The notes under the pieces were generated by a model. The model did no database searches. It was not told the origin of the DNA and was given only the letters and a program-made list of their open reading frames with translations. 64,000 bases of DNA from the NCBI GenBank assembly GCA_033439255.1, contig JAVRDV010000019.1, positions 1-64,000 of the forward strand. Direction: 5' to 3'. Source of the DNA: Hericium rajendrae. Its lineage: Eukaryota > Basidiomycota > Agaricomycetes > Russulales > Hericiaceae. The position numbers and the translations under genes are program-made. The stretch's first letter is position 1; every line of letters starts with the position of its first letter. This document shows positions 1 to 64,000 of this stretch, piece after piece.

Positions 1-2857
1 CCAAATCTGGCGTCCACTACCGCGAGCAGATATCCCCCCGCCTCCTACCACCCCTCCCTCGCCAACGCAGGCACCACCCTCCCCCCACTCCCTATCTCTT
101 CCTCCTCCTCCCTGCCATGGCCATCACATCGCACCTCCAGCTCCCGCGAAGAGCAGTACCCATCACGCCTGTCTGATTCGAAAGATAGGATCGACCGTGA
201 CCCACCACCGCCCCCATCCTCAGCCCACGACATGAAGGAGTCCGAGGAGGGCATGCCTGCCACCTCTGATTTCGTAAAGAAGCTCTACAAGTGCGTGCCC
301 CCTCTTCTGTCTTATCTTCGCGACTGATCAATCGAACCTCTCAGGATGCTCGAGGACACCTCTGTCCAGCACGTTGTCTCATGGGGCCCCCATGGCGACT
401 GCTTTGTCGTTAAGGTCAGTGCATGGCAACTGTGCTTTGCCGTATCTCTAACCCCTTGCTCAGGACATGAACGAGTTCACCAAATCCATCCTCCCCCGCA
501 TGTTCAAGCACTCCAACTTTGCGTCCTTTGTCCGCCAGTTGAACAAATACGATTTCCACAAGGTACGTGCCCCCATCGTTCCATCGCGGCATTTGCCGAC
601 TCCATGCTTCTTCCAGGTTAAGAACACCGACGACAATCAGTTTGGCGAACATGTAATTCTCCAGCGCTTGCATGACTTACCCCCATTAACGCCTTTTCCA
701 GAGTTGGACATTCCGACACCCAGACTTCCACGCCGACCGCCGTGATGCGCTCGAAAACATCAAGCGGAAGGTGCCCGCAGCACGCAAATCGCTACCGTCG
801 CGCGGCACCGGTGCCGCGTCGCCCTCGCCTTCGACGTCGAACAACATCGAGGCGCTGCAGGCGCAGATCGAGCGCCTTTGTCAGACACAGGACGACATGG
901 CCGCGCACATCCGCAATCTCGAGAGCAACTATCAAAACGTGCTCACCGAGATGGTCAACTTTCAGCGCAACATGGCGCAGCAAGACGGCCTCATGCAGAA
1001 CCTGATCAGCTATTTCCTTCAGATGGAGAATGGTCAGTTGACTATTTAAAAACGGACATTTTTTTCTCCCCGCTCCGCCTCGCTCCTGCTTTCGTTTCCC
1101 GCGGTGTATATTCCAGTCGGTTTCGCTGGTACTGTAGATTAGAGCCCGCTTCGGGCGGCTTAATACGGCCACGGAGGGTGTGGTGCAGTCCGGATTTACA
1201 TGTTGTACCAATCTACTTGCGGGAGCTGACTCCCCTTCGAACCACAGGCAAAATGAAAGAAGACATGTCCGCGTCCTTCGCGCCCGACCCGAATCCCTTC
1301 CTGCCCACACAGGAGGCACAGCGCATGATGGGCTCCTACCCTGAGACGGACGTCGCCCGCGCCTCGCTCTTCCAGATGAACGAAATATCGCGCCGCGCCG
1401 AGGTCGCCGGCATGTCCTTCGGCGGCGCGGGAGCGAGCACGAGCACGCAGCCCGCCGAGGCCCCTGCGGCGGGGCCTGGAGCGGCCCAGGCCGCGCCCGC
1501 CGCACAGGCCGCCCCCGACCCGACCCAGGCCCAGCCCGCCACCCCGCCGCCCCCGCGCCCGCCCAGCAGCGCGAGCCGCATCATGGCCGCCGCCGCGGGG
1601 CTCATGGCGCCCGGCGCCGGCGGCACGCCCGAGCGTCCGCTGTCGCGCCAGGACACGCTCGCGCGCATCGAGGAGCTGCAGCGCAACCGCTCCTCGACGC
1701 AGACGCAGGCGCAGGCGGACGACCTCCCCGCGCCGACGCCCGCGCCCGCGGAGCCGGCGGCGCCGATCGCGATGCCCGGCGGCGAGGTGCAGGGGTACCC
1801 GTTTGGCGGGAGCGTGACGCACGAGGGGCTGCAGGTGTTTACGCTGGGGCACCTCATGCCGCGCAGTGGCGTCGAGGACTCGAATGGGAACTGGAGCTTT
1901 GATCCGGCGGCGCTGGGCGGGCTGCTGCCGCTGCCGCTTGCGCCGGAGCCGGAGGAGCGCGTCGGCGAGAGCGAGGCGCGGTTTAGGGGGATGGACCCGG
2001 GGCCGGCGTATGCGGGGGGCAGTGCGAGCGGGGCGAGTGGGAGTGGGGTGGGGAGGCCGCCGAGCGCGCAGACGTTGAGGGTGAGGCGGAGCGCGTTTGT
2101 GCCGGGGTGGGCGGTGCCGCCGCGGGTGTTGCTCGTCGAGGACGACGCGGTGAGCCGGAAGCTGTCGAGCAAGTTTTTGCAGGTGTTTGGGTGCGCGATC
2201 GATGTTGCCGTCGATGGCGTCGGCGCCGTGAACAAGATGAACCTCGAGAAGTACGATCTTGTGCTCATGGTGCGTGTATCTCTTGTCTGTGGGGGCAGAT
2301 GCTGACGGAGGTGAAGGACATCGTGATGCCGAAGCTGGACGGGGTGTCGGCGACGTCGCTGATCCGCCAGTTCGACCATATGACGCCGATCATCTCCATG
2401 ACGAGCAACTCGAAACCAAACGAGATCATGACCTACTACCACTCCGGTACGTCAACACCATCCCGCGCCGCGGCCCGTCTGACGCGTGCGCGCAGGCATG
2501 AACGACATCCTCCCCAAGCCGTTCACGAAAGAGGGCCTGCTCGAGATGCTCGAGAAGCACCTCATGCACCTCAAGGTGATCCAGCAGATGTCGCGCTTTC
2601 CGCGCGCGGTCGGCATCCCGCCGCTGAGCGACGCGGCGCTCGACCAGGCGCTCGTGCAGCCGTCGACGCCGCTCGGCGACGACGAGGGCAAGATCAACCC
2701 GCTCGCGGGCATGGGGCTCAGCGACGAGCAGTACGCGATGATCCTGCAGGGCCTCGTGAGCGGCGACGCGGGCGCGGGCATGTCCGCGAAGCGCGCGCTC
2801 GACGACGGCGAGGACGCGCGCGACGGGAAGCGCGGGCGCTTCGAGATCGTCGAGTAG
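1..2857 (+). CDS. SKN7: SKN7/Prr1-type response regulator transcription factor, 5' end outside window
   Basis: Nuclear stress-response regulator combining an HSF-type DNA-binding domain with a phospho-receiver domain. Frame 1 is open from base 1, so the gene starts upstream of the window. Exons read as 1-290, 345-414, 464-562, 617-652, 702-1032, 1248-2269, 2317-2446 and 2496-2857. The HSF fold is clear ([31 protein letters not shown]). A coiled coil follows (about 840-1030), then a long Ala/Pro/Gln-rich linker. The receiver domain ([14 protein letters not shown] ... [13 protein letters not shown] ... SMTSN ... ILPKPF) has the acidic pair, phospho-Asp, Ser/Thr and Lys expected of an active receiver. 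By family it receives phosphate from a histidine kinase/phosphotransfer relay. Intron 2270-2316 falls exactly before the phospho-accepting Asp. The C-terminal tail is rich in Asp and Arg. Identification is firm; the N-terminus is unseen. Confidence 0.93.
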
Positions 2858-3380
2858 GGCGTCTGCTTGCCTGTGTGTGTGTGTTACGTTATTTGCTCAT
2901 AGTCTTCCGGATTTCTCAGCGCGTCCCCCACCGTTTGTGCGTCGTAATTCCCCCCGCTCATGTTCTGCATTCGCCGCTCTATGCATCTTTACCTGTCGTC
3001 AACTGTATATCTCGCCATGCGCTGTGTATTCTGTCTGACCGCCTGCGGCCGCTCGCCCTATATTATGCCTCGTTCGGTGGGGTCCGTGGATGGAAATGTA
3101 TCCAGTATTCAAACGCAATTTATAGAAGATTTTTTTTGGACCGTATGGGAGGGGAAGGCGAGGCATGGCGACGCGCTATGGCTTGGTGGATGCTGCGGGA
3201 TATCTGCAGCGTGTCCGTAACCGCCATGCTCAGCACGGCTGCATCCTTACTCATGCGGATCACTACCGGCGAGAGGGGGCCGTAGAGGGGGAATAGCCAA
3301 CACAACGCAACGCTGCGCATGCAGGGTCGCATAAAGGCGCTTGGGGAAATGATCCAGCGATGGTGCCCAGCGCTACATAC
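2858..3380. other. intergenic, SKN7 3' region up to transposon
   Basis: Presumed 3' UTR of SKN7 and flank of the Plavaka element. It contains a GT-rich stretch just after the stop. I see no credible gene; short open frames here lack codon character. Confidence 0.6.
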
Positions 3381-3408
3381 TGCTGTCGGAAAATTTGATC
3401 CGACATTA
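3381..3408 (+). repeat. left terminal inverted repeat of Plavaka element
   Basis: 28 bp, starting TGCTGTCGGAAAATTTGATC and ending CGACATTA; identical to the reverse complement of 11626-11653. It contains its own inverted repeat (TGTCGG - 10 nt - CCGACA), so each end could fold into a hairpin. Confidence 0.95.
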
Positions 3409-3756
3409 AAATCCCCTGATGTACATAATCCGATTATAATCTAGATTGACGGGATTACAAATACGATTTGAATCTCGGTGGGAGGAACTGAATATACCGG
3501 GAGTGATCATAATCCTCGGATCAGATCTCGCAACCCTCGGATAAGATCTTAATGAGGTAAGAATGTCATTAAGATGTCAGGCGCCTCAAAGTGCATCAGA
3601 TATCTGATAGAAGAGCTCGATTTTCAGCCTTCCTGTGAATGCTACTGCCTCGCGGTACTCACCACAACCCGCCACATACGTCTTCCCCTTCAGTTCCACT
3701 CACGGTGTAAGTCGCAGCGATACCACTGTCTGTAAATTCTTGTTTTTTTTTAGATC
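3409..3756. other. left subterminal region and transposase 5' leader
   Basis: AT-rich stretch with GATTATAATC and GGGATTACAAAT motifs that echo the GGTTACAATC repeats at the right end; such subterminal copies are typical transposase-binding sites in CACTA-like elements. A polypyrimidine tract ending in TTTTTTTTAG lies just before the ATG at 3757, possibly the end of a 5' UTR intron. Confidence 0.5.
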
Positions 3757-6700
3757 ATGGCGACATCCTCGAGCAAGTCTAAGCGGAAGCGTGCAGACTC
3801 GGGCGGAAACACCTGCCCGATATGCCACCAGCCAGTCAAGGCGAAAGGAATGGGCGCTCACAAAAAGGCCTGCGCGAAGAGGAAAAAACTCGCCGACGAC
3901 ATGCAGACATGGGAGGAGTCAGTAGGAAACCAGATAGAGGAGGGTGAGTTTCATTTAAATTGACTTTCTGCCAGACGTGCGCGGACGTCCAGGTGATATC
4001 TGATCCAATTGATTTACAGATACTATCCGTTCAGCTCACGGAGTTAATCGTGGGTTTGCGACGGAAAATGTCGCAGGACCTTCATTCGCGCCGGAGGTAG
4101 ATGTCGGGCCTTCGGTCATGCCGGATCCCTTCGATGCCGGTCCAGGTATGTGCTAATAGCCTATATCGTCCTGATTGCGCACTTACTTGACTTCATCACA
4201 ATCAGCCATAACAGTCGGACAGGACGAGCCAGACGTCATTGCCGAGCCAGACGTCTTGGGCCAAGACCAAGATGTACAGCTGGATGATATACGTACGATC
4301 TATCATCCCAGCAGCGGGAAAGCGACAGAGACCAAGCGCTTCGAGGAGTATGGCCGAGCTGCAGACAACGAAAAGTTAGCAGCCGAATCGCTCTCGGACC
4401 CGGAGCCTTGGAAGCCGTTCTTCCCATCGCTCCAGGACTTCAATTTCGCGGAGGTCGCTTTGGATGGAAATCTCACTCGCGATCAGTGCGAGCGCCTGAT
4501 CACCATCATCAACACTTGTGTCCAAGGCCGAGACACCTTCAACATGAAGAACTACGCGGATCTTGTGTCAATGTGGCAGCGCGCATCAGAGAAGTTGACT
4601 GGGGTGCGTCTTACTATATTGTTGCTTGCTCGAACCACTAATTTAAGGTAAAGATCTAGATCCAAACGACGACCATCACAGCGCCCTGGGATGGCGAGGA
4701 TCAAGAGTTCGAGATGCATTTTCGGCCGCTCTGGGACTGGGCGACCGATCTGTTACAGGATGCGCGACTGGCGCCCCATTTCGTATGGGATGCGCGAAAG
4801 ATGTTCAAGTTCAACGGCCAGTCATTTATTAGGTTTATTAACGAGCCGTGGACCGCAAATGACTTTTGGGATATCCAAGTAGGCATTACATGTACTCTTG
4901 TCGTCATTTTTATCTATAATTCATATTATGTTTGTACTATCAATATAGTCGAAACTCCCCGAAGGAGCGAAGCCCTTGTGTTTCCTCCTGTACGCCGACA
5001 AGTCGCAGCTTTCGTCATTTGGCACCGAAAAAGGCTATCCCGTGATAGCGCGCTGTGCAAACCTCCCGGTCGAGATTCGCAATGGAAATGGCCTTGGCGG
5101 CGGTCGCGTTGTTGGATGGCTCCCGGTTGTAAGTGAACTTCGTCGCGTCGCGTCGAAGATCGTGGTGTACTCGATTCAGAGGCTTACTTTTTTGTTTTTT
5201 TGACAGGTTCCTGAGGATGCGTCGAAGACGGGCACAAAGCACGCTAACTTCAAGCGTGTCGTCTGGCACACAGCGTTCTACGAACTCCTAGAGTCGATCG
5301 AGTTGCATTCAAAAACCGGATGCTGGTTTCAATGCGCCGATGGTGTCACTCGGCACCTTTTCCCATGCATCATTATCTTGTCTGCGGACTTAGAGGAACA
5401 GTACGTCATCTCACGCCATTCGTATTAGATAGCACTGTTGACCAAGGCTCTGGATGGTGTAGATGGATCATGGCATTGACACGAGGCTTCAAGAGCAAGC
5501 GCCCCTGTCCTGTTTGCCTGGTAAAACCGGAGGAACTTTCTGATTTAACTCAATCCTATGAGGCTCGGACTGCGACAAAGACCCAGGAAACTATCGCGAA
5601 AGCGCGTGCAGCGCGCACTCGGAAAGATGCTGAGGCAATATTGAAGGCGGAGGGCCTTCGGGATATCGATGTAAGTCCTTTTGTTAATAATAGACATTCA
5701 TTTTCGAGACTGATTTAAAGCCTTTACACTCCAGAATGTATTCTGGAAGATCAACAATTCGGATCCCTACCACGCGCTCAGCTTCGACCGCATGCACGCC
5801 TATAATGGCGGTCTCTTCGAGGATCATCTCTGGGAGATCTTTAAGGAGACTATTCAGGATATGGGCAGTGCAGCGGCTGCTGCATTCGAACAGCGGTACG
5901 TGGAGAAGCTGCCAAGACGTGATTTTCTCTCATTAAATTTCATTGAACTATTCATAGGATGGCTCGTATGCCTAGCTGGAGCGAGCTAACTCGCTTCAAG
6001 AATGTCCTGTCAGTCACGTTCTCTGACGCCGGGAAGTACGAGGATATAGGAAAGGTATGTGAACCTCCCCGCAACACCTTACGTGTTAGATGACAGTTAA
6101 CTCGATTTTGCTAGATCATTGTATTCGGTGCCTACGGCAGCATCAAACGGGACAGACACTCGCCCGCTTGGGCTTTGTTGCGCTGTCTCAGAAGTTTCAG
6201 CATACTGGACACTTACATGGCATTTGAGGTGCATACGGAAGAAACAATCGCAGCTGGTCGTCAAGAGCTGCAAAAGTTTGGAGAACTCGTGACGGTAAGT
6301 TTTAGTTGTACCTGCTATAGTTGAATTACTTGCTCACGACACCTTCAGCAATACAGAGCACTCACTCCCGCGGCAGAGAAGAACTGGGACTTTCCCAAGA
6401 TGCATTGGCATCTTCACTCCTTCGACAATGTCGAAGAGAAAGGCGTAACTCGGGTCTTCAACACCAAGCCAAACGAGAAGCTGCATGGGCCGCTCCGGAA
6501 ATTCTACTTGCGTCAGACCAACAAGAAAGATGTTGGTCCTCAGGTACGTGCAACAGACGGTTCTCAGTTCATTGCGCTAATCGTTCGACAGATTCTCAAA
6601 CTTGATCATTGCGACTTCATAGCGAAGTACTTCCGAGAATGTATGGCACACGCGGAGGAGCAGGCTGCCGCTGCCGCTGCTCGTGATGCTGACGATTCAG

Positions 6701-7465
6701 ACGAGATTAGTGCAGCCATCATGCGGAAGAAGAAGTCTCGCCGGTTCTTCGCGGAGAACATCGTCTTTGGTTCGCAAAGGCCCTCGTGTAGTTTCGAAGA
6801 CCTGGAGGCGAAGCAGTCCCCCAATCCCGAGGACACAGCCATCTTTATCCGGTTTCGAAAGCGCTTGGCAACGTGGCTCACTGCCAGCTTCCCGAACTAT
6901 GGTATCCCTCTTCCCGACGGGCCTAGAGGCGTCGTCTTTGATAAGACAGACACAGTACGTACTGATTTATTCGTTTATACTTACTACTTGCTTGCACGCA
7001 TGCTTATTGACAATATCCAACTAGATACAGGAGTACCAGCTCTTGAAGGTCACTTACGAGTCTATGGTTGACTGGAGAGCCAAGACCGACTACCTGCGCT
7101 GTAGTCCGCTGTTCCATGGTTCGCCCCGCCGCGACTTCGTTATCGTCGACACGATCAGGGGCAACATCTTTGGCCAGTTGCTCTTCATGTTTACATGCGA
7201 AGTCGGAGACACCACGTACCCCCTGGTGCTATTGCGTCCTTTCGATCCTATTCCTATAGCAGGGGCAGTCAGCCAGAAGGACCAAGAGCTAGATATCTAT
7301 CGAGTCAAGCCTCGTGAGTCTACAGAATTTTTCTTTGCAAGATCGATCATTCGCGGCGCGCTTCTCGCCGAAGCAAACCCGCAGCCGGCCAATGACCGTT
7401 GTGTGGTGGACACGCTGGATCCGGATATGTTCCTTCGACTACGGCGCATTAAAGACTTGCGATGA
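3757..7465 (+). CDS. Plavaka transposase
   Basis: Catalyses excision and integration of the element. Exons: 3757-3943, 4020-4145, 4206-4603, 4660-4878, 4949-5128, 5207-5400, 5463-5670, 5735-5895, 5958-6054, 6115-6294, 6349-6543, 6592-6954 and 7025-7465, giving 982 aa with every junction in phase. The N-terminus is basic (SKSKRKR) with a zinc-binding CxxC-x11-H-x3-C at residues 20-39. The middle has the family core (CFLLYADKSQLSSFG, CIIILSADLEEQ, RPCPVCLV, SDPYHALSFDRMHAYNGGLF, NTKPNEKLHGPLR). The C-terminal part (LFGQ-like, STEFFFARSIIRGALL) also fits. Acidic residues in SADLEEQ and around DRMHAY are candidates for the RNase-H-fold active site. For the last intron, acceptors at 7025 and 7031 both keep frame. 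The family call comes from remembered motif patterns, not a search. Confidence 0.88.
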
Positions 7466-7609
7466 TGCTTTCAGAGTCCAATGCATGTTTTATCATCACT
7501 CGTGACATTAGCTGCTTACTTTGCTTGAATTTTAGTTGTCGTTGATTACTCATTTGCAGCCCCGTGAGCCAGTCAGACCTGCTTGTGCTCATATTCAGAC
7601 GGCGCGCTC

Positions 7610-8520
7610 TATCTCAGACCAGGACGGGTCAACGTGCCTCCGTGGAGGCATGCAGATATTCGTCAAGACCTTTGCGCCCGACGACAAGCGTGGACTGGCG
7701 CACCTCTGCGGAGGCATGCAGATCCTCATCGAGATCCTTGCGCTTGACAACCAGAACGGGTCGACGTGCCTCCATAGCGGTATGCAGATCTTTGTACTCA
7801 TTAACCAGGACGGGTCAGTGCGCCTCTGTGGAGGCATGCAGATCTTCGTCAAGATCCTTGTGCCCAACAACCACGACAGGTCGGCGTGCCTCCGTAGAGG
7901 CATGCAGATCTTCGTCAAGATCTCCGCATCCGACGCCAAACATGAACTGGCGTGCATCCGTGACGGTATGCAGATCTTCGTTGAGACTCTTTACTAAATG
8001 CGCTCGACGACCAGGACGGGTCGACGCGCCTCCATGGCGGTATGCAGATCTTCGTCAAAATCCCTGCGCTCAACAACCACGACGGGTCGGCGTGCCTCCG
8101 TAGAGGCATGCAGATCTTCGTCAAGATCTCTGCACCCGATAACGAACATGGACTGGCATGCCTCCGTGACGGTATGCAGATCTTCGTTAAGACTCTTTAC
8201 TAAATGCGCTCAACAGTCGACATGCCTCCATGGCGGTATGCAGATCTTCGTCAAGATCCCTGCGCTCAACAACCACGACGGGCCGGTGTGCCTCCGTGGA
8301 GGCATGCAGATCTTTGTCAAGACCTTGCGCTCAGGTCGGCGCAATGCAGATGTTCGTCAAAATCTGTGCGCTCGACGACCAGGATGCCTCCGCGGTAGCA
8401 TGCAAATCTTTGTTCAGATCTTCGCTCACACTATCAATACCGAACAGGACGATAAGGCGAAGACCCAGGACAAGGTCTAGATGCTGCAGCTCCATGAAGG
8501 TATGCAGATTTTCATGAAGA
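7610..8520 (+). repeat. minisatellite encoding the polyubiquitin junction, 14 copies
   Basis: Tandem units, mostly 66 bp, each centred on a variant of GGCATGCAGATCTTCGTCAA. ATGCAG-type cores start at 7650, 7716, 7782, 7836, 7902, 7968, 8042, 8108, 8174, 8238, 8304, 8344, 8400 and 8502. Read on the + strand, the best copies give CLRGGMQIFVKT, which equals the end of one ubiquitin (LRGG) joined to the start of the next (MQIFVKT). Between cores lies a variable stretch such as LAPDDQDGSTCL. Reading stays open through the first six copies (7536-7997), then shifts, so the array as a whole is not one protein. Two longer blocks (from about 7960 and about 8166) repeat the phrase TTTACTAAATGCGCTC, which suggests higher-order duplication. 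Confidence 0.85.
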
Positions 8521-9048
8521 TCTTACACTCGCCGTCAAGCCCATCTAACGGACAACGCTCCGACATAGTGATTGAACTACCTCATCGCCCACACGCTCGA
8601 TTGCATGCGACATCAGTCTCTTGACAGGAAGCCTATATATGTAAGTGCTCCCTCGAGTAATTGACATGTTTTATACGTCTAACTAATGCACGAAATGCAT
8701 TTCGCTTCCCACAGGAAGTCGTAACGACTCAAATTCAATTGGGGGCTGCGCGCCTCAAGTCAGAGATGATCAAAGAAGCATGATCGTGGCTCCTTTCTAT
8801 GAGATGCGTAATTGGCCTGCCGGTTTGTTCGCTGAATCCTCATGGTATCAGTGCTCACAACCTTGTTTGTTTTCTTATTGTAGACGTACGACTTACACAG
8901 GCGGCGCCGGAACTCATTTTAGCAGTGTTGAGCAGACGCTCGTCTAACTATCAGTATATAAGCACTCGCGTGAGTCGGCTTCCAACTGCAGGATCCTTCC
9001 ATGCCTCTCATCCCTTTACATCTGATTCACTTTACCTTCGAATCGCTC
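8521..9048. other. spacer between the repeat array and the second transposon gene
   Basis: No gene seen. Holds GTAAGT...CCACAG-like splice signals (8641-8715), which could form a 5' UTR intron, and the promoter of the downstream gene. Confidence 0.4.
8955..8962 (+). promoter_or_regulatory. TATA box of the second transposon gene
   Basis: TATATAAG lies 94 bp before the ATG at 9049 and 46 bp before an in-frame ATG at 9001. Transcription would start near 8985-8990, leaving the 9001 ATG very close to the cap and favouring 9049. Confidence 0.5.
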
Positions 9049-10956
9049 ATGTCTTCTGAATCAGAGTCTGAGGGTCCAGAAACTTTCGAGGAAGTCCCTA
9101 TCCCTAACGACGGGGGCTCCGACGAGGACTCTGACGAGGAGCCCAACCCAAGACTTGACCCCGTTCAGCAGCTTATCGACGCGGCTCCCATCCGGATGCC
9201 GGCTGCAGGTGCGCCGAGGGATGAAGTCGACAAGGTGAGCCATGTTCCCGTCCTTGCGCGATGGCTCACTAATTCGTTACAGGCTTTGCAACTGTCTCAG
9301 CTGCGCTCTCAATCCTTGAACTCGACCCTGCGCGACTTGAAGATCAAGTACGACGAGCTACAAGTTAAGTACAAGGCTCTCGACAAGGCAACTTCGAAGA
9401 AGGGTCGTTCCATCAAGGCGAAGCAGTCTGAAATGGAGAAGGACATAAGAGAGCAAGCACAGCAGTACTGCCTTTGCATAGATCTCTTTATCAACCAAGC
9501 GCACTTCAAGAACCCGAGACCCGCAGGTGTTTTATCCACTGATATGATCCGCTTCGAGAACGAGGAGGCTGGCCGACTTGGCCAGATCGCGGAGATCTAC
9601 GAGTTCATGCCGGAGAGGCTTCACGAAGCGATGCAATTTCGTCCTGATTTTGGCAAGGTGGTGAGTGCTTCCAATGACCCTCTTGAGCGCTCGCGTTAAC
9701 GGCTACCGCGTCTTTTGAATAGTTCAACGACGGGCATAGAAAGCAGCGCTCTTCTGCCTTCAATCGCATTCGTACTATGGCTCCCGGAGTGCTCGGTCTA
9801 CAAACCGCAGACCTGCAAGATTCGGAAATGCGAGAGGCTTGCACCGAGCTGGTGAAGCGACTGGGTCGCCAAACCGTCAGCTCCACCGATAAGGGCAAGC
9901 CGATCTACTCGTATGACATCTTGCCTCCCATTCTCTTCCCTGAGTTGAAGTCTGTCCTCGCGGACGGGTCATCTAACCCCTTGGTCTTTCAGTCTGAGGT
10001 CCTTGCAAGGGTGAGTTCCTCCCTGTCAGTTTAAGTCTTATCGCTCTACTGACTCTAGTACATCATAGATTTTGCGCATCACGTTTTTCGGCCCAGGATC
10101 GCTGATCGCGCGACCGACGGTCCCGCAGTCAAAGGCCACTGTGGGTGACAAGTGGGATATTCGCGAAACCACTCCTGGGATGATCGCGTTTGCAGCCGTT
10201 GCAGTGCGCTTTCCATTCTTGATTGCGGTAGATTCCCAGCTGAGCTCTCTTTGCAAACAGGCTCGATTCATTTGCTCACACGACATTGAATTCCGCTCGC
10301 GAAAGGGAGATCACACAGGCATCGACTACAAGCACGACTTCTTGTTTTACAAGCGCATGATTCTCCATGGCATGGCCACCGGAAATCAACCGGACAAAGA
10401 TCTATTCGGATGGTTTAATGAACAGGTCGGCTTGAAACCTCGCACCCGTCCATCCACCACGCCGTCTGCACCAGCCACCGAAGCTCCCGCACGCAGTCTC
10501 AGCCCCGCGTCCCAACTATTCTCGCAGGTCATGTCGGGATTCAACCGGGCCACGACGATTCGTGGGACCGACGAGGACGAGGAGGATGAAGAGCTGTCTT
10601 ACGAAGACGTGCCAGAGGCGGGCAGATTGGCCTCGCAGGCCCCTCAGCCAGTCCCGCATGTCTCGTCGTCGCGTAGAGCCCCGGCCGTCAGCAGCAGCGC
10701 CAATGCTAGCGCCAGCACCAGCGCCAACGTCAGCGCACACAGTGACACACACTTTGTCACTGCAGCTGCAACTGCAGCATCCGCACCTGGCACCCTAGCT
10801 CAATTGGCACCTGCGACCGACGAAGAACCTCGTAGCAAGTCACGTAAGAAGGCTGGGGGGAAGCGGACAGTCCAACCGGTGCAGGACCAGCCAGTAGAGA
10901 AGCCAGCGCCGCGTGCGACACGGTCCAAGACGGCGCGCGGAGGGAAAAAGGTGTGA
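9049..10956 (+). CDS. transposon-associated accessory protein (DUF6698-like)
   Basis: Function unknown; proteins of this kind recur beside basidiomycete Plavaka/KDZ-type elements. Exons: 9049-9234, 9283-9660, 9723-10010, 10069-10203 and 10261-10956 (560 aa). The N-terminus is very acidic (MSSESESEGPETFEEV) and is followed by a coiled coil (residues about 62-120). A conserved core holds MRFEN-like, PGVLGL, ILRITFFGPGSL, TTPGMIAFAAVAARF, HTGIDYKHDFLFYK and MILHG. The C-terminus is low complexity: acidic, then Ser/Ala-rich, then basic (RSKSRKKAGGKR, RATRSKTARGGKKV), as in nuclear DNA-binding tails. Intron 10204-10260 is 57 nt and free of stops, so a retained form would add 19 residues. The DUF6698 label is from memory of the family pattern. 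An alternative start at 9001 is in frame. Confidence 0.72.
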
Positions 10957-11625
10957 TATTGACGACCATTCATCGCAGGCCTTGATAGCTAAGTACTGGT
11001 TACCTACGGAGCTCACCTTTTCTATACGATGTTAGTAGTATGGCAAGCTGGTTTTGCATTGAACTAGTCATCCAGAAATGTTTAGTGTTGCCTCTATCTC
11101 GCGAGTCAAATATGAGCCTTCATCTCAAGTTTCGGACATTGTATTGCCTTAGAATGTGTGAATAGACATTACAACCGGGTTATAATGCTTAGAAGTGGCA
11201 TATAATTTGATTTCTAACTATGTATAGTATGGCTAGCTGGTCTAGTGGTAAGTACGCATGGCAATACAACCAGGGTTATAATCTCACAGGTAAAAACCAA
11301 AAGGTGACAGGTTCGAGCCGCGCTACTAACAGTACAATAAAATAGAAATTCTAATAATAGAATCAGGGACCATGGGTAAGATCCTGGTCGACGGAATAAA
11401 ATGTTGTATCCAATCTTTTATTCTGCCTGTCGGTTACAATCTCCTAGTCACTATCTTATCTAGATTATTCCCTACATCATAAGCCTGGTTACAATCTAGA
11501 TCAAGCTCGGTTGCAACCTAGATCAAAATCAACTAATGGACGGTTACAATCACTTTGTCTTTGGTTGTAGGCGTTCTAATCTCGTCGATTAGATTTTCGG
11601 GTTGAGTTACATAAAAATCTCGTTA
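10957..11625. repeat. right subterminal region with GGTTACAATC-type repeats
   Basis: Near-copies of GGTTACAATC occur at about 11177, 11273, 11431, 11488, 11509 (GGTTGCAACC) and 11541, several followed by TAGATCAA. Clustered short repeats just inside the ends are the usual binding sites for CACTA-type transposases. Confidence 0.6.
11231..11325 (+). other. tRNA-like box A / box B pair
   Basis: TGGTCTAGTGGTA (11238-11250) matches a tRNA box A and GGTTCGAGCC (about 11310-11319) matches box B. Their spacing (about 70 nt) is long for a tRNA without a large insert, and the implied acceptor and T stems do not pair, so this is not a working tRNA. It could be a decayed SINE head or chance. Confidence 0.25.
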
Positions 11626-11653
11626 TAATGTCGGATCAAATTTTCCGACAGCA
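11626..11653 (-). repeat. right terminal inverted repeat of Plavaka element
   Basis: Reverse complement is identical over 28 bp to 3381-3408, including the internal hairpin arms TGTCGG/CCGACA. Confidence 0.95.
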
Positions 11654-11848
11654 TGTGCGTCGCGTGTGCGTGTCAGCTGTCAAGCTGATACAGTTAGAGG
11701 ATGAGACGAAAGATGATACACTAGCGTAGGCTGTTATAGAGTACCTGGTTTGAAGAGGAGATCTTCCGGATGACACAGTGCATAGTTTTGCTTGATTCTT
11801 ATTCGACTGGTGGATCCGAGCTTCCCGAGTGTGCGTAACGTAGCTCTA

Positions 11849-13195
11849 TGCCTGTCTACGTAGTGCGTGCCATGGCTTTAATTTGTTGCACAATGGGCCC
11901 GCTGCGGAATACACTTTCTTGCCTCCATCCTTCCTACGCGACCTTGCGGTGTCGACTGCGCATCATGATCACAACGCTAAGCACACCCGAAATCGACATG
12001 CCCGACCATGATGATTCGGCATCAATGAAACTGCGCAGCGCTCGCTGAGCGTTAGCAATGCGGAAGGGCATGGTCAACATCCGCCTGAGACGAGCTCCTA
12101 TTTATTGGGCGGTGTGCAGGTCCTATGACAGCAACTGCAACAGCATCTCCAACGTCTACTAAACCATCCATTTCTCTCCACGCCATGAAAGTCTACTCTA
12201 TCGGCGCGTCGCGCAACATCGGCTACTTTGCGAGCGTGCGGCTCCTGGGTTTGTGTCCGAGCCTGAGTCTGTCCACCCCACCATGGCTCACCTCATCTTT
12301 TACAGAAAAAGGCCATACGGTCACTTTTCTCCTGCGCAACATCGATGCATTCGCCTATGACGCACTGATTCAGAAATATGTGCGGAGCGGCACCGCGCGC
12401 CTTGTCAAGGGCGACGCGCTGAACAAGGACGACGTTGAGCGCGGCTGGGCCGCCGCAGCCGCCGCGGGCCCGTCGGACGCAGACCCCGCCTCGCCCGCGC
12501 CCGTCGACACCCTCATCTTCTCCGTCGGTACGCACGCCCATCCAGTCACCCCTCGCGCGCCTAACGCCTCGCAGGCGGCATACCGAACTTCCGCGGCATA
12601 CATGGCTTCGTCCTCGACCCGCCCGACCTCTGCACGCACGCGCTCCTCAACGCGCTCTCCACCCTCCCGACCCCCGCGCCGCGCCTCGTCGCCCTGACGT
12701 CCACAGGCCTCTCGCCCACCGCGAGGGCGGACCTCCCGCTCGCGGTCCGCATGCTCTACCTCCTCGGGCACTCGCCGCACGCGGACAAGCAGGCCGCGGA
12801 GCGCGTGCTCGCGCGTGTGGGCGGCGTCGCGTGCGCGCCGGCCACAGAGCCCGTCACGCCGGGGCTGCTGCCTGACGGGTGGGAGGTGCACGTGCCGGCG
12901 CGCGCGGTGGAGGCGGTCGTCGTGCGGCCTGCGCTGCTGACGGACGGGGAGTGCCGCGCGGAGACGAAGGGCGCGCGTGCGGTGCGCGTGCGCGCGGAGG
13001 GCGACGCGGCGGTGAAGGGCGGGTACACAGTGAGCAGGAAGGACGTGGGGTGGTTTATTGCGGAACGCTTGCTCGGGGGCGAGTGGGAGCAGTGGAAGGG
13101 CAAGGGCGTGTCGTTGGCCTATTGAGGCGTGGGTGTTGTGTGTATGTATGTTATCCCGGGGCCCGGACCATGGACTGGCGTGTATGATACCACTG
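11849..13195 (+). repeat. left arm of inverted duplication
   Basis: Matches the reverse complement of about 13630-14960 across promoter, gene and 3' flank. Shared landmarks are CTGTCTACGTAGT, GGAATACACTT, GACTGCGCATCA, CGCTCGCTGAGCG, a CTATTTATT TATA-like box (12098), the whole three-exon gene, and a TGTGTGTATGT stretch after the stop. Divergence is visible but modest. Confidence 0.85.
12185..13125 (+). CDS. NAD(P)-binding Rossmann-fold protein, copy A
   Basis: Probable oxidoreductase-like protein of the extended SDR/NmrA type; substrate unknown. Exons 12185-12248, 12306-12527 and 12575-13125 give 278 aa. The N-terminus carries the nucleotide-binding pattern (VYSIGASRNIGYFASVRLL) followed by EKGHTVTFLLRN, as in NAD(P)-dependent epimerase-like folds. 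Later come VDTLIFSVGG, RLVALTSTGLS and a C-terminal segment rich in Arg, Ala and Glu. Exon lengths (64, 222, 551) are identical to those of the inverted copy at 13689-14626. Very GC-rich third positions. Both copies look intact. Confidence 0.8.
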
Positions 13196-13629
13196 TAGCA
13201 CCCTCTGAATGGTTTTCTCCTGGAATGTTTGTCTTAGTGAATTAATGGATGACCTTTTCCGTAGACTCTCTTTGTGATGTCGTCCTTCTGGCGGAATGCA
13301 CTCAAGTCGCCTTAGACCTTGCGAGTCCAAACTTTGGATTCGCGCTACTTCGGTCAGGACACCTCATCCAGTAGGACCACATCTTCCGCCTCTCAAAATC
13401 CCGAGCCCTATCGAAAGAAGGCATCTAATTAATTGCGTTCAACTGCTGGATACATTTCCACCCACCGACTCCGCTGAATAGGCGTAATATAGGGCAATCG
13501 GCCGCAGGCGGTCAGACAGAATACAAGTGTACTCATGGTGCGCGTGTGACTTCAGCATCACAAAGAGAATATATTATTCATTAAAACACATATTGTGAGA
13601 GAGGTAATGAGGATTATTCGCCGAATCCA
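13196..13629. other. spacer of the inverted duplication
   Basis: Unique sequence between the two arms. No gene or RNA seen; presumably contains the facing 3' ends of the two convergent transcripts. Confidence 0.5.
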
Positions 13630-14960
13630 CAGTAGCATCGCACGCGCTAGCCCATGGCCCGTGGTAACATACACACAATACCCGCATCTCAATATGCCAA
13701 CGACACGCCCTTGCCTTTCCACTGCTCCCACTCCCCCCCGAGCAAGCGTTCCGCAATAAACCACGCCACGTCCCTCCTGCCCACCGTGTACCCGCCCTTC
13801 ACCGGCAAATCGCCCTCCGCACGCACGCGCACGGCGCCCGCGCCCTTCGTCTCCGCGCGGCACTCCCCGTCCATTAGCAGCGCAGGGCGCACCACGACCG
13901 CATCCACCGCGTGCGCCGGCACGCGCGCCTCCCACCCGCCCGGCAGCAGCCCGGGCGCGACGGGCTCCGCGACGGGCGCGCACGCGGCGCCGCCCGCGCG
14001 CGCGAGCACGCGTTCCATGGCCTGTTTGTCTACGTGCGCCGAGTGGAAGAGGCGGTAGAGCAGGCGGATCGCGAGCGGGAGGTTGGCGCTCGAGGGGCGC
14101 GAGAGGCCCGTGCTGCTTAAGGCGACGAGGCGCGGCGCGGGGGTCGGGAGGGTGGCGAGCGTATTGAGGAGGGCGTGTGTGCAGAGGTCGGGCGGGTCGA
14201 GGATGACGCCGTGTAGGATGGAGAAGTTCGGCAGGCCGCCTGCGAGGTGTCAGGCGTGCTGCGGGGTAGGTGGGCGGGCGTACGTACCGACGGAGAAGAT
14301 GAGGGTGTCGACGGGCGCAGGCGAGGCGGGGTCCGTGTCCGATGGGCCGGGGGCGGCCGCGGCGGCCCAGCCACGCTCGACATCGTCCTTGTCCAGCGCG
14401 TCGCCCTTGACGAGGCGCACGGTGCCGCTCCGCAGATATCTCTGAATCAACGCGTCATCGGCGAATGCGTTAGTGTTGCGCAGGAGGAAGGTGACCGTGT
14501 GGCCCTTTTCTGTAACAGAACAAGGTAAGCCACGGTGCGGGTGGACAGACTCGGACACAAACCCAGGAGCCGCACACTGGCGAAGTAGCCAATGTTGCGC
14601 GACGCGCCAATGGAGTAGACCTTCATGATATGGAGAAAAGTGGATGGATTGGGGGGCGTTGTGGGTGATGTTGCTGTCATAGCACCTGGAGACTGCTCAA
14701 TAAATAGGTGCTCGTTTCAGGCATGCACGTTTATGCTGTCCGACCTACACACTGATAGCGCTCAGCGAGCGCCCGCGCAGTCTCGTTGACGCCGAATCGT
14801 TGTGGATCCTGCATGTCATTTTCGGTGTGCGTTAGCGTTGTGATGCGCAGTCAATATCGCAACGCCACGTAGGATGGATGGATGGACGGAAGTGTATTCC
14901 GTAGCGATCCCACTGAAACAAAGAGGTGGCACGTACAGTACGTACTACGTAGACAGACGC
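13630..14960 (-). repeat. right arm of inverted duplication
   Basis: Reverse-complement counterpart of 11849-13195, in the same internal order. Small indels in the promoter region separate the arms, while all exon lengths are conserved. Confidence 0.85.
13689..14626 (-). CDS. NAD(P)-binding Rossmann-fold protein, copy B
   Basis: Inverted paralogue of the gene at 12185-13125, 278 aa, exons 14626-14563, 14509-14288 and 14239-13689. Same Rossmann start (VYSIGASRNIGYFASVRLL). Differences are scattered and mostly conservative (AFAYDALIQKYV against AFADDALIQRYL; GIPNFRGIHGFVLD against GLPNFSILHGVILD), with no stop or shift, so both copies appear under coding constraint. The genes face each other tail to tail and each has its own promoter arm. 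Confidence 0.8.
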
Positions 14961-16331
14961 AGACAGCCAGCGTTGGTATATATATGCGATGTGCGCGCAT
15001 ATCTCAGTTCGCTGCGTTGCTCGAGGAGCTCCACCGAAGGCCGAGTAGTAGACCGAGCAGCAATTAAAGCTATGCATGTCCTTCCTAAATCCAAAAGCAT
15101 CTATTAGCCGCAACACGTTCCTGTCAGATAGGCTGCGGAATCCATGCTAGCGCCTGTCAGATACAAGCAGATACACGGGAGAGTGTACTACAGTACACGC
15201 ACCAACACACAAGTCCTGGTCCATGTCGTGGTACTTCAACCAAAGATCTGACCGGCCCGAGCGCTCAGTGTGGGCCTGTCCGATGCTTTCGCCTGGCAGC
15301 CCGCTTCCCGCACAGAACTGCCTTCTCATTCTACTCCATCATCAACTTTGATGACAATGCTCAGTGACAAGTATAGACTTGCCTCGCATCCGATAGAATA
15401 TGTCCTCGTCTTCGGCCTCGGGGAACTGCCCATCCTGCACCTCGATGGATCCTGGAAAAACTTCCATGTTTGAATCTCGTTGGCTGGAAAGGGAAAATTG
15501 TGCGACGATGACACAATTAATACCATCCCGTGGGATATAGCGAACGACCAATACTGAGATATAAAGCCTGTAAGACCTGACATGTGTCTGTGAGTACATG
15601 AGACATTCGCTTTGCATTGTGCGTGAGTCATAGAGAAAGCTCACCTGTCCTGCACAACAAAGACTTTGCATCATTCGTACGAGCCTGATTACGTCTCATG
15701 CGTAACAGTGATGTAGTTGCCCTCATGATGGACTACCGTAGAGACGGACACATGTACCAATGGGAAAGGGTCGGGGCTCGATATGCTTCTTCAACTTGAC
15801 ATTGTGCGTTTGCTTTAAAGCATTCGTTCTGGATGTGCACATCTGGTTTTGCCCTCCCTTCACATTAGATGAAGGGGGTATCATGGTGGGTTGATGGATC
15901 GTAGTCGCCGCGGCAGTTGCTATCGAGTTGTCTTCTGCATTACCAGTAGTTGAACCGCCAATGATGGCCAGTTTGGTTCAATGAGCTTGTTGAATGCTTG
16001 CGGCATCGCCAGATTTGCGTTGACGGTCGCGGGTGGGATGTGAGAGCCTGTAACTGGAATAATGGAGACGAGACGCAGATACGCAGGAACAACTGCGAAT
16101 GAATCGAGATCAAGAAGTCAAGCCGACAACGTAGTTTTAGAAAAGTCCTTTTCCGAGTTCACGGAGCTTTCAGGACTCGTCAATGGCGAGGTTGTATATG
16201 AACGCTGAAAGGATAGTGAAGCAGAGGTGGTGACCGCCGGCAGTCATTAGCGTGACCACCTAGGTCACTGTCACGTCAGTACTGACGCGTCGCGTCTCGT
16301 TCTCGAGACTCAATTGACCTTACATTCTACC
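14961..16331. other. intergenic, about 1.4 kb
   Basis: No gene I can defend. On the minus strand 15342-15480 reads MEVFPGSIEVQDGQF...EDEDIFYRM and 15190-15290 reads GQAHTERSGRSDLWLKYHD, which look protein-like but are in different frames without good splice sites. May be a decayed gene. Confidence 0.35.
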
Positions 16332-17707
16332 ATGTCTGAAGAAACCGTCCTGCCCATCCCAAATCTCGCTCTCGCGCAGCATTTCTTCACCCTAAAGCAG
16401 CCAAAATTCGACCACCTCCAGGAACATGCGCGCCATTCGCTTCTCGCCGGCATCGAAGCCGACAAGATGGCCCCGTACTACCGCCTCGTAGCGTCCGCGG
16501 GCGTGCTGCCGCTCGACGAGGCGCTCGCGGCCAGGATGGAGGAGGAGAACGAAGAGGAGCTCAACAAGATTGAGGGTCGGTTGAATGATGCGGAGGAGAC
16601 CGAGGGCGAGAGCGAGATCTCGGATGCGTTGCGCGCGAAGGCGAATCACTTGACGAGGATAGGCGAGAAGGTTGGTCCGCGTCAAGCGTGTGTGTGTCAA
16701 GATTGACTGTGTACCCGTTGTCTCTGTCTAGGATAAAGCAGTCGACGCACAGAAGTTGGCTCTCGAGAAGACGCCGGGGCTTGGTGCACGGATAGACATC
16801 ACGCTTACTCTCGTTCGGATCGGTTTCTTCTTTGGCGATAACCAGCTCGTCACCGAGAATCTCGCAAAGGCCGAGGCACTGATTGAGAAGGGTGGTGACT
16901 GGGATCGTCGGAACCGTCTAAAGGTGTACCGCGGCCTCCACCTTCTGTCCATTCGCCAATTCAAGCCTGCCGGCGAGCTGTTCATTGACGCGCTATCGAC
17001 GTTCACGGCCACAGAACTTGTTCCGTATAATGATTTCGTAGCGCTGACCATCATCGCCGGTGCCCTCACACTGTCTCGCGTAGACCTCAAGAAGAAGGTG
17101 CGAATTATGCCTATTCACTCTGGTCTATTGAGCCTTACCGGTTGCGCAGATTATCGCTTCGCCCGAGGTCAACCAAGCGCTTCCCGAACTCCCAGTGCTC
17201 GCGGACCTCATCAAGAGCCTGTATGAAAGCCACTACGACAAATTCTTTGTCGCATTAGGTATGCGGATCTCTGTCTCTACGATCGCGCTAACAGCTCACT
17301 CCCTGTCCCCAGCAACCCTCGAGCAAACCCACCTTCTCCCCTCACGCTTCCTGGCCCCCCACACCCGCTACTACGTGCGCGAAATGCGCATCCTGGCCTA
17401 CACGCAGCTCCTCGAGTCCTACCGCTCGCTCACGCTCGAGAGCCTGAGCGGCGCGTTCGGCGTGACCGTCGATTTCGTCGACAAGTAAGCACCTACACTC
17501 TTTCTTCGTCCGCACGGTCTGAGATTTATTCACAGCGAGCTGTCGCGGTTCATCGCCTCGGGCCGGCTGCACGCGTCGATTGACAAGGTGCACGGCGTGG
17601 TGGAGACGAACCGACCATCGCTGAAGAACCAGCAGTGCGACACGGTCGTGCGGAAGGGCGATATCCTGCTGAACAACGTGCAGCGGCTGAGCAAGGTGCT
17701 GTACTAA
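16332..17707 (+). CDS. RPN7: 26S proteasome lid subunit Rpn7 (PSMD6)
   Basis: Structural PCI-domain subunit of the 19S regulatory lid. Exons 16332-16670, 16732-17097, 17150-17258, 17313-17484 and 17536-17707. An N-terminal helical repeat region ([60 protein letters not shown]) precedes the PCI winged helix ([39 protein letters not shown]). It ends on the C-terminal helix ([15 protein letters not shown]) typical of lid subunits. Full length for the family. The next gene downstream, same strand, is another lid subunit (RPN6). Confidence 0.95.
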
Positions 17708-18383
17708 ATGGACGGTAGATGTAAGTCGGCACGTGTACTGTAGCATACTCCCTTGCGTACTCGATGAGTTCGCTTGTCCTCTGCAGTGATGTGGATTCGC
17801 AATGTGTTCAGGGTGTGTTCTGGGATTTGTGGACTCTGTAGGACTGTCTCTGCGTGTTGGTCTCGGTCTCGCATCTGTTCAGTCTTCGACCACGAGCTCC
17901 TCCATGCGATGAATCAAGTTTCTACCCGAGGGCATCCTCGACTCCCATATTACCTGCGCATGGTCCGCAGGAGGGCATTGAGTATAATGTCAGACGTGAA
18001 ATGGGACGCATTAGTTGCGAGTTCCCAGAGAGCTGTACCCTGCTGGTCCTGGGTCCCTGCAATGTCTGTATGAGGCTTGGGAATTTAGACAATCAAGAGC
18101 ACAATCCGCAGTATGTATACGGCGGTTCATCTGCATCGAAGCAGTGTTGTCATGATGGCATGCCTGTCTTTAGCTCCAGTGCAATATTAGAGGAATTCAT
18201 TGAGTGTTGTTGCAAGACGTTACAACAAGTTTGCGACAGTCAACCTCAGTCAACGCCAGAGATAAGCCCTAACCCGAGTCAACATAGGAATCCGGACGCG
18301 TCAGCGCGTGAATTGCGCGTCTACAGCTTGTTCGAAACCACTCTTAGCCTACGCGTTCCTTCTCCTCTTCTTACCAGCCAAGC
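17708..18383. other. intergenic, RPN7 to RPN6
   Basis: 676 bp holding the RPN7 3' end and RPN6 promoter. Open frames here have no recognisable protein character. No TATA box obvious. Confidence 0.5.
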
Positions 18384-20154
18384 ATGGTCGATACAACAGC
18401 CCTTCTGAAGCAGGCAGATTCTGTCTCGGCCACGGACCCGATCCGCGCGGAGGCCCTTTACAAACAGATCCTCGACACCGCGTCCGCCTCGACGTCGAAG
18501 GACTTATCCGAGGAGCGTGACCAGGCCTTGCGGGACCAGGAAGTCGCTCTAGTGAAGCTCGGCGAGCTTTATCGGGATCAGAAGTGCGTCTGGTCTTACC
18601 CGCGCTTTTGAACCTAACATCGAGCCACCTGTGTAACAGGAATGCGCAGGGTCTGGCCGATATCATTAAACTCTCGCGGTCGTTCATGTCGAGCACCGCA
18701 AAGGCAAAGACAGCAAAACTCAGTGAGCGATTTACTTAACTGGAAGGAGGCACTGCATACTGATGCACGCAGTCCGAACCCTGCTTGATTTCTTCAACGC
18801 CGTGCCCGACAGCCAGGAGACCCAGATCGCCGTCCTCAACGAGAACATCGAGTGGGCAAAGAGCGAGAAGCGCATATTCCTGAAGCAGAGCCTTCAAACG
18901 CGGCTGGCTGCGCTGTAAGGGCATTGCTGAGCCTCGACAGTCTGATACTGACATCTGCGCCATGCAGCCTACTGGATCAACAACAATTCAAGGCGGCGCT
19001 GGCCCTCATCGACGGCCTGCTCACAGAGTTGAGGCGCCTCGACGACAAGATGATCCTGACCGAGGTCCACCTCCTCGAGTCACGCGTCTACCGCGGCATC
19101 GGAAACTTCCCCAAGGCCAAGGTGCGTATATATCCCCCCGAGGATAACCAGGATCTCATAAGTATACTCGCAGGCCGCGCACACCTCGGCTCGTACCGCC
19201 GCGAACTCCATCTACTGCCCGCCTCATCTCCAAGCCGCGCTCGACCTCCAGTCGGGCATCCTTCACGCGGAGGACAAGGACTACACCACCGCGTACTCGT
19301 ACTTCTTCGAGACGTTCGAGAACCTGAGCTCGCACGACGACCCCAGCGCGCTCGGTGCGCTGAAGTACATGCTCCTCTGCAAGATCATGCTGAATATGGT
19401 AAGCGCCCGGCTCGAGGCCGTCCATCGAAGCGAACCCAGCTGACGTCTGCTGCAGCCGGAAGACGTGACGTCCCTGCTCTCCATCAAGCTCGCGGCCAAG
19501 TTCGCACAGCTGCGTGACGTGGAGAGCATGCGCGCCATCGCACGCGCGCACCAAAATCGGAATCTCGCCGACTTCGAGAAGGCGCTGCGGGACTACAAAG
19601 AAGGTAGGCCCATTACCGCTTTCGGGCCGCTGTCATGGTGCTGATGCGCGGGCGCAGAGCTGTCGTCGGACCCGACGATCCGCTCGCATCTTGCGGCGCT
19701 GTACGATACGCTACTTGAGCAGAACCTGTTGCGGATTGTGGAGCCGTACTCGGTCGTCGAGATCGAGTACGTCGCGCAACAGGTTGGACAGGGCCGGCAG
19801 GCGGTTGAGACGAAGTGCGTCATCTCGTTTCGCCTTTCGCCTGTGGCCGCTAAGAAGTCACGGTACGCAGGCTGTCGCAGATGATCCTCGACAAGGTGTT
19901 CTATGGCGTGTTGGACCAGGGCCGGGGGTGCCTCCTCGTCTTCGACGAGCCGGAAGCAGACGTACGTCGTAGCCAGTGCTTTCTCTTCTTACTTTCTCAC
20001 GTTTTGTGGCAGAACACGTATGGCGCGGCGATAGAGACGCTTGAGCAAGTAAGCAAGGTCGTGGATTCGTTGTATGCCAAGGTATGTCATCAGCTTTTCT
20101 AGCCTATAGCATGGCTGATGCGTATTCGGCGTGCAGAGTGTGAAGATAGCATAG
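18384..20154 (+). CDS. RPN6: 26S proteasome lid subunit Rpn6 (PSMD11)
   Basis: Lid subunit that clamps the 19S regulator to the 20S core. Exons 18384-18583, 18640-18722, 18773-18914, 18968-19121, 19174-19398, 19456-19603, 19658-19814, 19871-19961, 20013-20081 and 20137-20154; the final exon encodes only SVKIA. The TPR-like N-terminal solenoid is followed by a PCI domain ([52 protein letters not shown]). The end ([20 protein letters not shown]) matches the family C-terminus. Complete, with all introns in phase. Lies 676 bp from RPN7 on the same strand. Confidence 0.95.
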
Positions 20155-21269
20155 TGCGCAGACGGGATCGATGTATTGTAGCATTCTTTCTTCTATTCAT
20201 CTCTTCGACGGCCTGGCACTGCATGAAATCAACAAGCCCCAGATCAAAGCAGATAGGTGAAATGTCTTCTCTTGCACTCTCTCGACCAATTTGGAGGTAT
20301 CGTAAAAGGCTTGACATTACAGTTGTCATTGCGATTGCCTTGCCTTGCCTTTGCACGTACCCCGCTGCCGGCATGTATGGCACTGTGGGGCCATGTACTG
20401 CCATGTGGTGGCAACATCACAGTGAGAAGACAAGTGAATTTGACGCCCACACAAGTCTACGTAGTTCTACTAGGGACTTCTGTATAAAAGACCCTGCTAA
20501 GATGCTGTTATCGAGCGAGTTTGTTTCGTTCTCAAACTGGTATTTGCCTGCTTTTTGTGAGTATCCTTCGAGACGGTTCGGCGCCGTGTTCTGATATATC
20601 TATCTATCCTGTTAATCCCTATTTCGTTCATTGTCTACCATCATGTCGCTGCCCTCGGACGGTCCGACCTCGAGCCCGTCGCTTCTGACCATGCTGTCCG
20701 TCAGACTGTCCAGCTCCATGCTGTCCGATCCGCCATCTCCGCCCCTCCTGGTAGCCAGACTATCCAATGTCAGAGTCTTGTTATCAACGCTTTTCCATGT
20801 CCTTCGGTCGCGTCACATAACGCAAATTATTACCCGATTGGGGTAATCTACATGACAGATAAGTGCGGATCTACAGGATCCTCCTCCGCTCGTCCTCATC
20901 CTTGACTCCCATCATCGTCTCTTTCTTCATCTGAATCTTATAACATATACTACGTGTCAGTCATTTCCGGCATTCACACACATCTTCGCTCCGACTCGCG
21001 TGGCTCTTCGTGCGGATGATCCTCATGAAGTGCCCGTGCCCACATGAGAAGTGCCTGTGTATTTTTGTTCCATCTTATGTAGTGTCCATCTTAGGTACTT
21101 GTACCTATCTAAACCCGCATGTTTGAATTCACGATTGACAAGGTTTGTCGTTGGCATTGTTGCGGAAAGCCGATGTGCCTGGGCGTCCTGCAAAGCGCTC
21201 AAAAGCAGAGCTCGCAATGTTCCTTAGTTTGCCGTCCGATACCCTGCCATTTTCAGCATACCCGTATCA
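20155..21269. other. intergenic, about 1.1 kb
   Basis: No firm gene. A 20643-20846 open frame (MSLPSDGPTSSPSLLTMLS...) is Ser/Pro/Leu-rich and could be a small protein, but has no CaaX end or other motif and is unsupported. Confidence 0.4.
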
Positions 21270-22476
21270 ATGGACACTCTCCCAGTAGAACTTCTCAAAG
21301 CCGTCGTCGACGATTTGCCGGGCGACGATCTTCTTCGAGTCCGGGAGGCGAACAAGACACTGTCCAAGGTCGCCACGCCTACTGTGTTCCGCTCTTTGCG
21401 TGCCAAGATTACGATCGCCAGCCTTCAGAAACTCCAGGAAGCGTTGTCCACGGAGACTGTCGCGAAGCACGTTAAGGAGTTGGTGATCGTTGATATCCAT
21501 GCTCGTTCTGAGGCCCAGAAGGATCTTGGCGAAGTGGAAGGTCTGTGCGCCTTGTGAGATGCGGTCTAACACGCGATAGATCCGGATCCACTCATCAGGC
21601 CCTTTTTCAGACGACCAAAAGTCCGAGGACCAGGACCAGGAAGGTCTCCGCGAAGCGCTTAACGCTGCGCTCTCCCTCTTCCATGAGCTTCCCTTGCTCG
21701 ACTCCGTTAGCTTCACGTTCAACTCGCGCTATGAGGAAGAGGAAGAAGCAGACACGCGCCTGCTGCAGAATGCAGTCCTAGAAGGGCTTATTGCCCATCC
21801 TCTCAAGCTGAAGTCTCTGATGCTCAATTCCCTGGTCGCTCTCCACAACGAAGTGTTTGACCGAGAGGAGTTTGCATCGCTACTGGGCAGCCTAACCAAG
21901 CTTCGCATCTCCACGATATCCGAGCAAGAGCAGTTCGGCTGGTACAATGAAGAGCCGCCGTGGATCAAGTTCTGGGAAACCACGATCCCACCCCGTTTCC
22001 TGCAGCCCCCCTCAGCAACGTTGACATCCCTGAGCCTCCACACCGATCAAGAAATTGGCTACGCACCCCGTCTCCCGTTATCCGACATCACCTATCCTAA
22101 TCTTACCTCCCTGTCCTTCGGCCAAATTCTCTTCACCGAAGAGTCAGGCGTAGAAGACTTCATCATCCGGCATAAGGCGACACTGGAAAGGCTGGAGCTC
22201 AAGCATTGCAGTTACATCCTCCCTGAAGATGGCGAAATGAGATGGTGGTCGGATATATACCCGCGTTTCGCTGCAGAGCTCGCTAATCTGAAGGAGGCGA
22301 AGCTAGATTTCGAAGAAGACAGTGAACAGGAGGGGTCTGTGATCAGATATGCCATGCTGGACGCGGGCGTAGGGTACACTGGAATTTCGATTCGGGAGGA
22401 GGTTCGGGAGGCTGACGATGTGGCCGAAGCTGCGTTTCTGAAGAGCGTTGCTGCTCGCGTATCCGATGACAAGTAG
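21270..22476 (+). CDS. F-box protein
   Basis: Probable substrate adaptor of an SCF ubiquitin ligase. Two exons, 21270-21540 and 21599-22476 (382 aa). The intron has GTCTGT, branch CTAAC and CAG acceptor and restores frame exactly; an alternative acceptor at 21580 would not. The N-terminal F-box (LPVELLKAVVDDLPGDDLLR, VREANKTLSKVATPTVF) is followed by leucine-rich segments (LKSLMLNSLVAL, LTSLSLHTD, LTSLSFGQILF, LERLELKHC) as in fungal F-box/LRR proteins. Substrate unknown; such genes form large, fast-evolving families in mushrooms. Confidence 0.8.
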
Positions 22477-22709
22477 CTAGGGCGCAGTGAAGAGGGCTTA
22501 CGATTCCATTCAAACGCACACCGGTGAAACACGGATGGTAGAAACCAACAGGTGAGTGATAACTTATCGTATGAAAGTGCTCAAAGGACGTAAGCCAAAC
22601 TATCCAACTCATATTCGACTTACGGCAAGGATACCATATCATTTTCAGAATCTTTATCCCAGAAAATGGGTGACGAATTTGCCCTGTTCTTTTCCGCCTT
22701 GTCTGACTG

Positions 22710-22988
22710 ATGACTGGTATGTTGAAGTTCATGTTCAGCACAAATGTCGCCCAGCTAAATATGCCCAAACAATGGAAAGCTCTAGAGGCAATCTCCAAGG
22801 CCTACCGAAATGGTGAAATCTCTTGTGAAGAGCACAAGGCTGCGGTAGACCGCACTCTCGCTATCGCACTGGCTGAGCTCCGTCGAATAGAAGAACTCAG
22901 GGATAGGATCCCAGCCGGGGAAGCAAGACTCGCCGACTATTACAAGGAGATGTTCGGCTGTATCGAGGGAGACGTGCATGTGGTATGA
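22710..22988 (+). CDS. small hypothetical protein, paralogue 1
   Basis: Single-exon ORF of 92 aa (or 75 aa from the internal ATG at 22761, MPKQWKALEAISKAY). Mostly charged alpha-helix, ending in ADYYKEMFGCIEGD. It aligns without gaps from the internal Met with the ORF at 24404 (MPRLWNDLQAI, RNG, EEH/AEY, DFYEEVYEL), so the two are related. The upstream residues VAQL are also shared, which favours the longer start. No known domain recognised. Confidence 0.5.
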   Translation: MTGMLKFMFSTNVAQLNMPKQWKALEAISKAYRNGEISCEEHKAAVDRTLAIALAELRRIEELRDRIPAGEARLADYYKEMFGCIEGDVHVV

Positions 22989-24352
22989 AGCGAAGCGGGC
23001 GGACGTGCGTGCCCGCATTACATCTCTCTGCCCTTCTCGCATTCTTCTGAATAGCAGGAACGGACGCGGACACTGACTCTCCTCGGAATAGGACCGCGTA
23101 TGGATTGTCAATAGCGAGTTGCTACGTTTGCTACGTGTGGTTCTTGTTGGTTTTATGGACTTCTGTGATGCAACTGAACAATGAACAATTAGTATCGATA
23201 CTAGGAGTACCGCTCGTCCCCGTCCTCCGGGCTGTTCGGCTCACCAATGTCTGGCATGAGCCTTCTCCGGAGCTATGAAAACTGTTATCACAATGCTTCT
23301 CGATGCCTACAGTTGCTTGAAGTCCATGGAGAAGTCGGACTGCTACTGTAACTTGATTGTTTCCTCTTTGGCTCGTGCTTCGTTGCTCCAAGATCAAATG
23401 TCAAGGTACTGTACTCCGAGGTCGCCACCCGGGTGATGGGCTGTACCCTCCTACCAGATGTTGTGATCACTGCATGTCCTTTAACTTTTGTTCTCGTCGA
23501 CATGTAGCTCATGGCGATATCGTACTATGGATCCATGGAGATTGTTGCAAGGATTGGCCGATGTCACCCGTCCTCTCGCGGACCGCCACGTGTAGTCGCA
23601 AGCTGATCATCTTCATGCATCCCAATCGTCATGATACTTCATGGGTCGCACGGCTTGCACCACACAGATCTGTCTCCTTGCACATTCTGTGGGCCTAATC
23701 GTTTTCACAGGCAGGCAGGCTCGAGAATTGTCCTCGTAGCCTCTCAGGTTTTCAAGACATCCATCTCGGGCTGGCCGCTGATGAGCAGCGTGAGTGTACG
23801 CTGTGTTGGCCACAGCAAGCACAGCAAGTACTGCAGTATAATAGGTTGGCCTATTCATATCGGAGTCGATCGGTCTTCGAGTTGCCTAAACAAAGAGTTC
23901 CTGGGCATGCATTCACACGTTACTGAAATGAGCCTGAGGGCTTGTATTGTGCACCGGTACGAGCGTGCCAGTGCCTTTTCTAGATGGATGCTTCGGGCAG
24001 AAGAGACGGTGCGATTGAGCACAGCTGGATCCAGTCTGCTTATAAGTAGCCCCTGCGGGGAGGCATGGAGATGTCAGACTGATATATTATTGATTTTCGC
24101 AGTCTCTCTTCAGGTGAAAACACTCGGCTCTCCTTTAGCGCATATGCCAACGTTTGCATCTCCATCTTCGAATGGCACTTCGACAGCTCACGCGAGTCTG
24201 TTATCATGGAGCCTCGCGCGGTCCGCTCGACCATCGCAACTCCTCGTTCGTGTATGGTTTATTTTATGCATAATTCTTCTTACGACTCCTCGTTTCTCTG
24301 CAGAAAGCGCATCAGAGCAAATTGATGAGGGTCGTGCCCTATCCTGTGGGGC
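22989..24352. other. intergenic, about 1.36 kb
   Basis: No gene supported. Separates two related small ORFs; may hold remnants of the duplication that made them, but I see no long match. Confidence 0.4.
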
Positions 24353-24727
24353 ATGATTGGCTCGCTGAACGTGTACGTAGCACAACTCCCTTCGTGCTCC
24401 AAAATGCCGCGACTATGGAATGACCTGCAAGCAATCATACACGCTCGTAGAAATGGCCAGCCGACACACGCGGAATACGATGCTGCGTTGACGCGAAACG
24501 CGGATGAATCGACGGCTCGCGGGGACCGGCTCATGGCATTCATGGATTGCATGCTAGCCGGGCAGAAGCAAGAGATGGACTTCTACGAAGAGGTCTACGA
24601 GCTGTCGGAGGAGGAAGCGCAAGCGTCGCTTCAGCACGAACGTGGAGTTGGAATGATCAGGCTGCAAAGCATAGCGGGCTGCCGTGCGCGGATCCCGGAG
24701 AATGGAGGGCGTGAGTGCTCGCATTGA
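24353..24727 (+). CDS. small hypothetical protein, paralogue 2
   Basis: Single-exon ORF of 124 aa, or 107 aa from the ATG at 24404. Helical and acidic in the middle (DFYEEVYELSEEEAQASL). Similar over about 70 residues to the ORF at 22710-22988, with both reading VAQL shortly before MP-x2-W. The first codon of the 24353 frame may not be the true start. Function unknown. Confidence 0.5.
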   Translation: MIGSLNVYVAQLPSCSKMPRLWNDLQAIIHARRNGQPTHAEYDAALTRNADESTARGDRLMAFMDCMLAGQKQEMDFYEEVYELSEEEAQASLQHERGVGMIRLQSIAGCRARIPENGGRECSH

Positions 24728-24804
24728 TACAAGTTCAGCTCAGTTCATACATAGACCATATAACCGTACAATTTAACGTGATATCGCTCCACTATCACAG
24801 AATT

Positions 24805-25923
24805 CTATGCGTGGCTCTGGCCGTAGCTGTGCGGACTCTGCCAGTACTGCACTTGCATCTCCAGCTCCCTGATCCTCGCATCTTTCTCCGCCAGAAGACG
24901 CTGCTGTTCGAGATGCTGGAGTGTTGCTGCTTCAAGCTCGGCCACGCATGCGATCTGCTGCTGACGCTGTTCTTCGTACGCCGTTCTCTGGCGTGCGGCT
25001 TCGGAAGTGAGTCGGTCGACCTCGCCTCTCAGCCATTCGATCTCCCTCGTGTCATCGTTATGTATGGGAGCTGCGAGTCGGTCAGCCTTAAATTGGGTTA
25101 TGGTGAAAGAATTGCCTACTCTCGCCAACAATTTTGGCCGACGGCGCGGACCATGACGACGACAGCATGCGGTCCTTGCGCTTCTTTCCGACGCCCGTGA
25201 TCGGGAAGCGAATAGTGCGGGACATGGACTTCATTTCTGCCCTATTCTCCGGCGTGAACGATTCGAAGTCGTTCTCCGGGTTGTGCTTCGAGGAAGAGGC
25301 GGCGGAGATGCCTATCTTCGACGAAGCGCGCCGAGTTCGGCCTGCGGGTTGAGCCCCACTAGTACTAGGTGAGTCGAGTTGCGATTTACGACGCCCGGGA
25401 GGCAGCGTGGAGACACTGTGTGGTGAAGCAGTCGTGATGTCGCCGAGCGAGCTTCTCGGCGAAAAGTCTTCGTATGCTCCGGTATGATAGTTCGAAAGGT
25501 TCTCTATTTGTCTAGAGAATAAATCTACCTGTGAGTCAAACTCTGCATGGGATATTTATGGACCTACTCGGAATGGGTATATGGGCCGCTCGCGGCATAG
25601 GAACTCGACGACAATCCTGATGTCTGATAGTACTGATGGCCATAATCAAGTTGCGTACTGCAGCCTGCGTCAGTCCAGGAATCTAGAGGCAGGAAAAATG
25701 CATACCGTGTATCCGAATAGGTTTGGCTTGTTGTAATTGTGGAGAACGGGTATATTTGCGCCTCTTGCGCGTTGTTGGCGTATCCGCCAGCGTCGTAGTT
25801 GTCGTGACCGGAATCCGGAGCTGGCGCCATCTGAACAGCATCCGGGCCAAAGACACCGGGGCTCAGACGACGCCCAGACCATCTTGGGGATGGCGCCTGC
25901 GCTGGGCTGGGAGCGGAAGGCAT
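24805..25923 (-). CDS. hypothetical coiled-coil protein
   Basis: Exons 25923-25706, 25657-25568, 25511-25120 and 25070-24805 give 321 aa; each intron needed a choice among acceptors and the one kept preserves frame. The N-terminal half is Ser/Pro/Tyr-rich and disordered. A basic patch follows (PGRRKSQ, GRTRRASSK, ITGVGKKRKDRM), then a C-terminal coiled coil of about 75 residues (EIEWLRGEVDRLTSEAARQR through RIRELEMQVQYW). Basic patch plus coiled coil suggests a nuclear protein, but the bZIP asparagine/arginine pattern is absent. No family recognised. Confidence 0.62.
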
Positions 25924-26808
25924 GTCAGTCGTAAGTCGTAACGAGATCGTGAATGTGGCTGTTTTCTTTTCGCCCTCCGTCTCTGCGTTTATATACCCCC
26001 ATGCTCTCTCCGAAACAGATGGGCGATGGGGGAGCAGAGAGGTACAGCTACCAAGTTACACAAAACGAGAACAATGTAGTCCTGGCATCGGTGGGGGTCA
26101 ACCATGAGAAATACGATGATGGCTCTGGATGGGTCTTGATGATGGCCGAGCGGGCACGATCCGAACAACAAATCAACGCATTGCCTGGGAGAGGTTGATC
26201 GGCTGTGGAAATGGGTACATGACGATGTCGACGTCGATTTGCTGAACTGCTTCCGAGTCACTGTCGCTGGACAAATTCCTAGCTACATGGAAAGTCATCT
26301 GTTATCAGCTTCTACACGTCCAGAATAAGCATCAGAGGATGGTGCATTCACCGCTGGAAAACATCGTAGTGTTGAACATCAAACTAGGAGAACACGGGCT
26401 GACAATGCTAAGTCAGCTGGACCATCACGGTTACCTTGTACTCATTGCAGCAATCTAGCGTCGACAGTACTGCTTTCATTGCATAATGGCTTGTACTGAG
26501 AGCGGATCGTGCATTGGATGTTAGACTGGTGATACATGTAGTACAGATCGTCCCTACCAATGAGAGCCACGTCTGCATTTGATGCGCTGATGTTCGGTTT
26601 CCGGAAGTTGGCTTGACCGAATTTGTTGCCGCGTTGTCCTCTTCTACCGTCCTCCTTGACCACGCCCACATTCACCCTGTCTCTCCTCTCCGCTGTTCTC
26701 ACGGCGACCGTCAAGTGGCGTTCACATTCAGGACGCCTTGCAAGGCTGCCACACGCCACGCCCCATCCGCCCATCAGAATTCCAGCTGGACGCATCCACA
26801 CGGCAACC
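25924..26808. other. intergenic, divergent promoters
   Basis: Shared upstream region of the coiled-coil gene (minus) and APN1 (plus). An open frame upstream of and in frame with the APN1 ATG (from 26623) could encode an N-terminal extension, but its composition is Pro/His/Arg-rich and unconvincing. Nothing else seen. Confidence 0.45.
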
Positions 26809-28480
26809 ATGGTCCTGACGCGATCGGCCACTACGGCGGGGCTGGACGCGGACGCAGCGCCCACGTCAAAACGCGCGAAGGGCCCGCAGCCCAGCGGTAA
26901 ATCGGCCACCACCCGCACGTCAGGCCTGCCGACGCCCAAGGTGAAACGCGCGCGCAAGGCGAGGAAGGCCGACGCGTCCGAGCCCGAGCCGCGCCCCGAG
27001 GACTTCCCCGCGCGCGTGCGGACGCCGTGGAAGATCGGCGCGCACGTCTCGGCCGCGGGCGGGGTGCAGAATGCCGTTGTGAACGCGGCGAAGCTAGGGT
27101 CTGCTGTGCCTTCTCTTCCTGCACTCTAGCTCTGACGCGGCAACGCAGTGCGGGCGCGTTCGCGCTGTTCTTGAAGTCGCAGCGCAAGTGGGATGGGCCT
27201 GCACTGACAGAGGAGTCCATCGCCGCGTTTTGCAGGCGGCTGGACGCGTTTGGCTACGCGCCAGACCATGTGCTGCCGCATGGGAGCTATCTCATAAACC
27301 TGGGGAATCCTGATGCGTGAGGCGGCTTTCTCAGTGCTCGATTGCGGTGTTGCTGATGATGCACCCAGCGAGAAGCGGGAGAAGTCGTATCGGTGCTTCC
27401 TTGACGAGCTGCAGCGGTGCGAGCAGCTCGGCCTCAAGCTGTACAACTTCCAGTGTGTGGCTGTCTCTGCTTTGTTTGCGCGCTAACTCTTACAATGGAC
27501 AGTCCAGGGTCGTCTGTGGGTTCATGTACACTTGGCGAGTCGATTACCTTCATCGCGGAGTGTGTCAACCGCGCACACAAGGAGACGAAGTCTGTCGTCA
27601 TCGTGCTCGAAAACATGGCAAGCGCCTTCGTTATTTGAACTTTCTTTCATAACAAGTGATGCAGGCTGGGGCCGGAAACATCGTAGGTAGCAAGTTTGAG
27701 GATTTGGCTGGCATCATCGACAAAGTGAAGGACAAGTCAAGGGTGGGCGTATGCCTGGATACATGCCATATGTTTGCCGCGGTATGCAGCTTACTATTTC
27801 GATTTTTTGTCCCTTGGTCTAAACGCGTAGCAAGGGGTACGACATCCGCACTAAGGAGGGCTGGGCGTGAGTGATATATACTCTCTTTTCTTTGGTTGTC
27901 AAACCCGACGCTGCGTCCATACTAGCTCGACGAGTAAGTCCGCTGCGAGACTTGTGCATCGACATTGACTTACAACATTACCAGTGGATGACTTCGAATC
28001 GGTTATCGGTCTGAAGTATCTGCGCGGCATGCACCTAAACGACTCCAAGACAGCCCTTGGCTCGAAGAAGGACCGGCATGAAAATGTTGGGCTGTACGTG
28101 CATTCCTCCACGCTTTACCATGTCTGTCAGTTGCCTGAGACATCCACAGTGGCACCCTATCGCTACAGACGTTTGCCCACATCCTGTCCGACCCGCGCAC
28201 GCAGAATATACCCCTCGTACTCGAGACTCCCGCGCACGACGGCAACGCGGTCTGGCAAGCAGAAGTCGCAGCACTGCATCTGCTTGCGACAGAGTCAGAT
28301 CAGGCTGCTGCAATTACAAAAGGGGAGTTCATGGTTAAAGAAGCCGTCAAGAAACATGCGAAAGGTAGTTCAAAGAAGGTCTCTCCAAAGAAAGGAAAGA
28401 AGAAGAGGAAGGCAAAGGCTCAGGATAGCGGCGAAGAGGACGAGGATAACCACGAACACGATTCGGACGAGGACTGCTAG
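26809..28480 (+). CDS. APN1: AP endonuclease IV (Apn1)
   Basis: Zn-dependent class II AP endonuclease of base-excision repair. Exons 26809-27098, 27149-27316, 27369-27452, 27503-27617, 27665-27781, 27835-27866, 27926-27933, 27985-28093 and 28150-28480. Family motifs are all present: [63 protein letters not shown] and [11 protein letters not shown], containing the His/Glu/Asp metal ligands. A basic, Lys-rich tail ([10 protein letters not shown]) and acidic end give a nuclear signal. Intron 27618-27664 begins GC rather than GT (ATG|GCAAGC). One exon is only 8 nt (27926-27933) and is required to join GWA to STMDDFE in frame. Confidence 0.93.
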
Positions 28481-28558
28481 TATTGTGTTCTATGCTTTTG
28501 GGGTTCTATACGATACATCATTTCCTTTTGTACATTCACGTCATTTACTGCCCGCACC

Positions 28559-29705
28559 TCAAACCTTCCCCTCCGCCTCCTCCGCCTCCGCCACCCACCC
28601 ATCCAAGCTCTCCCACATCTTCCCCGCCTCCTCCGCCCACTCCGCCCGCTTCCCCTTCACACACTCCGCACACACCCCCGCGCCCGCCCAATCCCACGCC
28701 GCAACGCTCGCGAGCGTCTCCAGCGGCCGTGCGACCCCGCCGTCCGCAAGCGCAGGCGCAATCACGTCCGCCATCCAGCGGTCCGCGAGCGCGTCCGTGC
28801 ACGCCATGTGCTGCGCGCCGCCGACGGTGAACAGCAGCGGCGTGAAGTCCGCGCAGAGCGCGCCGAGCACGCGGTGGCACACGCGCAGCGTGCGCGCGGA
28901 GAGCGCGGGGTGCGGGCGCGCGGCGCCTGTCTCTGTCTCCGGGGTGGAGTCGGGGTCGGCGGGCTCGGGGTTGTGTGCGTTTTGCGGGTCGAAGTTGGTG
29001 GAGGTTGCGACGCTGTAGACGAGTGCTTTCTTGGTCTGTGCGACGTGTGTTAGGCATGGGTACGGATGGCGGGACGGCGCGGGACGAAGCGAGATATACC
29101 TCCGGGTCGACAGGGTAGTGCATTGCGAGCTCGAGCGCCTCTTCGAGGTGCGCGCGGTCGTGCAGATGCGTGAACGGCGTGGCGCCGCCCGGGAACAGCT
29201 GTGCGAGGCGCTCTCGCGCGCGCGCAGCTATCGGGGACCAGTCGAACTGCTTGGGCGACGCGACACGGAGCAGAGACGCGAGCTGCGGGTACGGCGTCGT
29301 CGGGCCTATGGTGCTAGTATTTTGCATGAGAGGTCGATGTGAGTCGGACGCAAGCGGCGGGGGCGCTCACGCATCATGGTACATGTGCTGCACGAACACC
29401 TCGAAGTCCTGCGCCGCGATGCCGGGCTCTTTGGGCGGTGTGAGGACGGGTACGGACGGGGGCACCCCCATCTGCTTTGTGACGCTGCGCGCCCACGGGT
29501 CGTCTGCATCGAGGATCCACTCCCGGACCTTGGGCGAGTGCAGCGCGAGGAAGCTCTCGTGGAGCCGCCAGGCCGTGCTGTCGACGACGACGAGCAGCGA
29601 GCCGTCGTCGAACCAGAAGCGGGGGTGTTTCTGGACTGCGGCGTGCCCGTTGGTTTGCGCCGCTATGTCCGAGGCGGCGGTGGCTGCTTCTACGGTGCCC
29701 ACCAT
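28559..29705 (-). CDS. BTB/POZ domain protein
   Basis: Exons 29705-29371, 29313-29100 and 29035-28559, 341 aa. The N-terminal part fits the BTB pattern of fungal one-BTB proteins (HPRFWFDDGSLLVVVDSTAW, LHESFLALHSPKVREW, DFEVFVQHMYHD), usually a dimerisation or Cul3-adaptor module. The C-terminal half is helical, Ala/Trp/Glu-rich, without a domain I can name. Converges with APN1; the stops are 78 bp apart. An upstream ATG (29777 region, MSAQETPSQSQQ) is out of reach without a splice and was not used. Confidence 0.75.
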
Positions 29706-30692
29706 CTGGGTTGTTTACAGGTTGGTAGGGGAGGAGCGATCCTGCTGGGATTGGGATGGCGTCTCTTGTGCGGACATCGTCGCGTCGGGCTCAGATAACG
29801 CGTCGAAGCGCTATGCAATCGCTCATCGTCATCGTCACTCGTGATCATGAGTATCAGCAAATATTCCCACTTTCTCTCCAATTTCTGCTCGTTTTGCTTT
29901 TCCACACTATCTTACTGGTAGCCCTCTCAGCCAATCATCGAATCACCTTTTGCCTTAGCATAAAATCGATCGATCTCTAGATTGCGAGCGTGTGAGGATC
30001 CCGGACCTCGAGAGGTACAGTGGATCATCGCCACGAGCGACAGGATAGGGAAGACGGTATGAATGTAGGTATACATGTAGCAGACGACATTAAGCATACG
30101 ATAGAAGAGAAAATTCTGACTTGTGATATCGCAAACACAAGTGAATGCGATATTCACGACGTGCAATGATGTGAAGATGCCTACCAAAGCTTTGAAGGTC
30201 ATTACCCCACCCCCGCCGCTGACCGGCATGAATCGTGGATGTCCCGCCGACAGGCAGATTGCTGGGAGGTTTCATCGAGGGTGAGCCCCCGTAGAGGCTT
30301 GTGCTATCTACCGAAGAAAGCAGAGAAAAATCAATCGACCGTCTATGGCCACGAAATACTTTGACACACATTTTCACATCATCCCCGTTTCGCGTGCTTG
30401 AACAAGCTTCCATACGTCCTCGCGTGCACCACCCCGTCAAAGCACAATCGTAACAGCACGAACCTTTATTACGTAGCCTAACATATCACGAAGAAAACAC
30501 CGACCGTACCATATACAGGCGCGAGTAGCAAGCAACGTGTGGCGACGGCACAGAAGAAGGAAGAGAGCCCGTACCAAGTGCCTCTGTACACATAGAATAG
30601 AGCAGACGAGCGATGAGCGGCGAACGGGCACGGCGACACAGATGCGATGAAGGGACGGACTGGTGGGCCTCGGCACCTCCCCGGCAGGCCGG
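29706..30692. other. intergenic, about 1 kb
   Basis: Promoter of the BTB gene and 3' flank of the BuGZ-like gene. Open frames present lack codon character. No RNA gene recognised. Confidence 0.45.
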
Positions 30693-32127
30693 CTACAGGA
30701 AGTCCTCTGCGCGCGCCCGCTTCTTCCCCCTCGCCTCCTCGCCGGTCGAGACCTGTGCAGCATCAGTCTTGGAGTCAGGTGCAGATGCGAGCTGACCCTT
30801 AGCGAAGTAGTATTTCGGATGGTGCGCGCGTTTCTCGTCCTGGTGCACACAATGAATCAGTCACGATACTCAGCGAACATTAAGGAGGTGCGTACTGGGG
30901 AGAAATTCGGATCTGGGTACTTCAGGTCGCTCTTCTTCTTTAAGTCGGGGTTCGTCTGCGCCAGCGCGGGATTGGGCAGCGTCAGCGGGGGCGGCGCCAA
31001 TGACGGAGGGGCGGGCGAGCCAGCCAGGATCGGTCTCGGCGTCACGGAGGCGGAGGGCGGCCTGGGTGTCGCGCCGGGGATGTTCGGCGGTGTCGCGGCG
31101 TGCGGGAACGGCGATGCGACGCCGACGGGGAAAGGAGGGTAGCCCGGGGGAGGAACGCGCATGCCAGGCGGCGGAGGGTAGGGCATCCCGCCTGGGGGCG
31201 ACATGCCCATAGGTGGAGGGAAACCGGGCATCCCGGGCATCGGGAAGCCGGGAGGAGGCGGCCTGCAAGACGGTAAGTCACAAAAAGGTAGTCTACGGCT
31301 GAGCATGCTTACCCGGGTGGCATGCCAGGCATGCCGGGGAAGGGTGGGAACGGCGGCTGTCCTGGGAAAGCGCCTGGCGGCGGAGGCATCCCTGGAAAGA
31401 ATGGAGGCGCACCTGGAGGCATCACCGGGGGACCAGGAGGCATCTGCGAGGGGGTAGGCGGGGCGGCGTAGGTCGTTGCGGCTGCACCGTAGACGGCGCC
31501 CTGGCTCTCCGAAGCGGCGGGGGCGGCGGCTGGCTCGTGTGCTCCCATAAGCGCCTTGTGCGCCTCGAGTTGCGCCTTGAGTTCGTCTTCAGATAGGGGT
31601 CTGTTCTCGATCTTGGGGCGTTTCGCTTGGGGTTGGCTGATGGAACCTGCGCTGAGACCTAGTTCAATCTCCTTACGACGTTTGTAATCTGCTACGTCTG
31701 GGGCTGGGATGCCTTCCATGCCAAATATCTCCACCTCATATCCATCGCGACCGGGGAGCGCATTCTCAATCCGTGGAAGACTTGAGAGAGATCAGTACGA
31801 TTGTTAGAATGTAAGACTTGGAAACATACTTCTCGGGCTCGAGCTTGTGCACTTGTTGAATATGGACAGCTAAACCTCCAGCGGTGTTGAGGCGACGTGG
31901 ACACATGTTGCACTTGAAGTGCTTCGCCTTTTGGTGCTGCATCAGAACTCCATAATACATTGTCAACATACGGTTGAATTTCATAGATTAAAGGAAAACA
32001 TACCCTTTTCATCTTCAAACTCCCGCTCACAGTACCAGCACCAAGGGCGCAAGAGCTGCTGGAGGTCAATATCATTTTACAACGACTGCGTCGTGCCACG
32101 AACCTGCTTGCTCTTCTTTTTCGCCAT
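30693..32127 (-). CDS. BuGZ/ZNF207-like zinc-finger protein
   Basis: Exons 32127-32104, 32058-32004, 31947-31830, 31780-31313, 31262-30896 and 30839-30693, 392 aa. Starts MAKKKSKQ, then two adjacent C2H2-type fingers ([26 protein letters not shown] ... HIQQVH), then [25 protein letters not shown], the arrangement of animal ZNF207/BuGZ, which binds Bub3 and microtubules. The second half is a long low-complexity Pro/Gly/Met region, known in BuGZ to drive phase separation. It ends in [15 protein letters not shown] and [10 protein letters not shown]. The first exon is only 24 nt. The Bub3-binding GLEBS motif is not obvious to me. Role in a fungus (kinetochore or splicing) is inferred. Confidence 0.8.
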
Positions 32128-32678
32128 CTTCAAAGTGTTGCTCGAACGGTGTCCGAAGAAGTTGACGGGATGGGGCTGGGGCTGGACGACGATGATGGTT
32201 GGGGGACACACTCGAGTCGCTCGAAGTTTGCGCTCCCGGCTCGCGGGACCCCGGATCCCAGCAGATATCTTGTGGGTCGGTGCTCATCCTCGACCTCTTG
32301 GGCCAAAATTCCGCGCGAGAAAAATGAAAAACAGAAATCAGAGTCCAAATAAAACATTTTGAATAAATATTTTTCCAGCATGAATGGTGGTCTAGCTCGT
32401 GGTGCAGAAAGACGACCACACAAAGTACTCGGAAGGATATGGAGAAGGGTGTCTGGGGACTCTGCACGCTCTGTGCGTTCGGCGCTAAGGCTGTTCGAGG
32501 CAACTCCAAACGATGCATGCAATCCTCCAGAATAGCGTGACAACTGAAAATCTCTCCTTGACATGCACCATTCACTGCAGTGTCCACCCTTTGAACACAG
32601 TCATACACAACCTGCCGCGACACCTTATCATCTTTGCTCTTGCGAGCACCTGGCCGTAAATCAGGAAGCTCCACTGCA
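32128..32678. other. intergenic, divergent promoters
   Basis: 550 bp between the BuGZ-like gene and the hydrolase gene. Overlapping open frames on both strands disagree and none is convincing. Confidence 0.45.
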
Positions 32679-34279
32679 ATGTTGGGCAAGAGTTTCACGG
32701 AGCTCGTCCTCATACGGCTCTGCATCATCGGCTTCCGTCTCATAGCGCCGCTGAGCATCGCCTACCTTGCAGCATGTTTATACACCAGAACAGCGCTCTT
32801 TCTGCCCTATCTATGGCTTTACGCCGCGACAGAGGCCTTCTTCTACCTTTGCATCTTCGTTCCGAGGCGACTTCGGCTGCAGAAAGTGAGTAGCTCCTTC
32901 TATCACCATTGATTCAGAGCTAATATCTTTGACAGGCCGCCGAGCATCCGCCATTGTCTCAAGAGGAACGGAAAGAATTGTTCGACAAGTGCGCGGTGTC
33001 GATGACCACGGCATCGACGCTCCATTGGTTCCCTTCAAAGGCGCGATCAACCTCACGCGTGCGACGCGACAACGCCGTAGCTTGGCTGCTCTGGGCCCTT
33101 TTTGCAACCGACATTAACGAGGCTACCGAGGAATGGGAAGAGGAGCTCGAAAATTACCTGGGCATCATGACCAAGTTCCTCGGATATCCCTTAGCCAAGG
33201 GCCGCAATCCCGACCTCCAGTGCATGAGGCTCACGCTGGATCCCGTCGTCATCATCCACAGACCGTTTGTTTGGTACATGGTGCGGAATCTCGCTATCAA
33301 GTATATTGAGATGGTGCAGAACTGATTAGCATGTGCAGATCGTCGGCCTCGTCGATACCATCACGACGATCTCGCTGTACTTCACCGACTTTAGGCACTT
33401 CGATACCCCAAAGTGGTTTACAGTATTCCCTCCCCGGCCCTTGCTAGCGCTCTTCTCCAATAAATCGGCGGATCCGCAGATTCCCTACTGGTACCGGCCG
33501 CACCGCTCCACCACCAAGCACCCTATCCTCTTCATACACGGAATCGGAGTAAGTCAACACTGTTTCGTGCGTGCGCGTGTACTCCGCTCTGACCACGGGT
33601 ACAGATTGGCCTATGGCTCTACCTCCCCTTCTTCCGCGAGCTCATCGAGCAAGACCCCGACGTCGGCATCCTCGCCATCGAGATCCTACCCGTCAGCATG
33701 CGCATCACCGCCCCCCCACTCGCCAAAGACCTCATGTGCGCCGCCATCGCGCGCATCCTCGACGCGCACGGCCTCCCGCGCGTCGTCGTCGCGTCGCACT
33801 CCTACGGCACGGTGGTGACGGGCCACCTGCTGCAGTCGCCCGCGCTCGCGCCGCGCGTCGCGGCCACGCTCTTCGTCGACCCGATCCCGTTCCTGCTGCA
33901 CCACTCGAACGTCGCGTACAACTTCGTCTACCGCGCGCCGCGCGCCGCGAACCAGTGGCAGCTGTGGTACTTCGCGAGCCGCGACGCGGACATCGCGCGC
34001 GCGCTCTCGCGCCACTTTTTCTGGCACGAGAACATCCTGTTCCGCGAGGACCTCGCGGGGCGGCGCGTCGCGGTCGTGCTCGCGGGCGAGGACCAGATCG
34101 TCGATACGCACGCGGTGGCGCGGTATCTGACGGGCGAGGCGGAGGTGCCGTTGCGGTGGAAGGAGGATAAGCTGCAGGTGCTGTTTTTCCCGAAGCTGGA
34201 TCACGCGCAGGTTTTTGATACGAAGGAGCGGAGGAAGGAGCTGCTGTCGGTTTTGCACGAGTTTGTCAGGTCGGAATGA
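32679..34279 (+). CDS. membrane-anchored alpha/beta hydrolase
   Basis: Probable serine hydrolase or lipase-like enzyme of a membrane compartment. Exons 32679-32885, 32936-33280, 33339-33548 and 33605-34279, 478 aa. Two hydrophobic segments open the protein (LIRLCIIGFRLIAPLSIAYL and LWLYAATEAFFYLCIFV). The hydrolase fold begins near KHPILFIHGIGIGLW (oxyanion loop). The nucleophile elbow is ASHSYGT, the acid likely sits in LAGEDQIVD, and the catalytic His in FPKLDHAQVF. All three triad elements are thus present. Substrate unknown. Exon 4 is strongly GC-biased. Confidence 0.8.
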
Positions 34280-34627
34280 GCGCGCGACAATTGTATACCT
34301 ACTACCACTAGAAGACGAATGTCGCCCATTGACTAATGTTACGTCGATTCAGCTATACTAACTTTGACCCCGTTTTCTAGTTCGTCTCGTATCTCATGTA
34401 TACAACACTGCATTCCGCCAGCCTTGCAGTGTACTCTGCTTACTTTCTATCCATGACCATGACCAGTCCAATGAGACGATCATCCTCGCCTGTCGACGAT
34501 GAGTCCCAACCATCGGGCGGATCGTCAATGTTTCAGTCTAGTACTCCCGCCTCCACATAAATACCCTCGACGGCTACACAGTAACCACACAACACTACGA
34601 TCTTCCTATATCCGCAAACACAGAGCA
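34280..34627. other. intergenic, photolyase promoter
   Basis: A CATAAATACC stretch near 34556 may act as a weak TATA. An in-frame upstream ATG at 34499 would lie before it and is therefore unlikely to be the start. Confidence 0.35.
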
Positions 34628-36563
34628 ATGCCCGCGCCCCGCATTCTATACTGGTTCCGCACCGACCTCCGCGTGCACGACTCCCCCGCCCTACACGCCG
34701 CACTCTCCCTCGCGCCCGAGTGCCTCTACGCCGTCTGGTGCTGGGACCCGCACTACGTCCGCCGCGCGCGCGTCGGCCCGAACCGCTGGCGGTTCCTGCT
34801 CGACTGCCAGAACGACCTCTCGGCCGCGCTTACGGCGCTGAATCCGAAGCAGCGGCTGCTCGTCGTGAGGGAGGCGCCGGGGACGGTGCTGCCGAAGTTG
34901 TGGAAGGAGTGGGGGATCACGCATCTTGTTTTCGAGGGCGATACGGATTCGTATGCGAGGGCGCGCGATGAGGAGGTGGTGAGGAAGGCGGAGGAGGCGG
35001 GCGTGGAGGTTGTTGTGAAGACGGGGCGGACGCTGTGGGATGCGGAGGAGGTCGTGCGGCAGAACGGGGGGAAGCCGACGATGTCTATGGCCGCATTATT
35101 GAAGGTGGGCTTTGACGCGCGGTTTGGTTGCGGGTTGCTTTCTGACGAGATGCTCCGAGCAGGCGACCAAGAATCTCGGAGAGCCACTGAAGCCGTTTCC
35201 GACTCCAGATTCGCTGCCGGATCCTGGGGACTTGACACTTTCGTTTGATCAGGATAAACCGTCTGGTGACATCGACCTTAACGAGGTTTATCGCAAGGCT
35301 CATCCCGATCAAAGCTACAGCCAGCTGCGGGGACCCAATGGCGATTTTGCGGTACCCACTCTCGAAGAGCTGGGTATCCCAAACTCGGCCGTGACGACTC
35401 CGCATCGTGGCGGGGAGAGCGTTGCACTGAAGAGTCTCGCGAAGCTGATGGAGGACCGCGAATACGTCGCTACCTTTGAGAAACCGAAGACGGCGCCGAC
35501 GGCCTTTCATCCCGCCTCGACGACCCTGCTCTCTCCCCATCTCCACTTCGGCTCTCTCGGTGTGCGCAAGTTTCTTTACGACGTCCAGCAGGCCGTCGCG
35601 GCGTACGACAGCCCTAAGAAGAAGGCGCAGCCGCCCGTGAACCTACCCGGACAGCTGTACTTCCGCGACATGTACTTCGCCGCACAGCACGGCGTCGGGC
35701 CCGCCTTCGCGCATACCGTTAGGAACCCCGTCGTGCGCTACGTCCCATGGCACCTGCCATCGTCCATACCTCCTTCTCCCACCGCGCCATACACGATCGA
35801 CTCGCCCGCCGCGCACGCGTGGTTCCTGCGCTGGGCGTGGGGCATCACCGGATTTCCATTCATCGACGCGCTGATGCGGCAGCTGCGCCAGGAGGGCTGG
35901 ATCCACCACCTCGGGCGGCACATGGTCGCGTGCTTCCTCACGCGCGGCGGCGCGTACGTCGACTGGGAGCGCGGCGCGGAGGTCTTCGAGGAGCTGCTGC
36001 TCGACCACGAGCCCGCGTGCAACGCGGGGAACTGGATGTGGCTCAGCTGCACCGCGTTCTTCTCGCAGTATTATCGCTGCTATTCGCCGGTCGCGTTTGG
36101 AAAGAAGTGGGACAAGTCGGGCGCGCTCGTGAGGAAGTATGTGCCGGAGCTGGCGCGCTTCCCGGACAAGTATATCTATGAGCCGCATCTTGCGTCTGAG
36201 GCGCAGCAGCGCACGGCAGGGTGCATCGTTAAGCCCTTAGAGGATGGTATTCTGCCTGACTTATCGGTGGCGCATGCGCCACCGCCGCCGCCGGGCCAGG
36301 ATCGCTTTCCGCTGAAGACGCAGGGTCAAGTCTATTATCCGACACCAATGTTTGACTTTGCTGAGAGACGGGATTTCTGCATGGCGCAGATGAAGGAGGC
36401 ATATGGAGTAGGGATCTACGGTGATGACCCACGAGTTATTGATGGAAGTGCGAGAGATAAGTTATTCGGTGGTTCGGAGAAACATATCGACAATGGGACT
36501 CTCAAAAGAAAGAGAACGAAAGGTAGTTCTAGTAGTGAGGTTGCGAAGAAGGGGCGCAAGTGA
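34628..36563 (+). CDS. cryptochrome/photolyase family, (6-4)-photolyase type
   Basis: FAD-dependent, light-driven repair of UV photoproducts or a blue-light receptor. Exons 34628-35104 and 35163-36563, 625 aa. The N-terminal antenna domain opens ILYWFRTDLRVHDSPAL. The FAD domain carries HLHFGSLGVR, GQLYFRDMYF, GFPFIDALMRQLRQEGWIHH, LGRHMVACFLTRG, NAGNWMWLSCTAFFSQYY and FPDKYIYEPHLA. These match the animal-cryptochrome/(6-4) branch rather than CPD class I or DASH. Both histidines of the (6-4) active site are present (IHHLGRH). The C-terminus adds a basic Lys/Arg/Ser tail (KRKRTKGSSSS...KKGRK), likely a nuclear signal. Whether it repairs DNA or only signals cannot be told from sequence. Confidence 0.9.
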
Positions 36564-36638
36564 TGCGCTGGTATCTCTGCGGATGTAATGTGAGGATCTA
36601 GTATGTGCCGGTTAGTGGAGAGACGCACTTTGAACCGT

Positions 36639-38018
36639 TCAATAAGGATTCCTGGCTACGCTCCAATATCGACATGCCGGATGCAATGCCACAGAAGATC
36701 CTGCTTCATGATAGCGCTGCAAGATAGAAGACAACGTTGACGACTCCGCGGTAACGTTCTCAGCCTTTTCCGGCCCCTGGACTATGTCCAAGAAGATGTC
36801 TCGAAGACTGGGCCATAACCGCATGCTCGACTCCACTGCAAGGCCTTTGTCCAGAAAGTCGCATAGGTCGAGGACACCCGGACGGGTTACGATAAGCGTC
36901 GTGATCCCAGGCATCGCCTGTGCAAATTCGCGAATGAAAGACGTCGGCGTGCGAAGGAACCCCAGCGTCGTCAACGCAGGAAAGTGTGGTTTCCTCGGCA
37001 AAGCAACAATCCCATGGAGCGTCTCCAATGCGTCTTGGGATGCGGAAAGGAGATGTAGGGTTTCTAGCTCTGGGGCGACCAAAGCTGAGAAGAATTGTCG
37101 CGCATAGTCGGCACCTTGCTCCAATGATACAGACAGAGACCGCAACGAGGGCAGCTCGATGGGCTTGACGGTCGTGTCCCCGGGGTAGACGGTCGAACCC
37201 CGCAAGACCAGCGAGGTCAGCGACGGTGATGCCTGCGCGATTCGGCGAAGATCATGGAGTGAAGGGGACCCATTTGCTAGAGACCCATCCGGACTGTCAT
37301 ATCTCAGCTCCAGGCTCGAAAGCCCTGCGAGTAAGGATAGGTCCCAGTTCAGCGGTATGGTGGTCAAGGAGAGCGAAGTTATGCGTCCATTTGGTCGCGT
37401 CATGAAGCGAGGCGCGTGGCCTCCGGTCTGTCTCCCGATGTCTGTCGCCTCCAACCCAAGTGTCTCCAGACTCGGTGTGCTGTACGTGCCCAGGTACGTC
37501 AAAATCTCCGACAAGACGACATCCATGCCGAAGCGGAGCTGTAAACAGATGGACAGATCCTGGACACGAGATATGTGGGGTGCAAGGACATTCAGCGCGC
37601 CTCGAAGTTGTCCGTAGGCCGAGAAGGTGGATACTCTGAGGGAGAGGTCAAATGTACTGGGGGCAGAGCGTTCGAGATACATGGACGGGATGCAGAGAGG
37701 ACGGGACGTGCAGATGCTGACCCGTCTCCAGAGGAAGGGGAGGTGTATCGCAAGCCAGCGCCAGCGACGCGAAACATGGGAAACGCGGATTGGGAACGGG
37801 TATGACGTGACGTATCTGTCCTTCCTTGCAGTATCTTCGCCGGCCAAGAATATGGCGTCCATAATCTCGTGAGGAAGGTCGTCGATGTGCTTGGTCCTTT
37901 GCACGAACATGATGCCCGTGTCAATCCCGGGATTTTGCATCTCGCCTATAAGCATGCTATTTAAAAGTCAGGATAACCTACAAAAATGATGAGAGAGTAC
38001 GAACTTCACGTCGCTCAT
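36639..38018 (-). CDS. F-box protein
   Basis: Long exon 37956-36639 preceded by a probable 14-nt first exon (38018-38005, MSDV...), joined by a GTTCGT...AAATAG intron; together 443 aa. Without it the start is the ATG at 37955. The F-box lies near the N-terminus (IDDLPHEIMDAIFLA, RVSHVSRRWRWLAIHLPFLW), with the tryptophan-rich end usual in agaricomycete F-box proteins. Leucine-rich repeat-like segments follow (LTSLVLRGSTVY, LETLHLLSAS, LTTLGFLRT). Converges with the photolyase gene, 75 bp apart. Substrate unknown. Confidence 0.8.
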
Positions 38019-38957
38019 GATGCTCTATGTGTGGATAAGTGAGCGAACCTCCCGGACCATTTATATACCCTCTAACAGTGCGAAAACTGACGATGGGTGG
38101 TTCTGTACCGGGGAGAAGACAGAATACGCGTACCTCGCGACTACTATAAAATCGGAATGAGATAGGAATGGACTGCACCGTAGAATCGGAATGAAGTCGG
38201 AATGGTCGGTGGACCACTCGTCGTCATGTTCCATGCCTGTCACATACATAACTATATGGCGGCGCCGATCGGGGCTTCGGATCCGCCAGCAAATGTTGAG
38301 TAGAGTCGTTCGACGTTATATTGACCAATTACTGAACGCCCTCGACAGCTTGAACGTTTACCTGGGGGTCTGGGCTGAAGCATTTTTGTGGCTGGGTGAT
38401 TGGCGACGGATGAAGGAAACGCATAGTGGGGGGCGGAGACTTTCGGAACTTGAATCAGATCGCTTGATTGATCCGACGACACCGAGAACTTGTTAATTTG
38501 CTTCGGAAACTATGTCCTTGTATTCTATCTCTCGACAGTGTCATGGAAGGTTGACTGGTTAACAAAGGAAGCATGCAGCTGATACCAACGGTGCATCAAA
38601 GTTGCGACCTGCCGTATATGTACGGTACGGACCAAACACCCGAGTCAACACGAGTCTACGTTGAGATATACAGTACTTTGCATAATTCTACTCTACACAG
38701 TGTCAAATCCAAGAGACATGTATCGTCAACAAAATCGATCCCTACATCTTTGCCGCAGTAGATCAGAGTGTAGGTAAAAAGCGGTCAGCATCTACGGAAC
38801 CTAAACGGAACCGCAAATGGGCCTGAACACCAAACGCAGCCAGAATACATATCATCGACCATCGCCACCCCCATACAACGCCTACTTATCACCACATCAG
38901 CGAGGCAGCCTCCTGATCTTCTGATATACTCGGCATATTCCACCCGTTAATGTCACT
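38019..38957. other. intergenic, about 0.94 kb
   Basis: Between the F-box gene promoter and the 3' end of the TLC gene. A short direct repeat of a CGGAATGA / GATAGGAATG type occurs at 38150-38205. No gene supported. Confidence 0.4.
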
Positions 38958-40427
38958 TCATGTCCGGGGGACCCTTCCATTCAAAACGCTCTTCGAAGGG
39001 TTATTGGGCCTGTGCTTCGCGTCCCCCTTGATAACCGCAACTCCATTTGGTAGTGCGTCCTTGACGGCTATCTTTTCACCGTCCAGGACTACTCTGACGG
39101 TTGATTTATCCGCTTTTTCTCGCGGTGGGGGACCAACAAAGCGCTTCCTGAGCGCGGAAATCATTTTTGTGAACCTATACATGCACAACGTAAGGTTAAG
39201 ATGAGCGGGAGCGTCAGGGATTAGAGACACGTACCAGAACCAGTTCAGACCCTGCAGCACGATATTGCCGATGATGAATGCCCAAAAATATACCGACGGG
39301 ATCTGGTCGCGCACAGCCATCATGGTATGGAAGAATTGATATGACTATTGCAGACGACAATTGTGGGCAATGTCATTTCTGGGAATATGGAATTGAAGAA
39401 GGCAGTAAGGCCCACCATGAAACCACCGTAGATAAGCCTCACGCCAGCAAATGATGCAAGAAGTAAGACCCCATTTATAAGTTGCAGTCGCGAGCCAGTT
39501 CGTCCTGTCTTGTCTAAGAACCTAAGGTCATGCCGTGAGTAAGGTTCGAATAACAGAACTAGACGATGAGGCGCGCACCAGTGGATATTTAAAAATGGGG
39601 TGCTTCTGAGATGTCCAGAAAGGATGCATCAGCGGTGAAGACCCAAGGAATAAACATAAGATTGAACTAACGTTTCCCAGAGGAGGAAGCGCGACGCGTA
39701 GTATGCCAGAAAAGGTCTCTATTTCAAGTGTATCAGCACGATAATACAGAAATCCAACATGACGGGCAACGCACAAAACTGAGGGAGTATATCCCAAGGC
39801 AGGCTGCGGCTATAAAATGGCTATATAAAAATCAACGGAATAATCCTTGGAAAGCACGACGGCGTACCATGTATAAAGAACCCAATGTCTTCATAGCGTA
39901 TAAGTGACTCCATCGTATCCCAAAGGAAGTATCTGGATGCCAGACATCCTAAGTGGAAAGAACATGGGACAGGAGGACATTCCGCACCCAGTAGAAATAG
40001 CGTATAGTTTCGCAGCCTCCGCATCCCACGCAAAGGCACGATCAGCATCGAGAGCTGGGATATCAGTACAGCGTGCCGCCAGCGGAACGACAAGGAGGGC
40101 ATGAACAAGAGAGACAACGTGCATAACCCTGCGTTGCATCGAGAAATTGTGAGAGTCAGTCAGGTCGCTTTGACCAACGTAAACAGACCATTGATTCTTG
40201 GACCGATTATGCATGGCATTCCATTTCTCTTTGCCTACCGCAAGCTTGCAGATAGGGGGCGCGACAACGTGCTGCAAGACAGTCCAGGCCGCGAATGAGA
40301 GCAGAATGATGCCAAGATAGTCCCGAAATGAGAGGTAGTCTGAACGGGTCGAGAAAAGCATCCATCTAGACTCTGGACACTTGCTGAACAGGCCAGAGGG
40401 CGTGGAGGGGGGATGAGAGGCGTGCAT
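38958..40427 (-). CDS. TLC-domain (TRAM/LAG1/CLN8) membrane protein
   Basis: Multi-pass membrane protein of the TMEM56/TLCD4-like group, possibly in lipid homeostasis. Nine exons: 40427-40189, 40128-39988, 39932-39868, 39803-39775, 39718-39672, 39602-39579, 39521-39416, 39344-39235 and 39174-38958 (325 aa). The smallest exons are 24, 29 and 47 nt. TLC landmarks run through the join: RSKNQW, VMHVVSLVHALLVVP, YFLWDTMESL, GIYSLSFRPFLAYYASRFLL, TTPFLNIHWFLDKTGR, GVRLIYGGFMSYQFFHTM and GLNWFWFTKMISALRKRF. The C-terminal tail is soluble and Lys-rich. Correct acceptor choice in the sixth exon (39602) is needed to keep frame. Confidence 0.82.
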
Positions 40428-40733
40428 TCAATGCAGAGTCGAGATGTTGAAGGTCGTGTACACTAGGTTGGCGCCGTGCGTGGAGCCGCAGGTCACCGCG
40501 GTCACCGACTTGTCTAGACACCACCATCAACTCCACCAGTCCGTTCGACTACATTTGACCTGACAGTTACAAAAGACTCAGCGACCACTACTGCCTACCC
40601 TCGTGCGCGAAGCCAGATAATTTGAGGCACCGGCATCGACGTCTCATTGACAGCAATTTACCCCTCCAGCCCCGGCTTGCATGCGAGCACTGTCGGCATT
40701 TCTGCTACCTTGCTGTAATATTGATTACCTCTT
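40428..40733. promoter_or_regulatory. bidirectional promoter region, TLC gene and OB-fold gene
   Basis: 306 bp separate the two divergent start codons, so the genes must share this upstream region. No TATA box recognised. Confidence 0.4.
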
Positions 40734-41811
40734 ATGAGAAGAAACCCAAGAAGACGCTTCCATGTTTTCGTCGGCGCACCTCCCGCTTCTGCCCTGCTGA
40801 AGGAGTCGGAGGTGTACCACTGGCACGTTGCTTCTGCTGCATCGTCGGAAATGGTGCCCGAACTGGGATATCCAAACACGACACTGGAGGCAGCGAGTCA
40901 TCGCATCTCACGCATCTACGAGAACATGATCTTCAAAGATTCTGAAGAGGTGTCAGATGAAGATAGCGGCGAAATCAACAAAATTGTCGAGCGGCAAGGT
41001 GTGCATTCACTTTCAGCTTCGCATGCATCGATTTCATGTCGCGCTTTTCCCACTGAACCTAGAGCAGACTACGCTTATCACCTGGGCACAGACCCAGAAT
41101 GAAACTGGGATGCAGTCTGGTGCCATTGCCGATACGTTTTTTCGAGCTTCGCCTTCCCGAGTGCAGTCGTTGATCGAGACTCAAGAGACGCAAGGCGGGA
41201 CTTCCTACAACTACTCCGACGCGTCGTCTATTGCACGCTTCCCGGATTTCCACTTCAACCTACATTCGCTCGTCGATTTTTCGAGTCTGAAGCTTTTCCA
41301 GGGCTCGCGGAAAGTGTGTGTCCTGCTAGCCGTGCTCGAGACCGAGGGCCCCGACACCATTAGACTCAAGAAGGGTCTTGAGGCTGGTAAGGAGATCTAT
41401 GTTTTCAATATGATCCTGGGCAACGAGGACGGCGTGGTATGCAAACTCACAGCATGGCGAGAGGTCGCAGAGACGTGGGGTGGCGTGGGCCCTGCTACGG
41501 GTATCAAACGCGGAGACGTCATATACTTCGAAAGTACGTGGAACCGGTCTCGTTCCGACCACGCCGATCTAATTCCATCCTCCCCAGACGTTTCAGCGAC
41601 CTGCGAGCCCCAATCTCCGGTCATCCTGACCGCGTCTCCGAACCTGAAATCAAAGGCCGAGATCTGCTACCGCACTATGCCTCGAGCGGCGATTCCGGCG
41701 GACGGTCGTCTGCGGCCAGACCTGCGACTTGGGTTTAGCGACGCAGCTGTGCGAAGGGTAGCCTCCGTCGTCAATTGGTTCGAGAAGATGGCAGGCCTTG
41801 TTCCTCCATAG
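40734..41811 (+). CDS. OB-fold protein resembling shieldin complex subunit 2
   Basis: Exons 40734-40998, 41063-41533 and 41588-41811, 319 aa. The N-terminal FHVFVGAPPASALLKESEVY is followed by an acidic stretch (SEEVSDEDSGE). An OB-fold-like half follows (FHFNLHSLVDFSSLKLF, KVCVLLAVLETEGPDTIRLK, NMILGNEDGVVCKLTAWREV, GIKRGDVIYFE), then SPNLKSKAEICYRTMPR and an Arg-rich end. The INxxL-like AWREVA pattern and KRGDV loop are those of single-stranded DNA-binding OB folds. I recall basidiomycete proteins with this pattern being assigned to the SHLD2 OB-fold family; that link is from memory. If right, it would act in double-strand-break end protection. The start is the first Met of the frame and is uncertain. 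Confidence 0.6.
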
Positions 41812-42072
41812 CCACCTCGCCTTCGCCGGAAGCTCCATCCATTCATCGTGCGGGCCAACTAATGTACACCGGTCATTGTCACCGGGACCGCAAACGCACA
41901 GACCCAGAATATGCTTGAAACATTCTGCCCTTTCATGCACCACAAAGCTCAACCGCTGCGCGCTTTGTCTTTTGTTTACGACGCACGCGCGCCACCAGTG
42001 GCTCACCGCCCGTTTGCCTCGAGGCGCCAGGAACGCTTTGACTTTCCGCCCATTGTCTTCCAAGTCCACATC

Positions 42073-42858
42073 ATGCAACGTGCAGCTTCCCGCTCCTCCC
42101 TTAAAGCACGACGGCGCAGCCATTCTACGCTTTCAACTACCCATCTGAAGGCTGGCCATAGCACCAACTTGTTCAACGCCTCCCCCGACTCATTATTCGC
42201 GATGTCCCCTTCCCTCGGACTCCAGGCCAAGATTCGCGCTCTGTTCCGCGTGCTGTCACTCGATTCAGCAGCCATCTCGACGCTGCTGCGGCATCCTGCG
42301 CTCAACCCTACCCAAGCGCGACGCTATGCCGAGTCCGTCGATACCCGCACGCTGCTCAATTTCGATGCGACTTCCGACGAGGAGCAGGGCTCGCCGTACA
42401 GCTACTTCCGGACCATGGATGGGTCCAGCGATGAGAGCAGCATCGATGGGTGTGGGGCGCCATTGTATAATGTGAACCGGGCCTCTATTTCTCGAGTGGT
42501 ACGTCCTTTGTTCTGTTTCTGGGGACAGCTTGCTCATGAGGATTGTGTAGCCTACACCGCACAAGCGGATCCTAGACCCCCCACCGTCGCTTGATGATGC
42601 GCCGACGGAAGTGTCGGAGGTGAGGCCGCTCGCCCCTCCACTCATGCCTGCTCCTGCCGATGGCTGCTACACGTCCTTGACCGTTCCTCCGCAATATTAT
42701 CGGAGGAAACGGGCTCAGCTTGTTACTGAACCCGACGCGAGGTGGGTGGAATTTGGATAAAGTTTGCTGTAACAATTTATTCTGACACTCATTCTCGCAG
42801 TGATGAACTTCACACCTCCGCCGCTCCCTCTGACGAGCCTTTGAGGTTTCCTTTCTGA
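42073..42858 (+). CDS. hypothetical basic/disordered protein
   Basis: Exons 42073-42498, 42551-42741 and 42801-42858, 224 aa. N-terminus basic and Ser-rich (MQRAASRSSLKARRRSHST). One helical block (LGLQAKIRALFRVLSLDSAA ... LLRHPALNPTQARRY) precedes an acidic Asp/Ser/Glu stretch (ATSDEEQGSPYSYFRTMDGS) and a Pro-rich C-terminus. No family recognised. Splice sites are good and frame is preserved, which supports it as a real gene. Confidence 0.55.
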
Positions 42859-43259
42859 TCTTGCATTACTGTGTTCGTGTTATGATCCCAAGCCCAACCT
42901 ATACCTGTCTTTTTAGCAATTTGTAGTTTATTGTTTTATTTCTATGCCACTGGTATGATTTGCCATGTACCCCATCTAGAGCATTCTTTCATCTGACAGT
43001 CAGAACTACATTGCAAGCCCCAGTGTAAGAGGTATCCTCCTGTACTTCCGTATGCTGGCAGCGTCTTCTCATGCACCTCGCGTCATCATCGTCGGTCACG
43101 AACAAGGGGAATTCTCCAGATCGGACATAAATACCAATGTCGTATGATCCAATAGATACTAAGTAGTCTACCATGAGTGGGGATAACTGGTTTATAAATG
43201 GGCCTGATGCCTGATGCATAAAGTATAAGCAATCTATGGTGCAGTGGACGTCAGTCGCA

Positions 43260-44512
43260 TCAGACGTAGTTCGCGAACCACGGAATAAGCGACTGGGCCA
43301 GGGTATAGCTGAAGACCAGCTTCGGACCAACAACCAGAATCTGTCCCCGAGATCAGACCGTGCGCCACGTCTCGAGATCAGGCTCGTATCACGTACCTTG
43401 GGAGTCAGACCCTTGAACAACGCGGTGGCGCCTTCGTCCCGCAGAAGGTCCTTGATGACGGTCACGCCTGACGTCTTGCTCTCGAAGTTCGCGTTCTGTA
43501 TACGCGTTTTAATTGTGTCCAATGGCGCCGCGACGGTGATGGACGCCACCGCGCCCGCGACGGACGCGATGAAGTTCTGCGTCCAGGTCGCTTTTGAGTA
43601 GTCGGAGATGCCGAGTACGTAGTCTTTCGTGACTGCCGAGGCGCCAAAGAGCTGTGGCGGGGTCAGCCAGGACACGAGCGCGCGGAGGGAGAGTCGGTGC
43701 TTACGGCGAAGCTGCCGGGCGCGTTGCGCGCCATGGTCCAGCCCCAACCCCTGTAGAGAGCGGTGCCCTCTTCCCGGACGATTCGGACGATACCACGTCC
43801 GCGGAAGGCCTCTGGGTTGACTTGGCGCTTGATCTTGAGCACATCAAGAGGGAGGAGAAGCTATAAGGAGAAAACCATGAGCGAATGGGTTAATGTATGG
43901 ACTTGCACCGCGAAGTTTGTACTCACAACTTCTCCAATACCAGTCAAGCTGTAGAGCGTTACGAATATTAGCGCCCAACGCTGGGGACGGAGAATTGCGA
44001 CGGACATACCTTCCTGCTGTTGCCTGCATCATCATCTTGCCCTTCCGCTCGCCGAAGGTGTTCGTGAAGTTGCTCTTGAAATGCTTGTTCAAGAGATCAT
44101 TGAACCACGGCTGTCCGCCGAACTTGTATATCCGCTGCGAGATCTTGTACCCAGCAGCATATCCGAGACCAGGGAACAGCGACAACAGCTTGCGGCCAAG
44201 GGGCGCAGTCGCGTGGTCGCGGAAGATAATTGGCGAGAGCGTGGAAAACGAGACCTGTATAATGCGAGTTGTGAGCTGCTGTCACGGACGTGCGACGTGG
44301 ATGCCTAGCGCACACCTTTCCCTTGTTGCTCATCAACCGCTTGGCGATGGTGTCCACGGGGTGGAATATGAGCAGCTCAGCAACGCCTAGCGTCCATGTC
44401 AGCATGGACAATATAACAGTAGGTCGGCGGATGACAGCGTACCAGAAGTGCCAGAGCCCAGAATGCGAGCCGCGCCGGACTCCTTGCCTTTGCCAGACAC
44501 GGGGGGAGACAT
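43260..44512 (-). CDS. GGC1: mitochondrial GTP/GDP carrier (Ggc1/Yhm1)
   Basis: Inner-membrane carrier exchanging GTP and GDP, linked in yeast to mitochondrial iron balance. Exons 44512-44443, 44386-44316, 44254-44010, 43948-43927, 43860-43705, 43651-43397 and 43340-43260 give 299 aa, the family length. Three carrier signatures are visible: FHPVDTIAKR, LPLDVLKIKR and APLDTIKTRIQ. Ggc1-specific stretches include KRLMSNKGKVSFSTLSPIIF, FPGLGYAAGYKISQRIYKFG, GWGWTMARNAPGSFALFGAS and GPKLVFSYTLAQSLIPWF. One exon is only 22 nt (43948-43927). Faces SPP2 head to head. Confidence 0.93.
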
Positions 44513-45075
44513 CTTACTCGGAAAGGGTGCAAGAGGGGTGCTGGCGACGAGGACAAGGGCGGACGGGTGTGTAGGGTTGGCAAGCAAGAGCGAAGGGTGT
44601 TTTCCAATTTTCGTGACGCCTATGAATCCCGGTCTTATGTAAGACACGCGTACGCGCCCTGCTCAGATTTGGCGATGATGGATCGACTCCGAGTTCAACA
44701 TCGACAGCGATGTCGTAGAAAAAAACCATACTTACTCGTACCCATGCTAGACTTCATGATTTTAAAAATATGAAGGTAAGCTGTCCTTCTAACTCACGTT
44801 CTCCGTAGAAACTCGCAGAGCGCGCCAGTGCCACTTGAGTGCCACGGTGGTCCATCTCGTTTCTGGCATGGACCTACATAGCGAGGTTCTTATTGACTGA
44901 AATATAGTATTTTTCTCTTGGCCCCTTCATTTCGAGTCACTGTCGACTCGTGAATGGAAAGTTGCAGCAAAGTTGCAGTGTGGATGCTAGAGTAAGCAGT
45001 GTCCGAGGTCCGCACCACAAATCAACGCCACATCCCTGGAAGACCCCAAGCCCTACTTCCATTGCTGAAACCACC
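44513..45075. promoter_or_regulatory. divergent promoter region, GGC1 and SPP2
   Basis: 563 bp between two divergent start codons. An in-frame ATG at 44950 upstream of SPP2 is possible but the family start fits 45076 (MSSTSGTPATSNVSFTV). No other feature seen. Confidence 0.45.
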
Positions 45076-46518
45076 ATGTCCTCGACGTCGGGAACACCAG
45101 CGACGTCCAATGTCTCCTTCACCGTGCGCCGTCCTACCTCGCGCGCGACGTCGACCGGCGCCGATTCCGATGAATCCTCCTTCAAAGTCTCCGCACTCCC
45201 GCGCCACCTTACAAATGGCTCGACACCGGGCAGCCCGCTCGCGCGCAGCGTCCCGGCGTCGCCCAAGCGCAAGACGGCAACCTTTTACTCAAGCGATGAG
45301 GAAGAAGAGCATATACAGGACGAGCTTGTGACGGGCTTCGACCAGTTCGGCGTGCAGCGGTGTGTCACGTCTCCTCTCTCTGCTGCGCGCTCGCGGCGCG
45401 GTCTCTCAGGTTCTCAACTCACAACAGCATGCGTTTCTGTCTCTAGAGTCATCCCGGAGAAAAAGAAGCAGGGCCCGATGGTCATTGCGCCGCTCCAGAA
45501 CCGCGACTGGCGCGAGGTGGCCAGGCGGCGCCGCGCGGCCGTGTCTTACGTCCCTCCGTCTGCTCAGGCGGGTACAGGCGCCGATGGGAGCGTCGGCGGT
45601 CTTGGGACTAGGGATGCAATCGACTCAGGTCCTGTCCTGCAAGGCTTGCAGATGCGCTCGAAGCGCACCAAGGTCGAGGTTGTCGAGTCCGACGCAATGA
45701 TTGTGGAGAAGGTGGAGGAGGAAGAGGTCAAAATCGAAGAGATCTCAGAAGACCAGCGCGCGTTGCGTGCGCTGCTCGCTGGCGCCGCCGGTGAGGGTGC
45801 TGAGGAAGGCCCTATCATCGACATTATTCCGTCCGGAGTCGACGCCTTTGGCGGCCGTCATCCGACCGAGGATGATGCATTCCAGCAGGATATCGACACT
45901 CTTCCTGATGTGGCTACGCTCAACGATTATGAACGCGTCCCAGTGTCACAATTCGGCGCCGCACTTCTGAGAGGTATGGGCTGGAAGGAGGGGCAAGCCG
46001 CGAGCAGGAAAGGCAAAGGCCCCGTCGAGCCCTGGCTCCCTCAAGCTCGCCCTGCGCTCTTGGGTATTGGCGCGAAGGAGAAGGAGGTGCACGACGACGG
46101 GGGCCAGAACAAGAGGGGCACCAAACGGCCGGAGAGAAGGTATGTGCCTGTCATCAAGAAGGACAGGGATGACGGGGAGCGGTCTGGCTCCGGCTCTGGC
46201 TCGGGGACTACGTCGCGGAGGAGATCCCCGGAACGTGACAGCAAGTCGAGACGAAGTTCGGGATCACCTTCGCGGCCGTCAAAGTCGAGACGAGGGTCTC
46301 CTTCGCCAGCAAGGTCATCGAGGAAGGACCAAGACTATGATTATGACAAGGGTAAGGGTAGGGATAGAGGGGACAGGAGGGAGTATGACTACGATGGGAA
46401 GGGCGATAGACGAAGAGACGACCGGCGGGACTATGATCGTGAGGATCGGTATAGACGCAGGGACCGCTCGCCTGGACGGTCAAGCAGGGGGGACAGCGAC
46501 CGTCGTGATTACCGTTAG
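45076..46518 (+). CDS. SPP2: spliceosome factor Spp2/GPKOW-like G-patch protein
   Basis: G-patch activator of the DEAH helicase Prp2 in pre-mRNA splicing. Exons 45076-45359 and 45447-46518, 451 aa. N-terminal disordered region with VSFTVRRP and an acidic DELVTGFD box. A central Spp2-type G-patch follows (DYERVPVSQFGAALLRGMGW, KEGQA), then KEVHDDGGQNKRGTKRPERRYVP cut short by an Arg/Asp/Tyr and RS-rich tail that repeats DYDR/DRRDYD units. The tail is unusual in length compared with yeast Spp2 but common in larger fungi. Confidence 0.88.
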   Translation: MSSTSGTPATSNVSFTVRRPTSRATSTGADSDESSFKVSALPRHLTNGSTPGSPLARSVPASPKRKTATFYSSDEEEEHIQDELVTGFDQFGVQRCVTSPLSAARSRRGLSGSQLTTACVSVSRVIPEKKKQGPMVIAPLQNRDWREVARRRRAAVSYVPPSAQAGTGADGSVGGLGTRDAIDSGPVLQGLQMRSKRTKVEVVESDAMIVEKVEEEEVKIEEISEDQRALRALLAGAAGEGAEEGPIIDIIPSGVDAFGGRHPTEDDAFQQDIDTLPDVATLNDYERVPVSQFGAALLRGMGWKEGQAASRKGKGPVEPWLPQARPALLGIGAKEKEVHDDGGQNKRGTKRPERRYVPVIKKDRDDGERSGSGSGSGTTSRRRSPERDSKSRRSSGSPSRPSKSRRGSPSPARSSRKDQDYDYDKGKGRDRGDRREYDYDGKGDRRRDDRRDYDREDRYRRRDRSPGRSSRGDSDRRDYR

Positions 46519-47108
46519 AGGTGTTCAGAGGTGTTCTAATTGTCCATCCATTCCTATTCAAATTGTTGTTTTCTACATAGTACTTATCGAAATTGCCCCG
46601 TCGAAAGGCCCCTGATGCTTACCATATTAACCCTTGCAGTTGGCCCATGGCAAGGTCACATGCCTCTGAACGTGCGGCGTTAGGCAGAGGTGCCCTGGTG
46701 ATGTCGCCATCTCGTAACTTACAAAATCAGGAAAGATAAAGCGATCGATGCAGAGAGCGGCCAAAGGGAGAAAGATGAATCAAGGAGCTGGAGGAGGAGC
46801 GCCCGGTACCCCGCATGCGGAGTTAGACTTCGCGGACCGGAACTGATCGAAGCGCTACCCCGCAATTCTGTCATTCTGCCCTGCGGTGCTGCATGACCTT
46901 CCCTGATGATGTCTGCTAAGCAGTGCTAAGCCCACCTTATATGTATTACTCCAGCTGCGTGAACCCATGACTCACTCTCCCTCGAACACACCGTAAAACT
47001 CATCCAGGCTCCTTTATTGTACTGTGTCTCCTTTTCCATTGATCTGCCTACCCTTGTATCCTTCGTGCTGTATCCAGGTTCATCCAGCTACCGTTAATAT
47101 CTATACCC
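46519..47108. other. intergenic, SPP2 to carnitine acetyltransferase
   Basis: 590 bp, 3' flank and promoter. No gene seen. Confidence 0.5.
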
Positions 47109-50042
47109 ATGTCTGCGGCACCGACGACGAAATTCGAAGCGCACCCGCCAGAATCACGGACATTCGCGCACCAGACCAAGCTTCCGAAGCTGCCCATCCC
47201 CGATCTCGAGGACACCTGCAGGCGGTATCTGACCGCGCTCGAGGGCCTACAGGACCCGACGGACCATGAGCACACCCGGCAAGCGGTTGAGCAGTTTTTG
47301 AATGGAGAAGGGCCGCGGATCCAGGAGAAGCTCAAGGCCTGGGCGGAGAAGAAGGATAGGTGCGTTCGTGGAATCGCGCTATAAATACGCTCGCTGTTGA
47401 CGACGATCGCTACGAAGCTACATCGAGGATTTCTGGTGGGTCCTGAATGGATGTTGTGCGGAAGAGATAGGCACTTATTCTGGTCTGTTTAGGTACGAAT
47501 CGTACTTGTCGCACTCGGACCCTGTCGTGCTCGCCTTGAATCCGTTCTTTGTACTCGAGTGAGTGTTTTCGGGACATCCTCTGCTGAAGTATCCTCTGAA
47601 AACCTGATCTCCAGGAATGATCCGACTCCAGACCGCGGCGCTCAGCTCCCCAGAGCTGCAGCGCTCATCGTTTCGTCCCTCGGTTTTATTCATGACCTTC
47701 GCGCAGGCATGCTCAGCCCCGACACGGCCCGGGGCACCCCACTCGACATGGATCAATATACCCGGCTGTTTGGCACAGCGCGGATCCCCACGATGGTGCG
47801 TCTTCTCTGTCTTCGAACGATGTTAGCAGCACTGAGTTCGATGACGCGACGTGCAGAGGGGCTGCAAGATGGTCACTTCGGCGGACTCGAGGCACATCGT
47901 GGTGCTGCGCCGAGCTCAATTCTGTGTGTTGTCGTTTCTGCCACGCGACGTTGAGATGTACTGAGTGCGACCTAGATTGGTTCGACGTTCTCGATCACGA
48001 GAATAGGCCCGTGCTCACCGAGCGCGAAATCCAACGCAATCTACAAGCCATCCTTTCGGACGCGGATACGCTGCCCATCTCCGAGGTATGCCCATGACCG
48101 CTCCTCGCACCCCTATTGCCAGCTAATGCTGTGCATCGCAGGTCGCCCGTCACTCCATCGGGGTCCTGTCGACCGAGAACCGCAAGGTATGGTCCGGGCT
48201 CCGCGATACGCTCTCGCACAACCGCAACAACGCGTCGTGCCTCGAGATCGTGGACAATGCGCTGTTCGTGGTCTGCCTGGACGATGCGGCGCCCGAGGAC
48301 CTCGCCGATCTTTGCCATAACTTCTTGTGCGGCTCGTACGGCCTGAGCGGAGGCGTGCAGATCGGGACATGCACGAATCGGTGGTATGATAAGGTATAGT
48401 CTGGCTCCTGTTCAGCGCTGTGCGGCCGTGTTGACTATTCGCACTAGCTGCAAATCATCGTGTGCGCAGATGGTGCCGCCGGTATCAACTTTGAGCATAC
48501 GGGCGTGGATGGACATACCGTATTGAGGTATATTCACCACGAATACGCATGCATATGCCGGTTCTCACACCATGGTCAGATTCGCCGCAGACATCTTTAC
48601 TGAGGGCCTCATGCTCCTCGCGCGCTCCATCAACCCCTCCGCCCCCACGCTCTTCCACGCGCCGCTCTCCCCCTACGCCAAGTCGTACAAGCCCCCACGC
48701 GGCGGCGCGCGCCCCACGGCGCCGCCGGGCGTCTTCTTCGACACCGTGCCGAAGAAGCTCGAGTGGACGCTCACGCCCGAGCTGCGCGCCGGCATCCGCT
48801 TCGCGGAGACACGGCTCAGCGACCTTATTTGCCAGAACGACTGCCAGGCGCTTGAGTTCAAGGGATATGGGAAGAACTTCATCACGAGCCATGGGTTTAG
48901 TCCGGACGCGTTCGTGCAGATGGCATTCCAGGCGGCTTATTTCGGGCTGTATGGTATGTGGTTCCTAGTGTGGCTCCCTCTCTTGATGGCTCATGATCTG
49001 GACGCAGGCCGTATTGAGTGCACGTACGAGCCGGCGATGACGAAGGCGTTCCTGCACGGGAGGACCGAGGCCATCCGGACCGTCCAGCCTCCAAGCGTTG
49101 AGTTCGTGAAGGTTGTACGCTCCCCTTCTATTTTGTGCCCTCCGCATTAACCCAACGTGCCCATAGACCTTCTTCTCTGAGGCCCAACCATCCCAGAAGA
49201 TCAGCGTGCTGCGCAAGGCCTGCGAGCACCACGTCAAGCTCACCAAGGCGTGCAGCCAGGGCCTTGGCCAGGACCGCCACCTCTACGCCCTGTACTGCCT
49301 CCTGCAGCGCGAGGCGAGCGAAGGCACATTGGACATATCGCCGGATGACATTCCGCCGTCGCCCTCGAATAGCAACTCGGGCAAGGATCTGCTCCCTCTG
49401 ATCTTCACGGATCCCGGCTGGTCACAGCTCAACACGTCGATCCTCTCGACGTCGAACTGCGGCAACCCGGCGCTGCGCCTGTTTGGCTTTGGGCCGGTCG
49501 CGGCGGACGGGTATGGCATCGGGTATATCATCAAGGACGACGGGATTTCTGTGTATGTCATTCGCGATCTACAGACATGCTGCGAATGCTGAGTGACTTT
49601 GCTCGCAGATGTGCTTCTTCCAAGCACCTGCAGACGCGGCGGTTCCTCGATACGCTGCAGGGGTATCTGTATGACGTGCAGCGCATTGTGATCCAGCTGC
49701 ACCGCGCCGCGAACGAGCGGCCGGCGCCGTTCGTCGACCACGGCGGCATTCTGCGCGACTCCAAGACTGGGCGGCCGATCAACGGACTGCCCACCAGTGA
49801 TACGGACGAAGACGACCCCGATACGCTGCGTGAGTCCTGTTTCTACCTTTGGCTTTCTGTCACATTCTGATGGTAGCAGCGGGATACTCGTTCTTCGATA
49901 GTGATGATGTTGACACGCTGGGGCGAGGCAGGAGCTGGTCGGCTCAGTACAAAGTCGGTGAGTATATATCGCTGCCGTGGGCATGAAGACTGTGTTGACC
50001 GATTGCGCGACAGGACGGATTATTCCTTTGGCTGAGTATTGA
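47109..50042 (+). CDS. carnitine O-acetyltransferase
   Basis: Transfers acetyl groups between CoA and carnitine for shuttling between compartments. Fourteen exons from 47109-47359 to 50014-50042 (second exon only 18 nt, 47418-47435), 738 aa, all in phase. The start KLPKLPIPDLEDTCRRYL is the family N-terminus. Further motifs: FYWFDVLDHENRPVLTERE, DGAAGINFEHTGVDGHTVLR with the catalytic His in EHTGVDG, TYEPAMTKAFLHGRTEAIR, and LSTSNCGNPALRLFGFGPVA with the carnitine-binding STS. The protein ends AEY, not a peroxisomal SKL, and has no clear presequence, so a cytosolic Yat-like form is the simplest reading. Confidence 0.93.
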
Positions 50043-50360
50043 ATCAAGACATACTGCTGATGATCTCTTTTTTCTGTTTCGTGTTTCGTTTCTTCTATTT
50101 TGCCTTGTGTCTTGGTATTAGTCGGGATTGCTTCATACCCATATTCTGGACGTCATTAGCAGACCAACCTTGTATAATCTATGCCTAGTACGATACTGAA
50201 CGGATGTTGAATCATTGGAACTGGCTACATACTTTGAGTCGGCAGCAAAACTTCAGATGTCGTGCGATGATATATTATGCCATGCTGCTCTTGATCCCTA
50301 CAATACAACAAGATTTTGTGACTTCAACGCCGCCCAGCTAGATCTCCCATAATACTTGCA
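50043..50360. other. intergenic between convergent genes
   Basis: 318 bp of shared 3' region for carnitine acetyltransferase and ADE8. Nothing else seen. Confidence 0.5.
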
Positions 50361-51089
50361 TCATGACGGTCTCACCTCATCCAACGCCTTCCTAGCCCCG
50401 TCTACAATAGCCCCCCACTCCGCCCTGTGCAGCCGCTCCTCAAACGCCGCTATCGGCTCGCCCTTCCGAATCTCGACCTCCCTCACTATCAATGGCTCCC
50501 CGCGATCGACCTCCCGCACCACGCGATGCACCATGATCCCCGCCTTGTCGATCTGCCCCTTTTGGAATGCTTCGTATACGCGCTCGATCGCGTGCGCGCC
50601 GTCGAACGCGCCGGGCAGCGCGGGGTGCAGGTTGATCACCTCGATGGGCTTCTGTACAGCGGGCTCGCCGTCGAGCGGCCGCGCGCCGCTCACGACGTCG
50701 AGGAAGCCCTCGCCGAGGACGTGCATCCATCCCGCGAGCACGACGAGGTCGGGCTTCTCACGGACGACGATGCGCGCGACTTCCGCGTCGTAGTCGGCGC
50801 GTGTCTTGCCTGGGTTTGCTTTGAGGAAGGGCTGCAACGCGAGATACGCGGTGGGGATGGGCGGCTGCGCGGAGGCGGCGCGTGTCAGGCCATATGCAGC
50901 TTTGCGGTTGGAGAGGACCAGGCTGATGTGTGCGTTTGGGAGCGCGTCAGTGTTGAGGGCATCGATGAGGGCCTGTAAATTGGTCCCTAGGGTCGGTGAG
51001 CAGGTCACAGCAGGCTGAAGCTCAGATGGGGTCGTACCAGAGCCCGAGATGAGCACGACAATTTTCCGCGACGGGTTTTCTTCTGCCAT
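50361..51089 (-). CDS. ADE8: phosphoribosylglycinamide formyltransferase (GART)
   Basis: Third step of purine synthesis: formylates GAR using 10-formyl-THF. Exons 51089-51038 and 50986-50361, 225 aa; an in-frame ATG at 51095 is an alternative start. The N-terminal phosphate loop reads VVLISGSGTNLQALIDA across the splice junction. Catalytic residues fit the family: Asn and His in INLHPALPGAFDG and Asp in VHRVVREVDRGEPL. The intron (50987-51037) is 51 nt with no stop, so unspliced RNA would stay in frame but insert 17 residues into the substrate loop. As in yeast it is a monofunctional enzyme, not the fused animal GART. Confidence 0.93.
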   Translation of the reverse strand: MAEENPSRKIVVLISGSGTTPSELQPAVTCSPTLGTNLQALIDALNTDALPNAHISLVLSNRKAAYGLTRAASAQPPIPTAYLALQPFLKANPGKTRADYDAEVARIVVREKPDLVVLAGWMHVLGEGFLDVVSGARPLDGEPAVQKPIEVINLHPALPGAFDGAHAIERVYEAFQKGQIDKAGIMVHRVVREVDRGEPLIVREVEIRKGEPIAAFEERLHRAEWGAIVDGARKALDEVRPS

Positions 51090-51383
51090 GGTCACTACAC
51101 GTTCAGCATGGACGGGGTGGACGAGGCGTCGAAGGAAAACATGGTCGGCGGGCCAAAATGACGGGGAGGCACGTGCCGCATCGGGACAGTCTGCCCGATC
51201 TCAATCACAGTCATGACATCGACTGATAAGTGTTTCCCCAGATTTTACCCCGGCTTGAAAGTAGAAGAGTGCAGCTGCACATATGATAGATCATTCCGAT
51301 TTGTACGATACTGATACATGCGTAAGCCCGGCGCACTCTGCCCTCCGCTGGCTTTCAAGGCTAGACTTTCTGACCCAGAAAAA

Positions 51384-51913
51384 TCACTGCTTCGCGGCGT
51401 GGAAAGGCTTGATCTGCAGCTTCTCCTTGTCCCACTGCACGGTGCGATAAGCCACGCACAATCATTGCCGTGATGAAGAATACTGACCACGTTGCCGGTC
51501 CAGTAGATGTCTTTCTCGACAATACTCTTCACGTCTTCAAGGCTGGCGGCCCTAAAGATCATCACAGAGCCCTCCATATTCTTGGCCGTCACGGATGAAG
51601 GCAGCGAAGCCTCGTCAACCATGGCTCCTCCCACGACTGAATGTCTTGTTCAGCGATTGCTCCGAAAATGAGATACAGGACACCGTCGCTTACTCAGGGT
51701 ACCGTCCTCCATGTAAGCCTTGATTTCTTCGAAGTGTCTCGGCCTCACCTCGAGACGACGAGGGAGGGCGTCAGGGTAGTCCGGAGCCCAAACGGCGAAA
51801 AGATATTCGGTGGATTCTGTAGACATGACTCGCGCGTGGTGATAGCTATAGCGATGACAGCTGGAAAAGAGGGCGCGAAGGGGGGTGAATGAGCGACCGA
51901 GTGCAGGCACCAT
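51384..51913 (-). CDS. YCII-domain protein, copy 1
   Basis: Small protein of the YciI-like superfamily (ferredoxin-like alpha/beta fold; enzymatic roles poorly known). Exons 51913-51694, 51636-51488 and 51434-51384, 139 aa. An Arg/His/Ser-rich N-terminus (ALGRSFTPLRALFSSCHRYS) looks like a mitochondrial presequence. An internal Met (MSTESTEYLFAVWAPDYPD) opens the YCII domain. Core motifs: RPRHFEEIKAYMEDG, GSVMIFRAASLEDVKSI, DIYWTGNVWDKEKLQIKPFH. Tandem paralogue at 52590-53133, same strand, identical exon phases. Confidence 0.85.
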
Positions 51914-52589
51914 CTTATTCCTGGTCTCGGTAGAGCCAGGTCTTCACATCAGACGAACCCAAAAAGGCAGTTCGACCATCCGTCCATATATGGGCATGAA
52001 AAGTCGCTCGATTAGGCAGCTTGTGGCGCAGACTTGCGGACTTTGAAGAAACGCACATAACCGGATGTCTTTCAACTCAGCTGCGCCGACAGTCTGGATT
52101 CGAGGATAAGGAGCTCCGGTCTCCTGCAGCTGCCTGGAGTCCTCATTGACGAAATGGATCCCAAGAAAGGAGAAACGAGGCCACTGCGCCAGTGTACACA
52201 GTGCAAGAAGTGGCGTCGCAGGGCTGAAGATCAGCAACGTGGTGCGCGCTGCCTTTTGGGCAATGCTGGGGCATAGTAGGGCAGCACGGGACGCAAGGCG
52301 CTGGACTGGCTGCGTGCGATCGTCATGACCATACTTGTAAAATACATGGATAAATACTGTTCATATAGCAATACTTTCAGCAGCTTTGGCGAGACCAGGG
52401 GATGCCCGTTAGGGCCGTGGTATCCCAGTCCCACCACCGACCACTGACCGTATCGGGTTCGGGATATGTATCGATGGCGTAGTCATGGTAGATCGCTTGG
52501 ATTTATAAGCTGATGATACATAAGCAAGTCCGGCACAATAGCTTCCGCCTGCCGACTGCATCTATACTTCCTGGACTCCAATAGGTAAA
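51914..52589. other. spacer between tandem YCII genes
   Basis: 676 bp; promoter of copy 1 and 3' flank of copy 2. No gene supported. Confidence 0.45.
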
Positions 52590-53133
52590 TCACTGCAGGA
52601 TGGTCGGCTGCCCCGCAGCGAGGAAGGGCTTGATCTGCAGGTTCTCCTTGTCCCACTGTGCACGATGCAGTGTGAATTTAGGTATCTAGGCGCTATGCGG
52701 AGAACTTACCACGTTGCTGGTCCAATAGATGTCGCTCTCGATGATGCTCTTCACGTCCTCAAGACGGGCGGCCTTGAAGATCATCACAGAGCCCTCCATC
52801 TTCTTGGCTGTCACGGATGGAAGCAGCGAGTCCTCGTCAACCATCGCTCCTCCGAGCACTGAATATCATATTTAATCATCTTCAAAAATTAATTTAAGGG
52901 CATCATAACCCACCAACGGTGCCGCTCTCGCTGTAAGCCTTCATACCTTCCAAATGCTGCGCCCTCACCTCGAGGCGACGCGGCAGACCGTCAGCGTAAT
53001 CTGGAGCCCAAACGACGAACAAATACTTGGTAGGCTCGGTAGACATGACCCGCGCGTGGTGGTAACCGTAATGATGACAGTTGGGGAAGAGCGCACGATG
53101 GGGGAAGAGTGAGCGACCAAGTGCACGAAGCAT
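52590..53133 (-). CDS. YCII-domain protein, copy 2
   Basis: Exons 53133-52914, 52858-52710 and 52655-52590, 144 aa. First two exon lengths (220, 149) equal those of copy 1; only the last exon is longer (ends GQPTILQ). Same layout of presequence-like start (LRALGRSLFPHRALFPNCHH), internal Met (MSTEPTKYLFVVWAPDYAD), then YCII fold (GSVMIFKAARLEDVKSIIES, DIYWTSNVWDKENLQIKPF). Diverges head to head from ISA2, start codons 162 bp apart. Confidence 0.85.
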
Positions 53134-53295
53134 CTAAAGGATCCCACCATCCCCGAGTCGGGCTCGGGATATTGATCGCGTCGCCGGCAGTTGCCGGCCC
53201 GCTCCCACCGCGATGCTGCATGTGACGTAAACCACAGATCAGGGTTGGAAATTAGAAATGGCTTTCGGGCGAGCGGTGGGCGCTTGTTTACGCCC
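53134..53295. promoter_or_regulatory. bidirectional promoter, YCII copy 2 and ISA2
   Basis: 162 bp between divergent start codons of two genes that both appear to carry mitochondrial presequences; must serve both. Confidence 0.45.
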
Positions 53296-54020
53296 ATGGC
53301 TTCGTCTCTCGCTCGTTCCTCCTCCCGTCTCCTGCGCGCTGCATCGCTGCAGTTCGTCCGGACGACGTGTAGACCTCACAAACATGTTTCTCGTGTGGGA
53401 GCGATTCGCTTTGTACCCCAACGGACGTTTATAGCTACACCCCCACGCCTGGCCGCGCAGACCCCGCCGGCTCAGTCAGCATCTCTGGTCGTTCACCCCA
53501 CCGAGCAGGACTTCGAAACCCACGACATACAGGGAGAGTATATACCCCCAGAAGAAGCAACATTAGACATCAGTGATCGGGCGGCCGAGGTGAGCTTATT
53601 TGGTTTTCTGATTCCAGCTGGTATCTTACCGCTTCCTGCAGCGACTACAAACAGTTGCCGAGCGCGAAAACAACCCCGATGCGGCCCTGCGAATATCAGT
53701 AGTGTCTGGTGGCTGCCATGGATATCAATACAAGATAGAACTTACGACGAAGGAACGATGGCCGGACGATTAGTATGTGTGTTCTTGATCTCGGGTTTCG
53801 CGCTATTGACCGTATTATCTTGGCTAGTCATTTCGCACACCCCACCATCAAACCGTCAAATATATTCGTGGACTCCATCTCCCTCGGCCTGCTCAAGGGC
53901 TCCACGGTCGATTTTGCGACCGAGCTCATAGGCAGCACGTTCCGGATTGTCGATAATCCCCAGTCGAAGGATGCCGGCTGTGGGTGCGGCGTGAGCTGGG
54001 AGCCGAAGTTCGACATGTAG
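53296..54020 (+). CDS. ISA2: mitochondrial iron-sulfur assembly protein Isa2
   Basis: A-type carrier for 4Fe-4S cluster maturation in mitochondria. Exons 53296-53589, 53642-53772 and 53828-54020, 205 aa. The first 50 residues are rich in Arg/Ser/Ala without acids (SSLARSSSRLLRAASLQFVR), a presequence. The HesB/IscA fold carries ISVVSGGCHGYQYKIEL and ends in AGCGCGVSWEPKFDM, giving the three conserved Cys (GGC, CGC). The sequence lies nearer Isa2 than Isa1 by its insertion STVDFATELIGSTFRIVDNP. Confidence 0.9.
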
Positions 54021-54551
54021 CCGCCGGGCTTCGGTCGCCATGGATTGATTCTTCCTCATTATTCGTTGGCATATGTATACTTATCGCACCATCACATCTA
54101 GTTATCACATTACCTGCCCGTCTGTTTTTTCGTGCCAGGATGGTTCCTGGAGCCATTGCTAGCGATGGCTTGTCTCTGCAGGTATGACCTCTGTTGAGTT
54201 GATTGTCTCGCCGTAATATCCGGATCTGTGAGTTTAACCAAATTCCCACTGTCATCTGCCTGCGTTTTCAATCATGTTCGGTCTTCGCCGTTCTCAGGCT
54301 GCAGCGAATCTGATGTGTTCAACGTACACGCCGTCTAAGTCGTACGTCTATCTTGAGTGTTTAAAATTACAGTGTGATGCAATATCGGTGTCTATCTGAA
54401 GTCCAACAAGCCCTCGAGTAAGTCACTTCTTAAATTAAATAAATGAGATGAGCGTAACAAGTCATCAGCCCTACCCAGTAGTGCCCTCAAAAGTCTCAAC
54501 CGAGTTGTCCATAAGTGCCATGTCTCGTTACGAGCCTCATCGAGACAGCCT
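54021..54551. other. intergenic between convergent genes
   Basis: Contains a 42-codon ORF from 54274 (MFGLRRSQAAANLM...) of unknown value. Otherwise nothing seen. Confidence 0.35.
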
Positions 54552-55157
54552 TTAGTACGCATACCCAACCAGCTGCGTCGGGTTTGGAGTCGGCGGCGGC
54601 GGCAGCAGCCTCGACCGCCTCCTCTCCATCGCAGCAAGCGACTGCCGCCACCCGACCTTCTTCTTCTGCGCGGGCGCCGGCTCGCCCACCCTGTCCTCCG
54701 GCTCGCCGACGCGCTCCATCTCGAGCAAACAGCGGCCCTCCTTCCAGCGCTCCTCCTCCTCGAGCGCGGCAACGATCTCGAAGCCGAGGTACGTCGCGCA
54801 TGTGCGGCAGCGCAAGTTGCGCACGCGGTACGCGCCGCTCGCCATGAGCTGGATCACGGGCGCGTCGCGCGTGGTCGTGTCTGCGGAGCTGTTCCATGGT
54901 GCGTGCGTTAGTGGCTCCACCGCTGCTAAGGAGTCGGGGCACTCACACCTGGCGGAATAAAGCTGCTCGGCCTTCGAAGCCTCGGTACGCCTGGGTAGCA
55001 CGGTATAATTCAGCCTTGGGAATGTTTTTATGATGGGACGCGGGCTTACTCGCGACACGAGGTAGCGCGAGGAGGTGATGTTGGTGCTGCACCTCCGGCA
55101 CGTCAACGGGCGACCAGCGCTGATGCCCCGGGGCAAATTGGTTTCTACGGCGGACAT
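54552..55157 (-). CDS. Yippee-type zinc-binding protein
   Basis: Exons 55157-55050, 54990-54947 and 54888-54552, 162 aa. The Yippee fold (also in Mis18 and cereblon) uses two CxxC pairs: LTCRRCSTNITSSRYLVSR and LRCRTCATYLGFEIVAA, both present. The 44-nt middle exon supplies AYRGFEGRAALFRQV. The C-terminal half departs from the family: Glu-rich helix, then Arg/Lys/Pro-rich tail. Cellular role of Yippee proteins is largely unknown. Donor at 54946 (GTGAGT) is chosen because it alone keeps frame with the third exon. Confidence 0.8.
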   Translation of the reverse strand: MSAVETNLPRGISAGRPLTCRRCSTNITSSRYLVSRVSPRPIIKTFPRLNYTVLPRRTEASKAEQLYSARCECPDSLAAVEPLTHAPWNSSADTTTRDAPVIQLMASGAYRVRNLRCRTCATYLGFEIVAALEEEERWKEGRCLLEMERVGEPEDRVGEPAPAQKKKVGWRQSLAAMERRRSRLLPPPPTPNPTQLVGYAY

Positions 55158-56167
55158 CGAGAAGGAGAAACGGGATGCGAAAATGAAAGAAGAGAAGACA
55201 GAGAAAGATACGTCAAGTCAATGACGGGTACGAGGGCGGGTCCTGCGGCGTCGATCCGTCTATACGTACGTCTTTTATGAGCGCCCCAAGCTTGTGATGC
55301 GAGGAACAGGAACGGAAAGTTACTTGCGGCTATTGCACATGTGTTGAGTGTCCTTGGGCGGTGGGTATGGCAACTGATTTATATGGCACCGCGGTCCGGC
55401 TCGCATCTATAGGTCCATCAAATTGTCATGCTGTGGGTGACTTAGGATGGGAGGGCTCGCCTGGGCTCGCTGGCTATTTGTAGATGGTGGGGAGCTCCCT
55501 ATATGATTTTGCGGAGTGATCTTGTTCGAGGATCACCTTCTGGAGCCGCGCAATTTACGAACTTGCATGCTGGTCTTTGAATTGGACATTATTTATAATA
55601 AAAAGCTGTGAATGCTATGTTCCCAGTTGACATATCCAGAATATACCTGGAATTTTCCCTACCCCGAATTACTTCTGATCACATCGCAAGTCATGGTCGA
55701 AATGTCCTGATCAATTCGATTTGTTGCCGGTTCTGTTGCGTCCAGCCTGTGGGAAGTGCAAGTTCGAATAGGTGTTTCGAAGCGGGTAACAACGTAGACC
55801 AATCTAGAGAGGAGAAAATTCTGACCGGTTGCAAGCTATGCCCAAGACTACAGTGACATACAACTAATTGTTCATTAGGTGACAGTACTGAACAGTTTGT
55901 TGCAAGTTGCAACACGTTTCCTGAACGACTGCACCGGGGGTCGGAGGTACGCCGTCGTCGGCCGGATGGGTTGGCGAAAGCGCATGATCCGCCGACGCGG
56001 GCCAGCTTTACACTTTCGCACGGTCTTTCCAGCTTGTTAAGTTACCAGCTTGCGGCTTGCTCTTGCGGCCGGTTTCGACAACATTGGAAAGAATTGGTAC
56101 GTGTCGTATACGGCTTGAAGCTTGAAAATCGTTAACTGATTAGTAGACAAATAGCTAGGCAGTTTCG
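55158..56167. other. intergenic, about 1 kb, divergent promoters
   Basis: Upstream of both the Yippee gene and RSM7. AT-rich centre around 55560-55620. No gene seen. Confidence 0.5.
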
Positions 56168-56867
56168 ATGCTTGCACCACTCCGACAGGTTGCCCGTCGG
56201 TCTTTCCTGACCTTTGCTCGTCCACTCTCGACTATCCCTCCGCACCCCCCAAATAATGTACCATCCACGAGTCCCATAGCGCCTTCGTTGGCGCCAGGCT
56301 CCTCCGTCGCGGTGCTGGCCCCGCAGAGCCCGGCATCGCCCACTCCTCAGCCGCGTCCAGGCCAGCCGATTCTCCTTGACATACCTCCCGTCGAAGACCC
56401 GCTTCTCCAGTACCTCACCAACAGCATCATGAGGCACGGCAACCGCAAGCAAGCCTCGCGCATCGTGTCGCGCACGCTCCTCTGGATACACGCGTTCACA
56501 CGCGCCCCGCCACTGCCCGTCCTGCGCGAGGCGATCCTGAGCGCGGCGCCCGCTGTGCGCAGCGTGACGCACAAGCACGGCGGGAAAAGCGTCTCGCGGC
56601 CCGTGGCGCTGAGCGAGCGCCAGCGCACGCGGTACGCTGTGAAGTGGATCCTAGACCAGAGCAAGCAGGGCAAGACGGGACAGACGCTGGAGGAGCGGCT
56701 GGCGCGGGAGGTTATTGCTGTGCTCCAGGGCTCGAGCAGTGTGCACGAGACGAAGAAGCGGATCCACGATTTCGCGATGCTGAACAGGTATGTCTGCGCT
56801 GCGTGTTATTGGGCGACCACGTTTCTAACAGCCTTGAACCAGAGGAAATGCAGAATTGCGGGTTTAG
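56168..56867 (+). CDS. RSM7: mitochondrial ribosomal protein uS7m (Rsm7)
   Basis: Small-subunit protein that binds the 3' domain of mitochondrial 12-15S rRNA. Exons 56168-56787 and 56843-56867, 214 aa. N-terminal presequence (LAPLRQVARRSFLTFARPLS), a Pro/Ser linker, then the uS7 fold: DPLLQYLTNSIMRHGNRKQA, LREAILSAAPAVRSV, RQRTRYAVKWILD, LAREVIAVLQGSSSVHETKK. The last exon adds only GNAELRV; without the splice the protein would run on in an unrelated frame, so the intron is needed. Confidence 0.88.
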
Positions 56868-57016
56868 ACAGCCTTTTGTTCCTGCCGCATGCATCTGCAT
56901 GCTGCTCACGAAAACATTATCGTATCCTTCTCTTCCTCAGTATAGATAATAACATCATATATTGCATCCCACCATAACAGTCCCTTTCGAATGAAGTACA
57001 GCTCATCTACCTGGCA

Positions 57017-58504
57017 CTAGCTAAGTACCCGGTCACTGATGAGCAGCATTTCTGCCGATTTGGCCTGGGTTTCGGTGCTCAGAAGGATATCATCAGCCCA
57101 TATGGGCGTATTCGCCCAATATTGATTGCACACAATGTCAAATTTAATGGGCAGAAATGGATCTTCCTCCCGGATACCCACGAAGAAAACAGGAACACGT
57201 TGGCGTCGTCTATACGGAGCGTCCGTGAAGTCCACAACGGCATCGTGCAGACGATCGTTCCAGGCTTGAATAAGTCTCCCACAGACCTTAAAGAAGAGAG
57301 ATGACGAGTCAATCTCACTTGAATACGACTTGGCAGGGCATCAAGCCCCGTGGTCGTCCAGGTCGTTTCGCCCCCAGATCGCTGAAGCGTTACCAGGTGA
57401 GCAGCTTCTATCTTCGTGAAGTATGTGCAGCAAAGAGCAGCGCACCCGTAGGAGTCCGATCAAGGCGCGAAATGTCCTTGATGAGGAAGTTGCGTGCGCG
57501 TGCCCTGATGAAGAGTCGGTGCAAGCTCCAAACAAAGTTGTCCATGATGTCGTCCGTCGTTCTTGTGTTGGGCTCATTTTCGTCTTCGTCATCTCAAGCG
57601 GTGTGCGCCGAGTGTGCGCCGGCGGAAGCGTACGCCGGAACGGCAGCCTTTTTTATTGAGGTCAGCATCGAAATTTATCAATGCCGTTACACATTCGACG
57701 AGGGACTCACTTCATATCAAGGTTCTCTAATCAAAGCACTATGAGAAGTCCACCCGCAGAATATCGTCCAAAGACGTATCATACAGCGTGTTCAACGGTG
57801 GCAAGTGATTTTCTCCATGGAACTTGACAATATGCTGGTCGAGCTGCATCTCAAGCTCATAGTTCCTCACGCTGTCTCATGGATATAGGGCTTTCGGTAT
57901 AGTCTCGCCACGCGTTTGCGGCGAGATGATGCACCTAGTAGCTCGGTCAAAACGCGTACACATCGCTGAACAATTGAAGTTGTGCAACTTACCCAGATGA
58001 CAATGTCCCTCCTCACAAATGCGACGTCACGCTTACTGAACACATCTCCCCCTACATATACATAGACAATCAGCACAAGGGTCCTTTCAGGACCGTCCGA
58101 TTCACAATATGACGATGTGGTGGATGCCGTCAAGACCGTGCCACGCTGATGATAGCAAGACGGGGGTCCCTGACAGCAATGCAGGCGTGCTCCGAAGTTA
58201 GACGCTGTATCATGAAGGAAGGAGGTGACTCCCGCGTCCGAAAATGTTCTTCCCATTTGAGTAGTTCGTTAATTTCGTCGCCTGCCGCACCCGCGGCTTG
58301 CCTGGTCTCTTCGGTGCATACGTTGCTGATATCTTCCGTGTCGTTATTAGCGTAGCTTGTCTTTTGGGTGTGGCCAAGACTAGGGTCCCCGATATCCTCA
58401 TAATCACCGTTGATATTCCCGGTTACCTCAGTCCAGGCGCCTTTGAAAGGAGCATCTGACGAGGGATCGTCCTCGGCGGCTTGCTTAAACGCAACTGAAG
58501 GCAT
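57017..58504 (-). CDS. uncharacterised multi-exon locus, structure unresolved
   Basis: Several protein-like segments on the minus strand: 58504-58140 (MPSVAFKQAAEDDPSSDAPF, acidic, then SEHACIAVRDPRLAIISV), 58090-58010 (LVLIVYVYVGGDVFSKRDV), about 57850-57743 (ELEMQLDQHIVKFHGENHLP ... LDDILRVDFS then stop), about 57550-57450 (IMDNFVWSLHRLFIRARARN) and 57265-57017 (AWNDRLHDAVVDFTDAPYRR, FDIVCNQYWANTPIWADDIL). I could join some with fair introns, but not all in one frame. It may be two genes or one damaged gene. No family recognised. Confidence 0.4.
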
Positions 58505-58832
58505 AGGTGTCGTGGCGCAAGAGATACGGAAAGAAATGTGTTCTGTGGTACTTGGCTTGAGACCCTCATTCTTATACCTCTGCCACTACCGTTATTGTTG
58601 CTGTAGGGACAGTAGTAGTTGCACATTAAATGTACAATCTCACACCAAAGGAGCAGTCGTTGTTTCGTGGTTGCTTGGGCCTCGGCAAATCCCACTATAC
58701 TTGTGCTCTTTAAAATCGTCAAACCAGTTGTACAATGCAGCTTTACATCCTACATCTTCAAAATTTGTCTGCCCACTATAGTTTGAATGCCTTTGGAAAG
58801 GACAGGAGAGGACCTATGGGTGGCATCTCGGT

Positions 58833-61800
58833 TCACGGACCACCATTCAATGCTCTCTTCACTTCCGTCAACATCGAATCGCCGTCGCATCGCAGCCTCC
58901 ACAAACAGCTGTCGTCTTCCGTCTCGCGTAGCCGAAGAGCCGCTGTTCCGTGTGTTCCACCTTGAGAGCGTAACAGCAAAATCTTTAATTCGCCTGAAAA
59001 AAGAAAAAGAAAACTTCGTGGTCATTGTCAAACCAGTCAGGCCAGAGAAAGACGCACCTTCAAAAGGTGGCTGGTCAGTAGAGAGCACAATCATCCTGCA
59101 TTGTAGGCCCTGCAATCTTCGGACGATCGCGTCGCTAGGAAGCTCGAGCCATCCTCTCGCAGCCCAGTCCTCGAGTGAGTCCCAGAGTGCTTTGAAATCT
59201 ATCTCTTGTGCATGGCTATCGCTCTGCCCTGAAGATGGAACTGGTTCTGCAACGAATGGCGAGTCGAGGCTTATAAGATCGACTCGGGATCCCTGGCTCA
59301 GACGTTGAGAATCTTTCATCATAACCCATATAACAACTTGACATACCAATTGATCAATAGACGTTTCCTTCCGCGAGGACGGAGCTGCAGTCTTGGTTGT
59401 CTGTCACGGGACATTGAGAAGGCCTTCATCGTCATTGAACATTACGTGACTCACCGCCGCATTCGACAAACGGCGCAGCTCCTCGCTGCCTGCTGCAAGT
59501 GCCAGCTCTCCAGCGGTCGCTGTCCGCGAGAGCACATCATCTGATGCCAGTCCGTGGCCGCTCATTCCACTGAGAGCGCTTGCAGGCCGCAAGTCTTCAA
59601 ACGGATCGAGCGACGTCGTCGATCGTGAGCTGCTTGCAGTTCGCACGCCAATACGCGGGCGGTCCGTGCGCGAGACGGGGGGAGGCGGGTCGTACGCCGC
59701 ATAGCGCAGTTTAGAGCCTGGCTGAGAGGTGCGGGAGCTGACCGAGGACGAACGACGCGATGCAGAATCACGGCCTGTTTCTTGCCGTTCTCTCGATGGT
59801 CGAGATGAAGAGGGCTGGTATGTCTCGAGCGCAGCAACAAAATCTGGAAGCTGGAACGGGTCAGCGGGCTCGGATCCTGAGATGATACTAAATCGTACAG
59901 AGCGAGATTTAGCATTCGAGATGATGTCTTTCAGTGTATCATGTTGATTTGCAAGATCTCTAAATTGATCACATCGCTGGAGAAAAGGTGAGTTCCGTTA
60001 TAAAAACGTAAAGATATGGAGAACTGGCGCACACGTTGAATATGGCGTCCGGATATAACGCCCAGAGCGACGGCACTGTCCATCGTTTCTGGTGGAACTT
60101 TGTCACATTCCGCCGCTAGTCGCAGCATGGTCAGAAGACAGGCGTCCTGCACCGAAACTGAAGATAGGTGAGACCACGGCTCATCGATTTCAAAGATAGA
60201 CATACCAGGGTATGATTGAAGTTTGGGCGCGATTGTCTGCAACAAAGCAGTTGGTGCGACAGGGACACGACCTGTGTATTCACATGCTAAAGCAGCGGCG
60301 ATGACCATGAAAGTCGAGTTCGGAGGATCGCTCGAATCGACAATGGTTGTGAGGACGTTTGTTGCGAAGCTCAAGTTGAACGTCGGGTCGCCTGCTGACT
60401 GTGAGATCATGACCGAGAATAAGGGATGAGCGACTCACGATCTCCAACATAAGCCAGAATTGCCTCCACCGCTGGTTGACAAACAGTCCTTGGTCCTGCC
60501 TGTTTCGACGCGGTAGTTAGAGACTTGCAGATGTTCTGTACGAACTGGGCGTAAGTCTCTCCGTTATCCGCGGACAGGACTTCAACAATCTCCAGAAGAC
60601 GGCAAATGAGCTCGTCAGATGGCGGAAAGGAGCCATCCAAGGCTTGTGAAAGTTGGTCAAAATATGATGCGATGATTCCGGTGTCAACTCTCGATAATAA
60701 CCGCAGCGTCTGTTGTTTCTATGTCAGCGTTGCTCTCTAGAAAGCCTTTGGTACTTACCTTCCTTCGAATACTCTTATCCGGCGACTCCAGAAGCTGCAT
60801 GATACGTTCGACCTCCCAGGCGTCGAGGACTGCTGTCGTTTCTGGAGATGTACCGGCCCACAAGTCGGGGTGAACACATTCTATACAAGATAGGAAGACA
60901 TATCGATCTGCAGGGAGGTCCGAAGACAGAAGGTGCCGGACATCGGCGACGGCTGACGCGATTTTGGGACGTTGGGTAGCTGACAGCTTGTCGAGAGATA
61001 TAGACTGCAGGGCTCTGAAACTTTCTAACAGAACGCCTAGCGTCTGATTTGAGTATAGCTTTCACGCAGGAAGGGGGAAAGATATTACTGTGTGTGCGGG
61101 AGCCAGTCGTTGAAACGTCATGAATCAGATCCAAAACAAGCTGAACATCTGTCGTCGAGGGTCTGGAATCCAAAGTGATGCCTATCAGAATAATGAAATG
61201 ATTTGTTCGAGGCACTTACTCGGCGGAGCGTAGGAATCTCAGACAATTTAACGTCAGCTGCTTTGATACTGCAGAAACTGTCAAGGATTTGCGAGAATGT
61301 CGCAAGATGTTGGTGATGGCAGAACGCGCGCCTTGGTCAATAAGACCATTCTGAACGAGTCAAAGCTTGTACAGTTTCACCTTGAGAAAAATCTTACTTT
61401 CTGTAGAAGGATACAGACAATGATGGCAGAAGCAAGGACCGTCGGCTCTGTATCCTTCAGGCGACGCACGATTCCTTCAGAGTTATGCTGCATAATTGAG
61501 GAGTCATGGAAAGCAAGCGCACGACATGCCAGGATTGCTCGACGTCGGACGTAAGGCCTGCAGGGAAAATGAACAGTGAAAAGCAGGACAAGAACACTTT
61601 AATACATACTGACGAGTTATGTGATATCAGATCACGCAGCCGAGACTGGACAGCAGGAACGACGTCATCTGAGGGAGATTGATTGATATAATCCAAAGAG
61701 AGGCAGATCCGAGGGGTATCGAGTGATTCCAAATCCTTGACACCACCGTAAGACTGAGCATCAATTGATCGCGACATTATCTCCTTACCTTTCGAAGGGT

Positions 61801-62269
61801 ATTCACGAGCATGAGACGAAGTTCGTGGTCTGGAGGCATAATCTCAGTGCAGAAGAGATATCCTGTGCGTTGCTTAGGAAATCAGAAGTGCAAGATAATA
61901 TGCCAACGTGCCTACTCTTCGCTCCGACAGAGTCGAGCCTGCTTCAGCGAGGCTCACAGCATGAGGTAGAGCGAATTCGAGCTGACTTGAGGGAATGCCT
62001 GTCACAGCAGTCGTATAGCAGTAAAGAAGCAATATTAGACACTCTTTGATTTGATCCTGAATAAAATCTCCAAATTAGTGACACCTCTGTAGTTCAACAC
62101 AGAAACCTACTAATACGAGACTAGGGCGTGATAGTCGAGCTTCTAAAGATTCAACCTCGCTCACTAGAATTCGATCTGCGTCTTGAATGGTTGTAGCCGA
62201 TTCTACACGACGCACGAGCCTATAATGCTCCCTGCTGGTTGCACCAGATGATGAGAAGGGGACGTCCAT
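58833..62269 (-). CDS. AP-complex large subunit, AP-4 epsilon-like adaptin
   Basis: Adaptin-N (HEAT-solenoid) subunit of a clathrin-adaptor-type complex for vesicle sorting. The start at 62269 reads MDVPFSSSGATSREHYRLVR, then ADRILVSEVESLEARLSRPS. Later come MPPDHELRLMLVNTL, YINQSPSDDVVPAVQSRLRD, LISHNSSVRRRAILACRALA and many further short exons. Exons near 60640-59990 give ICRLLEIVEVLSADNG, QPAVEAILAYVGD, TNVLTTIVDSSDPPNSTFMV and LRLAAECDKVPPETMDSAVA. A Ser/Arg hinge follows (about 59915-59450), then an ear-like end, LWDSLEDWAARGWLELPSD, closing ... KRALNGGP at 58833. I did not fix every exon. AP-4 epsilon is favoured over gamma or AP-1 by recall of related fungal proteins. Confidence 0.75.
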
Positions 62270-62560
62270 GGCGTCGCACACTATGACACGTTGGGTGCAG
62301 GACGCTGAACGCTGATGTGCTGAAATACCAGTGCCCGTGAGCGCATGAAGAGAGCTTGCCAAACCAGAGAGAGCCCAAAGTACGGCGCCAACGCGTGCTG
62401 CGCGCAGCACATGACATGCGCGCTCAGTTGGGCGGCCTCGGTGCGGCAGCCAGCCTTGTATCTCGTTCTCGTTCCTTTCGCGCATCGCTCTGTGTAAGAG
62501 AAGAAACCAGTGGCTGGCGAAGGCTCCTCTCATTATCATCAGTAGGATTTCGAGTTCGAC
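62270..62560. promoter_or_regulatory. bidirectional promoter, adaptin gene and BUB2
   Basis: 291 bp between divergent start codons; must contain both promoters. No TATA box seen. Confidence 0.4.
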
Positions 62561-63796
62561 ATGGCTTCTGCAACCGCAACAGCACACTCGTTCAACAAGA
62601 TCTTAAATCAACCGAGATCTTCATCGAAAGCGCGTTCAGCGCAAGATACAGAAGAGGCCGTTAAGAAGCTGAGGCGGTTAATTCTTATCGAAGGAATTCC
62701 ATCTGCCGTTGTGAGTCCACTTCAGAGCCTTGAGGAACTTGACAGACCCTAAGCCCGTTCAGGACCCAACACTACGACCGCGGATATGGAAGATATTCCT
62801 ACGCGTCAACGAACTGCCTGCTGATACATTTCTTGAATATGTTGGGCGAGGACCATGCGAAGTCCGAGAGAAGATACGCAATGATACGTTTCGGTGTGTT
62901 TTGTTGATTTTGTTTCCGGGCATTGGAAGCTGACTCTTAGCAGGACATTAGCTACAGATCGTGGTTTCAAGGAACGCGTGAGGGAGGACATGCTGGTTCG
63001 ATTGCTCGACGCCTTCGTCTGGCGAAATCACGGTGAGCTTCGTGGTCGTGATGCTCGTCAACTCTGGACTGACCGGTTCGCAGATCGACAAGAAAGCCAG
63101 CAACTAGGTTTTACATATGTTCAAGGGATGAATGTCCTCGCCGCACCATTCCTCTACACCATGCCGTCTGAGGTGGAGGCATTTTTCTGCTTTGCTAAAT
63201 TCATCGAGGAGTCATGTCCTTTGTACGTTCAACCTACACTAGAGGGAGTGCACCGAGGCCTGAAGGTAACGCTTATCCCTTCTATCTGGCTGTACATTCG
63301 CTGAATGGATATTCATGCAGCTACTTGATCGCTGTTTAAAGATCGTAGATCCTGGGCTGTATTCTTATCTTCGGTCAAAAAATCTCTCCGCCGAAATATA
63401 CGCTTTCCCTTGTGAGTACCCTGGCTATTCCAGCAAATGACGTATCCTAACATTCTGTGCAGCCGTCCTCACTCTCTGCGCGTGCACTCCGCCGCTTGAC
63501 CAAGTCCTCCAACTATGGGACTTCCTCCTTGCGTTTGGTGTGCATCTGAACGTACTGTGCGTCATCGCACAACTACTTTTGATGCGCGAAAAAGTCATGA
63601 ACTCGTCTTCGTGCGTATCTTTTTTCTGGTGCCTTTGATTTCGTACTAACGTTGTTCCAGGCCTATGCGTCTGCTTCGCACGTTTCCTCCGCTCGAAGCT
63701 CTTCCGGTCATCGGAATCGCTGTGACTCTTGTGCGTGATCTTCCCGCCGAGCTGTATGACGAGCTCGTGCGTCATCCGTACGAAGTCATAGCCTAG
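62561..63796 (+). CDS. BUB2: TBC-domain GAP Bub2 (Cdc16 homologue), spindle checkpoint
   Basis: GTPase-activating subunit (with Bfa1/Byr4) for Tem1/Spg1, holding mitotic exit until the spindle is positioned. Exons 62561-62710, 62763-62893, 62944-63032, 63084-63265, 63321-63411, 63463-63610 and 63661-63796, 308 aa, the family size. TBC fingers are both present: the arginine finger in KIRNDTFRTLATD and the glutamine finger in YVQGMNVLAAPFLY. Also LLDAFVWRNH, CPLYVQPTLEGVHRGLKLLD, AEIYAFPSVLTLCACTPPLD and LWDFLLAFGVHLNVLCV. Complete. Confidence 0.95.
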
Positions 63797-64000
63797 TCTC
63801 CTGCCTCGTCTTCTCCGTCACCTTTCTGGCCGCACACCTATACCGTACTTATGCTCGCGCATCTTTTCGCTTTTTGTTTTGTTGCTGTCTTCTCGATATC
63901 TTCAATGTCTATGTCAACACCCATGTACAGCAGCACACACTATGTATCCAGGTATTTATATCGTTTTGTTTCCATAATTAATATCATCTCGTGCTGGCAA

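Follow-up and report, generated by a model that had tools for sequence, protein, structure and literature searches.

A minisatellite of polyubiquitin junctions in a Plavaka-type transposon of Hericium rajendrae, very probably the remains of captured host DNA

In the basidiomycete Hericium rajendrae, a tandem array lying between the two genes of a DNA transposon very probably represents the remains of an internal fragment of a polyubiquitin gene that was captured by the element, amplified there, and is now carried, most likely, as inert cargo. The array was found in a window of 64,000 nucleotides at the start of contig 19 (C19) of a 46.8-Mb genome assembled in 19 contigs, and the evidence on its origin comes from this one genome, in which four sister elements (the window copy in C19 and those designated C3, C8 and C9) and a remote relative, C16, were compared. 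The case is one of ordinary gene capture by a transposon, with an unusual afterlife of the captured DNA as a minisatellite.

The transposon measures 8,267 bp (3384-11650, plus strand), its limits being given by inverted repeats, ends and target duplication and by alignment with the C3 copy. An inverted-repeat search returned two arms (3381-3411 and 11623-11653) that are 97% complementary and whose outermost bases belong to the target duplication; the terminal repeats themselves, TGTCGG... on the left (3384-3411, plus strand) and ...CCGACA on the right (11623-11650, minus strand), are flanked by a 2-bp duplication, GC (3382-3383 and 11651-11652). The same TGTCGG..CCGACA termini are present in the sisters, with the duplications CG in C3, TA in C8 and TT in C9, and PlavakaA (CMCT clade) is defined, as outlined in PMC12730594, by 5'-TGT..ACA-3' termini and 2-bp target duplications. 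All four elements contain sequence of a transposase gene. In the window copy the gene occupies 4175-7465 (plus strand) as several open frames, and its assignment to the Plavaka type draws on hits below the Pfam cut-off and on the exons of the C8 sister: against the Plavaka transposase domain (PF18759, cut-off 26.3 bits), single exons of the window copy score 21.6 and 15.9 bits and C8 exons 30.4 and 27.7 bits, and two C9 frames scanned for the domain gave no match. A genome-wide Pfam search returned at least 132 exon-level matches to Plavaka transposases, many of them with stops, and the four elements are absent among the 132 matches listed. By this measure the transposases of the four elements are divergent. 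The second gene (9001-10956, plus strand) was also delimited from open frames, and its 3' frame (10072-10956) is DUF6698-like, at 23.1 bits just below the curated cut-off of 23.7; a literature search for DUF6698 gave nothing. The stretch 8540-9000 finds no matches in the genome other than itself and the C3 copy. Outside the element, frames on its left (878-2857) contain a stretch that by eye resembles a response-regulator receiver domain, and similar opposed frames just to its right (12751-13125 on the plus and 13689-14018 on the minus strand) have, again by eye, the look of an inverted gene duplication.

Between the transposase gene and the second gene lies the ubiquitin-junction array (7628-8547, plus strand), recognised from TRF, junction anchors and comparison of the unit cores. 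Minisatellites are head-to-tail arrays of units of about 10-100 bp, and the period here is 66 bp. Fourteen junction anchors mark fourteen units, and seven of the thirteen spacings are exactly 66 bp (the remaining six are 54, 74, 64, 40, 56 and 102 bp), in agreement with the original prediction of fourteen units mostly 66 bp apart; the array that it placed at 7610-8520 is real and extends slightly past that right end. The 66-bp period was reported by TRF across 7618-8332 (10.9 copies), together with a higher-order repeat of 206 bp, or three units, present in 2.6 copies (7803-8322, plus strand). Each unit contains a version of CTCCGTGGAGGCATGCAGATCTTCGTCAAGA, reading LRGG-MQIFVK in one frame, so that the predicted coding of the junction, LRGG-MQIFVKT, is borne out, as is the open frame proposed for the first six copies (7536-7997, plus strand), which has a TTG start, has its first ATG at the first MQIFVKT and ends at a stop after six units. 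Because both this array and that of the C3 sister are interrupted by stops and frameshifts, it is unlikely that the array as a whole is coding today or yields a peptide. No Rfam family matched at the gathering threshold over 7400-9000.

The derivation of the units from ubiquitin can be followed at the DNA level. A codon-degenerate pattern of the junction has 20 exact matches in the 46.8-Mb genome, all of them in ubiquitin loci (four in C1, five in C14 and two in C8) or in the two arrays (four in C3 and five in C19), and the reversed control pattern has none in the same genome. When the 26 unit cores (14 from the window element and 12 from C3) are compared with the ubiquitin junctions of the host and of C8, 25 agree with one of them over at least 26 of 36 positions and the poorest over 24, whereas 23 of 36 is the highest value among 103,928 background 36-mers from both strands of the window between 12001 and 64000; the nucleotide similarity between unit and host ubiquitin gene on which the original prediction depended thus exists and is far above the chance background. 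Moreover, the 102-bp unit (8378-8479, plus strand) keeps a relic of the ubiquitin interior, 27 bp long (8449-8475) and identical to the host gene at 25 positions, and its spacer scores 61 against ubiquitin, compared with 33.9 +/- 3.7 after shuffling (0 of 200 shuffles as good). Taken one by one, the 20 short spacers are mostly unremarkable, two of them reaching the level of 1 in 200 shuffles, and the summed score of the 21 spacers, the long one included, is 544 against at most 522.6 in 200 shuffled sums, the units in this sum not being independent of each other. The idea that the DGST-C-LRGG preceding the junction is ESTLHLVLRLRGG with an internal loss is a conjecture that the short spacers do not bear out individually, and only the 102-bp unit is clearly ubiquitin on its own. 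A chance or convergent origin, in which an unrelated minisatellite would happen to encode LRGG-MQIFVKT, fits the limits of this similarity, as it is clear in the short units over about 36 bp only and the spacers are not clearly ubiquitin; it is hardly credible in view of the background maximum of 23 of 36 in 103,928 windows, and it is contradicted by the interior relic (25 of 27) and by the ubiquitin repeats that occupy the corresponding slot of C8. The donor of the C19 ubiquitin is not singled out, because the cores fit C1, C14 and C8 about equally, with mean matches of 28.5, 28.2 and 27.7 of 36 and no separation among them. The C14 locus (L047:4474-5956, corresponding to C14:305973-307455, minus strand) is another polyubiquitin locus of the host. 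Five of its six units code for a variant ubiquitin (S20A, N25A, A28T, Q31T, R54H, S57A) with all lysines kept, the first unit having A28T only.

When the last transposase exon was used as query, the sister elements were recovered at identities of 87% (C3), 66% (C8) and 61% (C9), and the remote C16 at 30%. The C3 element (L019:589-8795) can be aligned with the window copy over its length at 80-81% identity, and its slot between the two genes is likewise filled by an array, here of 12 units. In the C8 element (L045/L046:1947-10635), the slot is occupied by a decaying polyubiquitin fragment that aligns with the host C1 polyubiquitin gene over 904-922 bp (alignment columns) at 78% identity; in its present state the match starts inside a unit, and the ubiquitin loci are its sole matches in the genome. 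Within the fragment lies an intron whose sequence agrees with host polyubiquitin intron 3 at 40 of 47 positions, a score equalled by 0 of 500 shuffles. The C8 intron also occurs as a shorter duplicate, which likewise beats all 500 shuffles, and host introns 1, 2 and 4 are not outstanding, 39 to 493 of 500 shuffles being as good. Because of the match to host intron 3, it was genomic DNA that the C8 element took up. The capture of polyubiquitin DNA is therefore directly visible in C8, and we infer it for the window copy; the ubiquitin of the C8 slot with its host intron, the similarity of the core DNA and the 27-bp relic together support the original proposal, in which a captured piece was amplified in tandem between the two genes. 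Differences among the duplicated ubiquitin units of C8 mostly change amino acids (9 of 14 and 9 of 12 nucleotide differences), as in unconstrained DNA. In comparison with host units, C8 unit 2 has 18-23 nucleotide changes in codons whose amino acid differs and 17-25 that are silent; the corresponding numbers for C8 unit 1 are 3-4 and 27-39. Unit 1 (L045:6624-6851) is nearly intact, with a 96% identical protein, and its neighbours are decaying; this state is compatible with constraint, with exchange with the host gene, or with a source unit that had already diverged silently when it was captured.

The C9 element (L049/L057:2138-11035) contains neither ubiquitin nor a junction array, and in its slot (L049:6430-7927) a cyclin-type piece directly abuts a PUF4-like piece. 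The cyclin-type piece (905 bp) is 92% identical to C5:749236-750144 and 87% to C1:3755226-3756130. DNA of this type is dispersed in the genome at 70-92% identity, in C5 (749236), C1 (3755226), three places in C2, C18, C4 and C15. At the C1 locus a frame scores 30.9 bits for Cyclin_N (cut-off 23), and no Pfam match came from the frame scanned in the C9 piece. The PUF piece is 85% identical to C1:3850726-3851307, and its nearest solved structure is PUF4. Given the arrays of C3 and C19, the ubiquitin of C8 and the cyclin-type and PUF pieces of C9, the four close elements thus all appear to hold DNA shared with host genes in one slot. In the remote C16, for which element ends were not found, no host-gene cargo was recognised: a scan of seven frames from its gap and second gene found DUF6698 alone and no ubiquitin-like motif, the second-gene frame scoring 19.4 bits against DUF6698 in one scan and 26.9 bits in another. 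This DUF6698-like gene lies downstream of the transposase (L072:259-678, corresponding to C16:177158-177577, minus strand), and since even this remote relative has it, the pairing of a transposase with a DUF6698-like gene may be general in the lineage. A search of viral_contigs for relatives gave one pattern match, none being confirmed.

The number of captures is a separate matter. There is somewhat less than an even chance that C8 and the ancestor of C3 and C19 captured ubiquitin separately, or that exchange with the host gene overwrote the cargo of C8 at a later time. The C8 intron still shares 40 of 47 positions with host intron 3, yet C8 and C19 differ at 61-78% of their shared four-fold sites, and the slot evidently accepts different cargo, as in C9, all of which favours independent events, whereas the same slot and the same donor family in three of the four elements are most simply explained by one capture. 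Four-fold site differences amount to 0.61-0.78 between the genes of C19 and C8 and to 0.20-0.31 between those of C19 and C3; between C8 unit 1 and the host ubiquitin units they amount to 0.47-0.71, which, with 0.31-0.79 among the host units themselves, does not allow the dates to be ranked. Dating by four-fold sites was dropped, the C8 comparisons being too far apart, and with distances so large the captures related to C8 are neither datable nor provably single.

Within the unit, conservation is uneven. Among the 20 full-length units of C19 and C3 (of 24 units, the 4 with lengths outside 60-80 bp were excluded), 31 of 420 cells vary in the MQIFVKT segment and 156 of 590 in the spacer, a ratio of 0.28 or about 3.6 times less variation, and the RLRGG part has 56 mismatches in 300. 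As the anchor sits within the MQIFVKT segment and favours it, uniform mutation was run through the same pipeline, and 60 arrays simulated in this way (a star simulation without shared ancestry) gave ratios of 0.66-1.06, with a mean of 0.86. On the unit tree, changes per site are 0.78 for MQIFVK, 2.47 for RLRGG and 3.07 for the spacer. Uniform neutral decay does not account for the ratio of 0.28 between core and spacer. In the 26 cores, silent changes number 57 of 141 (expected fraction 0.26), and the third-position excess has p = 0.017 at non-CpG sites and p = 0.17, not significant, over all core sites; silent variety inherited from the ubiquitin units would equally produce such an excess. A conserved hairpin was considered and rejected: the core has two near-palindromes, but four of the six array units folded were no better than shuffles (the other two had z of -3.60 and -2.81), nor were four ubiquitin junctions, two from the host and two from C8. 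As no hairpin is conserved, none explains the conservation of MQIFVKT.

The repeated ATGCAGATCTTCGTCAAGA segment could instead be kept by selection, as a binding site, an RNA motif or a translated peptide with ubiquitin ends, and the observed ratio outside the simulated range, the few changes on the unit tree and the third-position excess at non-CpG sites are all consistent with this. We consider it unlikely, since stops and frameshifts are present in both arrays, the third-position excess loses significance over all core sites, the anchor in the segment by itself gives some of the bias (as the simulated mean indicates), C9 lives without such an array, and two of six units folding better than shuffles do not make a conserved hairpin. 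It is likewise improbable that the array is a working tandem element of the transposon's own, with ATGCAGATCTTCGTCAAGA under selection for a ubiquitin-end peptide or for protein or RNA binding at repeated sites, and with the slot serving as a standing capture site in which cargo of this kind is tried out.

The preferred reading, a captured and amplified fragment that is now inert, would involve four steps. First, genomic DNA of a polyubiquitin gene, with its intron, would have been taken up by a PlavakaA-type element and placed between the transposase and the second gene, an uptake evident in the C8 sister and presumed in the window copy. Second, slippage or unequal exchange, to which a cargo already arranged in tandem would lend itself, would together with internal deletions have shortened the 228-bp unit to some 66 bp, leaving the stretch where two ubiquitins join. 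Third, the short unit would have multiplied, probably beginning before the C3 and C19 copies separated, because the array occupies the same slot in both; a subsequent duplication of a three-unit block in C19 is visible in the 206-bp repeat. Finally, the array was broken by stops and frameshifts, and it would now most likely be inert filler of the intergenic slot. No present function is expected, and the chance of a use for the conserved segment is small. The points that stand against this reading are the short spacers without clear individual homology, the ratio of 0.28, the silent excess of the core, which is readable as constraint, and the near-intact C8 unit 1.

Several fates of captured host DNA are therefore found in four sisters of one genome: a decaying, intron-bearing fragment, a two-piece chimera and two copies worn to minisatellites. 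Should other species show the same, this Plavaka lineage would have a gap permissive for capture between the transposase and the second gene, in elements that have kept a transposase gene, and tandem genes that code for protein would be able to seed minisatellites. The array is like a polyubiquitin gene, such as the host gene C1, in its head-to-tail repeats joined as RLRGG-MQIFVKT, and unlike it in having units of about 22 codons instead of 76 and broken frames; intact 76-residue units in one frame occur neither in the window array nor in the C8 fragment, which has an internal stop and frame breaks.

Among the titles and abstract openings listed in a literature search, no report was found of ubiquitin carried by Plavaka, of a fungal DNA transposon with captured ubiquitin, or of a ubiquitin-derived minisatellite. 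The elements described here are like PlavakaA, as outlined in PMC12730594, in their TGT..ACA ends, 2-bp target duplications and Plavaka-type transposase, for which the C8 exons exceed the Pfam cut-off. The same paper describes a TET/JBP gene in other Plavaka elements, PlavakaB, whereas the cargo here consists of polyubiquitin, cyclin-type and PUF fragments, an intact cargo gene is present in none of the four elements, and in two of them the cargo is worn to a tandem array. By analogy, the nearest parallel in working is offered by the Pack-TYPE elements of plants, including Pack-CACTA, which are non-autonomous by definition in the available text of PMC8903248, where fungi are not mentioned. As in Pack-TYPE elements, pieces of host genes, in some cases derived from two or more loci, lie inside the terminal repeats of a cut-and-paste transposon (ubiquitin with its intron in C8, PUF and cyclin-type pieces in C9, and the worn array in the window copy); unlike in the Pack-TYPE elements of that text, the captured DNA here adjoins the element's own transposase gene.
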